Assembly: GCA_031260355.1 (NCBI GenBank)
Contig: JAIRJZ010000038.1
Location: 1 to 64,000, forward strand
Direction: 5' to 3'
DNA length: 64,000 nt
Source of the DNA: Burkholderiales bacterium
Lineage (GTDB): Bacteria; Pseudomonadota; Gammaproteobacteria; Burkholderiales; Casimicrobiaceae
The notes under the pieces are model-generated. The model ran no database searches and was not told the DNA's origin. It saw only the letters and a program-made list of their open reading frames with translations. This document shows, in pieces, positions 1-64,000 of the stretch. Made by a program: the position numbers and the translations under genes. Position 1 is the first letter of the stretch, and the number at the start of each line of letters is the position of its first letter.

Positions 1-164
1 TCAGTATCCCGACTATCTGGCTGTCGCTAAATCTCGATTTCTTCATGTGAACTTTCCTCTCATCTGTACAGCATGGAAAATTCTACTTTCAATCGGCTCA
101 CTTTTGTGGGGGGATTACCGGTAGTGGGAGATATAATCCTCCTTAGGGCGAAGGAGGGATACTT

Positions 165-883
165 ATGCAATGCACCCATTGCGGAAGCGCAAACTGCGTA
201 AAGAACGGTTCTTACAAAGGCTCTCAGCGGTATCTTTGCAAAGAATGCCGCAGAGCTTTTAGCGACAAAGTCCGAAAATTTACTTACGCTGATAAAGAGC
301 GCTTCTTGCAGATGTATTTGAATAATGTAGGCATTCGGAAAAGCGCACTTTTCATGGGGTGTTCTGTGTCGATGCCCAATCGGTGGATACGGGAATTCGC
401 GCAAAATCTGCGCCGGCAGCTACAAGAAGCAGAGGCTCTGCTGGAAGATGGCGAAATACCAAGCATCATCGAGATGGACGAGATCTATACTCGTGTAAAA
501 AAAGGGGCTCAAGAATTCAAATATGGCTTGCTTATTCTAGAAGGGCGGGCAAGGTTGTTGCGTATATCATAGGAACGGCAAGCCAATGTGCAGCGGCGCT
601 TTATCATGCGACGAAAAAGACGGTTGGCAAAATAGCGCGTATCTACACAGATGGAAACAGTTGCTACTCTGATGTATTTGCCAAGATAGGAATATCAGGG
701 TTGCACAGAATAGCGCCGGGCAAATCACAAACACACTTAATCGAGAGCATCAATAGCAGCATCAGAGACAACCTTGCCAGATTTAACAGGAAAAGTAAGA
801 GATACAGTAAAAGCTTTGAGGCGTTGAACGATACGCTGCTATTGTTCTTTCATCGCAAACAGTACAAAATCAATATAAGATGA
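165..883 (+). CDS. IS1-family transposase (InsA-InsB type, -1 frameshift product)
   Basis: Cut-and-paste/copy transposase of the IS1 type, made from two overlapping frames. The first frame (from ATG 165, behind AAGGAGG) encodes an N-terminal zinc ribbon with CTHCGSANC and CKEC cysteine pairs, then a helix-turn-helix-like segment, and stops at 572. The second frame, one base back, continues to 883 with the rest of the catalytic domain. Joining them at the slippery site 497-503 gives about 239 residues, near the 232 of IS1 InsAB'. The acidic residues expected in this fold are visible: D in EMDEI (first frame), D in YTDGN and E in LIESINS (second frame). Without frameshifting only a 135-residue InsA-like DNA-binding protein is made, which in IS1 acts as repressor. 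The element therefore looks intact rather than broken. Confidence 0.85.
497..503 (+). promoter_or_regulatory. -1 ribosomal frameshift slippery heptamer
   Basis: Seven consecutive A residues followed by GGGG sit in the exact zero-frame phase A AAA AAA G relative to the ATG at 165. A one-base backward slip moves ribosomes from the InsA-like frame into the frame that encodes the remaining DDE domain. The protein joined here reads TRVKKRGSRIQIWLAYSRR, which restores the family pattern, whereas staying in frame gives an unrelated tail and a stop at 570-572. IS1 itself uses a run of A residues in the same way. Confidence 0.8.
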
Positions 884-894
884 ACAGTCTGCCC

Positions 895-1055
895 CTCGAG
901 GGGGAGGGTGCCCCGAAGGGGCGGGAGAGGGGGGAGAAGCGATTGTCCCCCCTCCCTCTCCCCCAGCCCCTCTCCCTCAAGGGGAGAGGGGTGTAAAGCA
1001 CGACATGCCGTCGCAGGAATGTATTCATTTAGATCAAAACGGCTCTAGAGAAACG
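895..1055. repeat. GC-rich palindromic repeat with conserved tail
   Basis: This 884-1125 gap carries no gene. It holds several nested inverted repeats of the type CCCCTCGAGGGGGAGGG, CCCCTCTCCCTCAAGGGG and GGGAGAGGGG, followed by a tail containing CATGCCGTCGCAGGAATGT and ATCAAAACGGCTCTA. The same tail, slightly diverged, follows the palindrome at 62.72-62.80 kb, so the mobile or duplicated unit is longer than the palindrome alone. Confidence 0.7.
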
Positions 1056-1074
1056 TCAATACGTCTTCCAATAT

Positions 1075-1105
1075 AAAAAATGGGAGCCGAAGCTCCCATT
1101 TTTTT
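1075..1105 (-). terminator. Bidirectional rho-independent terminator
   Basis: A perfect 7-bp GC-rich stem (TGGGAGC at 1081-1087 with GCTCCCA at 1092-1098, loop CGAA) is flanked by A and T runs, so it can terminate transcription in both directions. It lies 20 bases after the stop of the minus-strand secreted protein gene and is most likely its terminator. Confidence 0.9.
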
Positions 1106-1125
1106 CATAGCAAGAAAAACAACGC

Positions 1126-2601
1126 TTACGGAGTGATGAGCTTCGAGAAGCGATGTGCAATGCGGCCAGTGTACTTCGACCACACGTTGTTGCCACCAAC
1201 TTGCACCGTGCCGTTATTGAACTCCTGAGCAGCAAAACCAATCATCGGCAAACCGCTGAAGACAACAGAGGTTGGGTTCGTCACCACTGGCGTCGATCCC
1301 GACAAATCGAGCTTCGTGTTGGCGGTATTAGCTGTCAGTGTATGGAAAGTGGCCGGCGCCGTCGGCGGCGTGAAGGTGAACTTCGCCCAGCCAGAATCAT
1401 ACGGCATCGGCAACGTCACACGGTTCTGCGCATTCAGCAACGAAGCCGTACCCGAAGCACCAAAGGTCACGACGTTGGCTTCCCAGCACAGCGAGTTGGT
1501 GCCCGTCGGTGGCCTCGGCGAGAAGTCACCAGACTGTGTCGGACGACGCTCTTCGCGGTCAAAGCGAGCAATGCTCAGATCATCGCAGGCGCCGCCCTTG
1601 ATGAAGTTACGCTGGAAGAGGCGATCCACATACCTGATCCCGGTTATCTGGTCGAGGTCATAGTAGTACGACTTGGTCGGGAAGGTAACGACCCAGTCGG
1701 TCTTCGAGGCCGTTTCGGTATGCAACACATACTCGTTATAAACCGTTTGGTTCATCAGCACCGCCGACACCGCGTCAACAGGGTTAGGGGTCCAGTCGGT
1801 GATGTAAACGTTCTTCCCGTTCACCACAACCGCTACCGCCGGGTCAACTTCGCTAAGGTTCGGGAAGATGCTTCCCGAAGCCGCCCAGAGGTGGCCCGAG
1901 TTGTTGAACGCGTCCAGCGCCGTCGCTTCAAACGCCACGTCTTGCGCTTCGTTCACGTTGACCAGCGTCATGCTACCGAACAGCTTGCCGGTTCCGGTCG
2001 TCAGATCCGTGTTGACCCAAGCAGGCGTCGATCCGTCGTCTTGAACAGCCGCGCAATTACCCGGACGCCATACACCATCGTACGTCGCATGTTTCACGGC
2101 TGTGAACGTGGGGCTAGGATTCACGATGTCGGCCATTTCGATGATTTCGACATAGCCCTCACGGGTACGGTCCAAGGTCTGGTCTTCTAAGTCGCCCTGA
2201 TACTGCCAAAGCCTGAACTCTTCACCACCAGCGGGAATCATCGGCGCAGTACACGAAGTGTCCGGCGTTGTAATCTTGGCGCCTTCCGCCGTCGGAGTGA
2301 CAGCGGCAACCCATACGTCTTCAGGCGACAGGTAGAGGTTGAAGTCCAGAACTTCCTGAGAGGCCTTGCCTTCCAAGAAGCGAACCTTGACGGCCTTCGC
2401 CTTGTCCGTCGTGTTGACAACCGAGATCAGAGAGTTAAACGCATTACCGTCCGCGTTGGCGCGAACCGTGTAATACGGATAAATCAGAACTTGACCCAAC
2501 CCGTCCGGGTTGAGGTTCACGGCTTGCGCCGATCCAACCATGCCAATCACACCCAGACCCGCCAAAGCGGAATAGAGTGCTTTCTTCTTGAATGTATTCA
2601 T
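1126..2601 (-). CDS. Secreted protein of unknown function (491 aa)
   Basis: Not assigned to a named family. It starts with a textbook Sec signal peptide (MNTFKKK, hydrophobic stretch, cleavage after SAQA near residue 27), so the product is periplasmic or surface exposed. The mature part is acidic and rich in Asn, Thr, Val and aromatic residues with regular beta-like alternation, and has four or more cysteines that could form disulfides. There is no lipobox, no porin-like C-terminal Phe and no sorting tail; it ends in RFSKLITP. The start is supported by AGGAG nine bases upstream of the ATG. It is monocistronic, with its own terminator at 1075-1105, and its clean strong signals suggest high expression. 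Function unknown. Confidence 0.8.
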   Translation of the reverse strand: MNTFKKKALYSALAGLGVIGMVGSAQAVNLNPDGLGQVLIYPYYTVRANADGNAFNSLISVVNTTDKAKAVKVRFLEGKASQEVLDFNLYLSPEDVWVAAVTPTAEGAKITTPDTSCTAPMIPAGGEEFRLWQYQGDLEDQTLDRTREGYVEIIEMADIVNPSPTFTAVKHATYDGVWRPGNCAAVQDDGSTPAWVNTDLTTGTGKLFGSMTLVNVNEAQDVAFEATALDAFNNSGHLWAASGSIFPNLSEVDPAVAVVVNGKNVYITDWTPNPVDAVSAVLMNQTVYNEYVLHTETASKTDWVVTFPTKSYYYDLDQITGIRYVDRLFQRNFIKGGACDDLSIARFDREERRPTQSGDFSPRPPTGTNSLCWEANVVTFGASGTASLLNAQNRVTLPMPYDSGWAKFTFTPPTAPATFHTLTANTANTKLDLSGSTPVVTNPTSVVFSGLPMIGFAAQEFNNGTVQVGGNNVWSKYTGRIAHRFSKLITP

Positions 2602-2754
2602 AGAGTAAAACTCCTATAAGTTGCTATCTAAAGTGATCACTTTAAGCCCAACAGCAGGGCCATTTTATTACATCTCTTGCTGCCTTACAAACCCAAACCC
2701 TCAAACAAAAACCTTTTCTACCGCCTCCCTGTCTCATTTTCGTAACACCTGCCC

Positions 2755-3210
2755 CTAGTCCGGAAGGTTGAACCAAGCCTCTCCGTCCCGGAAAAACCAT
2801 TTTTCCCCCGTCGGCGTTACAACGCCCTTCATGGCGGCATGGTCATAAGTCAGGAGAAAACTAACCTCGCAGACGTCTTCCTTGCAAGCTATTTCCTTGA
2901 ATTCCGCCTTTTTGAAGTTCCCTCTGGAAAAGCGGGCGGTGAATTGTTCCTGAGGCACCAACGCCCGCGTCGAAGGGGAGAGGTAGCTGTACGCCTTGGC
3001 ATAATCTTTCGCAATTAGCGCGTCCCAGCGTTCCTGAAAGCGCCTTTTGACGATCTCGGCCTGCCGTTCCGGGGTCAGTTCCTCTTTTGAAGAGGCATCC
3101 GGGGAAGAGGATGTCGTCACACATCCGGTCAGCGCCAATAACCCGGCCAGCCAGACGCTAACCAGCGCTTTTCCGGCGTATTCCATCATTCTTGCACTTG
3201 AGGACTTCAT
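2755..3210 (-). CDS. Small lipoprotein with NTF2-like-sized domain
   Basis: A 151-residue putative lipoprotein. The N-terminus has basic residues, a hydrophobic core and the lipobox LTGC near residue 30, so it should be lipidated and membrane anchored. The rest (QERWDALIAKDYAKAYSYLSP, then a beta-rich part ending EKWFFRDGEAWFNLPD) has the length and pattern of small NTF2-like or DUF4878-like domains; that comparison is inference. Two cysteines in ACKEDVCEV could pair. The frame is open eight codons further to a TTG, but the ATG at 3210 is preferred. It lies on the same strand as, and just downstream of, the secretin gene, but separated by a hairpin. Confidence 0.7.
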   Translation of the reverse strand: MKSSSARMMEYAGKALVSVWLAGLLALTGCVTTSSSPDASSKEELTPERQAEIVKRRFQERWDALIAKDYAKAYSYLSPSTRALVPQEQFTARFSRGNFKKAEFKEIACKEDVCEVSFLLTYDHAAMKGVVTPTGEKWFFRDGEAWFNLPD

Positions 3211-3317
3211 GTTTTCTCTTGAGCTTTGCTTCAAAGGGCTAGAGGATAATCAGCCCTTTCTCTTCCGTCAATAGATAAAAACTCTTTTTTACTTTTCCCC
3301 GCACGGCCATATCAGTT

Positions 3318-3342
3318 CACCGCTGCCTCAAAAACAGCGGTG
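3318..3342 (-). terminator. Stem-loop after gspD
   Basis: CACCGCTG (3318-3325) and CAGCGGTG (3335-3342) form a perfect 8-bp stem with a 9-base loop, ten bases after the gspD stop. There is no clear U-tract, so it may be an attenuator or mRNA-stabilising hairpin rather than a full intrinsic terminator. Confidence 0.4.
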
Positions 3343-3352
3343 CTAAAGCGGT

Positions 3353-6300
3353 TTATTGCCCTTTTATCATTCTCAATGCGCCCGTTGCTCCGCCATTCTC
3401 TCTTTGTGGAAGCACGGCGGGGAGACGGTTGGCGCTCCCAAGCCCGGGAACAGGCGCTATTGAAGCCGACGGTTGCGAAGCGGGCGGCGGTTTAGGTGCA
3501 GGCGTTACCGCGGGCGCAGGCGGCTGGGAAGCGGCTGGCGGTGGCGGTGTCGGCGCCGGTGTAGCTGGCTGCGTGGCAGCAGACGCCGGAGCAGATGCCG
3601 GGGTCGGTGCGGAAGGCGTCGCTGCGGGGGGCGGCGTTGTAGCGGGTGGGGTGGGCGACTGAGGAGAAGAAGCAGCGGGAGCGGTCGGCGTCGCTGTTGG
3701 AGCCGGTGCGGTCGGTTGCGAAGTAGCTTCCGATGTGGTCGGCGGCGTAGTCGGCGTTTGCACGGTTGGCCTCGAAGCGGCGGGACGGCGTGTAGGCGGC
3801 ACAGCAGCAGGGGTCGTGGCAGGTGCAGGGGCAGACTGCTGTGAAGCAGCTTCCGGGGTGGCAGAAGTTGCGGCTGGTGTCGGCGGTTGCGGTGTGGCTG
3901 TCGGCGCGGAAGCCGGCGCTGCAGAAGGCATAGGCCGCCGAGCCGGTCTTATGGTTCCCGTCGAAGATGGCTGCGGGGTCGCTGCCGGCACCGCCAATGG
4001 CGCTGTCGGCGCAGCCGGTTGCGAGGCGACGGGTTCAGGCGCGGGAGCCGGAACCGGCGTCGGCTGTTGGGAAGACGCGGCCGGTGGCGTTGTCGGCGCG
4101 GCAGGCTGCCGCGGAGCCACTGGGCCAAACGAGGATGTCGGCGGCGCGGCAGGCGTCGGCTGTTGGGAAGACGTGGCCGGTGCCGCCGGAGGTGTTGGCG
4201 CTGGGGCGACTGCCGGAGCAACCGCAGACGGCGGCCGCGGCGGCGCTTCCGGTGCCACCGCCCTGGGTGGCGGCGGAGGCGTCCGCATATGGCTCGGCGG
4301 CACGGCAGGAACGACGTCTTCTTTCACGTTGTCTGGCCTGCTGAGGATCTCCCCTTGCCGCAACAAATCGGTCGGCAGCGCCTTGCTGTCCTGAAACAAC
4401 CCTTCCAGATTGTCCATCCGGTAACGCAAGTCCTGAATTATCGCACGACGATCTTCGTCGTTTTCAACGACGCGCGGCGTCAGGAAAATGATCAGTTCAG
4501 TGCGTGTGTTGCCCCAGCTTTGCGTCCCGAACAACGCCCCCAGCAAGGGAATTCTCGACAGCCCCGGGAACCCTTCGGTGCCGGTCTGTCTGTCATCACG
4601 AATCAGGCCGCCGATCACCATCGTACTGCCGGAAGGCACCATCAACTGCGAAGAAACCGACCGCTTCAACAGAGGCGGCGCCCTTCCGTCCGTCGGCGCC
4701 GCTCCCTGAATGGCGCTGAATTCGATGCTGGCTTCCATGCTGACGTTGCCGCCATCGTTGATGCGCGGCTTGATCGTGACGATTACGCCCGGCTCGATAT
4801 AGGTATAGTTTTGCGTTTGATAGCCGTCGCCGGTGTAATTTCCTCCATAAGAGGTAGTCAATATCGGCGTCGGATTGGTCACGTTGATGGTCGCCTCCTG
4901 ATTGTCCAGCGCCGCGATATGCGGATTGGCCACCACTTTGACATTGCCCGCCTTGTCCGTCGCGGTAAAGAACGCATCAAATTTCGAACGGCTGATGATC
5001 AAATTAAATGTGTTACTGGCAAATTTGGCGGCGTCCGGCGTCACATTGGGCCCCAAGCCTCCGCTGGGATTGGTCCCCGTCCCCGTGAACCACCATTGGG
5101 AGCCGATGCTGATGTTGTCCGTCAACGTCACCTCTGCCATCGTCACCTCGATCACGACTTGCCGTTGCGGTACGTCGAGCTTTTTCAGCGCCTGCTCGGC
5201 CAGCGCGTACTCGGACGGCGTGGCAACGATCAGAATTGCGTTATTGTCTTCATCGGCAACGACTTGAATATCCTGTGCGATTCCCATACCCGCCCCCGGA
5301 GCGCCGGGGCGCCCCGGTACCGTTCCCGGCCGAGCCGCTGTGCCTGCTGCCGTACTTGCCTGTTGCTGTCGCGTGGCGGCAGTTGATGCGGTTGGCGTGG
5401 CCGGCCGCGTTCCGGTCGTTGCCGTGCGCCCGGTGCTCGTCCCGGGAAGATTGCCCGCGCCCATCATCGTCACCGGTCTCGTTCCCGGCGCGGTAGTCGC
5501 CGGTTGCACCCGGGAAGGCGCGGTGTTTTTGCCGGTAAACGCTTGTTGCAACAACGGCGCCAGTTTGTCGGCGCGGGCATACTTCAGGTTATACACGTAG
5601 AGCCGCGGTGTTTCCGAGCTCTCGTCATCGTCAAACCGGTCGATCCATGTTTTGACCCCTTCCAATTGCCCGGGATTCGCCGCTATCACCATCAACGAAT
5701 TCAGCCGTTCGATCGGGATGAATTTCACCGCGCTGAAGAAGCCGCCGCCGTCGGTTGTGTTGAGTGCCGTTTGGATGTCCTGCGTAAATCCTTTTACTTC
5801 GATGTTCCTCAGTTTGTAGATGCCGACCGACATGCCCCCCATCCAGTCAACGTCGAACATTTCGATGGTTTCGAGCAGGTGACGCAGTTCCAGTTCGGTG
5901 CCGGAAAGAATGATCAGGTTACGCATCTCGTCGGCACGCAAAGCCTGTGCATCTCGGGCAAACGGCTCCAGGATTTTCGTCATTTCCCTGGCGCCCACAT
6001 AGCGCAACGGCACGATTTGCACCGAAAAGCCTTTCGGCAACGGCCGTTGCGAGCTGCCCAGTTGCGGTGTCACGCTGCCCTTGACGCCAACAGCGGCCGG
6101 CAGCACTTTGAAAACGCCCGCTTCCTTGATCATCGTCGCGTTGTTCATGCGCAACAGGGTTTCGAGTGTCGCGTACAGCGCCTCGCGCGGAATGCCGGAG
6201 GTCGTCCGAATCGTCACTTGCCCGTTGACGGTCGGGTCGATAAGGTACGCTTCACCCAGAATGTCGCCTAGGATGTTGCGGATCACTTCGCGCAAATCGA

Positions 6301-6697
6301 CCGCCTCGAAATTCAGCACGATGTTGCCGCTGCCTCCGGCCGACGGCGTCACCGCCACAGGCGGCACCACGCCTCCCTCCATCTGCCCCTTGACCATGAT
6401 GCCGCTGCCTTTGAAAACCTTGGAGCGATCCTCATCGTCGGCGCCGGTTTTGACGCGGTCGGCGGTTTCGGCCAGCGCCTGCGAGTAAGGTGCCGCACTG
6501 CTTCTGAGCGTTTCTGCCGTGCGCGCATCGACACCGACCGGCGCGTCTTTGTCGGTAGTCGCACAGGAGGATAGCAACATCACCCCCAAGCAGTAAAAAG
6601 CCAGGCGAACCACGCCGCCATCCCAGTTTTTCCCATGGCTCATAAAAAACCTATTGCCTTTCAGTCTGCCGTTCTTTATCAAAATTTCTTTTGCCAT
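3353..6697 (-). CDS. gspD: Type II secretion system secretin GspD with long Pro/Ala tail
   Basis: Outer-membrane secretin that forms the exit channel of the type II secretion system. A signal peptide ends in the lipobox LSSC (near residue 45), so it is probably lipidated. From about residue 125 come N-domain repeats (NIVLNFEAVDLREVIRNIL, then a KH-like repeat set), and the secretin core carries VIEVTMAEVTL and the conserved VPSGSTMVIGGL and IPLLGALFG segments. The usual protein would end near residue 800; here about 310 more residues follow that are almost wholly Pro, Ala, Thr, Ser and Gln, ending RENGGATGALRMIKGQ. A second Pro/Thr-rich stretch interrupts the N3-like region. The frame starts at ATG 6697; an in-frame ATG 18 codons later would give a more usual signal peptide. 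It is the last gene of the gsp cluster. Confidence 0.93.
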   Translation of the reverse strand: MAKEILIKNGRLKGNRFFMSHGKNWDGGVVRLAFYCLGVMLLSSCATTDKDAPVGVDARTAETLRSSAAPYSQALAETADRVKTGADDEDRSKVFKGSGIMVKGQMEGGVVPPVAVTPSAGGSGNIVLNFEAVDLREVIRNILGDILGEAYLIDPTVNGQVTIRTTSGIPREALYATLETLLRMNNATMIKEAGVFKVLPAAVGVKGSVTPQLGSSQRPLPKGFSVQIVPLRYVGAREMTKILEPFARDAQALRADEMRNLIILSGTELELRHLLETIEMFDVDWMGGMSVGIYKLRNIEVKGFTQDIQTALNTTDGGGFFSAVKFIPIERLNSLMVIAANPGQLEGVKTWIDRFDDDESSETPRLYVYNLKYARADKLAPLLQQAFTGKNTAPSRVQPATTAPGTRPVTMMGAGNLPGTSTGRTATTGTRPATPTASTAATRQQQASTAAGTAARPGTVPGRPGAPGAGMGIAQDIQVVADEDNNAILIVATPSEYALAEQALKKLDVPQRQVVIEVTMAEVTLTDNISIGSQWWFTGTGTNPSGGLGPNVTPDAAKFASNTFNLIISRSKFDAFFTATDKAGNVKVVANPHIAALDNQEATINVTNPTPILTTSYGGNYTGDGYQTQNYTYIEPGVIVTIKPRINDGGNVSMEASIEFSAIQGAAPTDGRAPPLLKRSVSSQLMVPSGSTMVIGGLIRDDRQTGTEGFPGLSRIPLLGALFGTQSWGNTRTELIIFLTPRVVENDEDRRAIIQDLRYRMDNLEGLFQDSKALPTDLLRQGEILSRPDNVKEDVVPAVPPSHMRTPPPPPRAVAPEAPPRPPSAVAPAVAPAPTPPAAPATSSQQPTPAAPPTSSFGPVAPRQPAAPTTPPAASSQQPTPVPAPAPEPVASQPAAPTAPLAVPAATPQPSSTGTIRPARRPMPSAAPASAPTATPQPPTPAATSATPEAASQQSAPAPATTPAAVPPTRRPAASRPTVQTPTTPPTTSEATSQPTAPAPTATPTAPAASSPQSPTPPATTPPPAATPSAPTPASAPASAATQPATPAPTPPPPAASQPPAPAVTPAPKPPPASQPSASIAPVPGLGSANRLPAVLPQRENGGATGALRMIKGQ

Positions 6698-6727
6698 CTC
6701 ACCCGCTCTTGCCGTCTCGCGTTTCGC

Positions 6728-7426
6728 TCAAGGTCCAAATCCGTTATTTTTCGGCTGTTGTTGATTCGGCTCTGCCAGATTCCCCGGCAAAGGCACCGCC
6801 TGCACGGGGGCGGCCTGCGCGGCCTGCCTCGCCGCCGCCGTTGTTCTCCTCACCGACGGTCTTACCGCAGGCTGACCCGGTTGCGGCTGTGCCTGTTGTT
6901 GCTGTGCCTGTGGTGGTGGCGCAATGGCCGACGGCGTCACCGCCCCTTTCGGCCCTGTCGCCACTTTCAACAACAATTCCTCTTCCTGCCCACCCGCTGT
7001 CAATACCACTTTGTCAGCGGTAATCACGGAAACGTTCATTCCCTCGACGACATCGCCGACATGCACGGTCTTCGGTTTATTGTCCTTGGCGTTACGCAGA
7101 AACGCAATACGGGTTTGTCCCTGAATCGCCGTTCCCGACAAGACGAACAGCCCTCGCTCGACTTTGCTCGGCGCTTCGGCGACCGCTTCCGGCGGCGGCG
7201 CGGGACGGCGGGTCGGCACGAACAGCGGCCGCTCGACGGTTTCCTTGCGCTCTTGCAGCGAACTCGTTTTGAATTCCGGCAGCAGCGAGATTTCCAACGG
7301 CTTGGCAACTGCCGGCTCGGGCGGTTTTTGCCGCGACATCCGCCCTTGGTTCGCTTCCCAAACCAGCGTCACCGCCAGCAACAGCGCCAGCGCGCCACCG
7401 ATGATGGCCAATGTCCGCAGACTCAT
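6728..7426 (-). CDS. gspC: GspC-like inner-membrane component, PDZ lacking
   Basis: Likely links the inner-membrane platform to the secretin. It is a 232-residue bitopic protein: one N-terminal membrane helix (AIIGGALALLLAVTLVW), a Pro-rich linker, and a homology-region-like beta domain (RGLFVLSGTAIQG...RIAFLRN...VHVGDVVEGMNVSVI...DKVVLTAG) that matches the periplasmic HR of GspC/PilP-type proteins. No PDZ domain follows; the C-terminus is Gln/Pro/Ala-rich. The ATG overlaps the gspM stop by four bases (ATGA), implying coupled translation. Assignment rests on the HR pattern and on its place next to gspD, so GspC-like is safer than a firm GspC call. Confidence 0.75.
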   Translation of the reverse strand: MSLRTLAIIGGALALLLAVTLVWEANQGRMSRQKPPEPAVAKPLEISLLPEFKTSSLQERKETVERPLFVPTRRPAPPPEAVAEAPSKVERGLFVLSGTAIQGQTRIAFLRNAKDNKPKTVHVGDVVEGMNVSVITADKVVLTAGGQEEELLLKVATGPKGAVTPSAIAPPPQAQQQQAQPQPGQPAVRPSVRRTTAAARQAAQAAPVQAVPLPGNLAEPNQQQPKNNGFGP

Positions 7427-8028
7427 GACGCGCCCCCGCTTTCGTTCGGTCGATAGGCCCAGCCCGACACTTCGATTTGCGCGTTGATCTCCGGCTCCTG
7501 CCCCGGCGCCGGTTTGAAATTGCGATTGGCGTTCATCGGCCGCAACGTCATGCCGTCAATGACCAGATACGGCGTTTTCGTTTCCAGTGCCTGAAGCGCT
7601 TTTTGCAGGTTGGGCGTCGTTGCAAAAAACTGGACGTTGACGCTGATTTTGTAGTAGTCGCCGTCCTCTTTCGGAGCGATGTTCTGACTGGTGGTGACGC
7701 GCCCGCCGCTGCTTTCGATCCCCGCCCGCACCAAGTCCTGCAACTCGGCGCCGGCCAGATTGGTGGCGGTGTTCTTGAGAAAGAAACGGCGTCCGTTATG
7801 TCGCTTGACCTCTTCCAGCGCCACTTCGACTTGCGGTTTTTGCGCGACCAGGCGCTGGTAGCGCTCCAGCAAATCCCGCTGCTGGGCGATAGCATTGTCG
7901 TAGCGGCGGTGCAGTACCAGCGTCGGCGCCACGAAGACGGCAATAACACCGGCAAGCACCAGAATGAGCAAAACAGCGGCCAAACCGCGCGATTGCAACG
8001 GCGTCATCGGAGTGACTTTGAAGCTCAT
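7423..8028 (-). CDS. gspM: Type II secretion protein GspM-like
   Basis: Inner-membrane platform protein that partners GspL. The 201 residues comprise a short cytoplasmic N-terminus, one membrane helix (GLAAVLLILVLAGVIAVFVAP), a coiled-coil-prone stretch (RYDNAIAQQRDLLERYQRLVAQ) and a small ferredoxin-like periplasmic domain, an arrangement typical of GspM/PilO. ATGA overlaps with both gspL upstream and the gspC-like gene downstream show tight translational coupling. Sequence conservation in this family is low, so the call leans on topology and gene order. Confidence 0.8.
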   Translation of the reverse strand: MSFKVTPMTPLQSRGLAAVLLILVLAGVIAVFVAPTLVLHRRYDNAIAQQRDLLERYQRLVAQKPQVEVALEEVKRHNGRRFFLKNTATNLAGAELQDLVRAGIESSGGRVTTSQNIAPKEDGDYYKISVNVQFFATTPNLQKALQALETKTPYLVIDGMTLRPMNANRNFKPAPGQEPEINAQIEVSGWAYRPNESGGAS

Positions 8029-9527
8029 CCGCCCCCCTCCACCACCGCATCGTGAGGCACATCGTCCGCATGGCCGTCTTCCGTTTCCTCGGCGTGGTCT
8101 GCCGTTTCCGCGGCAGGTACCACGACGGGGGCCGCTACGGGCGCAGGGCGCGGCACTACCGTTCTTGCCGGTGTCGGCTTGGGTATTTGTACCACTGGTG
8201 TCGGCGCTGCCACTGCTGGCACCGGTACCGGCGGCGGCACAGCGACGACAGGTGGAGCCGGAGCAGCTACGGGCTGACCCGACTCAGCGACCGGTGGAGT
8301 CGGCGGCGGCGCGGCGGGCGCCGGTACCGGCTGGGGCGTTATCGGCAAAATCGGCGGTTGCACAGCCTTGCTCTCTGTCGCCACCGCTATCCGCTCGGGC
8401 GCCGGCAACCGCTTGACCTGGCCGCCAATGTCGAACATTTCTCCCCCGCCCCCGCCAGGAATCGAGGTCAGCGGCGAACGCGGCGCCGCCTGCGTCAACA
8501 AGCCGGACTCTTCCAGCGCCGTCACCAACTGGCTGGCGTGCGCCGATTCGCCGCGCAAGAAAACTTCGCGGCGCACCTCTTTGCCCGTCGTGTTTTTCAA
8601 CTCCATCTGCGTCAGCCAAGTGTCGTCAGGCAGCAGTTTGGTAACTTCGTTGAGAATATATACCGCCGATGGATACGCCTCTTTGCGTTCCGGAATGAAA
8701 TCGTAATCGGCGACCAAGCGGTCGAGTTCGTTGTGTAGTCGGTCAACTTCCATCGCCCGCGTGTGCGCCGCATCGGCCTGTTGCCGCACCTCGATCGCGT
8801 AGGCGCGCTTCTGCCAGACCGGCAGCGCCATCGTGGCGATCAACAGCAGCAAGATCAACAACGCGCCGACAAAGACAGCCCAGCGCTGCCAAGGCTCCCA
8901 TGATGGCCGGTCTTCCGTCGGCAGCAGGTTGAGTTTCGATTCGATGTTCTCGGGAGGATCCGCCGACAACGCCACGATCTCGGCGCCGGCTTCGCGCAGT
9001 TGCGCCATGATGGCGTCGGCGCGCACCCGCTGCACCGCCGCCAGCGCCACTTGAATTTCCCCGCGCTCGGCGTTGCGCCCGACGATTTGCGCATCGAAAT
9101 AAAGCTCGTCACCGCGAAACGGCGTATGCCGGTCAAGGTCGTAAGCCAGCGCCTGCTTCAGATTTTCTGCAAGCGCCTCCGGCAACACCAGCGTCCGCCG
9201 CAGAACCATTGACGCCGGCAGCGACAACACCACCGGCGACGCCAACTTGGCAAAAGCGGCTCTCGCCCGCAGTTGCTGCATCTCCGGACCGACGGCCATG
9301 TCGAGCGCTGTTTGCTTGACCCGGGCAACGCGTCCGCTCTCCAGACGTGGCGCCCACAATTCCCACTCCGTTTCACCATAGACCACGACCGGCAACAACC
9401 GCCGGTGTTGCAGACGCGAACGCACCGTCATCGGCAAAAGCTGGACGAGTTCGTCCCGCCACCAGCGCCAGAAGTTACCCGCCGCAGTGATTATGCTGTT
9501 CTGCAATGAGGCCGCCAATGTTGACAC
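8025..9527 (-). CDS. gspL: Type II secretion protein GspL-like with Pro-rich tail
   Basis: Platform protein that couples the GspE ATPase to the pseudopilus machinery. The N-terminal part has an actin-like/PilM-like cytoplasmic domain (VVLSLPASMVLRRTLVLPEAL, then QALAYDLDRHTPF), followed by a PilN-like membrane helix (AVFVGALLILLLLIATMALPVW) and a periplasmic domain (AVYILNEVTKLLPDDTWLTQM). After that come about 130 residues rich in Pro, Ala and Val, ending with an acidic His-containing segment (HAEETEDGHADD). GTG at 9527 is chosen because AGGAG lies ten bases before it; the frame is open to a TTG at 9548. A 160-base gap separates it from gspK, so it may have its own promoter (a TAGAAT box is visible), making L-M-C-D a second transcription unit. 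Confidence 0.85.
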   Translation of the reverse strand: MSTLAASLQNSIITAAGNFWRWWRDELVQLLPMTVRSRLQHRRLLPVVVYGETEWELWAPRLESGRVARVKQTALDMAVGPEMQQLRARAAFAKLASPVVLSLPASMVLRRTLVLPEALAENLKQALAYDLDRHTPFRGDELYFDAQIVGRNAERGEIQVALAAVQRVRADAIMAQLREAGAEIVALSADPPENIESKLNLLPTEDRPSWEPWQRWAVFVGALLILLLLIATMALPVWQKRAYAIEVRQQADAAHTRAMEVDRLHNELDRLVADYDFIPERKEAYPSAVYILNEVTKLLPDDTWLTQMELKNTTGKEVRREVFLRGESAHASQLVTALEESGLLTQAAPRSPLTSIPGGGGGEMFDIGGQVKRLPAPERIAVATESKAVQPPILPITPQPVPAPAAPPPTPPVAESGQPVAAPAPPVVAVPPPVPVPAVAAPTPVVQIPKPTPARTVVPRPAPVAAPVVVPAAETADHAEETEDGHADDVPHDAVVEGGG

Positions 9528-9690
9528 CCCGATACCGCTCCTGACCAAAGCCGATCAAATTGAAACATTCTACCTGTCCCCCTTATCCCGCGCCATCCAT
9601 TGCTGTCATTAAAGGTCACGCAACCTTTACATCTCCAAAAGCCCAAAAAGGCCGGGTTCCCCGCCCATCCACCGCGTCTCTTTCTCCCGC

Positions 9691-10578
9691 TCAAGCCTCC
9701 CCCCACAACAGCGTCACAAACGGCTGCTTCGGGTTGCCGGTACGGCGGATTACCGCTTTGCGCGTGAAGCTCGTTCCATCGTCCATCGTTACCGTCGCCT
9801 GGATCCGCCAAGTCGGCGAACGCCCTCCCCCGCCGCCCGGAAACGGTGGCGGCGGTTGACGGTTAGCCAATGCTTCCTGACGGCGCGCCAGATACTCGTC
9901 AACCATGGCTTCCGTGACGTTGGGAAAAGACAACAGGACTTCGCGCGGCGCCGTCAGCGGGTTGGCGCTGGACTGGCGGGAGTTGACCGTCAAGAACGGC
10001 GACACCCGCGCATACAGCTCCGGCGTCACCCCCAACACCATCCCTACTTCTTCGACCGCCTCGAACGGCGCGTTGGCCGGGCCGTACGGCAACCCGGCTT
10101 TTTTGTAATCCGCCGCTTTGGCGCCGCCAATCCGCTTCAACTCCCCCGGCGTGCGCCAATTGACAATCGAATCGACCAGATACGCCGCCGCCTCTTCGTC
10201 CAGACCGCCGGTTTTGATGAACAGCCCTTTCAGCAAATCCTCGCGCCCCGTGTTGACGTCGATGAACGCGCCTTCGTCAACCGCCGCCACTTCGATCTGC
10301 GCTTCGCCTTCTCTCCATACATGCGACAACCCGTTCGGCTGCCAGGCCTCTTCCAGCGCCAGCCTCGGCGTCGCCAATTCGTACACCGTCCGCTCCACCG
10401 CACCATTGGCGATCCAGCGCGCGGCCGCCGCCGACACCGCATTCTGCGTCGCCAGCGCCTCGCTGCGCATCGAAAAAGCAAAACCGCCGGCGATCACCGT
10501 CAGCAACACCGTCGTCCACAAGACGATGATCAACGCAATCCCGCGCTGCCGCCGAATGGTTGAGGGGCAGGTCATCAT
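9691..10578 (-). CDS. gspK: Type II secretion minor pseudopilin GspK
   Basis: Largest minor pseudopilin, thought to cap the pseudopilus tip. The prepilin-type N-terminus RRQRGIALIIVLWTTVLLTVIAGG begins shortly after the start and has the characteristic GspK pattern lacking Glu at +5. The SAM-like body includes FIDVNTGREDLL and a helix-hairpin-helix-like repeat. The ATG at 10578 overlaps the gspJ stop as ATGA; the frame is open further upstream but those codons lie inside gspJ. 295 residues, within the family range. Confidence 0.9.
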   Translation of the reverse strand: MMTCPSTIRRQRGIALIIVLWTTVLLTVIAGGFAFSMRSEALATQNAVSAAAARWIANGAVERTVYELATPRLALEEAWQPNGLSHVWREGEAQIEVAAVDEGAFIDVNTGREDLLKGLFIKTGGLDEEAAAYLVDSIVNWRTPGELKRIGGAKAADYKKAGLPYGPANAPFEAVEEVGMVLGVTPELYARVSPFLTVNSRQSSANPLTAPREVLLSFPNVTEAMVDEYLARRQEALANRQPPPPFPGGGGGRSPTWRIQATVTMDDGTSFTRKAVIRRTGNPKQPFVTLLWGEA

Positions 10579-11255
10579 ACGTTGACGCATTTCCCGGCCG
10601 CTTCGTTCCACTGCCGACAACCCGCTTCCATCCCCTTGCGCAGCTCCGCATAAAGCGTCGGCCATTGGGTGCCGTCTGCCATTTTGACGTCCATCCGGAT
10701 CATCTGCGGCATTCGCTGCGAATCGTTCCAGGCATTGCTCCATTTCGGCTCCGCGTTCATCGCCTCGCCGGTGATCCCGTAATATTGAAACGTCACGCTC
10801 TCGACGCGGTCTGCCAGCACCGACCGTTTGTCAGGTGAAAATTTCAGGTTTATTCGCTCGTCGCTTTTATCAGGAATCGCGTGCTCCAGCACCAGCTTGC
10901 CGTACTGCCCTTCGCGTACCACGTGCAGACGCCAAGCCCACAACCCGCCGCCCAGCACCCGCGGCGGCAGCGCCGACACATACGTCATTTGGTTGCGATT
11001 GCCCTCGAAAACCAGCGGATATTCGAGCATCTTGCGTTGGCGCAACGGATGCGCGTTCTCCCACTGCGCCCGCAAAAAATCACCGACGAGCCGGATCGAT
11101 GCCGCATCATCGGCGTGCTGCTCGCCCGCCTCGACGCTGCGCCCGGCCGTTCGGAAGACGCCGAACAAGGTCGCCGAAATCAGCGACAGCAGTAACAATG
11201 CCACCACCAGTTCGACCAGCGTGAACCCCTGCGAGCGGCAGCGAAAGGAGCGCAT
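10575..11255 (-). CDS. gspJ: Type II secretion minor pseudopilin GspJ
   Basis: Minor pseudopilin of the tip complex with GspI and GspK. The prepilin cleavage motif G|FTLVELVVALLLLSL follows a short basic leader (MRSFRCRSQ). The 226-residue length and beta-rich C-terminal part agree with GspJ. The ATG at 11255 overlaps the gspI stop, and the gene's own stop overlaps the gspK ATG, so I-J-K are translated as a coupled set. The open frame continues about 100 codons upstream, but that part is a shadow of gspI. Confidence 0.9.
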   Translation of the reverse strand: MRSFRCRSQGFTLVELVVALLLLSLISATLFGVFRTAGRSVEAGEQHADDAASIRLVGDFLRAQWENAHPLRQRKMLEYPLVFEGNRNQMTYVSALPPRVLGGGLWAWRLHVVREGQYGKLVLEHAIPDKSDERINLKFSPDKRSVLADRVESVTFQYYGITGEAMNAEPKWSNAWNDSQRMPQMIRMDVKMADGTQWPTLYAELRKGMEAGCRQWNEAAGKCVNV

Positions 11256-11695
11256 CACGGCCTGCCTTCCGGCCCGACCGAGCCAACTCTGAGCGTTTCC
11301 AGCGCAAACGTTCGGTCCTTGCCGGCGACGCCGGGAAAGCGCACATTGACCTGTAACCGGTACAGTACCAACGTCAGCGATTCCGCCGGCTGCGTGGTCT
11401 CGCCTTCGAGCGCCATCGGCGTATAAGGCTCGACCCGCAACTCCCACCGCACATCGCCATCCTGACCGCTGGTCGTCGTCGCGCTCAGCGACTGCGCCAT
11501 CGACGCCTGCGCCAACTGGTTTTGCGCCACCTGCACGGCGCGACTCCACGCGTCCGCTGACGCCGCATTGTTTATCGCGCCGCCGAACAGCTGGAACAAC
11601 ACGGTGCCGACCAGCGCCAACACAACGAACGCCACCAACACTTCGAGAAGCGAAAAACCCCGCGCCCGCGCTGTTTGCCGTTGCCTCATCTTCAT
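11255..11695 (-). CDS. gspI: Type II secretion minor pseudopilin GspI
   Basis: Minor pseudopilin that initiates tip assembly. Prepilin motif ARG|FSLLEVLVAFVVLALVG after a ten-residue basic leader, then the GspI-like helix AVQVAQNQLAQASM. 146 residues is slightly longer than usual because of a longer C-terminal beta portion. It overlaps gspH by four bases upstream and gspJ by one codon-length downstream. Confidence 0.9.
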   Translation of the reverse strand: MKMRQRQTARARGFSLLEVLVAFVVLALVGTVLFQLFGGAINNAASADAWSRAVQVAQNQLAQASMAQSLSATTTSGQDGDVRWELRVEPYTPMALEGETTQPAESLTLVLYRLQVNVRFPGVAGKDRTFALETLRVGSVGPEGRP

Positions 11696-12225
11696 TCCAG
11701 AATCGCCACGCGACCGGTCAACCAGTCAACATCAACTTCGTACTTGCGGTCGCTGTTCTCGCCGGCGCCTACCGTGATGCGCCCGCCGTTGGAGCCGCCG
11801 TCCGGAAAAAACCGGATGCTGCCGATCATTTCGCTGATTTGATCTTCCTGCGCCGTGAACAATTTCAGCACGATGGCTTCCGGCAACTGGTGTTCGCGCG
11901 CATCCTCGCCGATTTTGAAACGCCGTTGTTCGAGGTCGAGCACCAGAAACGTTTCGCGCCGCTGCGCCACCGCCTCTGCCCGCACCTGACGCGCCGCCGA
12001 CGCCAGTTGCCTGGCGGCGCTGCGCATCTCGCCTTCCGACGGTCCGTCACCCAGCAATATCGGCAACGCCGTGCCCATGACAACCGCCAGCAGCACCAAC
12101 ACCACCACCATTTCCAGCAACGAAAAACCGCAGGCGGCGCCACGGCGCCGCACCGACGGAAGGCTCAACGCCGAACCGCCGCCGTTACAGGTCGGCGCTG
12201 GAAATATCCTTATCGACACCTTCAC
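11692..12225 (-). CDS. gspH: Type II secretion minor pseudopilin GspH
   Basis: Minor pseudopilin. The prepilin motif is ACG|FSLLEMVVVLVLLAVVMG followed by RSAARQLASAARQVRAEAV, the helix pattern of GspH/FimT. The start is uncertain: GTG 12225, preceded by GAGAAGG, gives a 33-residue leader that is long for a prepilin and overlaps gspG by 41 bases; alternative TTG or GTG codons closer to the cleavage site would give a normal leader. Function and family are secure, the first residue is not. Confidence 0.87.
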   Translation of the reverse strand: MKVSIRIFPAPTCNGGGSALSLPSVRRRGAACGFSLLEMVVVLVLLAVVMGTALPILLGDGPSEGEMRSAARQLASAARQVRAEAVAQRRETFLVLDLEQRRFKIGEDAREHQLPEAIVLKLFTAQEDQISEMIGSIRFFPDGGSNGGRITVGAGENSDRKYEVDVDWLTGRVAILE

Positions 12226-12628
12226 CGCCTTCTCTGCCGTCGGCGCCCAACGAAATCACTTCATAAGGCGCGCCGCTTCTGCCGGGCACGACGTATTTGT
12301 ATTCGTTCTGCCACGGATCTTTCGGAATTTCGCGCTTTTTCCAATAGGGGCCGTTCCAGCGCGTCAGCCCCGACGGCGCGGTAACCAGCGCCTGCAAACC
12401 CTCCGATTGCGTCGGATACCGCCCCACTTCGAGCTTGAACAAATCGAGCGTCTGCGCAATTTGCTGAATCTCGATGCGCGCCGCATCGGCCTTGGCCTTT
12501 TCGCCTTGCCCAATGAAGTTGCCGGCTACAATCGCCATCACGATACCCAGCAACACCAGCACCACCAGGATTTCTATCAGCGTCATCCCGCTTTGCCGCA
12601 ACTGTCTCAAACTTCTCTCTTTTCTCAT
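12185..12628 (-). CDS. gspG: Type II secretion major pseudopilin GspG
   Basis: Major subunit of the pseudopilus. Leader MRKERSLRQLRQS, then G|MTLIEILVVLVLLGIVMAIVAG, and the highly conserved GspG body with QTLDLFKLEVGRYPTQSEGL, PYWKKREIPKDPWQNEYKY and SLGADGREGGEG, the last forming the calcium-binding loop. The residue after the cleavage glycine is Met rather than the more common Phe. 147 residues, normal. It lies between gspF (63-base gap) and gspH. Confidence 0.96.
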   Translation of the reverse strand: MRKERSLRQLRQSGMTLIEILVVLVLLGIVMAIVAGNFIGQGEKAKADAARIEIQQIAQTLDLFKLEVGRYPTQSEGLQALVTAPSGLTRWNGPYWKKREIPKDPWQNEYKYVVPGRSGAPYEVISLGADGREGGEGVDKDISSADL

Positions 12629-12691
12629 CCTTCTTTCCTTCCTTCGACAGCGCCCCGCGCCATCTGTTTTTCCAACACTAATTTTCCAACA

Positions 12692-13924
12692 TCAACGCAC
12701 GAGATCGGTCATTCCGATGATGCCGAGCATGATCGACAACACGATCATGAAGACCATCACTGCCAGCGATAAGATCATCACCGGTTCCAGCACCGCCAAA
12801 AACCGTTTGACCGCCATCTGCACTTCGCGGTCGTAAATATCGGCCACGCGCGTCAACATTTCTTCCAGGCGACCGCTTTCCTCGCCGACGATGATCATCT
12901 GCGTCGCCAGTTTCGGATACCGCCCGGTGTCGGCCAGCGGTTTGCCAAAACCGCGTCCCTCACGCAAGCGCGCAATCACGCCGTCCAGAACTCGCGCCAT
13001 TTCCATATTGCTCATCGTGTCCTTGACGATCGCCAACGCCGACAACAAGGTGACGCCGTTGCCGATCAAGGTCGCCAGCGTCCGTGCGAACCGCGCCGTT
13101 TCCGAGCGGACGATCACATCGCCCAGCAACCACCGTCGCAAAATCCAGGCATCCCAAGCGGCGCGCGTCTTCGGGCTTTTGAGAAACCCGCGCAGCGAAC
13201 CACCGAACAAAAGCGCGGCGACCAATAACGTCCACCACCAGTTCTTCATGAACGCGCCCAGCCAGACAACGATCTGGGTCGGGATCGGCAACGCCTTGCC
13301 CGATTGCGCGAACGTTGTTTCGAATTGCGGCACCACCCAGATCAACAAGATCACGACCGACAACACCGCAACGGCCAACAAAATCGTCGGATAAATCATT
13401 GCCGACTTGACCGACTCGCGCAGCTCTTTGTTGCGCTCCATCGTGTCGGCCAACCGCGTCAGCACCGACGATAACGCACCGCCGGCCTCGCCCGCCCGTA
13501 CCAGATTGATGTAGAAGCGCGTGAACACATCCGGCCGCTGTTCGAGCGCCTGCGACAAGGCTCGACCGCCGCGCACGTTATCGCGAATACTTTGCAGTAG
13601 TGCGATCAGCGGCGGCGCTTCGGCCAATGAAATCAAGGTTTCCAGCGCCCGGTCGAGCGGCAGGCCGGCGCGCAGCAGTGTCGCCAGTTCGCGCGTCAGC
13701 GACATCACCTGATCGCGCGTCACATTTCGGCTGACGAAAAGGCCGCCGCTTTTTTTGCCCTTCTTCCCGGCCGCCATATCGGCAACGCCGCCGAGCGCGA
13801 TCGAGATCGGCATCATGCCTTGATCGCGCAAACGTTCGATTACGTCCATTTCCGTCGGCGCGTCGATCACGCCGACAGCGGTTTCGCCTCCGGTTTTGAC
13901 GGCCTTGTAACGGTAATTCGGCAT
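12692..13924 (-). CDS. gspF: Type II secretion inner-membrane platform protein GspF
   Basis: Polytopic platform protein of the secretion machine. Two tandem GspF domains are visible (LTRELATLLRAGLPLDRALETL... and FARTLATLIGNGVTLLSALAI...), each followed by the conserved GE motif (AGEAGGAL, VGEESGRL). Three membrane helices: residues about 175-195, 225-245 and the C-terminal MILSLAVMVFMIVLSIMLG. 410 residues, typical. It follows gspE by 19 bases. Confidence 0.96.
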   Translation of the reverse strand: MPNYRYKAVKTGGETAVGVIDAPTEMDVIERLRDQGMMPISIALGGVADMAAGKKGKKSGGLFVSRNVTRDQVMSLTRELATLLRAGLPLDRALETLISLAEAPPLIALLQSIRDNVRGGRALSQALEQRPDVFTRFYINLVRAGEAGGALSSVLTRLADTMERNKELRESVKSAMIYPTILLAVAVLSVVILLIWVVPQFETTFAQSGKALPIPTQIVVWLGAFMKNWWWTLLVAALLFGGSLRGFLKSPKTRAAWDAWILRRWLLGDVIVRSETARFARTLATLIGNGVTLLSALAIVKDTMSNMEMARVLDGVIARLREGRGFGKPLADTGRYPKLATQMIIVGEESGRLEEMLTRVADIYDREVQMAVKRFLAVLEPVMILSLAVMVFMIVLSIMLGIIGMTDLVR

Positions 13925-13943
13925 CGGCGGCAGCTTCCTTCGG

Positions 13944-16097
13944 TCAGTCCTCGCGGGTTGCCCGCAGCACTTCCTCGATGGTGGTCACGCCGGCCAACGC
14001 CTTGCGCAAACCGTCTTCGTACATCGTGGTCATTCCGTCGGCGATGGCCTGCTCCTTGATTTCGCCGGAAATGGCGTGCCGCATCACCAGGCTGCGCACC
14101 GCATCGGTCATCAGCAGCACTTCGAGGATACAGACGCGCCCCATGTAGCCAGTGTTCGCACATTCCTTGCAACCTTTGGCGTGCCACAGCGTGATGTCCC
14201 GCTGCCAAGCCGGCGCCAGCCGCCGCAAACCGAGTTCGTCAACCATTTCCGGCAATACGGTGTATGGCTCTTTGCAGTGTTCGCACAGGGTGCGCACCAG
14301 CCGCTGCGCCTGGATGCCGATCACGGTCGAGGTCAGCAGATAATCTTCCATCCCCATGTCGAGCAACCGGTTGACACTCGACGCGGCGTCGTTGGTGTGG
14401 ATGGTTGACAGCACGAGGTGGCCGGTCAACGCCGACTGCACGGCGATCTGCGCGGTTTCGAGGTCGCGAATTTCGCCGATCATGATAATGTCCGGATCCT
14501 GCCGGACAATCGAACGCAGCGCGTTGGCGAATGTCAGGTCGATCTGCGGCTTGACCTGAATCTGGTTGATCCCCGGCATCTGGTATTCGACCGGGTCTTC
14601 GACGGTCAGAATTTTGACGTCCGGGTTGTTAAGGCGATCGAGCGCCGTGTACAGCGTCGTCGTTTTGCCGGAGCCGGTCGGCCCGGTCACCAACAAAATA
14701 CCGTTCGGCTGGTTCAGCGCCGACAGGAAACGATCGAGCGTTTTCTCGGAAAAACCGAGCTTGTGAAAATCGAGCGCGACGCCGCCCTTGTCGAGGATAC
14801 GCATCACCACCGATTCGCCGTGCATCGTCGGCACCGTCGAAACCCGCAAGTCGATATCCTTGCCCTGCGAGCGCAGCCGGATACGACCGTCCTGCGGCAG
14901 CCGCCGTTCGGCGATGTCGAGGTTGGCGATGATCTTGACGCGCGAAATCACCGCCGCCGACAACCGTTTCGGCGGCGATTCGATCTCATGCAGCACACCA
15001 TCGATCCGGTAACGGACGATCAGCTTGTCCTCGAACGGCTCGATGTGGATGTCGGACGCCCGCATCGACAACGCGTTGGTGATGATCAGCGACACCAGCC
15101 GGATCACCGGCGCTTCCGACGCCAGGTCTTTCAACTGTTGCACATCGGCGTTCAACCCGAACTCGTCGGTTTCGATGCCGATATCGCCGACAATCTGGCC
15201 GACCGCCGAACGGCCGGCGCCGTACAGCCGCTCCAGCGCCGCCTCGACTTCCGACGGCAAAGCCGCCCGCGACACGATGCGCTTGCCGGTTGCCAGAGCA
15301 AACGCTCCGATGGTGAACGCGTCACCCGGATCGACCATCGCCAGCGTCAACTCTTCTTCGCTTTCGTGCAGCGGCAACACCTTGGCTTCATGCAAAAAGC
15401 GCGTCGATATTTTCTCTTCGAGAATCGGCAGCTCCGGGAACTGATCGGCGCGCACCAGCGGCACGTTGTATTGTTCCGCCAGCGCTCCCGCCACATCGAT
15501 CGGCGCCACCAATCCCAGCGTGATCAGCAGATTGGCAAATTTTTCGTTGGGGGTGTCCTGATACAAACGCAGCGCGCGCTCCAGCGCCATCGCGTCAAGC
15601 TTGCCGCGCGCCACGAGTCTTTCGCCCAGCAACTTCTGCGGCGGCAGTGGTGGTGGCGGTTTGGGTTCGGACGCTTGTTCTTGCACCGGTTCAGGCTCCG
15701 GCGCCAGCGTTGGCTCCGGGTCTGGGTCTGGTTCCTGTATCGACGCCCACTCCGGCGCCCATGTCGGCTCCGGATCAGGCTCGTACATCGGCTCCGTCTC
15801 CGGCACCCATACCGGTCTCGGCTCTGGCTCTTCTTGCGCCGACTCCGTATCAGGTCCATACGCCAGCGCCATCTCCGACATCCATACCGGTTTCGACTCC
15901 ATCTCTGGTTCGGGAGCCTGTTCTTGCATCGGCTCAGGCTTTTGTGCCGGCTCTGCCTCCGGCGCCGATGCCGTTTCCGGCTCCGGAACCCCCTGCGATG
16001 AAAGAAGGGGCAGGATCAAAACGGTTGTGGCTTCCTCTTCGGTGTCCACGTTGGCGCTCCCGTCGGCTTGAGAGAAGGATTCATAGTTTTTAATCAT
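13944..16097 (-). CDS. gspE: Type II secretion ATPase GspE with Glu/Pro-rich insertion
   Basis: Hexameric cytoplasmic ATPase powering secretion. From about residue 153 it is a canonical GspE: an MshEN/N1E-like domain, then Walker A GPTGSGKTT (472-480), the Walker B region IIMIGEIRD (537-545), the His box GHLVLSTIHTN (559-569), and a tetracysteine zinc module CEHC...CKEC (605, 608, 643, 646). Before that, residues 37-150 are built of Glu, Pro, Trp and Met in loose repeats such as VWVPETEPMYEPDPEP, absent from typical GspE of 500-600 residues. First gene of the cluster; a 130-base gap to hemL should hold the promoter. Confidence 0.95.
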   Translation of the reverse strand: MIKNYESFSQADGSANVDTEEEATTVLILPLLSSQGVPEPETASAPEAEPAQKPEPMQEQAPEPEMESKPVWMSEMALAYGPDTESAQEEPEPRPVWVPETEPMYEPDPEPTWAPEWASIQEPDPDPEPTLAPEPEPVQEQASEPKPPPPLPPQKLLGERLVARGKLDAMALERALRLYQDTPNEKFANLLITLGLVAPIDVAGALAEQYNVPLVRADQFPELPILEEKISTRFLHEAKVLPLHESEEELTLAMVDPGDAFTIGAFALATGKRIVSRAALPSEVEAALERLYGAGRSAVGQIVGDIGIETDEFGLNADVQQLKDLASEAPVIRLVSLIITNALSMRASDIHIEPFEDKLIVRYRIDGVLHEIESPPKRLSAAVISRVKIIANLDIAERRLPQDGRIRLRSQGKDIDLRVSTVPTMHGESVVMRILDKGGVALDFHKLGFSEKTLDRFLSALNQPNGILLVTGPTGSGKTTTLYTALDRLNNPDVKILTVEDPVEYQMPGINQIQVKPQIDLTFANALRSIVRQDPDIIMIGEIRDLETAQIAVQSALTGHLVLSTIHTNDAASSVNRLLDMGMEDYLLTSTVIGIQAQRLVRTLCEHCKEPYTVLPEMVDELGLRRLAPAWQRDITLWHAKGCKECANTGYMGRVCILEVLLMTDAVRSLVMRHAISGEIKEQAIADGMTTMYEDGLRKALAGVTTIEEVLRATRED

Positions 16098-16227
16098 AGC
16101 ATGAAGCCTTGTTTGCTACGTACCGTTGTTTCACCGGTAGTGACAACGCGTCACGCGATTTCAATGTGGCGAAATCCGCCACCGCAAAAGCCGTGACAAA
16201 GCCGTAACATTCCCGCCGCCCCTCCGG

Positions 16228-17508
16228 CTACCGGATCGCCGCGAAAACTTTCTTCGCTGCCGCCACGGTGGCGTCGATGTCGCCGGGCTGGTGCGCCGAT
16301 GATACGAAGCCCGCCTCGAACGCCGACGGTGCGAAATAAACACCTTCGCTCAGCATGCCGTGGAAGAAACGGTTGAAACGCTCGACATCACAGGCCATCA
16401 CCTCCGCATAGCTGCCCGGCACCCGTTCGGCGAAATACAGCCCGAACATGCCGCCCTCCGATGTCGCCGAAAAAACAACATCGGCTTCTTTCGCCGCCTG
16501 CTGCAACCCCTGTGTCAACACTCGCGCCGTCGCCGCGAGCTTGTCGTAGAAGCCGGGCGCATCGGTCAACGCCAGCGTCGCCAACCCCGCCGCCATCGCC
16601 ACCGGATTGCCGGACAGCGTTCCGGCCTGATAGACCGGCCCCAGCGGCGCGATGCGCTCCATGATCGCCCGCTTGCCGCCGAACGCCGCCACCGGCATGC
16701 CGCCGCCGATCACTTTGCCCAGTGTCGTCAAGTCGGGAACAATGCCGTACAACCCCTGCGCGCTACCGGGATGAACGCGAAAGCCGGTCATCACCTCGTC
16801 GAAAATCAACACCGCACCATACTGCTCACACAGTGAGCGCAAGCCCTCGAGAAAACCGGCTTTCGGCTTGACCATGTTCATGTTGCCGGCGATCGGCTCG
16901 ACGATGACGGCGGCGATCGCTTCGGGCGCTTCCTTGAACGCCGTCGCTACGGCGTCGAGATCGTTGTACGGCAGCACCACCGTATCTTGCGCGATTGAAG
17001 GCGGCACCCCCGCCGACGACGGTTGTCCAAACGTCAGCAGTCCCGACCCGGCTTTCACCAACAGCCCGTCGCTGTGCCCGTGGTAGCAACCTTCAAATTT
17101 GATCAGCTTGGCACGACCGGTGTACCCTCGCGCCAGCCGTAGCGCCGACATCGTCGCCTCGGTTCCCGACGACACCAGCCGAACCATCTCCATGGACGGC
17201 AAGCGACGGCACAGACACTCCGCCATCTCGATTTCGATTTCGGTCGGCGCGCCGAACGACAGCCCGTCGCACGCCTTGTCGCTGACGGCGCGCACGACCT
17301 CCGGATGCGCATGCCCGACGATCAGCGGCCCCCAGGAGCCGACGTAATCGATATGCTTGCGGCCATCGGCGTCCCACAGATAAGGCCCTTCGCCGCGCAC
17401 AACGAACGGCGGCGAGCCGCCGACCGAGCGAAATGCCCGCACCGGCGAGTTGACGCCGGCAGGAATGGTTTTCTGTGCGCGCTCAAACAAGGTTTCGTTT
17501 CGGGACAT
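16228..17508 (-). CDS. hemL: Glutamate-1-semialdehyde 2,1-aminomutase
   Basis: Converts glutamate-1-semialdehyde to 5-aminolevulinate in tetrapyrrole synthesis. It is a PLP fold-type I protein of 426 residues with [16 protein letters not shown], the cofactor-binding FDEVMTGFR, and the PLP lysine in [12 protein letters not shown] (K265), all diagnostic of HemL rather than other class III aminotransferases. The ATG at 17508 is preferred, as AAAGGA lies eight bases upstream. It follows topB by 20 bases on the same strand, so the two may be cotranscribed. Confidence 0.96.
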
Positions 17509-17528
17509 GAGGTTTCCTTTTTTCACTG

Positions 17529-20369
17529 TCAGGCTTTACGGGTGGTCTTCTTCGCCACCTTTTTGGCAGCCACTTTAGCGGCGGTTTTCCTGACCGCCGT
17601 TTTCTTGGCGACCGTTTTCTTCGCCACGGTTTTTTTCACCGCCAACTCTTTCACGGCTTTAACCGCTGTTCTTTTAGCGGTTGTCTTTTTCGTCACGCGT
17701 CTGCCGCCGCCGGCGTCTTCCTTCGCCGCCAGCAGACCGAGTGCCTCTTCAAGCGTCAATGTTTCGATGTTGTGCGCCGCCGGCACCGTGGCGTTCACGC
17801 CATTGTGTTTCACATACGGACCGAAACGTCCGCTGAAAAGCTCGACCGGCACGCCGTCGTCGGGGTGTGCGCCGAGACTACGCAACGGCTTGGCCGCTCG
17901 CGACCCGCGCTCTTTGCCGCCTTCGCCGCGCGGCTCGAACTCGAAACCGATCTTGCCGTCGGGCTGCACGATGAGATACGCCGAAAACGGTCGCTTGGTA
18001 CGCATCGAAACGAATTGCAGCAAGCCGGTCTTGCCGCTCTTCAACAATTTTTCCATCTGTTCGCGGACGATTTCCCGTTGCAGAATCGTCCGCCCCGAAC
18101 GGAAATCGCAAGTCTTGTCAGCGCCGGTTGTCTTCTCGCACACATAGGCGTTGCCGCGCTCGAAAACCCGCGCCTTGCATTTCGGACAATCGCCGAGCGG
18201 CGACTGATCACCGAAATCGACCGGCTCGCCGTTATCGGCTTCGTCGCCGTTGCCGAAATCGAACACCACTTCAGAAGCGTCATTCATTTTCAGCTTCGCC
18301 GAAAACGCCCGGCCCAGTCGGCTGCGAAAACCTTCGAGCGGCCCGATCTCCCGCGTCTTCAGCAGAATGTCAGCTTCGATCGCCTCCAGTTGGCGTCCGC
18401 CCATGATTTTCCAGAAACCGAAGTCGCAAGCTTCGTTGACGCACTGGAACTTCTTGTATTTTTCATGCACCTCGTCGCCGCACTTCGGACACGGCTCGTG
18501 CAGCGTCGCGAAATCGCCGGGGATTGTATCGCTCTCGTAATTCTTCGCCTGTCCGACGATGCGCTCGGTCATCTTGACGATGTCGCGCATGAAGGCTTCG
18601 CGCTTGATCTTGCCGCGCTCCATCTCACCCAGTTTGTATTCCCACTCGGCGGTCAACTCCGGCGAGAACAGTTCGGGAATGCCCAGCCCGTGCAACAGCG
18701 TCATCAGCGAAAAAGCCTTGGCGGTCGGAATCAGCTCTTTTCCTTCGCGGTATGCATAGCGTTCCTGCAACAGCCCTTCGATGGTCTGCGCCCGCGTCGC
18801 CGGCGTCCCCAATCCTTTTTCGCGCATCGCCTCGCGCAACTCGTCGTCTTCGATCGCCTTGCCGGCGCCTTCCATTGCCGACAGCAGCGTTGCTTCCGTA
18901 TAACGCGCCGGCGGTCGCGTGACTTGCGCCGACACTTCGACCTTTTCGGCAAGCGGTTTCTCGCCTTTTTTCAGCGGCACCAGCGATGCCTCGTCACCCT
19001 GCGCCTCCTTGCCGTACACCGTCAGATAACCGGGGCTGACCAGCACCTTGCCTTCGGTTTTGAACGCGTCCTTGCCGACGCGGCTGATTCGCGTCGTCAA
19101 CAAAGATTCTGCCGGAGGATAAAAGATCGCCAGAAAGCGACGCACCACCATATCGTAAAGCTTCGCTTCCAACTCATTCAGCGCCTTCGGCGTCGCCAGC
19201 GTCGGAATGATCGCGAAGTGATCGGAAATCTTGCTGTTGTCGAAAACGCGCTTGCTCGGCTTCACCCACTTTTGCTTCAGCACTTCACCGGCCAGCGCTC
19301 CGTAAGCATTGCTGTCGGCCAGCACTTTGAGCGTCGCCTTGACGGTACCGATGTAATCTTCCGGCAGCGCCCGCGCGTCGGTACGCGGATACGTCAACAC
19401 CTTGTGTTTTTCATAGAGCGCTTGCGCCAGCGACAACGTCGTCCGCGCCGAAAAACCGAAGCGGGTGTTGGCCTCGCGCTGCAACGTCGTCAAGTCGTAG
19501 AGCAGCGGCGAATTCTGCGTTGACGGCTTCGTTTCTTCCTCGACCGTGGCCGGCTTGCCGAGGCAACGCGCGGCGATGTCTTTTGCCGTCGCTTCGTTCC
19601 ACATCCGTTCGGCGCGCAGCTCCGGCGCCTCGTCCTGCTTCTTGAACGTTTCGTCGAACCAGCGCCCGGTGTACTCGCCGGCCTGCGCCTGAAAAGTGCC
19701 GATCAGTTCCCAGTAATGCTTCGGAATGAACGCCCGGATTTTTTTCTCGCGCTCGACGAGAATCGCCAGCGTCGGCGTCTGCACCCGGCCTACCGTCGTC
19801 AACTGGAAACCGCCCGATTTCGAGTTGAACGCCGTCATCGCCCGCGTGCCGTTAATGCCAACCAGCCAGTCGGATTCCGATCGGCAAGTCGCCGCGTCGG
19901 CCAGCGGCAACATTTCCTTGTCCTTGCGCAGCGACTCGAAGCCCTCACAAATCGCCGCTTTGGTCATCGATTGCAGCCACAGCCGATGAACCGTCTTGTC
20001 GGCTTTGGCGTAACTCACGATGTAGCGGAAAATCAGTTCGCCCTCACGACCGGCGTCGCAGGCATTGATCAGCGCCGTCACATCCTTGCGCTTGATCAGT
20101 TTCAACAGTGTTTTCAGCCGGTCGGCGCTTTTCTCAATCGGCTTTAATTCGAATTTCGACGGAATCGCCGGCAAATGCGCGAACGTCCACTTGCCGCGTT
20201 TGACTTCCTCCTCCTCCGGCATCCCGATTTCGAGCAGGTGGCCGACCGCCGAAGAGAGAACGTATTCGTCGCTCTCGTAATAGTCGCCATGACGGGTAAA
20301 TCCGCCCAGCGCCCGCGAGATGTCGGCAGCGACGGACGGTTTTTCGGCAATGATCAGGCTTTTGCTCAT
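17529..20369 (-). CDS. topB: DNA topoisomerase III, betaproteobacterial long form
   Basis: Type IA topoisomerase that relaxes and decatenates DNA. The Toprim domain opens the protein ([14 protein letters not shown]) with the DxE-type [13 protein letters not shown]; the catalytic tyrosine is in [31 protein letters not shown] is the TopB signature. C-terminal cysteine clusters ([34 protein letters not shown]) resemble topoisomerase I zinc modules. The last about 55 residues are Lys/Ala/Thr repeats like KKTVAKKT, similar to histone H1-like tails, suggesting nonspecific DNA binding. The ATG at 20369 gives 946 residues; the frame is open 52 codons more, but the conserved N-terminus starts here. 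Confidence 0.94.
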
Positions 20370-20520
20370 GATGTCCAGAAAATATCGGAAAAAGTTCGGC
20401 GGCCACCCCAAGCTTGATTTCGACCGCTTCAGCCGTGCGATGGTACGGAGGAAAAGCCGGTGAAGCAAGCGGTTCCGGAAATCAGGAATCAGGCGCCGGA
20501 AAATCGAGCCTCCGGATTGT

Positions 20521-20546
20521 GGCATTCCGGTAAACGCCGGGATGCC
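20521..20546. other. Stem-loop between doc and topB
   Basis: GGCATTCCGG (20521-20530) and CCGGGATGCC (20537-20546) form a 10-bp stem with one G-U pair and a 6-base loop. It lies just after the toxin stop on the minus strand, upstream of topB. No U-run follows, so terminator activity is doubtful. Confidence 0.4.
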
Positions 20547-20567
20547 GAAAGCATCTCTTCCGACAGA

Positions 20568-20960
20568 TCAGCGCATCGCACCAAAAAACCGCTCACGGAA
20601 CCACTGCGCAAGCTGGCGCTCTTCGATCGTCCCAGCCGCCAGCGCTTCGGTGATCCGGACGGCTTCAACAGGATCAAAGTGCAGTTGATACCCGTTGTCT
20701 GCCAGGAAAAGCCGTGCCACGACCCAGGCCGTGCGCTTATTGCCGTCCATGAAACCGTGGTTGCGCGCCAAACCATAGGCATAAGCGGCAGCCAAGTCGG
20801 CAATGTCCGGCTCTCCATAAGAAACAAGCTGCTGCGGCCTCGCCAAAGCGGCTTCAACGGCATTCCGGTCTCGTATTCCGCTCCTTCCGCCATGCTCGGC
20901 AAGTTGTCGGTCATGAACGGCATAGACGACTGCCGCGCCGACCCAGCGCCAAGCGCTCAC
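20568..20960 (-). CDS. doc: Doc-type toxin (Fic/Doc family)
   Basis: Toxin of a type II toxin-antitoxin module. Phage P1 Doc, the best known relative, phosphorylates EF-Tu and stops translation. The 130-residue size and the motif HGFMDGNKRTAW (consensus HxFx[D/N]xNKR) identify it, together with RSGIRDRNAVEAALARPQQ and AAAYAYGLARNHGF, which are typical of the death-on-curing group. The start is GTG at 20960, overlapping the antitoxin stop as GTGA, so toxin translation depends on the antitoxin being translated. It sits between dprA and topB. Confidence 0.88.
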   Translation of the reverse strand: MSAWRWVGAAVVYAVHDRQLAEHGGRSGIRDRNAVEAALARPQQLVSYGEPDIADLAAAYAYGLARNHGFMDGNKRTAWVVARLFLADNGYQLHFDPVEAVRITEALAAGTIEERQLAQWFRERFFGAMR

Positions 20961-21184
20961 TTTGCCAGCGCCCGCAGGATTTCGCGATCGTCGTGCATGA
21001 TTCCCTCTGCCAAGGTCATCTGGCGCTCGAAGTCGGGGCTGTACGGCGTCAGGCGATAACCGCCGTCGGGTGTTTCGGTCAGATAAACCGTATCGCCTTT
21101 CTGTATCCTGAGGCGAGCCATCGCCTCTTTGGTGAGGATGAAACCGGCAGAAGCGCCTACTGTTGTGACTTTGAAGCTAAGCAT
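20957..21184 (-). CDS. AbrB/MazE-type antitoxin paired with Doc
   Basis: DNA-binding antitoxin of the pair. The 75-residue protein has a SpoVT/AbrB swapped-hairpin N-terminus (FKVTTVGASAGFILTKEAMARLRIQKGDTVYLTETPDGG) and a charged C-terminal tail likely to wrap the toxin. Doc is more often paired with Phd; an AbrB-type partner is a known alternative. The start ATG 21184 has GGAGGC seven bases upstream. An AT-rich perfect palindrome lies just upstream and is the probable autoregulatory operator. Confidence 0.85.
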   Translation of the reverse strand: MLSFKVTTVGASAGFILTKEAMARLRIQKGDTVYLTETPDGGYRLTPYSPDFERQMTLAEGIMHDDREILRALAK

Positions 21185-21193
21185 AAAGCCTCC

Positions 21194-21213
21194 TATATAA
21201 TCATTATTATATA
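21194..21213 (-). promoter_or_regulatory. Operator/promoter palindrome of the toxin-antitoxin pair
   Basis: TATATAAT and ATTATATA form a perfect 8-bp inverted repeat separated by CATT, in an otherwise GC-rich sequence, ten bases upstream of the antitoxin ATG and directly before its ribosome site. It overlaps TATAAT-like -10 sequences in both strands. This is the usual arrangement for an operon repressed by its own antitoxin. Confidence 0.6.
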
Positions 21214-21359
21214 AAAGCCTCCAGAAAATCAAGAAAACCGGAGCTTGCCGCACATGGTGCCGACGATTTCCCGTTCCCGCGCAAGAAATTGACGGTGAAG
21301 TAACGCCTATTCATCGCAGGGGATGCAAAACGCTTTGCTCCCTCTGCGGCTCAACACCA

Positions 21360-22484
21360 TCAACCGCGGGTTTGCCAGCGCCCGCCGGGTAAAGCCGCTA
21401 CATGCTCTTGCAGCTCGAGCACCACCAGCTCCGCCTGCAAGGCATCGGCACTGCGGCCGGTGCGCGCCACCAGAGTATCGAGATCGACCGGATCATGGCC
21501 GAGCGCCGCCAGCAAACCCGTTTCGTCGGTAGTGCTCTGGTTCTCCGCGGTTTCCTGCGTCCCGGTGGGTGTCATCGGTGCTGCTGGCGACGGCGGCGGC
21601 CGCCGCAACGACGGCAGCTCGTCGAGGATGTCTTGCGCCGTTTCGACGAGCTTGGCGCCTTCACGAATCAGTTTGTGGCAACCTTTGGAAAACGGCGAAT
21701 GGATCGACCCCGGCACAGCGAACACTTCGCGCCCCTGTTCGCCCGCCAGCCGCGCCGTGATCAGCGACCCCGACGACAGTGACGCTTCGACGACGAGCAC
21801 GCCCTGCGCCAGCCCACTGATGATCCGGTTGCGGCGCGGGAAATTGGCCGGTAGCGGCGGCGTACCCGGCAAAAATTCGGAAAGGATGCCTCCTTTCGCG
21901 GCGAGCTTGTGCGCGAGCGCGTGGTTGCGCGCCGGATACACCCGATCCGGGCCGGTGCCGATCACCGCCAGACTGGAACCCGTGCCTTCCAGGCCGCCCT
22001 CGTGAGCAGCCGCGTCAATGCCCAGCGCCATGCCGGAGATGATGGTCACGCCCGCCTGCGACAACGCGGCAGCGAAAGCGCGAGCATTGTCCTGCCCCTG
22101 CGGCGTCGCGTTGCGGCTGCCGACAATGGCCAGCGCCGGGCGCGACAGCAAAGCTCTTTGGCCGACGAAAAAGAACACCGGCGGCGCGTCGTTCAATTCG
22201 AGCAATGCCGACGGATAATCGGGGTCGTCCCAAGTGATCAGTTGATGCCCCTCTCCGACCAGCCAGTCCCGCGCTACCGCCAGCCGTTCGGAATCGGGCG
22301 TCTGCAAACGCGCCAGCGTCGCCTTCGGCACGAAGGGTGTCAGCCCCGCCGGTGCCGCCGCCAGCACCGCCTCCGGTGTGCCGAATTCGCGCAGAAGCCG
22401 CGCCAGCACCGGCGCCGACAGCCCCCATAACGCCAACGCCACCCACGCTTGCGCGCGGGTGGCGTTGTTGGTATGACTCGTCAT
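21360..22484 (-). CDS. dprA: DNA processing protein DprA
   Basis: Loads RecA on incoming single-stranded DNA during natural transformation. It has an N-terminal SAM-like helical part, the Rossmann-like core (LAIVGSRNATPQGQ, ISGMALGIDAAAHEG, VIGTGPDRVYPARN, PRRNRIISGLAQGVLVVEA), and a C-terminal winged-helix DML1-like domain after a Pro/Thr linker. 374 residues, typical. It follows the LysM gene by 13 bases on the same strand, a pairing common in betaproteobacteria. Confidence 0.95.
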   Translation of the reverse strand: MTSHTNNATRAQAWVALALWGLSAPVLARLLREFGTPEAVLAAAPAGLTPFVPKATLARLQTPDSERLAVARDWLVGEGHQLITWDDPDYPSALLELNDAPPVFFFVGQRALLSRPALAIVGSRNATPQGQDNARAFAAALSQAGVTIISGMALGIDAAAHEGGLEGTGSSLAVIGTGPDRVYPARNHALAHKLAAKGGILSEFLPGTPPLPANFPRRNRIISGLAQGVLVVEASLSSGSLITARLAGEQGREVFAVPGSIHSPFSKGCHKLIREGAKLVETAQDILDELPSLRRPPPSPAAPMTPTGTQETAENQSTTDETGLLAALGHDPVDLDTLVARTGRSADALQAELVVLELQEHVAALPGGRWQTRG

Positions 22485-22497
22485 CCGTCGGGCTGGC

Positions 22498-23625
22498 TTA
22501 CGGGTTACGCGCGAAGTCGCCGACGTTTACCGGATCGGTCGTGTTGAGCGTCATCGCATACGAAGCATTGTCAAACACGCGAAAGACGAAGAGCAGCGCG
22601 ATCCGCTCATCGGGCACTTTGATCCGGTTCGGCTGCTGATACCAGGTCGTATTGTCAAAGCCGCGAATGATTTGCTCACGAGCGGTGTTCGGGCGCGGGT
22701 CGGCAATCGGCTCCACCTGCCGGTACACCGCCAGCACGTTACCGACTTCGACGCCCTGCTTCTCGCCCTGATCGATCACGACGATTTCGCGGCGTCCCAT
22801 TTCGGTTGCGCCACGGAACGAGGAAACGATGAAGGCTTCGACTTGGTGAGCCGGCGCATGCGGCGCGTAATTGACCACCACTTCACTCGGCACCGGTACC
22901 AGCCGGTCACCGATACTGATTTCTTCACTTGCCGAAAGAATCCGCAGCGTACTTGCTTCGTTGACGTCACCGCCGAACCGTTCAACTTCGGCATTTCCAA
23001 GGTACCGGTACTCGACCCCCAGCAACTTGCCGCCGATGTCACGAATTGATTTGCCCGGACGGAAGAGGTTCCAGCGCGTCCCTTTATCAGGCGTCACGCC
23101 GATCGCATAGACGAGGTCGTTGGCGCCTCGCAAGATACGACCGCGCTCGCGCCCTTCGACGATTTCTGCCGCTTTGGCAAGCCCGTCAATACCGGCAATG
23201 AACGAGCGGGTCAGAAACGGTTCGATATCGCCCGACGGAATGCTCGGAATTTCCGCATGCGGCAGCGATGATACGCGCACCGTCGGCGAAAGTTTTTCGA
23301 TCGACAAACGCGGTTCGCCGCTACCGTCGCCGCCTCCGGTCCACGACAAGACGATCACATCGCCCGGATAAATCCGGTGCGGGTTCTTGATCTGGTCTTT
23401 GTTCATATTCCAGATCTCGGGCCAGCGCCACGGTTTGTCCAGATATTTTCCGGCGATGCCCCAGAGCGTATCGCCTTTGACCACCGTATAGCGATCCGGC
23501 GCATCGCCACGAACGGTCAGCCTTTCGGCACCGTCCGTCGTCTGCGCGACGGCACTCCAGCTCAAACAAACTGCTGCGATCAGAGCAAAGGCCTTGGCGG
23601 CCGTGTTAGACTTTTGGCGCATCAT
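22498..23625 (-). CDS. LysM-domain secreted protein
   Basis: Probable periplasmic peptidoglycan-binding protein. A signal peptide (KAFALIAAVCLSWSAVAQ) is followed by one LysM domain (YTVVKGDTLWGIAGKYLDKPWRWPEIWNMN...NPHRIYPGDVIVL) and a long C-terminal region of unknown fold. Genes of this layout lie next to dprA in many betaproteobacteria. The ATG at 23625 is chosen over an upstream TTG because GAGAGGGG lies six bases before it. It is divergent from def; the 113-base gap should hold both promoters. Confidence 0.9.
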   Translation of the reverse strand: MMRQKSNTAAKAFALIAAVCLSWSAVAQTTDGAERLTVRGDAPDRYTVVKGDTLWGIAGKYLDKPWRWPEIWNMNKDQIKNPHRIYPGDVIVLSWTGGGDGSGEPRLSIEKLSPTVRVSSLPHAEIPSIPSGDIEPFLTRSFIAGIDGLAKAAEIVEGRERGRILRGANDLVYAIGVTPDKGTRWNLFRPGKSIRDIGGKLLGVEYRYLGNAEVERFGGDVNEASTLRILSASEEISIGDRLVPVPSEVVVNYAPHAPAHQVEAFIVSSFRGATEMGRREIVVIDQGEKQGVEVGNVLAVYRQVEPIADPRPNTAREQIIRGFDNTTWYQQPNRIKVPDERIALLFVFRVFDNASYAMTLNTTDPVNVGDFARNP

Positions 23626-23738
23626 GAAATCCCCTCTCAATGGGAAAGCGGGTGTTGATTCCCGAATAAACTACCACAAAATAAGGACTTGCAACGCATT
23701 TTGCATGCAAAACCTGCATTGTTTTCACGGAGTGTTGT

Positions 23739-24242
23739 ATGGCCTTGCTTCCCGTGCTCGAATACCCTGATCCCCGGTTGCGAACCGTCGCCAAACCGGT
23801 GGACGAAATCACACCGGAAATACGGCAGTTGATCCGCGACATGGCCGAAACCATGTACGCGGCTCCCGGCATCGGGTTGGCCGCCACGCAGGTGGATCAC
23901 CATCTGCAAATCATCGTGATCGACCTTTCCGAGACCAAAAACGCGCTTCTGGTACTGATCAACCCGGAAATCATCGAAAGCGATGGCGACATTTACGGCG
24001 AAGAAGGTTGTTTGTCGGTTCCCGGTTATTACGATGAAATAAAGCGTGCCGAAACCATCACGGTTCGGGCGGTGAACGAAGAGGGTCAGAGCTACGAGTT
24101 CGACGCCGACGGTCTGCTGGCGGTATGCATACAGCACGAAGTTGACCATTTGCACGGGAAGGTCTTCGTTGACTATTTGTCGCTGCTGAAACGTTCGCGC
24201 GTTACCGCCAAGTTGCGCAAACAGCGGCGAATAACCATGTAA
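23739..24242 (+). CDS. def: Peptide deformylase
   Basis: Removes the N-formyl group from nascent proteins in the cytoplasm. The three family motifs are intact: [14 protein letters not shown] (metal ligand C91) and QHEVDH (H133 and H137 ligands, E134 catalytic). 167 residues, typical. It is followed by fmt on the same strand with a 68-base gap, the usual def-fmt pair. Confidence 0.97.
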
Positions 24243-24310
24243 CTTCGCCTTTCCGCCTCCTTTCTCGCCCGTTTCGCGCCCCCCCCGATCACCTCTACCT
24301 CCATTCCAAA

Positions 24311-25243
24311 ATGCGCCTCGCCTTTGCCGGTACACCCGATTTTGCCGCCACCATCCTTTCCGCACTTATTGACAACGGCTTCACTCCGGAGTTTGTGCTC
24401 ACTCAGCCTGACCGCGCACAAGGAAGGGGTTTGAAGCTGACCGCCTCGCCAGTCAAACAACTCGCCTCGGCTCACACCATTCCGATATTTCAGCCGCCGA
24501 CGCTGAAAACCGCCGACGCGCGGGCGCCGCTGCTGGCGCAACCGCTCGATGTGCTGGTGGTCGCCGCTTACGGTCTGATTCTGCCGCCGCCGATTCTCGA
24601 ATGGCCCCGCTTCGGCTGCTTGAACGTGCATGCCTCGCTGCTGCCGCGCTGGCGCGGCGCGGCACCGATCCAGCACGCTATTCTGGCCGGTGACGCCCAA
24701 ACCGGCATCACGCTGATGCAAATGGACGCCGGTCTCGATACCGGCGCAATGATTGCGACGCGGGAAGTGCCGATCAGACCCGACGATACCGCCGGTAGTC
24801 TGCACGATGCCCTCGCCGCCACCGGCGTAACGCTGGCTGTCGATGTTCTGCGCCAACTAAAGAACGAAGGCGCTCTGCCCGGCGTCCCGCAAGATGGGGC
24901 GCTGGCCACCTACGCCGGAAAAATCGAAAAAGCGCACGCCCGCATCGACTGGGCGCAAGACGCCGCCGCCATCGAACGCGCCATTCGCGCCTTCAATCCC
25001 GTTCCGGGCGCACATACGCTGTTGCGCGGCTCCCCTCTCAAACTCTGGCGAGCCGCCGTTCTGCCGGGGATGGACGGCGCGATTCCCGGCACCGTACTGG
25101 CGGCGCACCCCCAAGGCATCGACATCGCCTGCCGGAGCGGCATTCTCCGAATCCTGGAATTACAGCCCGCTGGCGGCAAGCGGCAAACGGCAGCGGCTTT
25201 TTTGGCGGGACATTCGTTGCCGCCGGGATGCCAAGCAGGATAG
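24311..25243 (+). CDS. fmt: Methionyl-tRNA formyltransferase
   Basis: Formylates initiator Met-tRNA using 10-formyl-THF. It has an N-terminal formyltransferase domain with the catalytic Asn/His region NVHASLLPRWRGAAPIQ and DAGLDTGAM, then the C-terminal OB-like domain (IRAFNPVPGAHTLLRG). 310 residues, normal. The usual downstream partner rsmB is not here; a regulator gene follows instead. Confidence 0.97.
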   Translation: MRLAFAGTPDFAATILSALIDNGFTPEFVLTQPDRAQGRGLKLTASPVKQLASAHTIPIFQPPTLKTADARAPLLAQPLDVLVVAAYGLILPPPILEWPRFGCLNVHASLLPRWRGAAPIQHAILAGDAQTGITLMQMDAGLDTGAMIATREVPIRPDDTAGSLHDALAATGVTLAVDVLRQLKNEGALPGVPQDGALATYAGKIEKAHARIDWAQDAAAIERAIRAFNPVPGAHTLLRGSPLKLWRAAVLPGMDGAIPGTVLAAHPQGIDIACRSGILRILELQPAGGKRQTAAAFLAGHSLPPGCQAG

Positions 25244-25362
25244 GTCACGGCAGCGCCTTGGCGCCGACCATGACATGCGTGTTAACCACACGCTCTATCC
25301 GGTTTATTTCGTGAAAAACACCGGTTTTTTGAATTCCTGCCGTTGACCTCACCAATCATCTC

Positions 25363-25389
25363 ATCGACAATTGCTAATATCTATATAAT
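25363..25389 (+). promoter_or_regulatory. Probable promoter of the Rrf2-type regulator
   Basis: A TATAAT box at 25384-25389 lies 15 bases after TCGACA, within an AT-rich patch (AATATCTATATAATATAC) that contrasts with its surroundings. Rrf2 proteins bind AT-rich dyads of this sort, so the patch may also be an autoregulatory site. It lies about 35 bases before the start codon. Confidence 0.5.
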
Positions 25390-25424
25390 ATACTTTCTTA
25401 CAAGAGGGGGCTTTTGTAACAATC

Positions 25425-25880
25425 ATGCGACTAAATACTTTTACCGACTATTCGCTGCGCACGTTGATTTATCTGGCGCTCAAAGATACTTCTCTGGTGA
25501 CGCGCCGGGAAATCGCTGGTGCTCATGAAATCTCCGATAACCATTTGATGAAAGTCGTCAATTTTTTATCGCGCCAGGGCTACATCGAAACCACGCGCGG
25601 CAAAGGCGGCGGTATGCGGCTGGCGCGCGCACCGGAGAAAATCAACATCGGTAAAGTGGTTCACGATTGTGAATCCGATATCCCGCTCATCGTCTGCTTC
25701 AAATGCAACAGCCGGACGCAAGACAACAACAGTTGTCGGCTGAACGGCGTTTGCGCGCTCAAGGGGCTTCTGAGCGAAGCGCATCAGGCCATGTACAAAA
25801 CGCTGGAGCGCTACACGCTCGCTGACCTCCTCGTCAAAAAAACGGCGATGCAGCGGCGGCTGGGGTTGAAAGTCGGCTGA
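25425..25880 (+). CDS. Rrf2-family Fe-S regulator, NsrR-like
   Basis: Transcription regulator sensing nitric oxide or Fe-S status. A winged-helix DNA-binding domain (LNTFTDYSLRTLIYLAL...RREIAGAHEISDNHLMKVVNFLSRQGYIETTRGKGGGMRLA) is very close to NsrR. C104 and C110 have the C-x5-C spacing used for the cluster, with C91 or C94 as the likely third ligand. NsrR is favoured over IscR because of the NHLMKVVN and ETTRGKGGG pattern. 151 residues. No obvious target operon is adjacent, and the gene appears monocistronic. Confidence 0.8.
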   Translation: MRLNTFTDYSLRTLIYLALKDTSLVTRREIAGAHEISDNHLMKVVNFLSRQGYIETTRGKGGGMRLARAPEKINIGKVVHDCESDIPLIVCFKCNSRTQDNNSCRLNGVCALKGLLSEAHQAMYKTLERYTLADLLVKKTAMQRRLGLKVG

Positions 25881-25916
25881 TCCGCAGCCGATGACGCTTC
25901 TTTGTCTGTCGTTGCA

Positions 25917-26540
25917 TCAGGTTTCTGACCGCTGAAAGCGGTACAGCGCCAGTTGCCCGAACACGTTCGGCAGAAGCGTCACCGGCGCGTCGCTCGCCAT
26001 CACCTGCCGCGCCAGCACCCGATAACCGCGCGCCGCCAGAAAGTGGTCGAAATCGCGGACAGTGCACAAATGGATGTTCGGCGTGTCGTACCACTGATAC
26101 GGCAACGATTCGGACATCGGCATCCGGCCGCGCAAAATCTGCCAGCGGTGCGACCAGTGCCCGAAGTTCGGAAAAGTGACGATCGCCTCGCGACCGACAC
26201 GCAACATGCCTTCGATCAGCCCCTCCAACCGGAGCACTGCCTGCAGGGTCTGCGACAAAATCACGCAGTCGAAACTGTTGTCAGCAAAATCGGCCAGCCC
26301 GCCTTCGAGATCGCGCTGCAACACGTTGATACGGTTGGCGATGCTGGCCTTGACGCCCTCGATCGAAATTTCGACGCCATAGCCCGTCACCTGCCGGGTT
26401 CGGCGCAAATACGCCAGCAAACTGCCGTCGCCGCAGCCCAGATCGAGCACCCGCGCGTTGGGCGTCACCCAGTTTGCAATCAACGAAAAATCGCTGCGCA
26501 CCGTCGCCGAAGCATTCCCTTTTTTGAGTTCGTTGTTCAT
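25917..26540 (-). CDS. metW: Methionine biosynthesis protein MetW
   Basis: SAM-dependent methyltransferase-like protein that acts with MetX in the acylhomoserine branch of methionine synthesis. The SAM-binding motif VLDLGCGDGSLLAYL and the MetW-typical GREAIVTFPNFGHWSHRW are clear. 207 residues. Its ATG at 26540 shares a base with the metX stop (TGATG), so the two are translationally coupled and share the riboswitch control upstream of metX. Confidence 0.95.
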   Translation of the reverse strand: MNNELKKGNASATVRSDFSLIANWVTPNARVLDLGCGDGSLLAYLRRTRQVTGYGVEISIEGVKASIANRINVLQRDLEGGLADFADNSFDCVILSQTLQAVLRLEGLIEGMLRVGREAIVTFPNFGHWSHRWQILRGRMPMSESLPYQWYDTPNIHLCTVRDFDHFLAARGYRVLARQVMASDAPVTLLPNVFGQLALYRFQRSET

Positions 26541-27715
26541 CACACGCCCTCCCGTTCGCCGAGTTCGGCGGCAACCCGCTCATAATACGTTCGCACCGTC
26601 GCGTGGTACTGCGCGTCGTCGAGAAGAAACGCATCGTGTCCGTGCGGCGCATTGATTTCGGCATACGAGACATCGCGCCGGTTGTCGATCAGCGCCCGCA
26701 TGATTTCACGCGACCGCGCGGAAGGAAAACGCCAGTCGGTGGTAAACGAAATGATCAGAAACGCGCAACGCGCATCTTCCAGCGCTTTCGACAAATCGCC
26801 ATCGTGCGCCGCCGCCGGATCGAAATAGTCGAGCGCCTTGGTGATCCGCAAATAAGTATTGGCGTCGAAATAGCCGGCGAATTTCTCACCCTGATAACGC
26901 AAATACGACTCGATCTGAAACTCGGACGCGAACGAAAACTTCAAGCCTTCGCGCAACTGCCGCCCGAACTTCGCTTCCATCTGCTCGTCCGACAAGTAGG
27001 TGATGTGCCCCAGCATCCGCGCCAGCCGCAAACCGCGCCGCGGCCGCATCCCTTGCCGCGCATAATGGCCGTCAAAAAAATCGGGGTCGGAGAGAATCGC
27101 CTGACGCGCCACTTCATTGAAGGCAATGTTTTCCGCCGACAGTTTCGGCGCGGAAGCGATCACCAGCGCATGCGACAATTGCGTCGGATAACGAATCGCC
27201 CAGCACAGCGCCTGCATGCCGCCGAGCGAGCCGCCCATCACGGCGGCCCAGCGGCCGATACCGAGATAGTCGGCCAGCCGCGCTTGTGCATCGACCCAGT
27301 CCTCGACCGTCACCAGAGGAAAGTCGGCACCCCACGGTTGCCCGGTGGCCGGGTTGATCGACACCGGCCCGCTCGAACCGAAACAACTGCCGAGATTGTT
27401 GACACTGACCACAAAAAAGCGCGTCGTGTCGAGCGGTTTGCCGGGGCCTACCATGTTGTCCCACCAGCCGACCTTGTCCGGCGCCTCTTCGTAATAACCG
27501 GCAACATGGTGGGACGCATTCAGCGCATGGCAAATCAACACCGCGTTCGAGCGGTCGCTGTTCAGCGTGCCGTAGGTTTCGTAGGCGAGTTCGAACGTGT
27601 CGAGCGTCGCCCCGCACGCCAGCGGCAACGGCGTTGTGAAATGCGCCCGCCGCGGCTCGACCGCGCCCACCGAGTGCGCTACCCCGTCCATTCTGGTTGC
27701 CAGCGAAGATACCAT
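26540..27715 (-). CDS. metX: Homoserine O-acyltransferase MetX
   Basis: Acylates homoserine, the first committed step of methionine synthesis. It is an alpha/beta-hydrolase with nucleophile elbow [10 protein letters not shown] (Ser near residue 163), the acid in FTTDWRFPS and the catalytic His in [10 protein letters not shown]. Whether it uses acetyl- or succinyl-CoA cannot be settled here. GAGGAGG lies five bases before the second of two adjacent ATGs (27715), which is preferred. It lies immediately downstream of a SAM-II riboswitch and terminator, so expression should fall when SAM is abundant. Confidence 0.95.
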
Positions 27716-27743
27716 CATCGCCTCCTCATTACGAAACCCTCAA

Positions 27744-27776
27744 CAAAAAACCCGACCAGCGTTTCGGCCAATCGGG
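27744..27776 (-). terminator. Riboswitch-linked intrinsic terminator before metX
   Basis: Read on the minus strand, CCCGATTGGC and GCTGGTCGGG pair over ten positions (three G-U), with a short CGAAA loop and a following run of six T. It sits between the SAM-II aptamer and metX, so it can act as the expression platform. Confidence 0.85.
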
Positions 27777-27795
27777 CAGTCATCGGTTTCTCTCT

Positions 27796-27850
27796 GCGCC
27801 GTTTTAGCCGGATTTATTGCGCGCCCGCAAGCTGGTTCAAATCGGCGCGT
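27796..27850 (-). promoter_or_regulatory. SAM-II riboswitch aptamer upstream of metXW
   Basis: Read on the minus strand the segment contains the SAM-II consensus blocks in order: CGCGCCGATTTGAACC, TTGCGGGCGCG, AATAAA and GGCTAAAA. The first and second blocks give the P1 stem CGCGCC/GGCGCG, with the GATTT and AATAAA strands that form the triplex around it. The layout matches the metX SAM-II RNA of marine alphaproteobacteria. A TATAAT box on the minus strand (27864-27869) lies about 15 bases upstream. The gene it controls, metX, is a classical SAM-II target. Confidence 0.85.
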
Positions 27851-27989
27851 TCTGCTCTTTTTTATTATAACGCGGCTTTGGAAGCGCGCACCTCCCCAAA
27901 ACGGTCGGCAGAAGGCGAGCCCACGGTGGCTTCATGATACTATTTTCATAACGCAAGGGCGGTCGCGGAAATTTTTTGAGGGGAACTCC

Positions 27990-28862
27990 ATGAATTTGAA
28001 AACAATGCTGTTTTTGTTGCTCGTTTTTTTTCTCGCCGCGTGCGGTGGCGGCGGCAGTGGCAATAATAACAACGGTGGTAGCGGTGATAACGGCGGCGGC
28101 GGTAACGGCGGTGGCGGCAACGGTGACGATGGTGATCGTGTCACCGTCAAAAAACTGTTGAGCCGCGTCATGGTGAACGGCCTGGAACAGGAAAGCCTTC
28201 AATACGACAACCTGAACCGCCTTGTCGAACTGAATTTTCCGGATGTGGGAATCAGAAAATTCGAGTACGAGGGCAATGACCCGCGGCCGTCTTTGCTGGT
28301 TGACCCTTCTCCCGGCCTTGCCTACATGTACAGCCGATACCAATACGGCGTGGAAAATATTGACGGTGTTCCCACGAATTATTTTCAAACGCAGTCATTG
28401 AATGCGAACGGCGTTCCTTTCTCGATGATTTGGCGTTACTACCTGAACGATCAGAATCGGATCATCGCCGCAGGTACCTTTGTCGGCGGCGTTTTCTCTC
28501 CTCTTCCCCTGTCCTACCTCTATGACGACCATGGCAACCTGATCAAGGAAACGGCAGGTAACGACGCCACCTGGGAATACACCTACGACAACAAGAAAAG
28601 CCCCGTCTCAGAGGCGGCCGCGCCGCGATGGTTGTTTGACGACTTGTCCTCTGCCAATCTTTTTGCCAGCCCCAACAACCCGCTGACCGAAACCTATACG
28701 CTTTACCCTTCTCGTATCCACAAGGCTTTCCGCTACACCTACGATAGCGACGGTTATCCGACCGAAGTTACGGTAACCTCCGAAGCGTTCAACGACGCGG
28801 TCGGAGCGCGGATTCCGCTGGGGACGGTTGTCAAGACTTTTGAATACATTCTCGCCCATTAG
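27990..28862 (+). CDS. Lipoprotein with YD-like repeats
   Basis: A 290-residue putative lipoprotein. MNLKTMLFLLLVFFLAAC is a signal peptide with lipobox, followed by a Gly/Asn/Asp linker of about 30 residues and a beta-rich body with YD/RHS-like strands (LQYDNLNRLVELNF, YLYDDHGNLIKETAG, WEYTYDNKK, FRYTYDSDGYPTEVTV). Such proteins are usually surface or periplasmic; the function is unknown. The start has GAGGGG eight bases upstream. The stop codon TAG is created by the junction with a MITE-like insertion: TA belongs to the target and G to the element. It is divergent from metX. Confidence 0.8.
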   Translation: MNLKTMLFLLLVFFLAACGGGGSGNNNNGGSGDNGGGGNGGGGNGDDGDRVTVKKLLSRVMVNGLEQESLQYDNLNRLVELNFPDVGIRKFEYEGNDPRPSLLVDPSPGLAYMYSRYQYGVENIDGVPTNYFQTQSLNANGVPFSMIWRYYLNDQNRIIAAGTFVGGVFSPLPLSYLYDDHGNLIKETAGNDATWEYTYDNKKSPVSEAAAPRWLFDDLSSANLFASPNNPLTETYTLYPSRIHKAFRYTYDSDGYPTEVTVTSEAFNDAVGARIPLGTVVKTFEYILAH

Positions 28863-29129
28863 GGTCTGTTAACACTATTTCCGCAGCCGCGAAGGGCAGA
28901 TTTGGCTTGCCCTTCAAGGCGCGCGACGCAGCATGGGTCGGCCACCCTTGCAAGGAGCGTAACGCCGAAGGGCAGGGCAAGGCCGCCCTTCCCCTTGGGT
29001 TGCAAACCCGAGGGGGCGTCTGCGGCGTTGCGGTCGCTTGCAAGGCTCACGGCATTGCTGCGCGACCACGCCTTGCTTCCACCCCCTCGGGTACGCAACG
29101 CGATTTGCGGAAATAGTGTTAACAGACCC
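28862..29129. mobile_element. MITE-like element with 24-bp terminal inverted repeats and TA flanks
   Basis: The ends GGGTCTGTTAACACTATTTC... and its exact reverse complement at 29106-29129 form a perfect inverted repeat of 24 bp, or 25 including the palindromic outer base. The 268-bp unit is flanked on both sides by TA, as expected for IS630/Tc1-type transposition. The interior is GC-rich with its own inverted segments and no credible gene, so it is non-autonomous. Removing the element and one TA restores CAT TAA, a stop codon for the upstream lipoprotein. Confidence 0.8.
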
Positions 29130-29285
29130 TAAACCGATGGGGGCGATCCCGTGCGCGATGCCTTTTCTCGCCGGCGCGCCCCTCCGCAAAAACCCTGAAA
29201 GTTCCATGAAAAACCCGTGCGCCCGGTTTTCGTGTCCCGAATACGATGTACACTTGCGGCATTTTTCTTCTCCGCCCCCCGAGTC

Positions 29286-30209
29286 ATGAACGCGACAGCG
29301 CCCGTTTCTTCCCCTTCTCTCGGCCACTGGCTGATCGCCACGCGCCCTTGGTCTTTCCCGGCGTCCAGCATGCCGGCGCTGGTCACTTTCGTTTATGTCT
29401 TTTACTTGAGCCGGCACGATGCGCTGGACGTCAACTGGCTGCTGGGCGTTCTGGCCATTATCGGCGCTGTCGTCTTTCAAATCAGCGGCAATCTGATCAG
29501 CGATTATTTCGACTACACGCGCGGCATCGACCGCGAAGACACTTTCGGTTCCAGCCGTTTGCTGGTCAATCAGACTTTCCGCCCGCGCACCATTCTCCGG
29601 TACGGCATCGGCTTTATCATCTTCGGCGCGTTCCTCGGTCTTTATCTGGTTTCGCAAACCGGAGGGCCGCTGCTGATCATCGGCTTCCTCGGTTTTGTCG
29701 GCGCCGCTTTTTATTACCAATTCAAGAGTCGGGCGCTCGGTGATGCGCTGATCTTTCTGGTTTACGGACCGCTGATCTCCGTCGGCGTTTTTTATGTGAT
29801 GACCGGTCTGCTGGATTGGCGGATTGTCGCTCTGTCGTTGCCGATCGCGTTCATTACAGTCAATATTCTGCACGCCAACAATACCCGCGACATGGCGCAC
29901 GACAAGCGCGCCGACATCAAGACTTTCGCCATGCTGCTGGGTGTCCGAAGGTCGGTTTTCAGCTATAAATTGCACGTCTTTCTGACGTATCTGCTCATGG
30001 CGGCACTGGTCATTGCGGGAATCCTTCCCTGGGTGACGCTGTGCGTGTTTTTGACGCTGCCGCTGGCCATCGGCAACTGTCGGGCGATGGAACAAGCCCG
30101 CGAAGAACAACCGGAAAACATTCGCGACCTCGATGTCAGAACCGCAAAACTGCAACTGGCGTTCAGTGTCCTGTTGTCGGCGCTGCTTTTCGTGTCCGCC
30201 TGGTTATGA
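29286..30209 (+). CDS. menA: UbiA-family prenyltransferase, MenA-like
   Basis: Integral membrane prenyltransferase. Both Asp-rich motifs are present: NLISDYFDYTRGIDRED and NNTRDMAHDKRADIKT. Their form (SDYFDY, NNTRD) is that of 1,4-dihydroxy-2-naphthoate polyprenyltransferase rather than UbiA, pointing to menaquinone synthesis. About eight to nine hydrophobic helices in 307 residues. The frame is open further upstream, but ATG 29286 fits family length. The stop overlaps the next start (ATGA). Other men genes are not in the window, so the route is not confirmed. Confidence 0.85.
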   Translation: MNATAPVSSPSLGHWLIATRPWSFPASSMPALVTFVYVFYLSRHDALDVNWLLGVLAIIGAVVFQISGNLISDYFDYTRGIDREDTFGSSRLLVNQTFRPRTILRYGIGFIIFGAFLGLYLVSQTGGPLLIIGFLGFVGAAFYYQFKSRALGDALIFLVYGPLISVGVFYVMTGLLDWRIVALSLPIAFITVNILHANNTRDMAHDKRADIKTFAMLLGVRRSVFSYKLHVFLTYLLMAALVIAGILPWVTLCVFLTLPLAIGNCRAMEQAREEQPENIRDLDVRTAKLQLAFSVLLSALLFVSAWL

Positions 30210-30826
30210 GCCGCGTGGCTTTTCCCATCGCCGTCGCCGCGGCGCTCTGGTTCGTCATGTTCTCGCCGTGGACGGCGCCGCATCTGAACTTCTGGTGGTC
30301 CATGTTATTTTCGGGATCGGCGCTGATTGTCATGAGCGCCGTTTTCGGCCGCGACTGGTTGCCGCAATTCCGCTTGAGCTTTCGGGCGGTGGCGATCGGC
30401 CTGATCTCCGCTGTTGCCCTGTGGGGGGTGTTTTATCTCGGCAACGCCCTGTCAACCCTGCTGTTCTCTTTTGCCCAACCGCAGATCGGCGCGATCTACG
30501 GATTGCGCGACGGCAACAGCCATTTGTGGATTGCGCTTCTGCTGTTGTTCGTCGTCGGCCCGGCGGAAACCATTTTCTGGCAGGGGCTCGTTCAGCGCGC
30601 CTTGATGACGCGCTGGGGCGATCTGACCGGCTTTGCTGTCACGACACTGATTTACAGCCTGGTTCATCTGTGGTCGTTCAACGTAATGCTGCTGATGGCC
30701 GCGGCGGTATGCGGTATCTTCTGGGGCGGGCTGTACATGCTGCTGAAACCGCGGAATCTGTGGCCGCTATTGATTTCCCATGCGGTCTGGGATGTGATGG
30801 TGTTCATCCTGTTTCCGATCGTGTAA
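30206..30826 (+). CDS. CPBP-family intramembrane protein with altered first motif
   Basis: Membrane protein of 206 residues with about six helices, of the CPBP (Abi/CAAX-protease-like) family. Motif 1 normally reads EExxxR; here it is AETIFWQ, so the first Glu and the Arg are replaced. The later histidines are present (YSLVHLW and ISHAVWDV). Proteolytic activity is therefore uncertain. It is translationally coupled to menA by ATGA, suggesting a role linked to the membrane or prenyl metabolism, but that is speculation. Confidence 0.75.
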   Translation: MSRVAFPIAVAAALWFVMFSPWTAPHLNFWWSMLFSGSALIVMSAVFGRDWLPQFRLSFRAVAIGLISAVALWGVFYLGNALSTLLFSFAQPQIGAIYGLRDGNSHLWIALLLLFVVGPAETIFWQGLVQRALMTRWGDLTGFAVTTLIYSLVHLWSFNVMLLMAAAVCGIFWGGLYMLLKPRNLWPLLISHAVWDVMVFILFPIV

Positions 30827-30838
30827 GCCCACGATCGG
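30815..30838. terminator. Perfect palindrome between convergent genes
   Basis: CCGATCGTG and CACGATCGG pair perfectly (9 bp, loop TAAGCC), with the CPBP stop codon in the loop. It lies between that gene and the convergent ptsI end. No U-tract, so it may be a protective or weak bidirectional terminator hairpin. Confidence 0.4.
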
Positions 30839-30845
30839 TCGCAGC

Positions 30846-32588
30846 TCAGCCGCGGTTCAGCTTTTCGATCAGCGCCTTGACTTTTCCCGGCTCTTCCGCG
30901 CGCACGATACGCGCCACCGCGCGCTGCAAAACGCCGACATTGGCGCTCAGCACCCGTTCCTTGACCGCCAGCAATCCGTTCGCCGGCATCGAGAACTGCC
31001 GCAAGCCCAGGCCCAGGAGCAGCCATGTCATCTCCGGGTCGCCGGCCATTTCACCGCACAAGGAAATCGGCACTTCGGCCTGATTGGCGCGTTTCAGAAC
31101 TTGCGCCAGCAACCGCAACATTGCCGGATGCGTCGGGTTGTACAGATAGGACACCGCCTCGTCGGTACGGTCAACGGCCAGCAGGTATTGCGTCAGGTCG
31201 TTCGTACCGATCGACAGAAAATCAAACTGTCGCAAAAACGGCCCCAGCGCCAGCGCCGCCGACGGCACTTCGATCATGGCGCCGATTTCCAGCGCGCGAT
31301 CAAACGCAACGCCTTCTTCATCAAGCCGTCGTTTGGCTTCCTCGACCGCCGCCAACAGCAACCGGATTTCATCACCACCGCCCAGCATCGGCACCAGCAA
31401 TTTTATTTTGCCATAAGCCGAAGCACGCAGAATGGCACGCAACTGGGTCATGAACAACGGCTGTTCCGCAAGACACAGCCGGATGGCCCGCAAGCCCATC
31501 GCCGGATTCGGCGCGACCCGCGCCAGACTGTCGATGCCGCCCCGCATTTTATCGGCGCCGAGGTCGAGCGTGCGCAGCGTTACCGGCCGCCCTTCCATGC
31601 CTTCGACGACATGGCGATAAGCCTCAAACTGCGTCTCCTCATCGGGCAACGCTTCCCGATCGAGGTAAAGAAATTCGCTGCGAAACAAACCGATTCCCTG
31701 CGCTCCGGATTCGCGCACCTTGTCGATGTCGTCGAGAACGTCGATGTTCGCCTGCAGGGTCACTTCAACGCCGTCGCGCGTCCGCGGTCGCCGCCGTTTC
31801 AGGGTTTTCAGCGCTTCCTGGCGCGCTTCCTGCGCTTGTTGCCGTTTCCGGTATTCGGAGAGAATGGCGTGGTCGGGGTTGACGATCACCGCTCCGCAAG
31901 TGCTGTCAACAATCACCAGTTCGCCTTCGCGCAGCAGCTTCCGGGCGTGGCGCGTCCCGACCAATGCCGGTACGCCGAGACCGCGTGCGACAATCGCCGT
32001 ATGCGACGTGACGCCGCCCAGATCGGTAATGAAGGCGGCAAAAGGGTGGCGTTTGAATTGCAGCAAATCCGCCGGCGACAAATCGTGCGCCACCAGAACC
32101 ATGTGCGCTTCGTCATCGCTTTTCGGCAAAAGGCCGGGGCGTCCCATCAATCGCTTCAGAATCCGCTCGACGATTTGCATCACATCGAACTGGCGCTCGC
32201 GCAAGTAAGGGTCTTCGATTTTCTCGAATTGCGCAACCCAGGAATCCATTTGCTGCACCAGCGCCCATTCGGCGTTGCAGCCGTGTTCGGCGATATAGGC
32301 TTTGACATTCGCGGCGAGTACTTCATCGTTAAGCAGGGTCTCGTGCACGTCGATGAAGGCTTCCATTTCTTCGAGCCGGTCATCCGCCGCCATCTCGGCG
32401 CGCAAGGTTTTCAGCTCATGGCGTACGTCCTGAACAGCGCGTTCCAGCCGCCGCACTTCTGCTGACGTCTGTCCCGGCTCGATCGCGTAGTGCGAGACTT
32501 CGAACGTCGCATGGGAAACGAGATGCGCGCGCCCGATGGCGATGCCGTGGGAAATGCCGATACCGTGCAATGAAAAACTGGCGGTCAT
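30846..32588 (-). CDS. ptsI: PTS enzyme I
   Basis: Phosphoenolpyruvate-protein phosphotransferase that autophosphorylates from PEP and passes phosphate to HPr. The phospho-His is in GGVTSHTAIV (H196). The PEP-binding TIM barrel includes GIGLFRSEFLYLDR, PVTLRTLDLGADK and the signature DFLSIGTNDLTQYLLAVDR; the catalytic Cys is in ISLCGEMAG. 580 residues, normal. Transcribed after ptsH on the minus strand. No sugar-specific membrane permease is nearby, so the chain probably serves regulation. Confidence 0.96.
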   Translation of the reverse strand: MTASFSLHGIGISHGIAIGRAHLVSHATFEVSHYAIEPGQTSAEVRRLERAVQDVRHELKTLRAEMAADDRLEEMEAFIDVHETLLNDEVLAANVKAYIAEHGCNAEWALVQQMDSWVAQFEKIEDPYLRERQFDVMQIVERILKRLMGRPGLLPKSDDEAHMVLVAHDLSPADLLQFKRHPFAAFITDLGGVTSHTAIVARGLGVPALVGTRHARKLLREGELVIVDSTCGAVIVNPDHAILSEYRKRQQAQEARQEALKTLKRRRPRTRDGVEVTLQANIDVLDDIDKVRESGAQGIGLFRSEFLYLDREALPDEETQFEAYRHVVEGMEGRPVTLRTLDLGADKMRGGIDSLARVAPNPAMGLRAIRLCLAEQPLFMTQLRAILRASAYGKIKLLVPMLGGGDEIRLLLAAVEEAKRRLDEEGVAFDRALEIGAMIEVPSAALALGPFLRQFDFLSIGTNDLTQYLLAVDRTDEAVSYLYNPTHPAMLRLLAQVLKRANQAEVPISLCGEMAGDPEMTWLLLGLGLRQFSMPANGLLAVKERVLSANVGVLQRAVARIVRAEEPGKVKALIEKLNRG

Positions 32589-32690
32589 GCTACGGCGACA
32601 CAACGCTGTTTTCGCCTCTCAGAATCCGGCTACCGGAAAATCCGCCGTGCGGCCGCTTTCCCTTTCCCCGAAACCTGAAACTTGAAAACA

Positions 32691-32960
32691 TCACTCCCCC
32701 TCGCCAAAATAATCGTTGATCAGCGCTTCCAACGCTTCCAACGCTTCGTTTTCTTTTTCGCCGCTGGTTTCCAGCATCACCTTGGCGCCCTGACCGGCCG
32801 CCAGCATCATCACGCCCATGATGCTTTTGGCGTTAACGCGCCGGTTGCTGCGCTCCATGAAAATATCGCAAGGAAAACGCGAGGCGAGTTGCGTCAGCTT
32901 GGCTGCCGCCCGGGCGTGCAGACCCAGCTTGTTCGGAATCATGACTTCACGGCGCGGCAT
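32691..32960 (-). CDS. ptsH: PTS phosphocarrier HPr
   Basis: Small phosphocarrier between enzyme I and EIIA. H15 (GLHARAAAKL) is the phosphorylation site and S46 (NAKSIMGVMML) the regulatory site used by HprK in many bacteria. 89 residues. The ATG at 32960 lies within the 3' end of manX (14-base overlap), so the longer open frame upstream is an artefact. Confidence 0.96.
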   Translation of the reverse strand: MPRREVMIPNKLGLHARAAAKLTQLASRFPCDIFMERSNRRVNAKSIMGVMMLAAGQGAKVMLETSGEKENEALEALEALINDYFGEGE

Positions 32961-33393
32961 CGCAAACATCGCCTTGGTCGTCTTGCACGCACAGCACGCC
33001 CTGATGGCCACCGGACAATGCTTTTTCCACTGCCGTTTCCAATCCGACCTCACGGTAGGTCAGCGCCCGCACCAGCATCGGCACGCTGGCGCCGCACACC
33101 AGCACCACCCGCTGCGGCTCGACCAACCGTTGCGCCACCCGGTAAGGCGTCGCGCCACAAATGTCGGCAAAAATCAACACGCCGGCGCCTTGGTCAAGCG
33201 CTTCCACCTGTGCTTTCACCTGCTTGAAAAGAATTTCGGCATCATCGCTCGACTGTGCCGACAACGCCACGCACTGTGCCGGACGCCCTCCCATAACATG
33301 CGTCAACACCTCCAGAAACGCTTCTGCCAGAGGAGCATGCATCAACAAGAGGACACCGACGGGCGCCGGCCGTTTTTCTTCGGATGACTTCAT
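32947..33393 (-). CDS. PTS EIIA component, mannose/fructose type
   Basis: EIIA-Man domain protein of 148 residues accepting phosphate from HPr. The active-site His is in VLLLMHAPLAEAF (H19), and DICGATPYRVAQR and CGASVPMLVRAL match the family. Betaproteobacteria commonly carry this gene before ptsH-ptsI without EIIB/EIIC and use it as a regulator. First gene of the operon. Confidence 0.9.
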   Translation of the reverse strand: MKSSEEKRPAPVGVLLLMHAPLAEAFLEVLTHVMGGRPAQCVALSAQSSDDAEILFKQVKAQVEALDQGAGVLIFADICGATPYRVAQRLVEPQRVVLVCGASVPMLVRALTYREVGLETAVEKALSGGHQGVLCVQDDQGDVCDAAP

Positions 33394-33514
33394 GCGGCCA
33401 TGGTAACTTCAGTTATGGAAGCCTGGGCAAGAACCCCCAAAGGCGTTCCCACGCGAAAATCTGCTTCAAGGATAACACATCAGCGCAAACGCCGCGCCCG
33501 CCGCGACGCCTTCG

Positions 33515-34471
33515 TCATCCCGCGACGATTTCCTCGAGTCTGTCCGCCAACAATCCTGCCGTGTCGAAGCCGGTCTGCTCAGCGATTTCGGCGAAGCAGG
33601 TCGGGCTGGTCACATTCACTTCGGTCAGAAAACCGCCGATGATGTCGAGGCCGACGATCAACAGCCCTTGCTCCCACAGCAACGGCGCCAACGCTTCGGC
33701 AACCTCGGCTTCCCGCCCGGTCAACGGCATTGCCACGCCATCGCCGCCCGCCGCCAGATTGCCGCGCGTTTCGCCTAGCGCCGGAATCCGCGCCAGCGCG
33801 TACGGCACAACCTTGCCGCCGATGATCAGCACCCGTTTGTCGCCGTCGCAAATAGCGGGAATGAACCGCTGCGCCATCACCGAACGGGCGCCGAACCCGT
33901 TCAGCACTTCGATGATCACGTTGCGGTTGGGGTCGTCGGCACGCACCCGGAACACCGACGTTCCGCCCATTCCGTCGAGCGGTTTCAGAATCGTATCGCG
34001 GTGCTCGTCGATGAACGCCTGCAACGCAGCGGGCTGCCGCGTCACCAGCGTCGGTGTGATGTACTGCGGAAACCGCAGAATCGCCGCTTTCTCGTTGAAA
34101 TCGCGAATGCGCTGCGGCTTGTTGAATACGGCGACCCCAGCGCGCTCAGCCACGTCCAGCACATAAGTGGCGACAACATATTCCATGTCGAACGGCGGAT
34201 CCTTGCGCATCATCACCGCGTCAAATGCCGTCAACGGCATTTTTCCCGGCGCTTCTTCGCGATACCAATCGGCGTTGTCGTCGAACACGGCGATTTCCCG
34301 CGCCGAGGCCAGCGCCTCGCTCCCCGTTTCGCTGCCGGCAACCATCAATTCGCCGATCTCACAAGCGTACAACCGATGCCCGCGCTTCGCCAGCGCCCGC
34401 ATCATCGCCACGCTGGAATCCTTGTACGCTTTGAGATTGGCCAGCGGGTCGAGAACGAAAAGAAGGTTCAT
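33515..34471 (-). CDS. gshB: Glutathione synthetase
   Basis: ATP-grasp ligase joining gamma-glutamylcysteine and glycine. The N-terminus MNLLFVLDPLANLKAYKDSSVAMM is typical of proteobacterial GshB; the ATP-grasp body includes DGMGGTSVFRV and EVNVTSPTCFAEI. 318 residues. The ATG at 34471 has AAAGGA eight bases before it; the longer open frame is rejected. GshA is not in the window. Confidence 0.96.
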   Translation of the reverse strand: MNLLFVLDPLANLKAYKDSSVAMMRALAKRGHRLYACEIGELMVAGSETGSEALASAREIAVFDDNADWYREEAPGKMPLTAFDAVMMRKDPPFDMEYVVATYVLDVAERAGVAVFNKPQRIRDFNEKAAILRFPQYITPTLVTRQPAALQAFIDEHRDTILKPLDGMGGTSVFRVRADDPNRNVIIEVLNGFGARSVMAQRFIPAICDGDKRVLIIGGKVVPYALARIPALGETRGNLAAGGDGVAMPLTGREAEVAEALAPLLWEQGLLIVGLDIIGGFLTEVNVTSPTCFAEIAEQTGFDTAGLLADRLEEIVAG

Positions 34472-34517
34472 GGCGCTATCCTTTCTTGATGGCTGTTTTA
34501 CGTTCAACCCCTTACTT

Positions 34518-34684
34518 GCCACAAAGAACGCAAAGATTTCAAAACGCTAAAGCTCTCGTTCGGCTACTCCGGTTTTCGCAGGAATGGCCGCTTTTTAACA
34601 CCGAACGCCCGAACCTCTTTGAAATGGCCTTCATGCCAGAGCGCAAAAACTCAAAGGGGTTTGTGCTCTTTGCTTTCTTTGTAG
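34518..34684. repeat. Imperfect inverted repeat pair of the ACAAAGAACGCAAAG type
   Basis: GCCACAAAGAACGCAAAG at 34518-34535 is matched by a diverged reverse copy at 34668-34684 (CTACAAAGAAAGCAAAG when inverted). The same motif bounds a longer element at 61.6-61.95 kb. The 226-base gap between gshB and glmS contains no gene. Confidence 0.55.
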
Positions 34685-34697
34685 TCAAATAATATTT

Positions 34698-36530
34698 TTA
34701 CTCAACCGTCACGCTCTTCGCCAGATTGCGCGGCTTGTCAACATCAGTGCCGCGGAGTACCGCCGTGTGGTACGCCAGCAATTGCAACGGCGCGACATGC
34801 ACGACCGGCGATAACAGGCTCGCGTGTTCCGGTACGCGCAACAGATGGATGCCGTCGCCAGCGGCAAGATGGCTGTCGAGATCGGCGACGACGTACAATT
34901 CAGCGCCGCGCGCCCGCACTTCCTGTAAATTGGATTTGAGCTTTTCGAGCAACGCATTGTTCGGCGCTATCGCCACCACCGGCACGTCAACATCCACCAA
35001 CGCCAGCGGCCCGTGTTTCAGCTCCCCTGCCGGAAACGCCTCGGCGTGGATGTAGGACGTTTCTTTGAGTTTCAGCGACCCTTCTTGTGCAATCGGATAA
35101 TGCAGACCCCGACCGAGAAACAATGCGCTCGCCTTGTGCGAAAACGCTTCCGCCCACGCAATCACTTGCGGCTCCAACGCCAGTGCCGCCTGTATCGCCG
35201 ACGGCAAGTGCCGTAGTGTTCGCAGCCAAAACGCTTCCTCTTCGGCAGCCAGCCGGTTGCGTCCTTTCGCCAACGTCAGCGCCAGCAAGAAGAGGGCCAC
35301 CAGCTGCGTCGTGAACGCCTTGGTTGACGCAACGCCGATTTCAATGCCCGCGCGCGTGATAAAACGCAGCTCGGTCTGCCGCACCATCGCGCTGGTCGCG
35401 ACGTTGCAAATCGTCAACGTATGCGTGTGCCCCAATTTTTTTGCATGATTCAACGCCGACAAGGTGTCAGCGGTTTCGCCCGACTGCGACACAACGATCA
35501 CCAGCGCGTTCGGGTTCGGCACACTGTCGCGATAGCGGTATTCGCTGGCAATCTCGACCTGGCACGGCATTTGTACCAACGACTCGATCCACTGCTTCGC
35601 CACTTGTCCTGCGTAATGGCTGGTGCCACACGCCAGAATCAGAACGCTGTCTATCTTGGAGAAAACTTCTGCCGCGTTTTCGCCGAACAACAACGGCGTC
35701 ACCATTTCCACACCTTCAAGCGTATCAGCGATGGCGCGCGGTTGTTCGAAAATTTCTTTCTGCATGAAATGCCGGTACGGGCCAAGTTCAACCTGCGCGG
35801 TGCTTGCTTCGAGATACACGGTTGGTCGTTCGACCGTTTCCTCGTTCCGGTCGTAGCAAACGATGGCCTCGCGCGTCAGGTCGACGACATCGCCCTCTTC
35901 GAGGTACGCGATGTTCTGTGTCTCCGGCAACAGCGCTACCGCGTCCGACGCCAGATAAGAACCGTCGTCGTTCCGGCCAATCACCAGCGGACTGCCGAAA
36001 CGCGCGCCGACCAGCCGTCCCGGCTCACGCGCCGACACGACGGCAATCGCATAAGCGCCGATCAACTGCCGCACGGTTGCCTGTACTGCGCGGCGCAAAT
36101 CGCCGTGCGCGTTGCCGTGCCAATGTTTGTGCACCAAATGCGCGATCACTTCGGTATCGGTTTGCGAGATGAACTCATAGCCTTCCGCCTTGAGCATCTC
36201 TCGCAATACCTCGTAGTTTTCGATGATGCCGTTGTGCACCAGCGCAATTTCGTTGTGCGAGGTGTGCGGGTGGGCATTGGTTTCGCTCGGCTTGCCGTGC
36301 GTAGCCCAACGGGTGTGCGAGATGCCCGTCGCCGCGTCAACGCCTTTCGCTTCTGCCTGCGCAACAAGATCGGCCACTCGCGCCGTGCTCACCAACCGCT
36401 CAAGCGTTTTTGTCGAGTGCACCACCGCCAGACCGGTTGAATCATAACCGCGGTATTCGAGGCGGGCTATGCCTTCCAGAAGCACGGGGGCAATATTGCG
36501 CTTCGCTACGGCGCCAACGATTCCACACAT
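34698..36530 (-). CDS. glmS: Glutamine-fructose-6-phosphate aminotransferase
   Basis: Makes glucosamine-6-phosphate for cell-wall precursors. The N-terminal glutaminase has the catalytic Cys2 (MCGIVGAVA) and the pattern THTRWATHG (here [10 protein letters not shown]). Two SIS domains bind fructose-6-phosphate ([29 protein letters not shown]). The C-terminus [13 protein letters not shown] is canonical. 610 residues. It follows glmU by three bases, so the two make a metabolic operon. Confidence 0.97.
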
Positions 36531-36533
36531 GGT

Positions 36534-37916
36534 TCAATCCTTTTTTTTGGCCGGTCGCGGCCAGTTTTCTTTGACGATCGGTCGCGTCCGCGTGAAGGTC
36601 AATGCGTGTGCCTCGGCATTCGAGGACAACGTGCTGCCTGCCCCGATGGTGGCGCCTTCGCCGACCGTCAGCGGCGCCACCAATGCGGTATTCGAGCCGA
36701 TGAACGCATCGTCGCCGATGGTTGTTTTGTGTTTGCTGACGCCATCGTAATTGCAGGTAATCGTGCCGGCGCCAATGTTGACGTTGGCACCGATCTCGGC
36801 ATCGCCCAGATAACTCAAATGGTTTGCCTTGCTGCCGGCGCCCAGCGTGCTTGCCTTGATTTCGACAAAATTGCCGACATGCGTACGTTCGGCCAACCTG
36901 GCGCCGGGACGCAGACGCGCATAAGGGCCGACTACCGCTTGCTTGCCGACTTCGGCACCATCGAGGTGCGAAAACGGCGCCACCCTGACGCCATCAGCCA
37001 GTGTAACGTTGCGCAGCACACAGTGCGCACCGATCTCCACATCATCGCCCAACGAGACCTCTCCCTCGAAAACACAACCGACATCAATGCTGACATCGCG
37101 GCCATGGCGTAAATTGCCGCGCAGATCGAAACGCGCCGGATCGGCGAGCGTAACGCCTTGCCGCATCAGGGCTTCCGCCTGTCGCTGCTGCACGATACGC
37201 TCAATCGCGGCAAGCTGTGCGCGGTCATTGACGCCGCGTGTATCGCGTTCGTCTTCGGCCTGCACGGTTTCGACCGACACGCCTTCGCGCACCGCCATCG
37301 CCAGAATGTCGGTCAGGTAGTATTCCTGCTGGGCGTTGTCGCAAGTCAGTTGCCCGACCCAGCGTTTGAGGTGCGCGGTCGGCGCCGCCAGCACACCGAC
37401 GTTGATTTCATCGATGCTCTTTTGCGCGTCATTGGCGTCGCGCTCTTCGACAATCGCCCGCACGTTGCCGTTGGCGTCGCGCACGATACGCCCCAGCCCT
37501 TGCGGCGACAGCGTTTTCACCGTCAGCCAGGCCAATGCGCCCCGCGCCGCAGCCTCACACAATCGATAAACATCGTCCGCCGCAATCAGCGGACAATCGC
37601 CGTTCATCACCAGCGTCAGATCGGCGTCGGGGGATGCCGCCAGCGCCACCCGCACCGCGTCGCCGGTACCGCGCGGCGGCTGCTGCTCGACAAAAACCAG
37701 ATCGGCTTCTCCGGCAAACGCTTCCCGTACCGCTGTACTGCCGTGTCCGACGACGACCGCTACCGCTTGCGGCGTGACGCCGCGCGCTGTCATCAGCGCA
37801 TGCGACAGCAATGGCCGTCCCGCCAGCCGATGCAATACTTTGGGCTGCCGCGACACCATTCGCTTGCCTTGGCCGGCCGCCATCACGATGACTTGAACGG
37901 AAGAAAGTGGTTTCAC
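36534..37916 (-). CDS. glmU: Bifunctional N-acetylglucosamine-1-P uridyltransferase / acetyltransferase
   Basis: Completes UDP-GlcNAc synthesis. The N-terminal pyrophosphorylase has VIVMAAGQGKRM and MNGDCPLI; the C-terminal left-handed beta helix shows repeated hexapeptides (GANVNIGAGTITCNYDG) and the catalytic region LSYLGDAEIG. 460 residues. First gene of the glmU-glmS pair; feeds the GlmS product chain in the reverse metabolic order. Confidence 0.97.
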   Translation of the reverse strand: MKPLSSVQVIVMAAGQGKRMVSRQPKVLHRLAGRPLLSHALMTARGVTPQAVAVVVGHGSTAVREAFAGEADLVFVEQQPPRGTGDAVRVALAASPDADLTLVMNGDCPLIAADDVYRLCEAAARGALAWLTVKTLSPQGLGRIVRDANGNVRAIVEERDANDAQKSIDEINVGVLAAPTAHLKRWVGQLTCDNAQQEYYLTDILAMAVREGVSVETVQAEDERDTRGVNDRAQLAAIERIVQQRQAEALMRQGVTLADPARFDLRGNLRHGRDVSIDVGCVFEGEVSLGDDVEIGAHCVLRNVTLADGVRVAPFSHLDGAEVGKQAVVGPYARLRPGARLAERTHVGNFVEIKASTLGAGSKANHLSYLGDAEIGANVNIGAGTITCNYDGVSKHKTTIGDDAFIGSNTALVAPLTVGEGATIGAGSTLSSNAEAHALTFTRTRPIVKENWPRPAKKKD

Positions 37917-38065
37917 GCGTCGTTTGCCCGCAGCAGCGGCTCAAGAAATAACGGCTTGATGATAGAACATTTTGCTGTTGGCGGGGGCGATGAATTCTGA
38001 CAAAAGAGGGGGCGCGCGCCCGGGAGCATCGGCGCAGACGAGCTTGCGCCCTCCAGCAATCCTTC

Positions 38066-38734
38066 TTACTCCGATCGCACCGTTTCCTCTGCTCTCTGTT
38101 TTTTGGCCGCCGCCCGCTCTTTGAAATAGGTGACGATAATCGGAATGACGGAGACGATGACAATCCCGATCACGAAGAACGTCAGATTGTTCTTGATGAA
38201 GGGTATGTTGCCGAAGAAATAGCCGAGGTAAACCAGCGAACAAATCCACAGCACCCCGCCGGCAATGTTGTAGGTCAGAAACCGCGGGTAAGGCATCGCC
38301 ACAACGCCTGCCAGAAACGGTGCGAATGTCCGCACGATCGGCACAAAACGGCCAATGACAATGGTCATGCTGCCATATTTGTCATAGAACATTTGTGTGC
38401 GCACCAAATACGCCCGCTTGAACAAGCGCGAATCCGGCCAAGTGTAAACGCGTTGTCCGATCTTGCGGCCGATAGCGTAATTGACCGAATCCCCAAGAAT
38501 CGCCGCCGTCATCAACAGGACGACGATCAGATGCACATCGAGCATGGTGCTCGCCGCCACGGCGCCGGCGACAAACAACAGCGAATCACCGGGCAGAAAC
38601 GGAAAAATTACAAATCCCGTTTCAGCGAAAATGATCACGAAAAGCAGCACATACACCCACGTGCCGTACTGCGCCACAAAATTCGCCAGCGTCTGATCGA
38701 GAACGAGAAGAGAAAATAAAAACGTCGTCACCAT
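38066..38734 (-). CDS. DedA-family membrane protein
   Basis: Inner-membrane protein of the DedA/VTT superfamily, linked to lipid scrambling and membrane homeostasis. The hallmark GRFVPIVRTFAPFLAG and the earlier FAETGFVIFPFLPGDSLLF are clear, with Glu and Arg residues thought essential. 222 residues with about five hydrophobic segments. ATG 38734 is used; the frame extends to a TTG two codons earlier. Flanked by glmU and secF, no obvious operon. Confidence 0.92.
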   Translation of the reverse strand: MVTTFLFSLLVLDQTLANFVAQYGTWVYVLLFVIIFAETGFVIFPFLPGDSLLFVAGAVAASTMLDVHLIVVLLMTAAILGDSVNYAIGRKIGQRVYTWPDSRLFKRAYLVRTQMFYDKYGSMTIVIGRFVPIVRTFAPFLAGVVAMPYPRFLTYNIAGGVLWICSLVYLGYFFGNIPFIKNNLTFFVIGIVIVSVIPIIVTYFKERAAAKKQRAEETVRSE

Positions 38735-38845
38735 CGCCAAGCGTCCGGAGATTGCGTCTCGGGATTCACGCGTCCGGGCTTTGCCGGAGCCGGATTGCGG
38801 CGATCAAATCCCTCTCTCCTGTCGCGCCAGTCGCTGATGCCTCGA

Positions 38846-39790
38846 TCATGGCAAGATTTTCTCGGCTTCCAGCCCTTCTTTTTTAACCTCGGGCTTCACC
38901 AGATTTTCGCGCGAGACGCCAAGCCACATCACCAGCGACGCCATCACCAACGCCGCCGAATAGATGCCGAACAGAATACCGATGGTCAGCGCCATGGCGA
39001 AATAGTGCAACGCCTCACCGCCGAAAATCAGCATCGAACACACCACCAACTGGGTCGAAAAGTGCGTGATGATCGTTCGCGAAATGGTAGCGGTAATCGC
39101 GCTGTCGATCACGTGCGCCACACTGGCCTTGCGCATCTTGCGAAAGTTTTCACGAATCCGGTCGGCGATCACCACCGATTCGTTGACGGAGTAACCGAGT
39201 ACCGCCAACACCGCCGCCAACACCGGCAACGAAAACTCCCATTGGAAAAACGCAAAAAAGCCGAGAATGATCACGATATCGTGCAGGTTGGCAATAATCG
39301 CCGAAACCGCAAAACGCCATTCAAAACGCAGCGACAGATAAATGACGACGCCCACCACCACAAACAACAGCGCCAGCGCACCGTTTTGATACAGTTCTTT
39401 GCCGACCTGCGGGCCGACAAAATCGACGCGCTTTTGCACCGCGCTGCTGTTATCCGCCCGCAACGCCGACATCACTTGCTCCGACAATTGCGCGCTGGAA
39501 GCGCCTTCTTTCAGCGGTAGCCGGATCAGCACCGTATCCGCCGTGCCGAAACTTTGCACCGTGTATTCACTCAGGTTCAGGGTGTCGATCGCAGCGCGAA
39601 CCCGGCCCAGATCGGCCGCCTGGCTGTAGCCGATTTCCATGACGGTGCCGCCCCGGAAATCAACACCGAAATTCAACCCTTTGTACCCCAGGAAAAAAAC
39701 CGCCAGCAAAAACGTGACCAACGAAATGATGTTGAATTTCAGCGCATGCCGCATGAACGGGATGTCGCGTGTAAACCGGAAAAATTCCAT
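38846..39790 (-). CDS. secF: Protein translocase subunit SecF
   Basis: Membrane partner of SecD that uses the proton gradient to assist Sec export. It has the N-terminal FNIISLVTFLLAVFFLGYKGLNFGVDFRGGT and the later VSAIIANLHDIVIILGFF and GYSVNESVVIADRIRENF motifs, with six membrane helices. 314 residues. AGGAATAA precedes the start. It follows secD by 42 bases. Confidence 0.97.
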   Translation of the reverse strand: MEFFRFTRDIPFMRHALKFNIISLVTFLLAVFFLGYKGLNFGVDFRGGTVMEIGYSQAADLGRVRAAIDTLNLSEYTVQSFGTADTVLIRLPLKEGASSAQLSEQVMSALRADNSSAVQKRVDFVGPQVGKELYQNGALALLFVVVGVVIYLSLRFEWRFAVSAIIANLHDIVIILGFFAFFQWEFSLPVLAAVLAVLGYSVNESVVIADRIRENFRKMRKASVAHVIDSAITATISRTIITHFSTQLVVCSMLIFGGEALHYFAMALTIGILFGIYSAALVMASLVMWLGVSRENLVKPEVKKEGLEAEKILP

Positions 39791-39832
39791 GATCCGTTAT
39801 TCCTGAAAAGTAACTTGCAGAAGAGGGGGTCG

Positions 39833-41761
39833 TTATGTTGCCGACCCGTTTCCCGTGCCTTTTTCGAGTTCGGCGCGCCGCACCCCGTCGGGTGCCGCAA
39901 AATTGGCCGCCAAAACTTCGACCGGTGGCTTCCATACCTGCCCGATCGAAATTTTGTCGAGTTTCTTCTTGTGTCCATAAATCAGCGATACGATACCGCG
40001 AGAGACGAACACCGCCGAAAACATCGAGGTCAAGATACCCAGACAGTGCACCACCGCAAAACCGCGCACCGGCCCGCTGCCGAACATGAGCAACGCCACC
40101 CCGGCAATCAGGTTGGTAACGTTCGAGTCGAGAATCGTGCTCCAGGCGCGCTCATAGCCGGCATTTATCGCCGTGTGCGGCGAAGCGCCCCAGCGCAACT
40201 CTTCACGGATCCGCTCGTTGATCAGCACGTTGGCGTCGATGGAGATACCGAGCGTCAGCGCAATCGCCGCAATCCCCGGCAACGTCAGCGTTGCCTGTAG
40301 CGCCGACAGCAACGCAACCAGCAACATCAGGTTCACGGTCAGGCATACCGCCGACACCGTCCCCATCAACATGTAATACGCGCAAATAAACAATATCAGC
40401 GCGATGAAACCGCCCAGCACCGAGTTAAACCCTTTGTCGATGTTTTCCTGACCGAGCGACGGGCCGACCGTCCGTTCTTCGACGATCTCCATCGGCGCTG
40501 CCAGCGCCCCGGCGCGCATCAGCAGCGCGATATCGTTCGCTTCCCGCGTCGTCATCGCTCCAGAAATCTGCACGCGACCACCGCCGATTTCTTCGCGGAT
40601 CACCGGCGCCGTGATCACTTCGGATTGGTTGCGCTCGACCAGCAGGATCGCCATCCGCTTGCCGACATTCTCGCGCGTCACATCCTTGAAAATTCGTGCG
40701 CCAACGCTGTCGAGGTTGACGCTGACCGAAGGCTGATTGGTCTCGCTGGTAAAGCCCGGTTGTGCGTCATTGATCCGGTCGCCGGTCAACACCACTTGCC
40801 GTCTGACCAATACCGGGACAACGCCGTTGCGTTCGGTGAAAAGGTCGCTGCCGAACGGCACCTGCCCACGCAGCGCCGCTTCCAGCGCCCCCGGGTCGTC
40901 GTTGACCATCCGGATTTCCAGCGTCGCCGTGCGGCCGATAATCGACTTGGCGCGCGCCGTGTCCTGAACCCCGGGCAATTGCACGACAATGCGATCCGCC
41001 CCGGCCTGCTGAACGATCGGTTCGGCAACCCCCAACTCATTGACGCGGTTGCGCAGCGTCGCCATGTTTTGAGTGACCGCGTTGTCCTGAATCCGCTTCT
41101 GCTCTTCCGCCCTCAGCATCGCCACCAGTTGCAAATCGTCGCCTTCGCCACGCGCCGTCAGCAACAACTCGGGGTTCGATCGCCCGATCTGGACGCGCGC
41201 TTCTTCGCGGGTTTGCGTATCGCGAAACCGGATAACCACGGCGTTGCCTTCACGCACAATCCCGCGGTTCTGGATTTTTTTGTCGCGCAACACCGTCCGC
41301 AAATCCGTCGAATAGCGGTCCGCCGCTTTTTCGAGCGCCCCTTTCATATCGACTTGCAGCAGAAAATGTACGCCGCCGCGCAGATCGAGACCCAAGTACA
41401 TCGGCTTGGCGTTGATTTTCTCCATCCAGGCCGGTGTTGACGACAGCAGGTTCAGCGCCACGATATAGTCATCGCCGAGCGCCGCCTGCAAGGCATCGCG
41501 CGCATGCATCTGGGTATCGGTGTTCGGCATCTTGAGCTTGACGCCAACCGGATCGACAAAACCGTCGCCGTGAGCGATGTTGGCTTCCTTGAGAATGCTC
41601 TGCACCCGCGCCAGCAACGCGTTATCGACCTTGACGGTGGCCTTGATCGACGACACCTGTACCGCAGGAACTTCCGGAAAGAAGTTGGGCACGGTGTACA
41701 GCGCGCCCAGCAGCACGGCGACAACAATGATGAAATACTTCCAGGGTGGATAACGGTTCAT
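39833..41761 (-). CDS. secD: Protein translocase subunit SecD
   Basis: Large subunit of the SecDF complex. The first helix (YFIIVVAVLLGALYTVPNFF) precedes the periplasmic head with the GLDLRGGVHFLL motif, and the C-terminal five helices hold TLGISIDANVLINERIREELR. 642 residues, typical of proteobacterial SecD. Order yajC-secD-secF is conserved here. Confidence 0.97.
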   Translation of the reverse strand: MNRYPPWKYFIIVVAVLLGALYTVPNFFPEVPAVQVSSIKATVKVDNALLARVQSILKEANIAHGDGFVDPVGVKLKMPNTDTQMHARDALQAALGDDYIVALNLLSSTPAWMEKINAKPMYLGLDLRGGVHFLLQVDMKGALEKAADRYSTDLRTVLRDKKIQNRGIVREGNAVVIRFRDTQTREEARVQIGRSNPELLLTARGEGDDLQLVAMLRAEEQKRIQDNAVTQNMATLRNRVNELGVAEPIVQQAGADRIVVQLPGVQDTARAKSIIGRTATLEIRMVNDDPGALEAALRGQVPFGSDLFTERNGVVPVLVRRQVVLTGDRINDAQPGFTSETNQPSVSVNLDSVGARIFKDVTRENVGKRMAILLVERNQSEVITAPVIREEIGGGRVQISGAMTTREANDIALLMRAGALAAPMEIVEERTVGPSLGQENIDKGFNSVLGGFIALILFICAYYMLMGTVSAVCLTVNLMLLVALLSALQATLTLPGIAAIALTLGISIDANVLINERIREELRWGASPHTAINAGYERAWSTILDSNVTNLIAGVALLMFGSGPVRGFAVVHCLGILTSMFSAVFVSRGIVSLIYGHKKKLDKISIGQVWKPPVEVLAANFAAPDGVRRAELEKGTGNGSAT

Positions 41762-41880
41762 GATCGGAGGGCGTTTTTCTCAGACGCGTCCCGCCACGTG
41801 GTCGGGCGAACAAAGCCTGTCAATAAAATCGAAGGCGCCGAGCCGCTTCAGCCGGAACGGCGCCGTTCACGAAACAGCGG

Positions 41881-42210
41881 TCAAAAATCCTTGATCGTGC
41901 CTTTGGGCAACAACTGCGTGACGGCCGAACGCTGCATCAGCACTTCCGTATCCCTGGCGATTTCCAGAGTCAGCGTTGACTCTTCGATCTGGATGATGCG
42001 GCCGATCATGCCACCGGCCGTCGCCACCTCCTCGCCTTTCTGCAGAGCGAGAACCATGGAGCGGTGCTCTTTCACTTTCTTCTGTTGCGGACGGATCAGC
42101 AGGAACCAGAAAACGACAAAAATCAAAATCATCGGCGCCAACGACATCAACAAATTTCCCTCTTGCTGAGCGCCGTCAGCGGCTTGCGCAAACGCGGAAC
42201 TGATAAACAC
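41881..42210 (-). CDS. yajC: Preprotein translocase accessory protein YajC
   Basis: Small single-span protein of the SecDF-YajC complex. The hydrophobic helix PMILIFVVFWFLLIRPQQKKVKEH is diagnostic. GTG at 42210 is chosen: a very strong GGAGGAGG lies five bases before it, and the resulting start (FISSAFAQA) aligns with the FISDAVA start of E. coli YajC. The upstream ATG at 42225 would place that ribosome site inside the coding region. 109 residues. The tgt gene that normally precedes it is about 2.1 kb away. Confidence 0.93.
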   Translation of the reverse strand: MFISSAFAQAADGAQQEGNLLMSLAPMILIFVVFWFLLIRPQQKKVKEHRSMVLALQKGEEVATAGGMIGRIIQIEESTLTLEIARDTEVLMQRSAVTQLLPKGTIKDF

Positions 42211-42339
42211 GGAAACCTCCTCCATTACATGAAATGACCGAAAAGCCTACGGCAACACTTCCGCCGCTTTCCGCCGCAGTTTCGCCTGTCCCTGCCCGAA
42301 CCCACGCGGAAAATCGAAGTAGTTTACCACGAGGGGTTT

Positions 42340-42670
42340 CCGGAGCAGTCGCCGCCTTCCCTCTCCCGCTGGCGAGAGAGGGCGGCCGAAGGCCGGGAGA
42401 GGGTCATTTCGTCGCGCCCCTCTCTCCTTCAAAGAGAGAGGAGGAAGCGCGTCCTTGCGAAAGAACGTCATCCCCGCGCAACCTTCCCTCTCCCGCCTAC
42501 GCGGGAGCAACGGAATCAGACCCCAAAATCCCCTCGCCCACCTGCTCCTCCCTCCTTCCCCCGCGTGCGGGGGAGGGCCGGGATGGGGGAGAGGGTGGTA
42601 TTTCAAGCGCGAGAGCCCTTTTGTCCCCCTCTCTCCCGGCCTCTCTCCCATAAATGGGAGAGAGGAGAAA
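42340..42670. repeat. Cluster of GC-rich palindromic repeats in a 600-base gene-free stretch
   Basis: The interval 42211-42837 has no convincing gene. Its middle holds at least four palindromes: CCCTCTCCCGCTGGCGAGAGAGGG, CCCCTCTCTCCTTCAAAGAGAGAGG, TCCCGCCTACGCGGGA and CTCTCTCCCATAAATGGGAGAGAG (each listed by its core). They alternate orientation and are cousins of the repeats at 0.9, 44.2, 45.5, 47.3, 55.3, 61.9 and 62.7 kb. Confidence 0.75.
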
Positions 42671-42837
42671 ACGGCATTCGCGAATGGCAACGGCAAGAAT
42701 TGCGCCGCAGAAACGTCCCTGTTGCCATGCAAGCCTCTTTTCGTGCAAAATTCTGTAACAATCGGCTTGAATCATCCGCGCTGATAGTTTACGGCTGGCG
42801 GGTCGCCGTCATTATTCTCTTTCGGAAAGGAAGCACC

Positions 42838-44202
42838 ATGTTTTCAGTCTCCGCAAAAGAAGAGGATGTCCAGTCTTTCCACGGACATTTTTCTCTCCGC
42901 TATCTCCTCCTCGCGTTTTTCTCACTGTCACTCCCCCTGTCCGCGTCGGCGGCAACCAACGTCCTCTATCTGGACGCCGACGGCGTCTCGCAGATCGCGC
43001 CGACCGCGACAGATCTCACCGGTGCCATCACCACGCTGAACGCCGGCTGGTATGTGACCAATTGCAGCGTCACCAATCCGATCGCCTATTCCAACACCAT
43101 CACCATCTCGGGCGATGTTCACCTGATCCTCGCCGATGGCTGCGCGCTGACCGTGAGCACCGGCGCCGCTGGTAACGCCGGCATCCGGGTTGCCGGCGCC
43201 AACAGCCTGACGGTTTACGCCCAGTCCACGGGCGCCGGCATGGGCAGCCTGGCGGCCACTGGCAGGAACGGCGGTGCGGGGATCGGCGGAAGAACTCCGG
43301 GTGAAACAGGCGGAACGGTGACGATCAATGGCGGAACGGTCACCGCGTCCGGTAACAGTGGCCTCAGCGGCTCTACTGCCGGAGCCGGAATCGGTGGCGG
43401 CGGTGCCGGTGACGGCATAGCGCAGGGCGGCGCTGGCGGAACCGTCACGATCAACGGTGGAACCGTCAACTGCATCGGTGACAGTGCCAATGGCTTTAAC
43501 GGTGCTGGAGCCGGAATCGGTGGCGGCGGTGGCAGTTCCGGAAGGTCGGGCGGCGCAGGCGGAACCATCACGATCAACGGTGGGGCCGTCAACTGCATCG
43601 GTGGCAACAGCTCGACAGGATTCGCTGGAGCCGGCATCGGCGGTGGCGGTAGCGGTGGCGGTAGCAACGCATATTATGGCGTAGCCGGTACTATCCTGAT
43701 CTACGGCGAAAGCACGAAAGTGACTGCCCAAGCCGGAACAACAAGCGCAACCGGCGTAAGTGTTGCGGCACAGGACATCGGCGCAGGCGGCGGCCGCTTG
43801 GCGGGAGCAGCGGGCAATGTGTTTGTCGCGCTTCTGCCAGCCAACCTGCAAAACGGTTCGGGCAGCATCGGCAACGCGGTGACGTTCTCGGCTTCCCCGC
43901 CCTCACCCGGCACCGTTACGGCAGAACTGCCGGCACCGTTCAGCACGACCATGGATTTGCTGACCGGCCTGACAACACCCAGGATGCTGTCGGTCATCAC
44001 AACATTGAGTTCGGACAGCGTTACCTTCGAACTGGCGGACTATCCCCCCGCGCCGAAAACGAGAGCCGAACTTATGGATCCAAACGTGTCAGTTTATTTC
44101 TTTTTGAGAGGTGTCGCCCAATCCGTCCCCGCGCTGACTCCGGCCATGCTGGTGTTGCTGGCACTGGCGCTGGGATTTGCAGGAGTCCGGCGTAGGTCGT
44201 AG
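42838..44202 (+). CDS. Secreted Gly-rich repeat protein with IPTL-CTERM-like tail
   Basis: A 454-residue exported protein. The signal peptide ends at SASA near residue 38. Residues about 130-290 hold three tandem units of roughly 35-40 residues built on GAGIGGGG...GGTVTINGGTV, a beta-helix-like pattern also seen in carbohydrate-binding domains of the Cthe_2159 type. The C-terminus VPALTPAMLVLLALALGFAGVRRRS is a hydrophobic helix plus Arg cluster preceded by VPALTP, as in IPTL-CTERM sorting tails. The start has GGAAAGGA eight bases upstream. It is the only plus-strand gene between yajC and tgt and is flanked on both sides by palindromic repeats, which suggests it was inserted there. Surface or matrix role inferred. 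Confidence 0.8.
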   Translation: MFSVSAKEEDVQSFHGHFSLRYLLLAFFSLSLPLSASAATNVLYLDADGVSQIAPTATDLTGAITTLNAGWYVTNCSVTNPIAYSNTITISGDVHLILADGCALTVSTGAAGNAGIRVAGANSLTVYAQSTGAGMGSLAATGRNGGAGIGGRTPGETGGTVTINGGTVTASGNSGLSGSTAGAGIGGGGAGDGIAQGGAGGTVTINGGTVNCIGDSANGFNGAGAGIGGGGGSSGRSGGAGGTITINGGAVNCIGGNSSTGFAGAGIGGGGSGGGSNAYYGVAGTILIYGESTKVTAQAGTTSATGVSVAAQDIGAGGGRLAGAAGNVFVALLPANLQNGSGSIGNAVTFSASPPSPGTVTAELPAPFSTTMDLLTGLTTPRMLSVITTLSSDSVTFELADYPPAPKTRAELMDPNVSVYFFLRGVAQSVPALTPAMLVLLALALGFAGVRRRS

Positions 44203-44239
44203 GGTGGACAAGGCGAAGCCGCAGTCCGCCAGAAAACAA

Positions 44240-44345
44240 CGAGCATCAGAATACGCCCCCTCGCCCGCTTGCAGGTGAGGGGTAGGTGAGAGGGTGAAAT
44301 CAACACCTTTCCCTCTCTCCCATAAAGTGGGAGAGAGGGAAAGGT
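44240..44345. repeat. GC-rich palindromic repeat pair after the Gly-rich protein gene
   Basis: CCCTCGCCCGCTTGCAGGTGAGGGG and CCCTCTCTCCCATAAAGTGGGAGAGAGGG cores lie in the gap before the tgt stop. Together with the cluster at 42.3-42.7 kb they bracket the inserted gene. Confidence 0.7.
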
Positions 44346-44360
44346 TCTCATGTAAGAACG

Positions 44361-46693
<2,333 letters not shown>

Positions 46694-46769
46694 GATGGAA
46701 AAATCGTGAGATTGCGGCGTATTTTACAGGACGGCAACAAGACGATCGCTTATCCGTGTGGATTAGGAA

Positions 46770-46840
46770 TCCGGGCGGCAGATTGCCGCCCCTACAACAC
46801 CCCCGACACGATATTCCGTAGGGGCGGCAATCTGCCGCCC
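46770..46840. repeat. 24-bp perfect inverted repeat (GGGCGGCAGATTGCCGCCCC type)
   Basis: CGGGCGGCAGATTGCCGCC... at 46770-46793 is exactly mirrored at 46817-46840, with a 23-base AT-richer centre. Each arm itself contains a GGCGGCA/TGCCGCC palindrome. It lies in the gap between queA and the cupin gene, where I see no other gene. Confidence 0.8.
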
Positions 46841-46989
46841 GAAAAAAGGCGCGTAACCCTCCCGATTACAAAAGAAGCTTTGCCCGTTAATCCTGGGATC
46901 TTTGGCGATGCTCCGCATTGGGAGATACAATCACCGGACTGTGCCGCCTCATGACCTGCTCAACCCTCGACCTGTTTCGGGAAACAAAA

Positions 46990-47328
46990 ATGCTTGAAAA
47001 AGTCAATTTGCTCGAAGCCGCCAATCAAACAAAACTGTTCCAGTATTTGAAAATCGGGCAGCTCAACAACCACGCACTCCATGTGTTGCAAGTTGAAAAC
47101 AGAACGCTGGATTTTCACGTTCATGAGCAATCGGACGAAATGTTTTATGTTCTTGAGGGGCGATTTGACATAGAACTGGATGACGGCTTCGTGCCTCTGG
47201 AAACGGGCGATATGGTCATCGTTCCCCAAGGCACCCGCCACCGGCCTGTGGTTAAAACGCGGGTCAAATGTTTGTTGATGGAATTGGACGGCACGCTGAA
47301 CGCCGACAATACCGGCGGGAGTTATTAA
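46990..47328 (+). CDS. Small cupin-domain protein
   Basis: Single-domain cupin of 112 residues. Motif 1 is DFHVHEQSDEMFYVLEG and motif 2 GDMVIVPQGTRHRPV, giving the His/His/Glu/His metal site. Such proteins are often mannose-isomerase-like or small metal enzymes; the substrate cannot be told. ATG 46990 is preferred; an in-frame ATG 13 codons earlier is possible. Its TAA overlaps the next start (TAATG). Confidence 0.8.
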   Translation: MLEKVNLLEAANQTKLFQYLKIGQLNNHALHVLQVENRTLDFHVHEQSDEMFYVLEGRFDIELDDGFVPLETGDMVIVPQGTRHRPVVKTRVKCLLMELDGTLNADNTGGSY

Positions 47329-48176
47329 TGGTGAAGAAACCCCATCCCCACCCTAACCCTCCCCTTGAAGGGGAGGGGGTAGGCGCACCTGTAGCAAGCC
47401 CCGACACCACCCTCTCCCTCAAGGGGGGAGGGGAGTTACGCTACAGCCGCCATCTGCTCCTGAACGAATGGGGACAGGAAGCGCAAGCAAAATGCGCCGC
47501 CGCCCACGCCGTGATTGTCGGCGCTGGCGGTCTGGGTTCTCCCGCCGCGCATTTCCTCGCCGCCGCCGGCGTCGGCACGATCACGCTGTGCGATGACGAC
47601 GATGTCGATCTGACCAACATCCAGCGGCAAATGCTTTACGCCACCGCCGACATCGGCAAGCGCAAAGTCGAAGCGGCGCGTGACCGTTTGCGGGCGGTCA
47701 ATCCTGATATCGCCCTACACGTCCGCGATGCGCGAATGGATGAAGCAACGTTGTGCGAACTCGCTCGCGCCGCCGATGTCGTGCTCGACTGCACCGATAA
47801 TTACAAAACGCGCCACGCGATCAACCGCGCCTGTGTCGCCGCGCGCGCGCCGTTGGTCTCGGGCGCCGCCATACGCTTCTACGGACAAGTCACCGTATTC
47901 GATCTGCGCAACAACGACTCACCGTGCTACCACTGCCTGTTCGGCGAAAACGAATCGCTCGAAGAGGCGCGCGCCGCGACGCTGGGTGTTTTGGCGCCGC
48001 TGGTCGGCATCGTCGGCACGACGCAGGCGGCGGAGGCATTGAAACTGTTGACCGGCATCGGCGAACCGCTGACCGGGCGTTTGCTGATGGTCGATGCGCT
48101 GACGATGCGGTGGGAGACGGTGAGGGTGAAACGGAGCCGGCGTTGTCCAGTGTGTTCCGGACGGGAGCCGAATTAG
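47328..48176 (+). CDS. MoeB/ThiF-family adenylyltransferase with repeat-derived N-terminus
   Basis: E1-like enzyme that adenylates the C-terminus of a sulfur-carrier protein (MoaD or ThiS). The core is complete: LRYSRHLLLNEWG, the ATP loop VGAGGLGSPAAH (65-76), DDDDVDLTNIQRQ, DCTDNYKTRHAINR, and two zinc Cys pairs CYHC and CPVC near the end. Typical MoeB starts only a few residues before LRYSRH, but here residues 4-35 (PHPHPNPPLEGEG...TLSLKGGG) are encoded by a palindromic repeat between the start codon and the core. MoeB versus ThiF is not resolved, nor is a catalytic-Cys assignment. Coupled to the cupin gene. Confidence 0.9.
   Translation: MVKKPHPHPNPPLEGEGVGAPVASPDTTLSLKGGGELRYSRHLLLNEWGQEAQAKCAAAHAVIVGAGGLGSPAAHFLAAAGVGTITLCDDDDVDLTNIQRQMLYATADIGKRKVEAARDRLRAVNPDIALHVRDARMDEATLCELARAADVVLDCTDNYKTRHAINRACVAARAPLVSGAAIRFYGQVTVFDLRNNDSPCYHCLFGENESLEEARAATLGVLAPLVGIVGTTQAAEALKLLTGIGEPLTGRLLMVDALTMRWETVRVKRSRRCPVCSGREPN
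47337..47435. repeat. Palindromic repeat inside the 5' end of the MoeB/ThiF gene
   Basis: Two cores, CCCTCCCCTTGAAGGGGAGGG and CCCTCTCCCTCAAGGGGGGAGGGG, lie in tandem and are read in frame as the N-terminal extension of the protein. CATCCCCACCCTAACCC before the first core is shared with the copies in queA and cca. Confidence 0.8.
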
Positions 48177-48268
48177 GCTCACGCGGAGGCGCGGAGCCCC
48201 CCCTTTCCCCGCTTTTCTTGCTCCGCGCAGGAACAGAAAGGCTCGCCGATCTCTCCGTGATGGGCACG

Positions 48269-48739
48269 TTACGCTTTGCCCACCCTAAGCCTCTTTGTAA
48301 AAGATTCCAGCGTGGCATAAGACAGCTTTAGTTGCTTCGCAAATGCAGCAACCCTTTCTTCAGAAAGATCAGCGGACAAAAACATTTGGCCGTTATTACA
48401 AAAGGCGTCGCACCATTCCAAAAGAGGCGTTTCCCCTTTATACACAGACAAATGATCAAGAACCTCTGGTTCCGCATGGTGCTCAGACAAAAGAGCAAGC
48501 TCCCTGAACAGGCCTTTGTCGAAAATGCACCTGATTTTTACCGAAACGCCAAATGTCCCCGAGGGAGCCAAAAACTTCCCGGGCTGCAAACGTTTCAAAT
48601 AACAATCAACAACCTCCTCTTCCATTGATGTACCTTCAACAAAAAAGGTTGTTGCCTCTGGGAATGCGTCGGGTAATATTTCAAAGAATTGGGTGATATC
48701 AACTGGGCCTTCGATTACCCAGCCATTGTTCTCGTCCAT
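48269..48739 (-). CDS. Hypothetical protein, 156 aa, overlapping slmA
   Basis: Unrecognised. An acidic cytoplasmic protein without signal or membrane segments; the N-terminus DENNGWVIEGPVDITQFFEILPD and the C-terminal helix VAAFAKQLKLSYATLESFTKRL suggest a mixed alpha/beta fold. Base composition is clearly lower in GC than the neighbours. The ATG at 48739 overlaps the slmA 3' end by 25 bases, so translation may be coupled. The frame, length and composition argue for a real but recently acquired gene. Confidence 0.6.
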   Translation of the reverse strand: MDENNGWVIEGPVDITQFFEILPDAFPEATTFFVEGTSMEEEVVDCYLKRLQPGKFLAPSGTFGVSVKIRCIFDKGLFRELALLSEHHAEPEVLDHLSVYKGETPLLEWCDAFCNNGQMFLSADLSEERVAAFAKQLKLSYATLESFTKRLRVGKA

Positions 48740-49323
48740 GTTTCCGCCCACCCCAGCAACAACGCCCGCTGCGCCTCCCAGCCTTCCTGTGGGCGGCGCT
48801 TGAAGCCGGTCTTCACAAAAAACTGCCAGCGTCCGGCGACATAGGCGATCAACACCGCTGCCTGAGCGCCAATGTCGTGCTCACGCGGTAGCCGGTCGGC
48901 CAGTTGGGCGACGCGCAGCGACTGGCGGAAAGCCGCTTCGATCCGCTCGAAAAGCTGGTTGATCCGCTGCTGCAAGCGTTCGTGTTCATGCACCAATGCT
49001 TCACCGGTCAGCACGCGGGTCATGCCCGGATTTTTTTCGGCGAAACCGAGCAGCATCGAAACGATTTGCTCGGTTTGTGCCTTGCCGTCCTCGTCGTCGG
49101 ACTGGATTTTGTTGATCAGGGAAAACAGGGTGTTTTCGATGAACTCGATCAGCCCCTCGTACATCTGCGCCTTGCTGGCAAAATGGCGATACAGCGCCGC
49201 TTCGGAAACATCGAGCTGCGCCGCCAGCGCGGCGGTGGTGATTTTTTCAGCGCGCGGATTTTCCAGCATGCTCGCCAGCGTTTGCAGAATCTGTCCGCGA
49301 CGTTCTCCCTGCCGTGCTGCCAT
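48715..49323 (-). CDS. slmA: Nucleoid occlusion factor SlmA
   Basis: TetR-fold DNA-binding protein that blocks FtsZ assembly over the nucleoid. The N-terminal HTH EKITTAALAAQLDVSEAALYRHFASKAQMYEGLIEFIE is nearly identical to the SlmA consensus. 202 residues. It lies just after argB on the same strand with a 66-base gap, a common betaproteobacterial neighbourhood. Confidence 0.93.
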   Translation of the reverse strand: MAARQGERRGQILQTLASMLENPRAEKITTAALAAQLDVSEAALYRHFASKAQMYEGLIEFIENTLFSLINKIQSDDEDGKAQTEQIVSMLLGFAEKNPGMTRVLTGEALVHEHERLQQRINQLFERIEAAFRQSLRVAQLADRLPREHDIGAQAAVLIAYVAGRWQFFVKTGFKRRPQEGWEAQRALLLGWAETWTRTMAG

Positions 49324-49389
49324 GTTTTCCCCTCTCCGCTCTTCTCGCTCTCCGCCTCGTTCCCTTTGCCGCTCTATCCCGCTCGCGCG

Positions 49390-50322
<933 letters not shown>

Positions 50323-50455
50323 TTATGGTCGGGCTCTGATTGTACCCGAAGGCACGTTCCGCCGCCTGTCTTCTTGAGACGCTGGCATGATGTTATGCTC
50401 AACTCAGGTTACCCAATCATGGAAGCATGATGGCGCGGTTGCTGCGTAACCGTTC

Positions 50456-50475
50456 AAAAACCGCCGACGGCGGTT
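50456..50475 (-). terminator. Short intrinsic terminator after the WbpM-like gene
   Basis: Minus-strand AACCGCC, loop GTC, GGCGGTT followed by TTTTTG, about 60 bases after the stop of the dehydratase gene. It probably ends the surface-polysaccharide transcription unit. Confidence 0.6.
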
Positions 50476-50533
50476 ATCTGGCGCGCGCCCGCCAAGGATT
50501 TCTACTGAACTCCCGAGGTCTGCGAAAAAATTC

Positions 50534-52396
50534 TTACGCTTTGCCGTCGGGCGACGCCGCCCGATCCGCCGCGTTCCGATACTCGGGAATCCAGCATTTC
50601 AGCCACCCGCTCAGCGTTTCAGGAGCAGGCAACGTTTGGCTGTCTTCGCAGCGTGCGATGATCTCTTCAATGAGGCCGCCGGGCACTTGCCGCGCTTGCG
50701 CCACTTTGATTTTCGGGTGCGGCGTCGGCCGTCCTTCTTCCCCGTCCGCCAGCAATTCTTCGTGCAGCTTCTCGCCGGCGCGCAGGCCGGTGATTTCGAT
50801 TTTGACATGTTCGGGGTCGGCTCCCGACAACCGGATCATGTCGCGCGCCAGATCGACAATCCGGATCGGCTCGCCCATATCGAGCACCATGATGTCGCCG
50901 CCCGCCCCCTGCAACCCCGCCTGCAACACCAGCCCCACCGCTTCCGGAATCGACATGAAGTAGCGGGTGATTTCCGGATGCGTCACCGTTACCGGTCCGC
51001 CGCGAGCGATCTGCGCCTGAAACTTGGGGATCACGCTGCCGGCGCTGTTCAGCACATTGCCGAAACGCACCATCACGAACTGCGTGGCGCCGTTTTGCAA
51101 CCACTGGCACACCATTTCGGCAAGCCGTTTGGAGGCGCCCATCACCGACCCGGGATTGACTGCTTTATCGGTCGAAATCAGGACAAATTTGGCCACGCCG
51201 GTCGCCGCCGCCGCCCGCCCCAGCACAAAGGTTCCGTAGGTATTGTTGCGTACCGCCTGCCAGGCATTGCCGGCGTCTTCCATCAGCGGCACATGTTTGT
51301 ACGCCGCCGCATGGAAAATCACGTCCGGCCGGAAGCGCGCGAGCAACGCCGATACCAGCGCCGCATCTTTGACGTCTCCGACCTGCGCCACCAGTTTGAT
51401 TTTCTCGCGCGCCGACGCTGCCAGCTCGCTGCGGATCTCGTAAAGCGCCGCTTCCGAAACATCGAACAACACCAGCGTCGCGGGCTTGTAGCGCAGAATC
51501 TGCCGACACAACTCCCCGCCGATCGAACCGCCGGCGCCGGTCACCAACACGACCCGGTTGCCCAGCCAGTCAACCAGCCCGGGCGCATCGAGCAGCACCG
51601 GCTCGCGGCCAAGCAAATCTTCAACATCGAGATTGCGCCAGGTGGTCAGTTGCGTCCCGACCAGCAGGTCTTCGTAAGTCGGCACCGTCAGCGCGGTGAC
51701 GCCGGCCGCCAAACATTCTTCGCTGACTTGACGGCGAATCCGGTGGTTGGCCGACGGCAACGCCAGCACCACTTTGTAAACGTTGTAGCGTTTCACCCAG
51801 TGCGCCAGTTCGTCGATTCCCCCCAACACCGGCACGCCGTGCACACGCCGGTGCTGCTTGTTGGCATCGTCGTCGAGAAACCCAACGATGCGCCATTCGC
51901 GGCTGCCCGCCAGCGCCTCGGCCAGCCGCACGCCGGCGGCGCCGGCGCCCAGCACCAGAATCGGCTCGCCCAACGCGGTCAGCGGGCTGAACAGCCGCGC
52001 TTCGCGCCACATCCGGTAAATGACGCGGCTGCCCGCCATCAAAAAGGTCAAGACGATCGGATAGAGCAGCAGCACCGTGCGCGGCACATTGGCCGGTGTC
52101 TGCGTCAGCATCAGCGTCAAAGGAATCGCCAGCGCCCCCAGTCCGGCCGATAGCACGATCCGCTTCAGGTCATCGAGACTGGCGTAGCGCCACAGTCCGC
52201 GGTAAAGCCCCATCACAATACAGACGACCGCTTGCACCGGGATCACCCAGACCAGCGTCCGCCATAACCCCTCCCAATCCATTGGCAGCGACCACAGCGA
52301 AAAGCGCAGCCCATAGACCGCCCACCACGCAATCAGTGCAGCGGCAATATCGTGAACAAAGGCAAACCATGCCCGTCCGCGGGGAATTCGCGTCAT
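50534..52396 (-). CDS. Polysaccharide UDP-sugar 4,6-dehydratase, WbpM/CapD family
   Basis: Membrane-anchored nucleotide-sugar dehydratase that makes UDP-4-keto-6-deoxy sugars for O-antigen or capsule. About four N-terminal helices (residues 10-125), a CoA-binding-like Rossmann domain (ILVLGAGAAGVRLAEAL), then the SDR domain with VTGAGGSIGGELCRQIL (286-303) and the family's STDKAVNPGSVMGASKR catalytic region. 620 residues, typical of WbpM/FlaA1-type long forms. Seven bases after the WbpL-like gene on the same strand, as in Pseudomonas wbpL-wbpM. Confidence 0.93.
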   Translation of the reverse strand: MTRIPRGRAWFAFVHDIAAALIAWWAVYGLRFSLWSLPMDWEGLWRTLVWVIPVQAVVCIVMGLYRGLWRYASLDDLKRIVLSAGLGALAIPLTLMLTQTPANVPRTVLLLYPIVLTFLMAGSRVIYRMWREARLFSPLTALGEPILVLGAGAAGVRLAEALAGSREWRIVGFLDDDANKQHRRVHGVPVLGGIDELAHWVKRYNVYKVVLALPSANHRIRRQVSEECLAAGVTALTVPTYEDLLVGTQLTTWRNLDVEDLLGREPVLLDAPGLVDWLGNRVVLVTGAGGSIGGELCRQILRYKPATLVLFDVSEAALYEIRSELAASAREKIKLVAQVGDVKDAALVSALLARFRPDVIFHAAAYKHVPLMEDAGNAWQAVRNNTYGTFVLGRAAAATGVAKFVLISTDKAVNPGSVMGASKRLAEMVCQWLQNGATQFVMVRFGNVLNSAGSVIPKFQAQIARGGPVTVTHPEITRYFMSIPEAVGLVLQAGLQGAGGDIMVLDMGEPIRIVDLARDMIRLSGADPEHVKIEITGLRAGEKLHEELLADGEEGRPTPHPKIKVAQARQVPGGLIEEIIARCEDSQTLPAPETLSGWLKCWIPEYRNAADRAASPDGKA

Positions 52397-52403
52397 GAGA
52401 CTT

Positions 52404-53459
52404 TTATTCTCTTACCTTCCGTTTCCGCCAATGATAGTCGATGACCGCGAAGAAGCCAAAATGAACCAGCGTCCATGCCGACAGCACCAGCGCCCCCATC
52501 TCCGGTGCCTTGACCGCGCAAAACCCCGCCGTCGCAGCGCACCCCGCCATCAAAGCCGCATAAAACGCCAACGTGCCGCGGTGGCCTGCCCCCATTTGCA
52601 GCAACCGCTGGTAATAATGCGTTTTGTGCCCCTCCCAAACCTTTTCCCGCCGCCACAGCCGCCGCAGCAGCGTCACCGTCGCATCCAGGACGAAAGGCAG
52701 AAACACCAGCACCGGGAACCACAGCCCCCAAGCCTGCTCGGCCACTCCCCACCAGCCGAACAATGCGCCGAGAAATCCCAGCGGTACGGCGCCGACGTCC
52801 CCGATGAACATCCGCGCCGGCGGCAGGTTGACCGCCATTAGCGGTATCAGCGCCGCCATCCCGACCAGCGGCAGCCACCACCAGATCAGACCATGCGCAT
52901 AGCCGGTTCCGGCATACGCCGCCAACCCGACCAGCGCCATCGTCGCCGCCAGACCGTCGCTACCGTCCATGAAATTGAAAAGATTGCACATCCAGACGGT
53001 TGACAACACCAGAACAGTGCCGCACACCCACCAGGGGAGCGCCGAGAATTCAAGCGCTTTTTCGGAGGTGAGCGCCCACAAACCCGCTGCCGCCACCAAC
53101 GCCGCCGCCGTTTGAACCAGTAACCGCCAACGCGCCGACACACCGCGACAATCATCCCAAAACGACACTGCCGCCACCGCCGCCCAGCCGCAGAAAAACG
53201 ATGTCGCAAGCATCAGGCTTGGGGCAAACGCCTTTTCCGAAGCCATGCCGGACAACACGATCCAACCCGCCCCGGCCAGCCAGCCGCCCCATAACATCAG
53301 CGCTGCCACCCGCGGAATCGGCTTGTCATGAAGTGTCCGGGCATTGGGCTGCGCATGTGGTAAAAATGCCACAGTCTTGACCAATGCCGCTCCCAGCGCC
53401 GATGACGTCAGAAACGCGACCAGCAACGCACAAATCAGGTTGTCCGCTTCGATGCCCAT
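52404..53459 (-). CDS. Undecaprenyl-phosphate glycosyl-1-phosphate transferase, WbpL/WecA-like
   Basis: Polytopic membrane enzyme that starts O-unit assembly on undecaprenyl phosphate. Family motifs: SFWDDCRGVSARWRLLVQ, CNLFNFMDGSDGLAATMA and PARMFIGDVGAVPLGF, with about ten hydrophobic helices and a late HKTHYYQRLLQMG loop. 351 residues. Upstream partner of the WbpM-like gene. The exact sugar is not predictable. Confidence 0.92.
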   Translation of the reverse strand: MGIEADNLICALLVAFLTSSALGAALVKTVAFLPHAQPNARTLHDKPIPRVAALMLWGGWLAGAGWIVLSGMASEKAFAPSLMLATSFFCGWAAVAAVSFWDDCRGVSARWRLLVQTAAALVAAAGLWALTSEKALEFSALPWWVCGTVLVLSTVWMCNLFNFMDGSDGLAATMALVGLAAYAGTGYAHGLIWWWLPLVGMAALIPLMAVNLPPARMFIGDVGAVPLGFLGALFGWWGVAEQAWGLWFPVLVFLPFVLDATVTLLRRLWRREKVWEGHKTHYYQRLLQMGAGHRGTLAFYAALMAGCAATAGFCAVKAPEMGALVLSAWTLVHFGFFAVIDYHWRKRKVRE

Positions 53460-53754
53460 AGCCCTATCTTCTCCATTGGTTCATCAAAATATCGAAAAAT
53501 TCAATCATGATCAAATGTTATGCGGAAAATCTTCTTTTCCCGTGGGTCGCCCCCCCGTTTTCCTTCAGAATCATGTTGCGGATGAACAACATCTCTCTCA
53601 AGACCCCATTTTGCCCCCCTCTGTTTCTTGCCTCCCCCTTGCCGCTCTTGGCACAATGCAATCAACTTCTCGGGGATCTCAGAGAAGGTTTTTTTGATGG
53701 CAAGCGTATAACGCAGGAACCTTGCCGATTTTATCTGTTAGAGGAGAGATTTTC

Positions 53755-54852
53755 ATGAAAAAGAAACTCGTCGCGATTGCTGTTGCCGGCCTTCTGGCCG
53801 CCCCGTTGGTGCAAGCGCAAACCGCGAATGTCACGATTTATGGTCGTATCAACATGGACCTGGATTTCATCAGCTCCAGCCAAGACAGCAGCCTCGGTAA
53901 AGTCCAGCGGGTCAGCTCCAACGCGTCCCGTATCGGTTTCAGAGGAACCGAGTCGCTGGGCGGTGGTCTGAACGCGATTTTCCAAATCGAATCGCAGTTC
54001 CAAGGCGATGGCGTTTATGCGGCCGGTGGTAAGCCGGGTTTGCTGGGTTCGCGCGACACGTGGCTCGGTCTGCAAGGTGGCTGGGGTGCCGTCAAAATCG
54101 GTCACATGCTGACCCCGTATGATGCGATCCAACCCATCTTCGGTAATGCGCCGAACGGTGGCCCGGTGACGATCCTGTCCACCGGCGGTCTGTGGGGACA
54201 GTGGAATATGAGCAACGCCAACGGTGGTTTCGGTCAGCGTTTGGAAAACGCGGTTCGTTACGACTCGCCGAAGGTTGCCGGCTTCCAGGGCATGCTGCAG
54301 TATTCGACCAAAGAAGCAGCGAGCAACAATGGTTGGAACGGTGGTCTTGGCCTGTTCTATGATAACGCCGGCCTGCAAGTCGCCTTCGCGTATGAAACCA
54401 ATCAGGAATACCGTGCGGTTGATCGTAATGACAACGCATACACTCTTGCCGCCGCTTACAAGTTCGGCGCCTTCCGTCCGGCAGCGGTCTATGAATACCT
54501 TGAGTATGAAGTCGCCAACGGCAAGCTGAAGCGTCACATGTACGGCGCCAGCCTGACGATGGACCTTGGTCCTGGCAAGCTGTATGGCGCGCTGCTCTTT
54601 GCCGACAAGGGCAAAGGCGCGGCAGGCGGCGCTATTGGTAACATCCGTGAAGGAAAAGATACCGGCGCCACGATGTACAACCTCAGCTATACCTATGACC
54701 TGTCGAAGCGGACTTCGGTCTATGCCGGTTACGTCTATATCGACAACAAGGACAATGCAACCTACACCTTCGGTATGAATGGGCACGGCACGGGCGTAAA
54801 ACCGGGCTTGACCCAGCAAGGTCTTATCCTTGGCGCTGTGCACAATTTCTAA
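53755..54852 (+). CDS. Gram-negative porin
   Basis: Trimeric outer-membrane diffusion channel of the betaproteobacterial OmpC/PorB type. A signal peptide (KKKLVAIAVAGLLAAPLVQA) is followed by TANVTIYGRINMDLDFI, the SSRIGFRGTESLGGGLNAIFQIESQF-type first strands, and DTWLGLQGGWGAVKIGHMLTPYD. The last residue is Phe (GAVHNF), as needed for BAM insertion. 365 residues. GGAGAG precedes the start; its own terminator follows. The 295-base upstream gap (53460-53754) contains no gene and should hold its promoter. Confidence 0.95.
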   Translation: MKKKLVAIAVAGLLAAPLVQAQTANVTIYGRINMDLDFISSSQDSSLGKVQRVSSNASRIGFRGTESLGGGLNAIFQIESQFQGDGVYAAGGKPGLLGSRDTWLGLQGGWGAVKIGHMLTPYDAIQPIFGNAPNGGPVTILSTGGLWGQWNMSNANGGFGQRLENAVRYDSPKVAGFQGMLQYSTKEAASNNGWNGGLGLFYDNAGLQVAFAYETNQEYRAVDRNDNAYTLAAAYKFGAFRPAAVYEYLEYEVANGKLKRHMYGASLTMDLGPGKLYGALLFADKGKGAAGGAIGNIREGKDTGATMYNLSYTYDLSKRTSVYAGYVYIDNKDNATYTFGMNGHGTGVKPGLTQQGLILGAVHNF

Positions 54853-54899
54853 GACAGCACGCGTAAAGAATTCCGTTTCTGACGGAACACCAACAGCAG

Positions 54900-54930
54900 C
54901 GGGCCTCGAAAGAGGCCCGTTTTATTTTTA
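54900..54930 (+). terminator. Rho-independent terminator of the porin gene
   Basis: CGGGCCTC, tetraloop GAAA, GAGGCCCG, then TTTTATTTTTA. An 8-bp perfect GC-rich stem 48 bases after the stop codon. Confidence 0.95.
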
Positions 54931-55066
54931 TTGCTACTGTTTCTTTCCGACGCTCCTCTATCGCGCGGGAGCGAATCATCATTCACCCCGACATCCCCAC
55001 CGTCCGTTTGAAGCCGGCAAGTCTTCCGATGCATCCTCTTTGTAGGGGAGAATAACCATTCGCCTA

Positions 55067-56479
55067 TCATTCGCCTCTGCGCGTTCCTGCCGCCCGTTTG
55101 AAGTCGGCAAGCGCCGCGAGCCGCGCCGCGCGAAGCGCTGCCGGAAGTTCGACCGGGGCATGGTTGCGGGCGATTGCCGCCGCATCGATATTCTGCAACG
55201 CCCGTGCCGCGCCTTCGATAAAACGCGCCGCCGGAGGAACGCTATCCTTTGCTCCCCTCTCCCCCCCGACTAGAAGCGCCTCGGGGGCAAGCTCTTGCGG
55301 GAGAGGGGCAGGGGGGGAAACTGAAAACCCATCCCCACCCACCCCTTGAAGGGGAGGGCTTCCTTTCTGCGCCCAATCCCGAACCCCGGCATCCACGACC
55401 ATCGCGTCGATCAGCCAGCGCAAGCGCTGCGGACGCCGCAACACATCGGCCGCCATCAGCATCTTTAGCAACGCTTCCTCAGACAACTCGGGTGCGCGCA
55501 ACACTTCGCCGTGCCACTGCGTCACCAGTTGCGCCGCGTCGCCGCATTCCGCCGGCACTTTCAGCCGCGCCGACAACGCCCGCGCCAGCGGTGCGCCGCG
55601 TTCTTCGTGGCCGCGGTGGCTCGGCCATTGCGACGGCAGCGTCGCGCCTTTACCCAGATCGTGGCACAGCAGCGCGTAACGCACCGGCAACGCTTCGTCG
55701 CGCTGCGCGGCAAAGTCGAGCACCTGTTCGACGTGAATGCCGACATCGATCTCCGGATGGTGTTCGGGTTTCTGCGGCACGCCGTACAGCGTCGCGACTT
55801 CCGGTAGGACTTTCTCCAGCGCGCCGCAAGCGCGCAACACTTGCAAAAAGCGCGACGGCTTTTTCGCCATCAACGCCCGTGCCGTTTCCTGCCACAGCCG
55901 TTCCGCCGCCAATGCCGACAACTCGCCGCTGTCGGCGATGCGCCGCATCAGCGCCAGCGTTTCGTCGGCGACGATGAAATCGAACCGCGCCGCAAACCGC
56001 GCCACCCGCAACACCCGCAACGGGTCTTCGACGAACGCCGGCGACACATGCCGCAATACACCGTTGCGCAAATCGCGTTCGCCGCCGTAAGGGTCGATCA
56101 GCGCGCCATCCGCCGCCCGCGCCATCGCGTTGATGGTCAGATCGCGGCGGCAGAGATCGTCTTCGAGCGTCACCGCCGGATCCGTGTAGAACGTGAACCC
56201 GTGATAACCGCGCCCGGATTTTTTCTCGGCGCGCGCCAAAGCGTATTCTTCCTGCGTTCGCGGATGCAAAAACACCGGGAAATCGCGTCCGACCGGCCGA
56301 AACCCTGCCGCCAGCATCGCTTCCGGCGTCGCGCCGACCACCACATAGTCGCGGTCGGCCACCGGCCAGCCCAGCAACGCGTCGCGCACCGCGCCGCCGA
56401 CTTCGTAAACGCGCACCGCCGCCGGCAACCGCGCCAGTACCGGGTCGTCAGTGGTTTTCATCGCGCGTTTTTCGGTCAT
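55067..56479 (-). CDS. cca: CCA tRNA nucleotidyltransferase with internal repeat-derived segment
   Basis: Adds or repairs the 3' CCA of tRNAs, with phosphatase/phosphodiesterase activity from an HD domain. Nucleotidyltransferase motifs GGAVRD (28-33) and the catalytic DRDYVVVG (D42, D44) are intact, as are RRDLTINAMA, DPLRVLRVARFAARF and the HD pair in CHDLGKG (H273-D274). Residues about 372-413 (GSPPLQGVGGDGF...GGERGAKDS) are translated from a palindromic repeat, making the protein 470 residues against roughly 410-430 in relatives. The insert lies after the HD domain. The ATG at 56479 shares a base with the upstream stop. Confidence 0.94.
   Translation of the reverse strand: MTEKRAMKTTDDPVLARLPAAVRVYEVGGAVRDALLGWPVADRDYVVVGATPEAMLAAGFRPVGRDFPVFLHPRTQEEYALARAEKKSGRGYHGFTFYTDPAVTLEDDLCRRDLTINAMARAADGALIDPYGGERDLRNGVLRHVSPAFVEDPLRVLRVARFAARFDFIVADETLALMRRIADSGELSALAAERLWQETARALMAKKPSRFLQVLRACGALEKVLPEVATLYGVPQKPEHHPEIDVGIHVEQVLDFAAQRDEALPVRYALLCHDLGKGATLPSQWPSHRGHEERGAPLARALSARLKVPAECGDAAQLVTQWHGEVLRAPELSEEALLKMLMAADVLRRPQRLRWLIDAMVVDAGVRDWAQKGSPPLQGVGGDGFSVSPPAPLPQELAPEALLVGGERGAKDSVPPAARFIEGAARALQNIDAAAIARNHAPVELPAALRAARLAALADFKRAAGTRRGE
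55249..55370. repeat. Palindromic repeat inside cca
   Basis: Contains CTCTTGCGGGAGAGGGGCAGG and CCATCCCCACCC...CCCCTTGAAGGGGAGGG. The second core and its flank match the copies in queA and the MoeB/ThiF gene. Read on the minus strand it has no stop in the cca frame. Confidence 0.8.
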
Positions 56480-57396
56480 CACGGGATGGAACGATCAAGA
56501 CTTCGTAACCAGCGCGGCGCAACTTCCTCCAGCGCCGTCGGCGTGACCCCCAATTCGATCAGCGCGGTCGCTTTTTCATCGGGGCAAACGCTGTCCTTCT
56601 GCATCGACAGCCATTGATCGCGGGTCATCAACTGTCCGGGCAGGTGTTCGAGCAGCCATGCCTGCAAGGGCGCCAGCGCCGCCGGCGTCGAAAAAACCGG
56701 ACGCGGCGACCCTATCGTTTTTCCCAGCCAGCGCAGCAATTCGTCGAGTCGGTAAACACGCGGCCCGCCCAGCGGCAATGTCTTGCCGACGGTCGAGCCC
56801 CGCGACAATGCGCGGCAAAAAGCGTCGGCGACATCGCCCACATACACCGGCTGGAAGCGCGTCTGTGCCGACGGTACCGGCAACAGCGGCAGTCGCGGTA
56901 ACCAGCGCGCAAACAGGTTGAGAAAGCCGTCGTCAGGGCCGAAAACAACACTCGGCTGAAAAATCGTCCAGTGCAAATTCGATGTCCGCACCGCCGCTTC
57001 GCCCTCGCTCTTGCTGCGCAGATAATCGCTGGGCCCGGCCGGATCGGCGTTCAGCGCGCTCATGTGCAGCAGCCGCGTCACGCCGGCCTCGGCACAGGCC
57101 GCCACCACTTCCTGCGACAACAGTACATGGGTGCGGACGAAAGTCTGCCGCGGCGTTTCGCGGAGGATGCCGACCAGATTGATGACCGCCGCGCTGCCCG
57201 CCAACGCCTTCGTCAGTGGTGCCGCGTCGTACACATCAATCTCGCGCACATCGAGATCGGGCAGTGTCCACAGCGATTTGGTGTGTTCGCGCGTCCGCGT
57301 CAGCAAACGCACTGCATACCCCGCCCGCGCCAGCCGCACCGCCAGCGTCCGACCGATGAAGCCGCTGCCGCCCAGCACCGTAATGATTTTTATCAT
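56479..57396 (-). CDS. NAD(P)-binding SDR, NDUFA9-like
   Basis: Atypical short-chain dehydrogenase related to the complex I NDUFA9 accessory subunit family, commonly found near cca and slt in betaproteobacteria. The Rossmann motif VLGGSGFIGRTLAVRLA opens the protein; AVINLVGIL and the SDYLRSKSEGEAAV region stand where the active-site Tyr-x3-Lys lies (YLRSK). 305 residues. The ATG at 57396 overlaps the slt stop (ATGA), and the stop overlaps the cca start, so slt-this gene-cca form one coupled operon. Substrate unknown. Confidence 0.87.
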   Translation of the reverse strand: MIKIITVLGGSGFIGRTLAVRLARAGYAVRLLTRTREHTKSLWTLPDLDVREIDVYDAAPLTKALAGSAAVINLVGILRETPRQTFVRTHVLLSQEVVAACAEAGVTRLLHMSALNADPAGPSDYLRSKSEGEAAVRTSNLHWTIFQPSVVFGPDDGFLNLFARWLPRLPLLPVPSAQTRFQPVYVGDVADAFCRALSRGSTVGKTLPLGGPRVYRLDELLRWLGKTIGSPRPVFSTPAALAPLQAWLLEHLPGQLMTRDQWLSMQKDSVCPDEKATALIELGVTPTALEEVAPRWLRSLDRSIP

Positions 57397-59483
57397 GGCG
57401 CGCCCTCTTCCACGGCTGCCCGATCCGCCGGCAGTTGGTCGATCGCCGCTGTTTCGGCATCGACAACACCGCTCACAAGCTCCTGCGGCGGCGGCAAACG
57501 CGCCCATGCCAGCGCTTCCCGCAACAAAAACGTCTCGTTGCGCTGCTGCGCATACGCTTTGGCGTTGGCCAGAACTTTCTTGACGTAATCGCGCGTCTCA
57601 TCGAACGGGATCGACTCGACCCAGATATCGCCTTCGGTCGCCGTCCCGCCTTTGGTCACCGCTTTTGCGCGCCAGGATCGCGCCCGGCTCGGCCCAGCGT
57701 TGTACGCTGCCGCCGCCAGCGGCAACGACCCGTTCAGCCCATCGAGGCAATGCCTGAGATAAAACGCCCCGAAGTCGGCGTTGACGGTAGCGTCGTTGAG
57801 GCGCTCAATCCGGTAATCGGCCACGCCCCTTTGCTTCGCGACCCAGCGCGCCGTGCGCGGCATCAGTTGCATCAACCCGATCGCGCCGGCGCTCGATACG
57901 ATGTCGGGCACGAAGCGCGATTCCTGCCGCGCCACCGCGTAAAGCCAGTTCTCGTCAACGCCATGCGCCGCGCCGGCTTTCTGAAACGCGTCGGGAAACG
58001 GGCGCGGATAACGCAACGCCGAATCGGCCAGCACCGTCATTCGTTCGGCAGCGGCGATCGAGCGGTCGAGCAAGCCCTGCTGCGCCATCGCCTGCGCCGC
58101 CACCTGTAACCCGGTATCGTCGAGCGTACGCACCAGCGCCCGCCACTCGACCAGCATCTCGGCGCGCAAATCGAGTGCCTGGAGTTTGATGATCCGCTGC
58201 ACCGCGTCGCGCGTCAGAAAATCGCGTGTCGCCCCTAGCGGCACCAGCGCAGCAAAGGTAGGCGTGAGTGGTGCGTAGCTTTCATCGGCACCGACTGCCG
58301 CCAATCGCTCGTGCGCCAAAAAACCGTAATACGTCGGCTGCCCGGCCAGTTGCCGGTACAGTGTCTGCGCCTGTCGAAGGGCTTCCTCGTCCTTTCGCTG
58401 CTCCAGGCAACGCGCACGCCAGTAGCGCCACATCTCGTCGTCGCGCCTCACCGCCGGCAACGCCTCGATCGCCATCAACGCCGCTTCATAATCGCCCGCT
58501 CGCAACGCCGCCCGTATCCGCCAGGGTTGCTGCGTTTCGTCGAGCGCCGCATCGCCGGCCTCATTGAAGAAACGGTGGGCATCGGGGTGCAGATTGCGCG
58601 CCGCGTGGTACGCCAGTCGCACATTGCCGTATTCGCGATCCGCCTTCGGCCACTGGTCGCGCACCGCCACCCAGGCGCGGCGCGTTTGGTCAACCTCCTG
58701 ACGCGCCGCCCGTTCCAGCGCGTAGAACAACAACTCGCGCGCCCCTTTTTGTTGGGGCGTCGGTTTATCGCTCAGATATTTCAACGGCTGGCGCTCGGCG
58801 CGCGCAAACGTCCGCTCATCGGAACGCTGCGCCGCCGGCAGTCTCTGCCACAACGCCCGCGCCAGCGGCATGTTCGCCGCCTGCACCGCCAGCAGATAAC
58901 GCGCCCGGATGTCGTCATCGGTCAGCAGCTTTTTCGCCTGCATCGCCTCGAACACCGGCGCACAGGATTCCGGCATGGTTCTGCCGGTCAACCACAGCGC
59001 TTTCCCTGCCGCCAGCGCGCCGTCGCCATCGCGCTGAAAGCGGTACTGGATGCCATAACAAGAAAGCTCGGCATCTTCCTCCATCGGCGGGTAATCGATC
59101 GCAAAAGTCGCCCAGTCCTGCGCTTTCCCCAGCGCCTTCAGCCAAGCGCGCTGCAACTGTGGCGCCAGCGGCGTATCGGTCGCCTGCTTGAGAAACGCAT
59201 GAATCTCGGCTTCGAACTGCCTTGGCGGCATTTTGTCGAGCGCAACGCGCAGCCGCCAATAAGCAACGTAGGGTGCCAACACATGGTCGGTCGGATTCAG
59301 TCGGTCGAACGCCGCCAGATCGCGTGCGTCATAAGCCACCTTGGCGGCGATGATCGCGGCATCGCCAGCCAAGACCGGTTTGCCGGTCTGCGGTATGCCC
59401 GTTGCCGCCAAACATCCCGCCAGCAACGCCACCCCCGCTTTTGCCGACCACCGCGCTCCCGAAAAAAACTTTTGTTGCCGCAT
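57393..59483 (-). CDS. slt: Soluble lytic murein transglycosylase
   Basis: Periplasmic enzyme cleaving peptidoglycan to 1,6-anhydro-muropeptides. After a signal peptide (AGVALLAGCLAATGIP) comes the long alpha-helical U/L superhelix, then the catalytic C-domain with the general acid Glu in VARQESRFVPDIVSSAGAIGLMQLMP and the AAYNAGPSRARSW motif. The GCLAA context could be a lipobox, though spacing is not ideal. 696 residues, slightly longer than E. coli Slt70. First gene of the slt-cca operon. Confidence 0.94.
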   Translation of the reverse strand: MRQQKFFSGARWSAKAGVALLAGCLAATGIPQTGKPVLAGDAAIIAAKVAYDARDLAAFDRLNPTDHVLAPYVAYWRLRVALDKMPPRQFEAEIHAFLKQATDTPLAPQLQRAWLKALGKAQDWATFAIDYPPMEEDAELSCYGIQYRFQRDGDGALAAGKALWLTGRTMPESCAPVFEAMQAKKLLTDDDIRARYLLAVQAANMPLARALWQRLPAAQRSDERTFARAERQPLKYLSDKPTPQQKGARELLFYALERAARQEVDQTRRAWVAVRDQWPKADREYGNVRLAYHAARNLHPDAHRFFNEAGDAALDETQQPWRIRAALRAGDYEAALMAIEALPAVRRDDEMWRYWRARCLEQRKDEEALRQAQTLYRQLAGQPTYYGFLAHERLAAVGADESYAPLTPTFAALVPLGATRDFLTRDAVQRIIKLQALDLRAEMLVEWRALVRTLDDTGLQVAAQAMAQQGLLDRSIAAAERMTVLADSALRYPRPFPDAFQKAGAAHGVDENWLYAVARQESRFVPDIVSSAGAIGLMQLMPRTARWVAKQRGVADYRIERLNDATVNADFGAFYLRHCLDGLNGSLPLAAAAYNAGPSRARSWRAKAVTKGGTATEGDIWVESIPFDETRDYVKKVLANAKAYAQQRNETFLLREALAWARLPPPQELVSGVVDAETAAIDQLPADRAAVEEGAP

Positions 59484-59631
59484 CGCTCTTACCTTTTCAC
59501 CTTAGCTTTAATAACATGCCATTGTCTGAAAGGCAAACCGGCGGTGTTAGAAATGTGTTCATCAACACAGGTAGAATGCGTTATTGACCTTTTTTATTTC
59601 ACTTTTCTCCTTCATTTTTGTTTTCCCCTTT

Positions 59632-60930
59632 ATGACGCCGACGCCGACTTCTCTTCTTTCCTCCGCTGACGACCTTCCCGGCAACGGCATTGACGATGGT
59701 TTCGGTGAACCGCTCGATGTCGAAACCAGGCCGCTGGATCATTCGGCAGCGCCGCTGCCGCCCGGCAGTTGGTTGGCGGTTCTGGGCGGTGGTCAGTTGG
59801 GGACGATGTTTTGTCGGGCCGCGCAGCGGCTGGGCTACCGCGTGGCGGCGATCGACCCCGACCCCAACGCGCCGATTGCCGCCGTTGCCGACAAGCTGTG
59901 GACAGCGCCGTATCAAGACGAAAAAACACTGCAAGCGATCAGTGAATTGGCGCAAGCCGCCACCATCGAATTCGAGAACATCCCCTACGCGGCGCCGGCG
60001 CATCTGGCGATGCACATGCCGGTGCGCCCCGCCGCCGACAGCATTGCCATCGCCCAAAGCCGCGTCCAGGAAAAAATGTTTTTCGCGCGCCACGGCTTGC
60101 CGGTCGTTCCGTTCATCGTGCTGCACGGCGGCGACGATCTTTCGTCTCCGCTTCCTCGGCACCTGTTTCCGGGACGCCTCAAAACCGCGCGCCTCGGTTA
60201 CGATGGCAAGGGACAATGCGCCATCACCGCACCCGAGCAAATCGCCGACGCTTTCCGGCAACTCGGCAATGTTTCCTGTGTGCTCGAACAACAGGTGCAA
60301 CTGAAGTGCGAAATTTCGGTGTTGATCGCCCGCGATGCGCAAGGCAATACCGTGTTGTGGCCGGTCGCCGAAAACATTCACCGTGACGGCATCCTCGATG
60401 TTACCCTCGTGCCGGCGCGCGTCAGCGCCGCCGTCGCGCAGACCGCCTGCGAACACGCGCGTCGCGTCGTCGAAAACATGAATTACCGCGGTGTGCTGTG
60501 CATCGAGTTTTTTGTTGATGCCGAGGACAACCTCTACCTCAACGAAATGGCGCCGCGCCCGCACAACTCCGGCCACCACACAATCGAATCGTGCGTCACC
60601 TCGCAGTTTGAGCAACAGGCGCGGATCATCGCCGACCTGCCGCTCGGCGACACCTCGCAAAAAACACCGGCGGTAATGCTCAACCTGCTCGGTGACTTGT
60701 GGTTTCCCGATGACGCTCCCGGCAATGACACGCCGCGCGAACCGGACTGGAACGCACTGCTCGCCGGCAGCGGCGCCCATCTGCATTTGTACGGCAAGAA
60801 AGAAGCGCGGCGCGGCCGCAAAATGGGGCATATCACCTGCTGCGCCGCGACGTTGCCCGACGCTTTGCATACCGCGCAGCGTTTGCGTAAAGCGTTGCGT
60901 CTGCCGGAACTGGACAGCCTTTGCCCATGA
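59632..60930 (+). CDS. purK: N5-carboxyaminoimidazole ribonucleotide synthase
   Basis: ATP-grasp ligase of purine synthesis that carboxylates AIR. AVLGGGQLGTMFCRAAQRLGY, FENIPYAAPAHL, RLGYDGKGQCAI, FFVDAEDNLYLNEMAPRPHNSGHHTIE are clear. An unusual 45-residue N-terminal lead precedes the conserved core; ATG 59632 is used. It lacks an obvious ribosome site and the frame is open to a TTG at 59584. The usual partner purE is not adjacent upstream, where slt is divergent. Confidence 0.95.
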   Translation: MTPTPTSLLSSADDLPGNGIDDGFGEPLDVETRPLDHSAAPLPPGSWLAVLGGGQLGTMFCRAAQRLGYRVAAIDPDPNAPIAAVADKLWTAPYQDEKTLQAISELAQAATIEFENIPYAAPAHLAMHMPVRPAADSIAIAQSRVQEKMFFARHGLPVVPFIVLHGGDDLSSPLPRHLFPGRLKTARLGYDGKGQCAITAPEQIADAFRQLGNVSCVLEQQVQLKCEISVLIARDAQGNTVLWPVAENIHRDGILDVTLVPARVSAAVAQTACEHARRVVENMNYRGVLCIEFFVDAEDNLYLNEMAPRPHNSGHHTIESCVTSQFEQQARIIADLPLGDTSQKTPAVMLNLLGDLWFPDDAPGNDTPREPDWNALLAGSGAHLHLYGKKEARRGRKMGHITCCAATLPDALHTAQRLRKALRLPELDSLCP

Positions 60931-60984
60931 TCGCCACGCTTTATTTTCTACTTTCCCTCAAAGGCAGAGGGGAAGAAAAGTGTG

Positions 60985-61181
60985 CACGGTTGAATGGAAA
61001 ACGCTCTCTGAGGCGGTTTTGATTCAAGCAAACACCTCTGGATTCCCGCTTTCGCGGGAATGACGGGAATGGCAGGTATCAGACAACGCCCGCAGTTGAA
61101 ACATCCGCAGTTGAGAAAACCCTTGTTGCTATCGAGAAAAGCCGTGGATGGTTGCGTCATTCCCGCGAAAGCGGGAATCCA
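60985..61181. repeat. Paired inverted repeats in the purK-thioredoxin gap
   Basis: The 292-base gap 60931-61222 has no gene. GGATTCCCGCTTTCGCGGGAATGACG (core 61042-61061) and its reverse copy at 61156-61181 form a large inverted pair. Just before the first lies GCGGTTTTGATTCAAGC, an inverted copy of the tail that follows the palindromes at 0.9 and 62.7 kb. Confidence 0.7.
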
Positions 61182-61222
61182 GAAAAACTTCTTCCGTATC
61201 GTTTAAATCAAAAATGCAATAA

Positions 61223-61621
61223 ATGAAAAACGTCACCGTTTACCTTGCCCAGCACTGGCCGGAGTTGCAACAGCGCCGCCAAACGCTCGGCGAAAACGCG
61301 CTGCTCGCCGTCTGCCTGTGTGCCGAATGGTGCACGGTCTGCCGCGATTTCAAGAAGGCGTATCACGCGCTGGCGCAACAGCATCCGGAAACGCTGTTTG
61401 CTTATCTCGACATTGAAGACGACGAAGCGTTTATCGGCGCACTTGAACTCGACGACTTTCCGACCCTTGCCGTGTTTCGCGGCGACGCACTCATCCATTT
61501 CGGCGTCGTCAAAGCAAAGGGTGACAACATCGTTCAGCTTTTGCGAAGGCTAGTCACAGCGCCATCGCTGACCCCGCCGCCGGCGTTGCAGCCGTTGTGT
61601 GATGCCGTTAAAACTTGTTAA
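61223..61621 (+). CDS. Thioredoxin-fold protein with WCTVC motif
   Basis: Cytoplasmic (no signal peptide) thioredoxin-like protein of 132 residues. LAVCLCAEWCTVCRDFKKAY carries the redox motif CTVC, with YLDIEDDEAFIGALELDDFPTLAVFRGDALIHFG giving the cis-Pro loop (FPT). Probable disulfide reductase or chaperone of unknown target. The stop codon TAA lies inside the left tip of the following inverted-repeat element. Confidence 0.82.
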   Translation: MKNVTVYLAQHWPELQQRRQTLGENALLAVCLCAEWCTVCRDFKKAYHALAQQHPETLFAYLDIEDDEAFIGALELDDFPTLAVFRGDALIHFGVVKAKGDNIVQLLRRLVTAPSLTPPPALQPLCDAVKTC

Positions 61622-61950
61622 CCGCAAAGAACGCAAAGATCACAAAAAACTTTTGGAGCTTCAGCGCCGTCATTCCGAAGGCGGGAATCCGGCGTCGTTG
61701 ATTGCGCTCACTCCGTCATTCTGCGCGGAGTGAAGCGAAGTCGCAGAATCCACAACGCAAAGCGCATCTGGTTTCCAAACGCAGCGCTCTCAATAAATGC
61801 GCTGCGCGTGCGACCCTCAACGGCACGAACAACCACAAACCCCATCCCAAGCGAAAGCGCCGCCCTCTCCCGCATGCAGGCGAGGGGAGAAAAGCGTCTG
61901 CGCGAAAGAAGCGAAATTTTCTTTGAGATCTTTGCGTTCTTTGCGGTTAA
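61618..61950. mobile_element. MITE-like element with 24-bp inverted tips carrying both neighbours' stops
   Basis: TTAACCGCAAAGAACGCAAAG... at 61618-61641 is exactly mirrored at 61927-61950. The 333-bp unit has no gene; inside lie CGTCATTCC...GGAATCC-type repeats and a CCCTCTCCCGCATGCAGGCGAGGGGAG palindrome at 61860-61885, so repeats are nested. TAA in each tip serves as the stop codon of the gene on that side. A diverged pair of the same tip motif bounds 34.52-34.68 kb. Confidence 0.65.
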
Positions 61951-62669
61951 TTTGCCTCCAACACCCGCACCGCTTCAACGAGGTAACGCTGCCGGTTGTC
62001 CCGCGCCAGAGCGTCGAACGGGTAACACGTCACCAGCGTCAGCCTTGCTTCTTCGGTCGCCAGCGGCAACGAGAAGTCGGCATCGACGACACGAATGCGC
62101 CAAACGCGATAGCGAAACGTTTTTCCCTGCGCGTTTTCGACCTCGAGCACATCGCTGACCGCCAGCTCCTTGAGAAAACGGAAATGCGTATCGCGGTGCG
62201 CGATGATCACGCTGTTGCCGCCGCCTTCGCTTTTTTCTTCGGCACCCGGCATCGCCGAATCTTCGCGCCAGCCCGGGCCCCAGGCGATGGTGCGGCCATT
62301 GGCGCCCCGCAATATCAACGTCCCCTCTCCCAGCGCCGGCGCCGATAACCGCGCCACCGGCACGGTATCGGCCCACGGCCATGGCTTGACCGCCGCCTGC
62401 GTTTGTTGCGTTTGCGTCCAGGCACGCTCCAGCAACACCTGCCCGAGCCATGCCTTGGCGTGGATGTAACCGGCGTTGCCGAGCCACCACAGCCCCAATG
62501 CCACCGCCAACCACGCCGCAACCTCCCGCGCCCGCCTGCGCGTTTTCCGGAAAAAGCAACCGGCCCGCCATCTACCGCGTCTCTCTTCTCTCGTTGACGG
62601 GCCGGTTATTCGGCTCTCGGTGGAAAACAACCGAAAGCACTCGACAGGAAGCAGCAGCCGTTCGTTCAT
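61947..62669 (-). CDS. Sortase (proteobacterial type)
   Basis: Membrane-anchored transpeptidase that attaches a partner protein. A basic N-terminus and one helix (VAAWLAVALGLWWLGNAGYIHA) are followed by the sortase barrel; catalytic His in IIAHRDTHFRFLKEL (H158), Cys in TLVTCYPF (C215) and Arg in DNRQRYL (R226 or R228). 240 residues. The upstream same-strand gene encodes a vWA protein with an LPxxG-like tail, the arrangement described for the marine proteobacterial sortase and its target. The first codon is uncertain because about 40 residues precede the helix. The stop is inside an inverted-repeat tip. Confidence 0.88.
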   Translation of the reverse strand: MNERLLLPVECFRLFSTESRITGPSTREERRGRWRAGCFFRKTRRRAREVAAWLAVALGLWWLGNAGYIHAKAWLGQVLLERAWTQTQQTQAAVKPWPWADTVPVARLSAPALGEGTLILRGANGRTIAWGPGWREDSAMPGAEEKSEGGGNSVIIAHRDTHFRFLKELAVSDVLEVENAQGKTFRYRVWRIRVVDADFSLPLATEEARLTLVTCYPFDALARDNRQRYLVEAVRVLEAN

Positions 62670-62717
62670 GACCGAATCCCCTCTCCAACAATTTCTCTGC
62701 CCGGAATCTGTCGCATC

Positions 62718-62797
62718 CTCTCTCCCGCAAGCGGGAGAGAGGAACAGAGCGCAGCATGCCCTCGCAGGAAGGTGTTCACTTGAATCAAAGCCGTTCT
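62718..62797. repeat. Palindromic repeat with conserved tail between sortase and its target
   Basis: Core CCTCTCTCCCGCAAGCGGGAGAGAGG followed by CATGCCCTCGCAGGAAGGTG and ATCAAAGCCGTTCTA. The tail matches the copy at 1.0 kb at most positions, showing the repeat unit includes about 50 bases beyond the palindrome. Confidence 0.8.
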
Positions 62798-64000
62798 AAT
62801 ACCCATGACGCCCAACCTGTCGCCGCTTCAGACCCAAAGCCAACCCCAACGCCAGCGCGCCACCCAGCAATTGCCAGGTTGCCGGTGTCGCGCCCGCCGG
62901 CAAGTTCGCCATCGACGCGACCATTCCGTGCGGCGCCGCCGGCGCCAGCGCCGTTTTTTCCATCACCATGTCGGCAGGAAGGCTCGGCGTCACATCAACG
63001 GCCACCAGGCTGGTGAAGCGGCTGACCAGATGGTGCTTCAGCGCCAGTTGCACGGCTTCATCGCGCACCGTCTCCGAGCCGCCTTGGCGACGGCTTTCAT
63101 CGAGCAACGCCTCGATCTTGCGGCGCGCCCACATCGCGGCGATGCCGGATGTCGGTACCGCGTCGGTGAGCGCCAGCGTACTGTGCCAGCCTTTTCCCTG
63201 TACCGCGCCCTGCAATGTCAGCGTGCCCCGCTTCGTGCTCGCCGCCGCTTTGCCGATGATGATCACCGGCTCTCCCTGATACAAATCGCCGATCGCCGCC
63301 GGCCACCTGTCAACCGCCATCGGCCACTGCGCTTTCACATCGGTCAACGCCGGCGATTCCAGTTTTTGGAACAGCGCCGCCATTTTTTCGCCGACCTCGT
63401 GAAGGTCGCTGATGAACGTGAACGTACCGCGACCAAACTCCGCCGCGCGATTCATGAAGTAAGCGTTCGGCGCCGACCCAATGCCGACGGTGAACAGGCG
63501 CCGCGCGTTCAGTCGCTCATGGATCAAATCGAACAACTGCTCCTCATTGTCGATCGCGCCGTCGGTCAGAAACACCACTTGCCCGATCATGCCCGGCGTC
63601 GGCGGCGCTTCGAGCGCCCGCTTCAGCGCCGGGTACACTTCCGTGCCACCGTCGGCGCGCAGCTTCGACACGAACAAATGCGCTTTTTTGAGCGACATCG
63701 CGTCAACCGCCACCGGCGCAGCGAACAGCGGTTTCGTCGTCAAGTTGAATTCGATGACGTTGAAAAAATCGCCCGACTGTAACCGCTCCAGCGCCATCAG
63801 CAACGCGTCTTTCGCCTGCCTGATCGACGCGCCTTCCATCGAGCCGGACGTGTCGATAATGAAGGTGACTTCGCGCGGCAACCGAACGGTTGTCGTCGGT
63901 TCGCTGGCCGGCATCAGCATCAGATACCAGTAGTCCTCGCCGGCAAACCGTTCGGTGAACAACGCCGCCTGCGGCGCTTGTCCGGTTTGCGGTGTCCAGG
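62796..64000 (-). CDS. vWA-domain sortase target protein (5' end outside window)
   Basis: Exported adhesion-like protein, substrate of the adjacent sortase. The frame is open to the window edge, so the N-terminus (in relatives, a signal peptide and a VIT domain) is missing. Visible: a vWA domain starting EVTFIIDTSGSMEG with intact MIDAS residues DTSGS, QVVFLTDGAIDNEEQ, and a mid-region. The C-terminus has the sorting layout: NLPAGATPATW, a hydrophobic helix, then KRRQVGRHGY. LPAGA departs from LPxTG but fits this gene pair. Truncation is only by the window. Confidence 0.88.
   Translation of the reverse strand, partial: WTPQTGQAPQAALFTERFAGEDYWYLMLMPASEPTTTVRLPREVTFIIDTSGSMEGASIRQAKDALLMALERLQSGDFFNVIEFNLTTKPLFAAPVAVDAMSLKKAHLFVSKLRADGGTEVYPALKRALEAPPTPGMIGQVVFLTDGAIDNEEQLFDLIHERLNARRLFTVGIGSAPNAYFMNRAAEFGRGTFTFISDLHEVGEKMAALFQKLESPALTDVKAQWPMAVDRWPAAIGDLYQGEPVIIIGKAAASTKRGTLTLQGAVQGKGWHSTLALTDAVPTSGIAAMWARRKIEALLDESRRQGGSETVRDEAVQLALKHHLVSRFTSLVAVDVTPSLPADMVMEKTALAPAAPHGMVASMANLPAGATPATWQLLGGALALGLALGLKRRQVGRHGY

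Follow-up and report, generated by a model that had tools for sequence, protein, structure and literature searches.

The window, a 64,000-nucleotide stretch of a Burkholderiales bacterium contig (GenBank JAIRJZ010000038.1), encodes a YD-repeat lipoprotein, recognised by profile search (TIGR01643/PF05593), whose stop codon carries an inserted element, with a prenyltransferase gene downstream (Table 1). The lipoprotein frame ends ...FEYILAH, read from CTC GCC CAT TA|G with the element beginning at the G; the right junction is CCC|TAAACC, and the flanks, once joined, give CAT TAA ACC. The element tip is GGGTCTGTTAACACTATTTCCGCA at 28862, with its exact complement ending at 29129, perfect over 24 bp and extended to 27 bp once the flanking TTA/TAA are included. 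No transposase is encoded; the element is short and non-coding, and with its terminal inverted repeats and TA/TA target duplication it meets both of these criteria for a MITE. The lipoprotein itself is of patchy distribution and has several diverged paralogs in the genus, with matches at four or five places in one congener (G002).

Table 1. Features at the insertion site (positions within the window)
Feature	Position	Strand	Basis or remark
YD/RHS-repeat lipoprotein gene, stop codon carrying the insertion	27990..28862	+	TIGR01643/PF05593 matches; ortholog L026 has the same last residue
Left TA of target duplication	28860..28861	none	target before insertion TTAA, which fits YTAR
Stop codon TAG, rebuilt from target TA and the initial G of the element	28860..28862	+	sequence; TAA in the G001 empty site
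Non-autonomous mobile element, 268 bp	28862..29129	+	covariance model R1 matched over all 267 positions
Left terminal inverted repeat, 24 bp	28862..28885	+	
Arm A of four-way junction	28891..28991	+	covarying helices 2-5
Conserved mini-hairpin CCC-N-GGG between the arms	28992..28998	+	
Arm B of four-way junction (GTTGC...GCAAC)	28999..29099	+	
Right terminal inverted repeat, 24 bp	29106..29129	-	perfect complement of left repeat
Right TA of target duplication	29130..29131	none	sequence
Prenyltransferase (menA-like) gene, downstream	29286..30209	+	G001 has the same neighbour

A congener provides a site without the element (G001, contig C38, locus L026), where the order metX, lipoprotein gene, menA-like gene is as in the window. 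The lipoprotein there is 65% identical to that of the window and ends FEYIPAH-TAA-ATC (site CAT-TAA-ATC); as the last residue is identical in the two genomes, the gene has not been shortened. The intergenic regions to the right of the stop have diverged, which restricts the comparison to the joined CATTAAA heptamer, and the TA duplication at the window site is inferred from its flanks. An earlier note had described a TA-flanked element of 268 bp at the 3′ end of the lipoprotein gene and a stop codon rebuilt as TAG that reverts to TAA on removal of the element; both descriptions held, the latter by sequence and by the element-free TAA of the congener. Its reading of a MITE that duplicated TA and left the gene unharmed is supported by this relative and by many independent copies, and neither outcome that would have refuted it, a TA that was not duplicated or a gene that was formerly longer, was observed in the empty-site comparison.

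Distribution of the element family

A search for further copies, which the earlier note had suggested, recovered a second full-length copy in the same genome (C50:12473-12743), 89% identical, flanked by TA and occupying the TAG that ends a livF-like gene (an assignment of this gene as lptB was rejected, the best score being to LivF), together with degenerate or partial copies in contigs C30, C38 and C81. The degenerate copy in C30 (L011, ∼1100-1560) has another palindromic repeat (GTCATTCCCGCTTTCGCGGGAATGAC) within it. Further copies occur in the congeners G003 and G004, whose records we take, from the isolate names Cu122P3bin14 and Pmx449_bin24, to be termite-gut MAGs; in G004, a 57-bp short form is located in the TAG of a gene with an ffh-like C-terminus, which we take to be ffh from that C-terminus only, without a family test. 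A full-length copy on a Variovorax plasmid, 71.5% identical, also lies within a stop codon. In Pseudomonas aeruginosa PA83, a conjugative IncP plasmid carries another full-length element (L346:1475-1739), with an acyl-CoA dehydrogenase gene on one side and a CoA-transferase gene on the other.

The tip is present in 119 of 399 genomes of the order by tip search. Covariance model R1, built from 32 aligned relatives, was run on 369 genomes sampled from the class and gave full-length matches in 103, spanning 83 genera; the MITE criterion of multiple dispersed copies is met by the own genome (two full-length copies and relics) and by many others. Among 164 copies, length stays at 263-268 bp in 136, and TA stands on both sides in 95. 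Two Variovorax strains differ at one and the same insertion site, with a full-length element of 264 bp in one (L057:3003-3266) and a form collapsed to ∼51 bp in the other (L282:2001-2049); alongside this collapse, the short forms of ∼50-57 bp seen at other places may likewise be collapsed copies.

Elements with different tips were seen 3 bp apart in G402 (L121:1017-1280 and L121:1284-1550) and ∼1.1 kb apart in G077 (L064:1-262 and L064:1350-1615), as if sites adjoining existing copies were favoured for insertion. In G340, one element (L136:1503-1776) splits a short palindrome, TAGGTCGGAT-TA...TGATCCGACCTA, possibly a terminator hairpin.

The tip pattern was matched neither in viral contigs nor in phages, and a viral or phage origin was rejected. 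Identity with a known Rfam RNA family was likewise not supported, with no match at E ≤ 1 in the window region and none at the gathering threshold in 12 loci, and a search of the open-access literature with words from the tip and core sequence returned nothing relevant. The family is widespread and apparently unnamed, with the proviso that ISfinder was not covered by the comparison.

Target sites, stop codons and the parent transposon

In a first set of 50 copies with TA on both sides, 94% had a rebuilt target of YTAR type and 23 copies lay in a predicted stop codon, the corresponding shares of control TA sites being 7% and 1.9%. A wider set of 95 TA-flanked copies, of which half came from beyond the order, gave YTAR at 88 (93%, against 10% of control TA) and an insertion exactly in a predicted stop codon at 41 (against 1.3%); with tetramers matched, 40 stop codons were observed where 9.5 were expected. 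Genes were called by a home-made codon-usage model and the stop-codon fractions therefore carry error; among ten host proteins checked, several match equivalog models up to their last residues, reaching natural C-termini in purB (455/456), hemF (294/294), xerC (295/295), livF (237/237) and osmC (133/134). As each strand of YTAR contains a stop codon and the tips start with G, the stop of either strand is restored, and in two convergent gene pairs sharing one CTAG, purB/dedA (L210) and bioD/osmC (L218), the two G-starting tips of the element restore both stops. The hit at the lipoprotein gene, the one site described in the earlier note, is not an isolated case: stop-codon use follows from YTAR targeting.

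The enrichment of stop codons is inferred to arise partly from the target sequence and partly from the harmlessness of such insertions. Purifying selection and the supply of YTAR sites could account for it without any added preference, a reading supported by the presence of TAR on both strands of YTAR and by the depletion of intragenic insertions observed in the first set; we lean slightly against it, however, as stop codons remain over-used even when only non-coding YTAR sites are considered (22/41 vs 11/86).

Full-length elements with the same tips identify the parent type. At L112 and L113, these tips bound TA-flanked copies of ∼828 bp with two overlapping frames that meet at a run of A; the product of these frames, joined by eye across that run, contains DUF4096 (PF13340) and DDE_Tnp_1 (PF01609) and matches the NCBIfam IS5 model NF033580 at E=1e-73. 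The possession of tips in common with an autonomous element is a further MITE criterion met, and the tests for a parent of the IS5 family, IS427 group, are met by the IS5-type DDE transposase and by the YTAR/TA target. The earlier note had pointed to an IS630-like parent, and this part failed: TA duplication by itself would fit an IS630/Tc1-type element, but no IS630-type transposase was found with these tips, the same-tip elements carry IS5-family (IS427-like) transposases, and the targets are YTAR as described for IS5, which itself duplicates Py-T-A-Pu (PMC5493358), so that such a parent is all but excluded. The own genus yielded only IS5 relatives of 25-39% identity and no closely matching transposase; the parent IS could be missing from the fragmented MAGs of the genus, or extinct there. 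In G340, many contigs (L132-L158) end 50-200 bp past a tip, the pattern that a repeated full-length IS would leave by interrupting the assembly.

TA flanks, YTAR targeting, stop-codon use far above background and tips common with IS5-family elements are shown. On the main reading, held to be very likely (probability ∼0.85), the window element is of MITE type and was mobilised by an IS5-family (IS427-like) transposase. The transposase is inferred to have acted in trans, and the element would have inserted into the TTAA in which the lipoprotein gene had its stop codon, TAA, with duplication of TA; termination would have been restored because the first base of the element is G.

The folded core

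The whole element forms one fold, a four-way junction made up of a base stem formed by the tips, two long arms and the CCC-GGG mini-hairpin. Folding z-scores of -10.2 (DNA) and -11.4 (RNA), with none of 200 shuffles equally stable, indicate that the fold of the window element is not due to chance. In the 32 aligned relatives, changes on both sides were found in 68 of 83 pairs and 91.9% of cells were paired, with shuffled or slid versions of the alignment far below the real pairing; in 29 sequences outside the model, 72 of the 83 pairs covary and 94% of cells are paired, compared with 66% when shuffled, this alignment having been fitted to the model, which somewhat favours pairing. Cells departing from Watson-Crick pairing are few (G-T 85 and A-C 54 of 2619), A-C being the commoner in the tips and arm B. 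The unpaired motifs AAGGCG, GCGTTGC, GCGCCTTG and AACGC are kept, and conserved unpaired motifs and conserved mismatches within the arms persist across orders.

An action of the fold as RNA, as a transcribed 3′-UTR element that protects the upstream mRNA or ends transcription, would be suggested by a very stable fold directly behind the stop, by the 41 of 95 copies in stop codons and by covariation of the sort typical for structured RNA. The orientation of the stop-codon copies relative to the host gene is, however, random (22:19 in the wider set), which disfavours a role for one RNA strand; G-T is hardly commoner than A-C; no Rfam family was matched; about half of the copies lie away from stop codons; and no intrinsic terminator was found at the element. 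The RNA reading is considered unlikely. The suggestion in the earlier note that the left tip contributes to termination or mRNA folding accordingly gains no terminator pattern in its favour; the TAG does abut the base of the very stable fold, and any such role is untested.

A less likely alternative is palindrome correction, in which template switching during replication would maintain the complementarity, the covariation then reflecting a mutational process rather than function. The often perfect tips, the rarity of both G-T and A-C, and the rearrangement of palindromes evident in the short forms and in the Variovorax collapse speak for this process, which remains a possible source of part of the covariation. 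Correction alone should nevertheless erase internal loops, whereas the conserved unpaired motifs and mismatches persist, and length is held within a few base pairs in most copies; from the conserved unpaired motifs it is argued that correction by itself is insufficient. Under the main reading, the folded strand is inferred to aid mobilisation or replication, and the fold would be kept mainly at the DNA level, given the random orientation to host genes and the near parity of G-T and A-C, a pattern compatible with either selection or correction acting on DNA; the function of the core is itself an inference.

Exchange of ends and relation to known elements

Most copies have GGGCCTGTTMAC-like tips (the main tip class), while others carry GAGCCTRTCYRTGAATAAAT, TGTCCTGTC, GTACTCYTTCAAGG, (G)GAAACTCTGC and further types. 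An HMM of main-tip cores only, with tips removed, recognised 49 of 50 other-tip elements at E<1e-7, the best decoy scoring 0.09 and the exception being L121:1284-1550 (E 0.011); convergence of unrelated palindromes is rejected by this result for most other-tip elements. A conserved four-way-junction core of near-fixed length, common to elements with different tips, is thus shown. Main-tip copies have a 2-bp duplication in 85 of 114 cases and never one of 3 or 4 bp; tip classes B, C and I together have a 3-bp duplication in 10 of 19 copies, and the TGTCCTGTC tip a 4-bp duplication in one of two, counts for the rare classes being small. In a tree of 158 cores, the label of main or other tip changes at least nine times, five of these changes being forced by well-supported branches. 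As the core sequence is conserved but the tips differ, and the length of the duplication (2 to 3 bp) tracks the tip, the ends have been exchanged repeatedly. The helper IS for the second tip class was sought on plasmids with the tip, and only chance matches were returned.

Partial counterparts are found among described elements. ISPsp10, of the IS427 group in the IS5 family, produces a TA duplication and relies on a target TAA for its own stop codon (PMC4133298); it is alike in the TA duplication, the parent copies here having a two-frame transposase, but the present element lacks a transposase and presents the mirror image of the borrowing, supplying the stop of the host gene. MITEPsy1 of Pseudomonas syringae (PMC3189936) is a small IS5-related MITE with a CTAG or YTAA target and a tip, GGAAGGTCTG, similar to one of the minority tip classes of the family; it differs in its 100-bp length and 4-nt duplication, and a folded core of this kind is not described in the relevant sections of that report. 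ERIC and RU-type sequences of enterobacteria (PMC2229807, PMC2759123) are likewise small, non-coding, MITE-like intergenic repeats, but of 103-168 bp. The Tn3-derived TIMEs (PMC4133298) are comparable in their ∼262 bp, conserved core stretches and similar predicted RNA folds among copies, and differ in having Tn3-type 38-bp ends and duplications of 5-6 bp. Assignment to REP/BIME sequences (GTAG/CGTC-tagged palindromes of 20-40 bp; PMC3733652) was rejected for an element of 268 bp with TA duplication, and assignment to integron attC sites, which are integrase-associated and without target duplication, for a TA-flanked insertion with an empty-site relative.

A bolder reading, on which the evidence leaves us evenly divided, would take the ∼210-nt four-way-junction core as the unit of selection, an independent and very widespread selfish DNA structure that repeatedly swaps its ends and helper transposase among IS5-type groups, with length near-fixed and the stop codon preferred. 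The element is in any case a common structured one, carried by roughly one in four genomes sampled from the class and absent from Rfam. It follows a simple rule for a parasite entering dense bacterial genomes with genes left intact, namely to target YTAR and start with G, such that the stop is remade on either strand, and its combination of a constant fold with changing ends allows selection on DNA structure inside a transposon, beyond the tips, to be tested.
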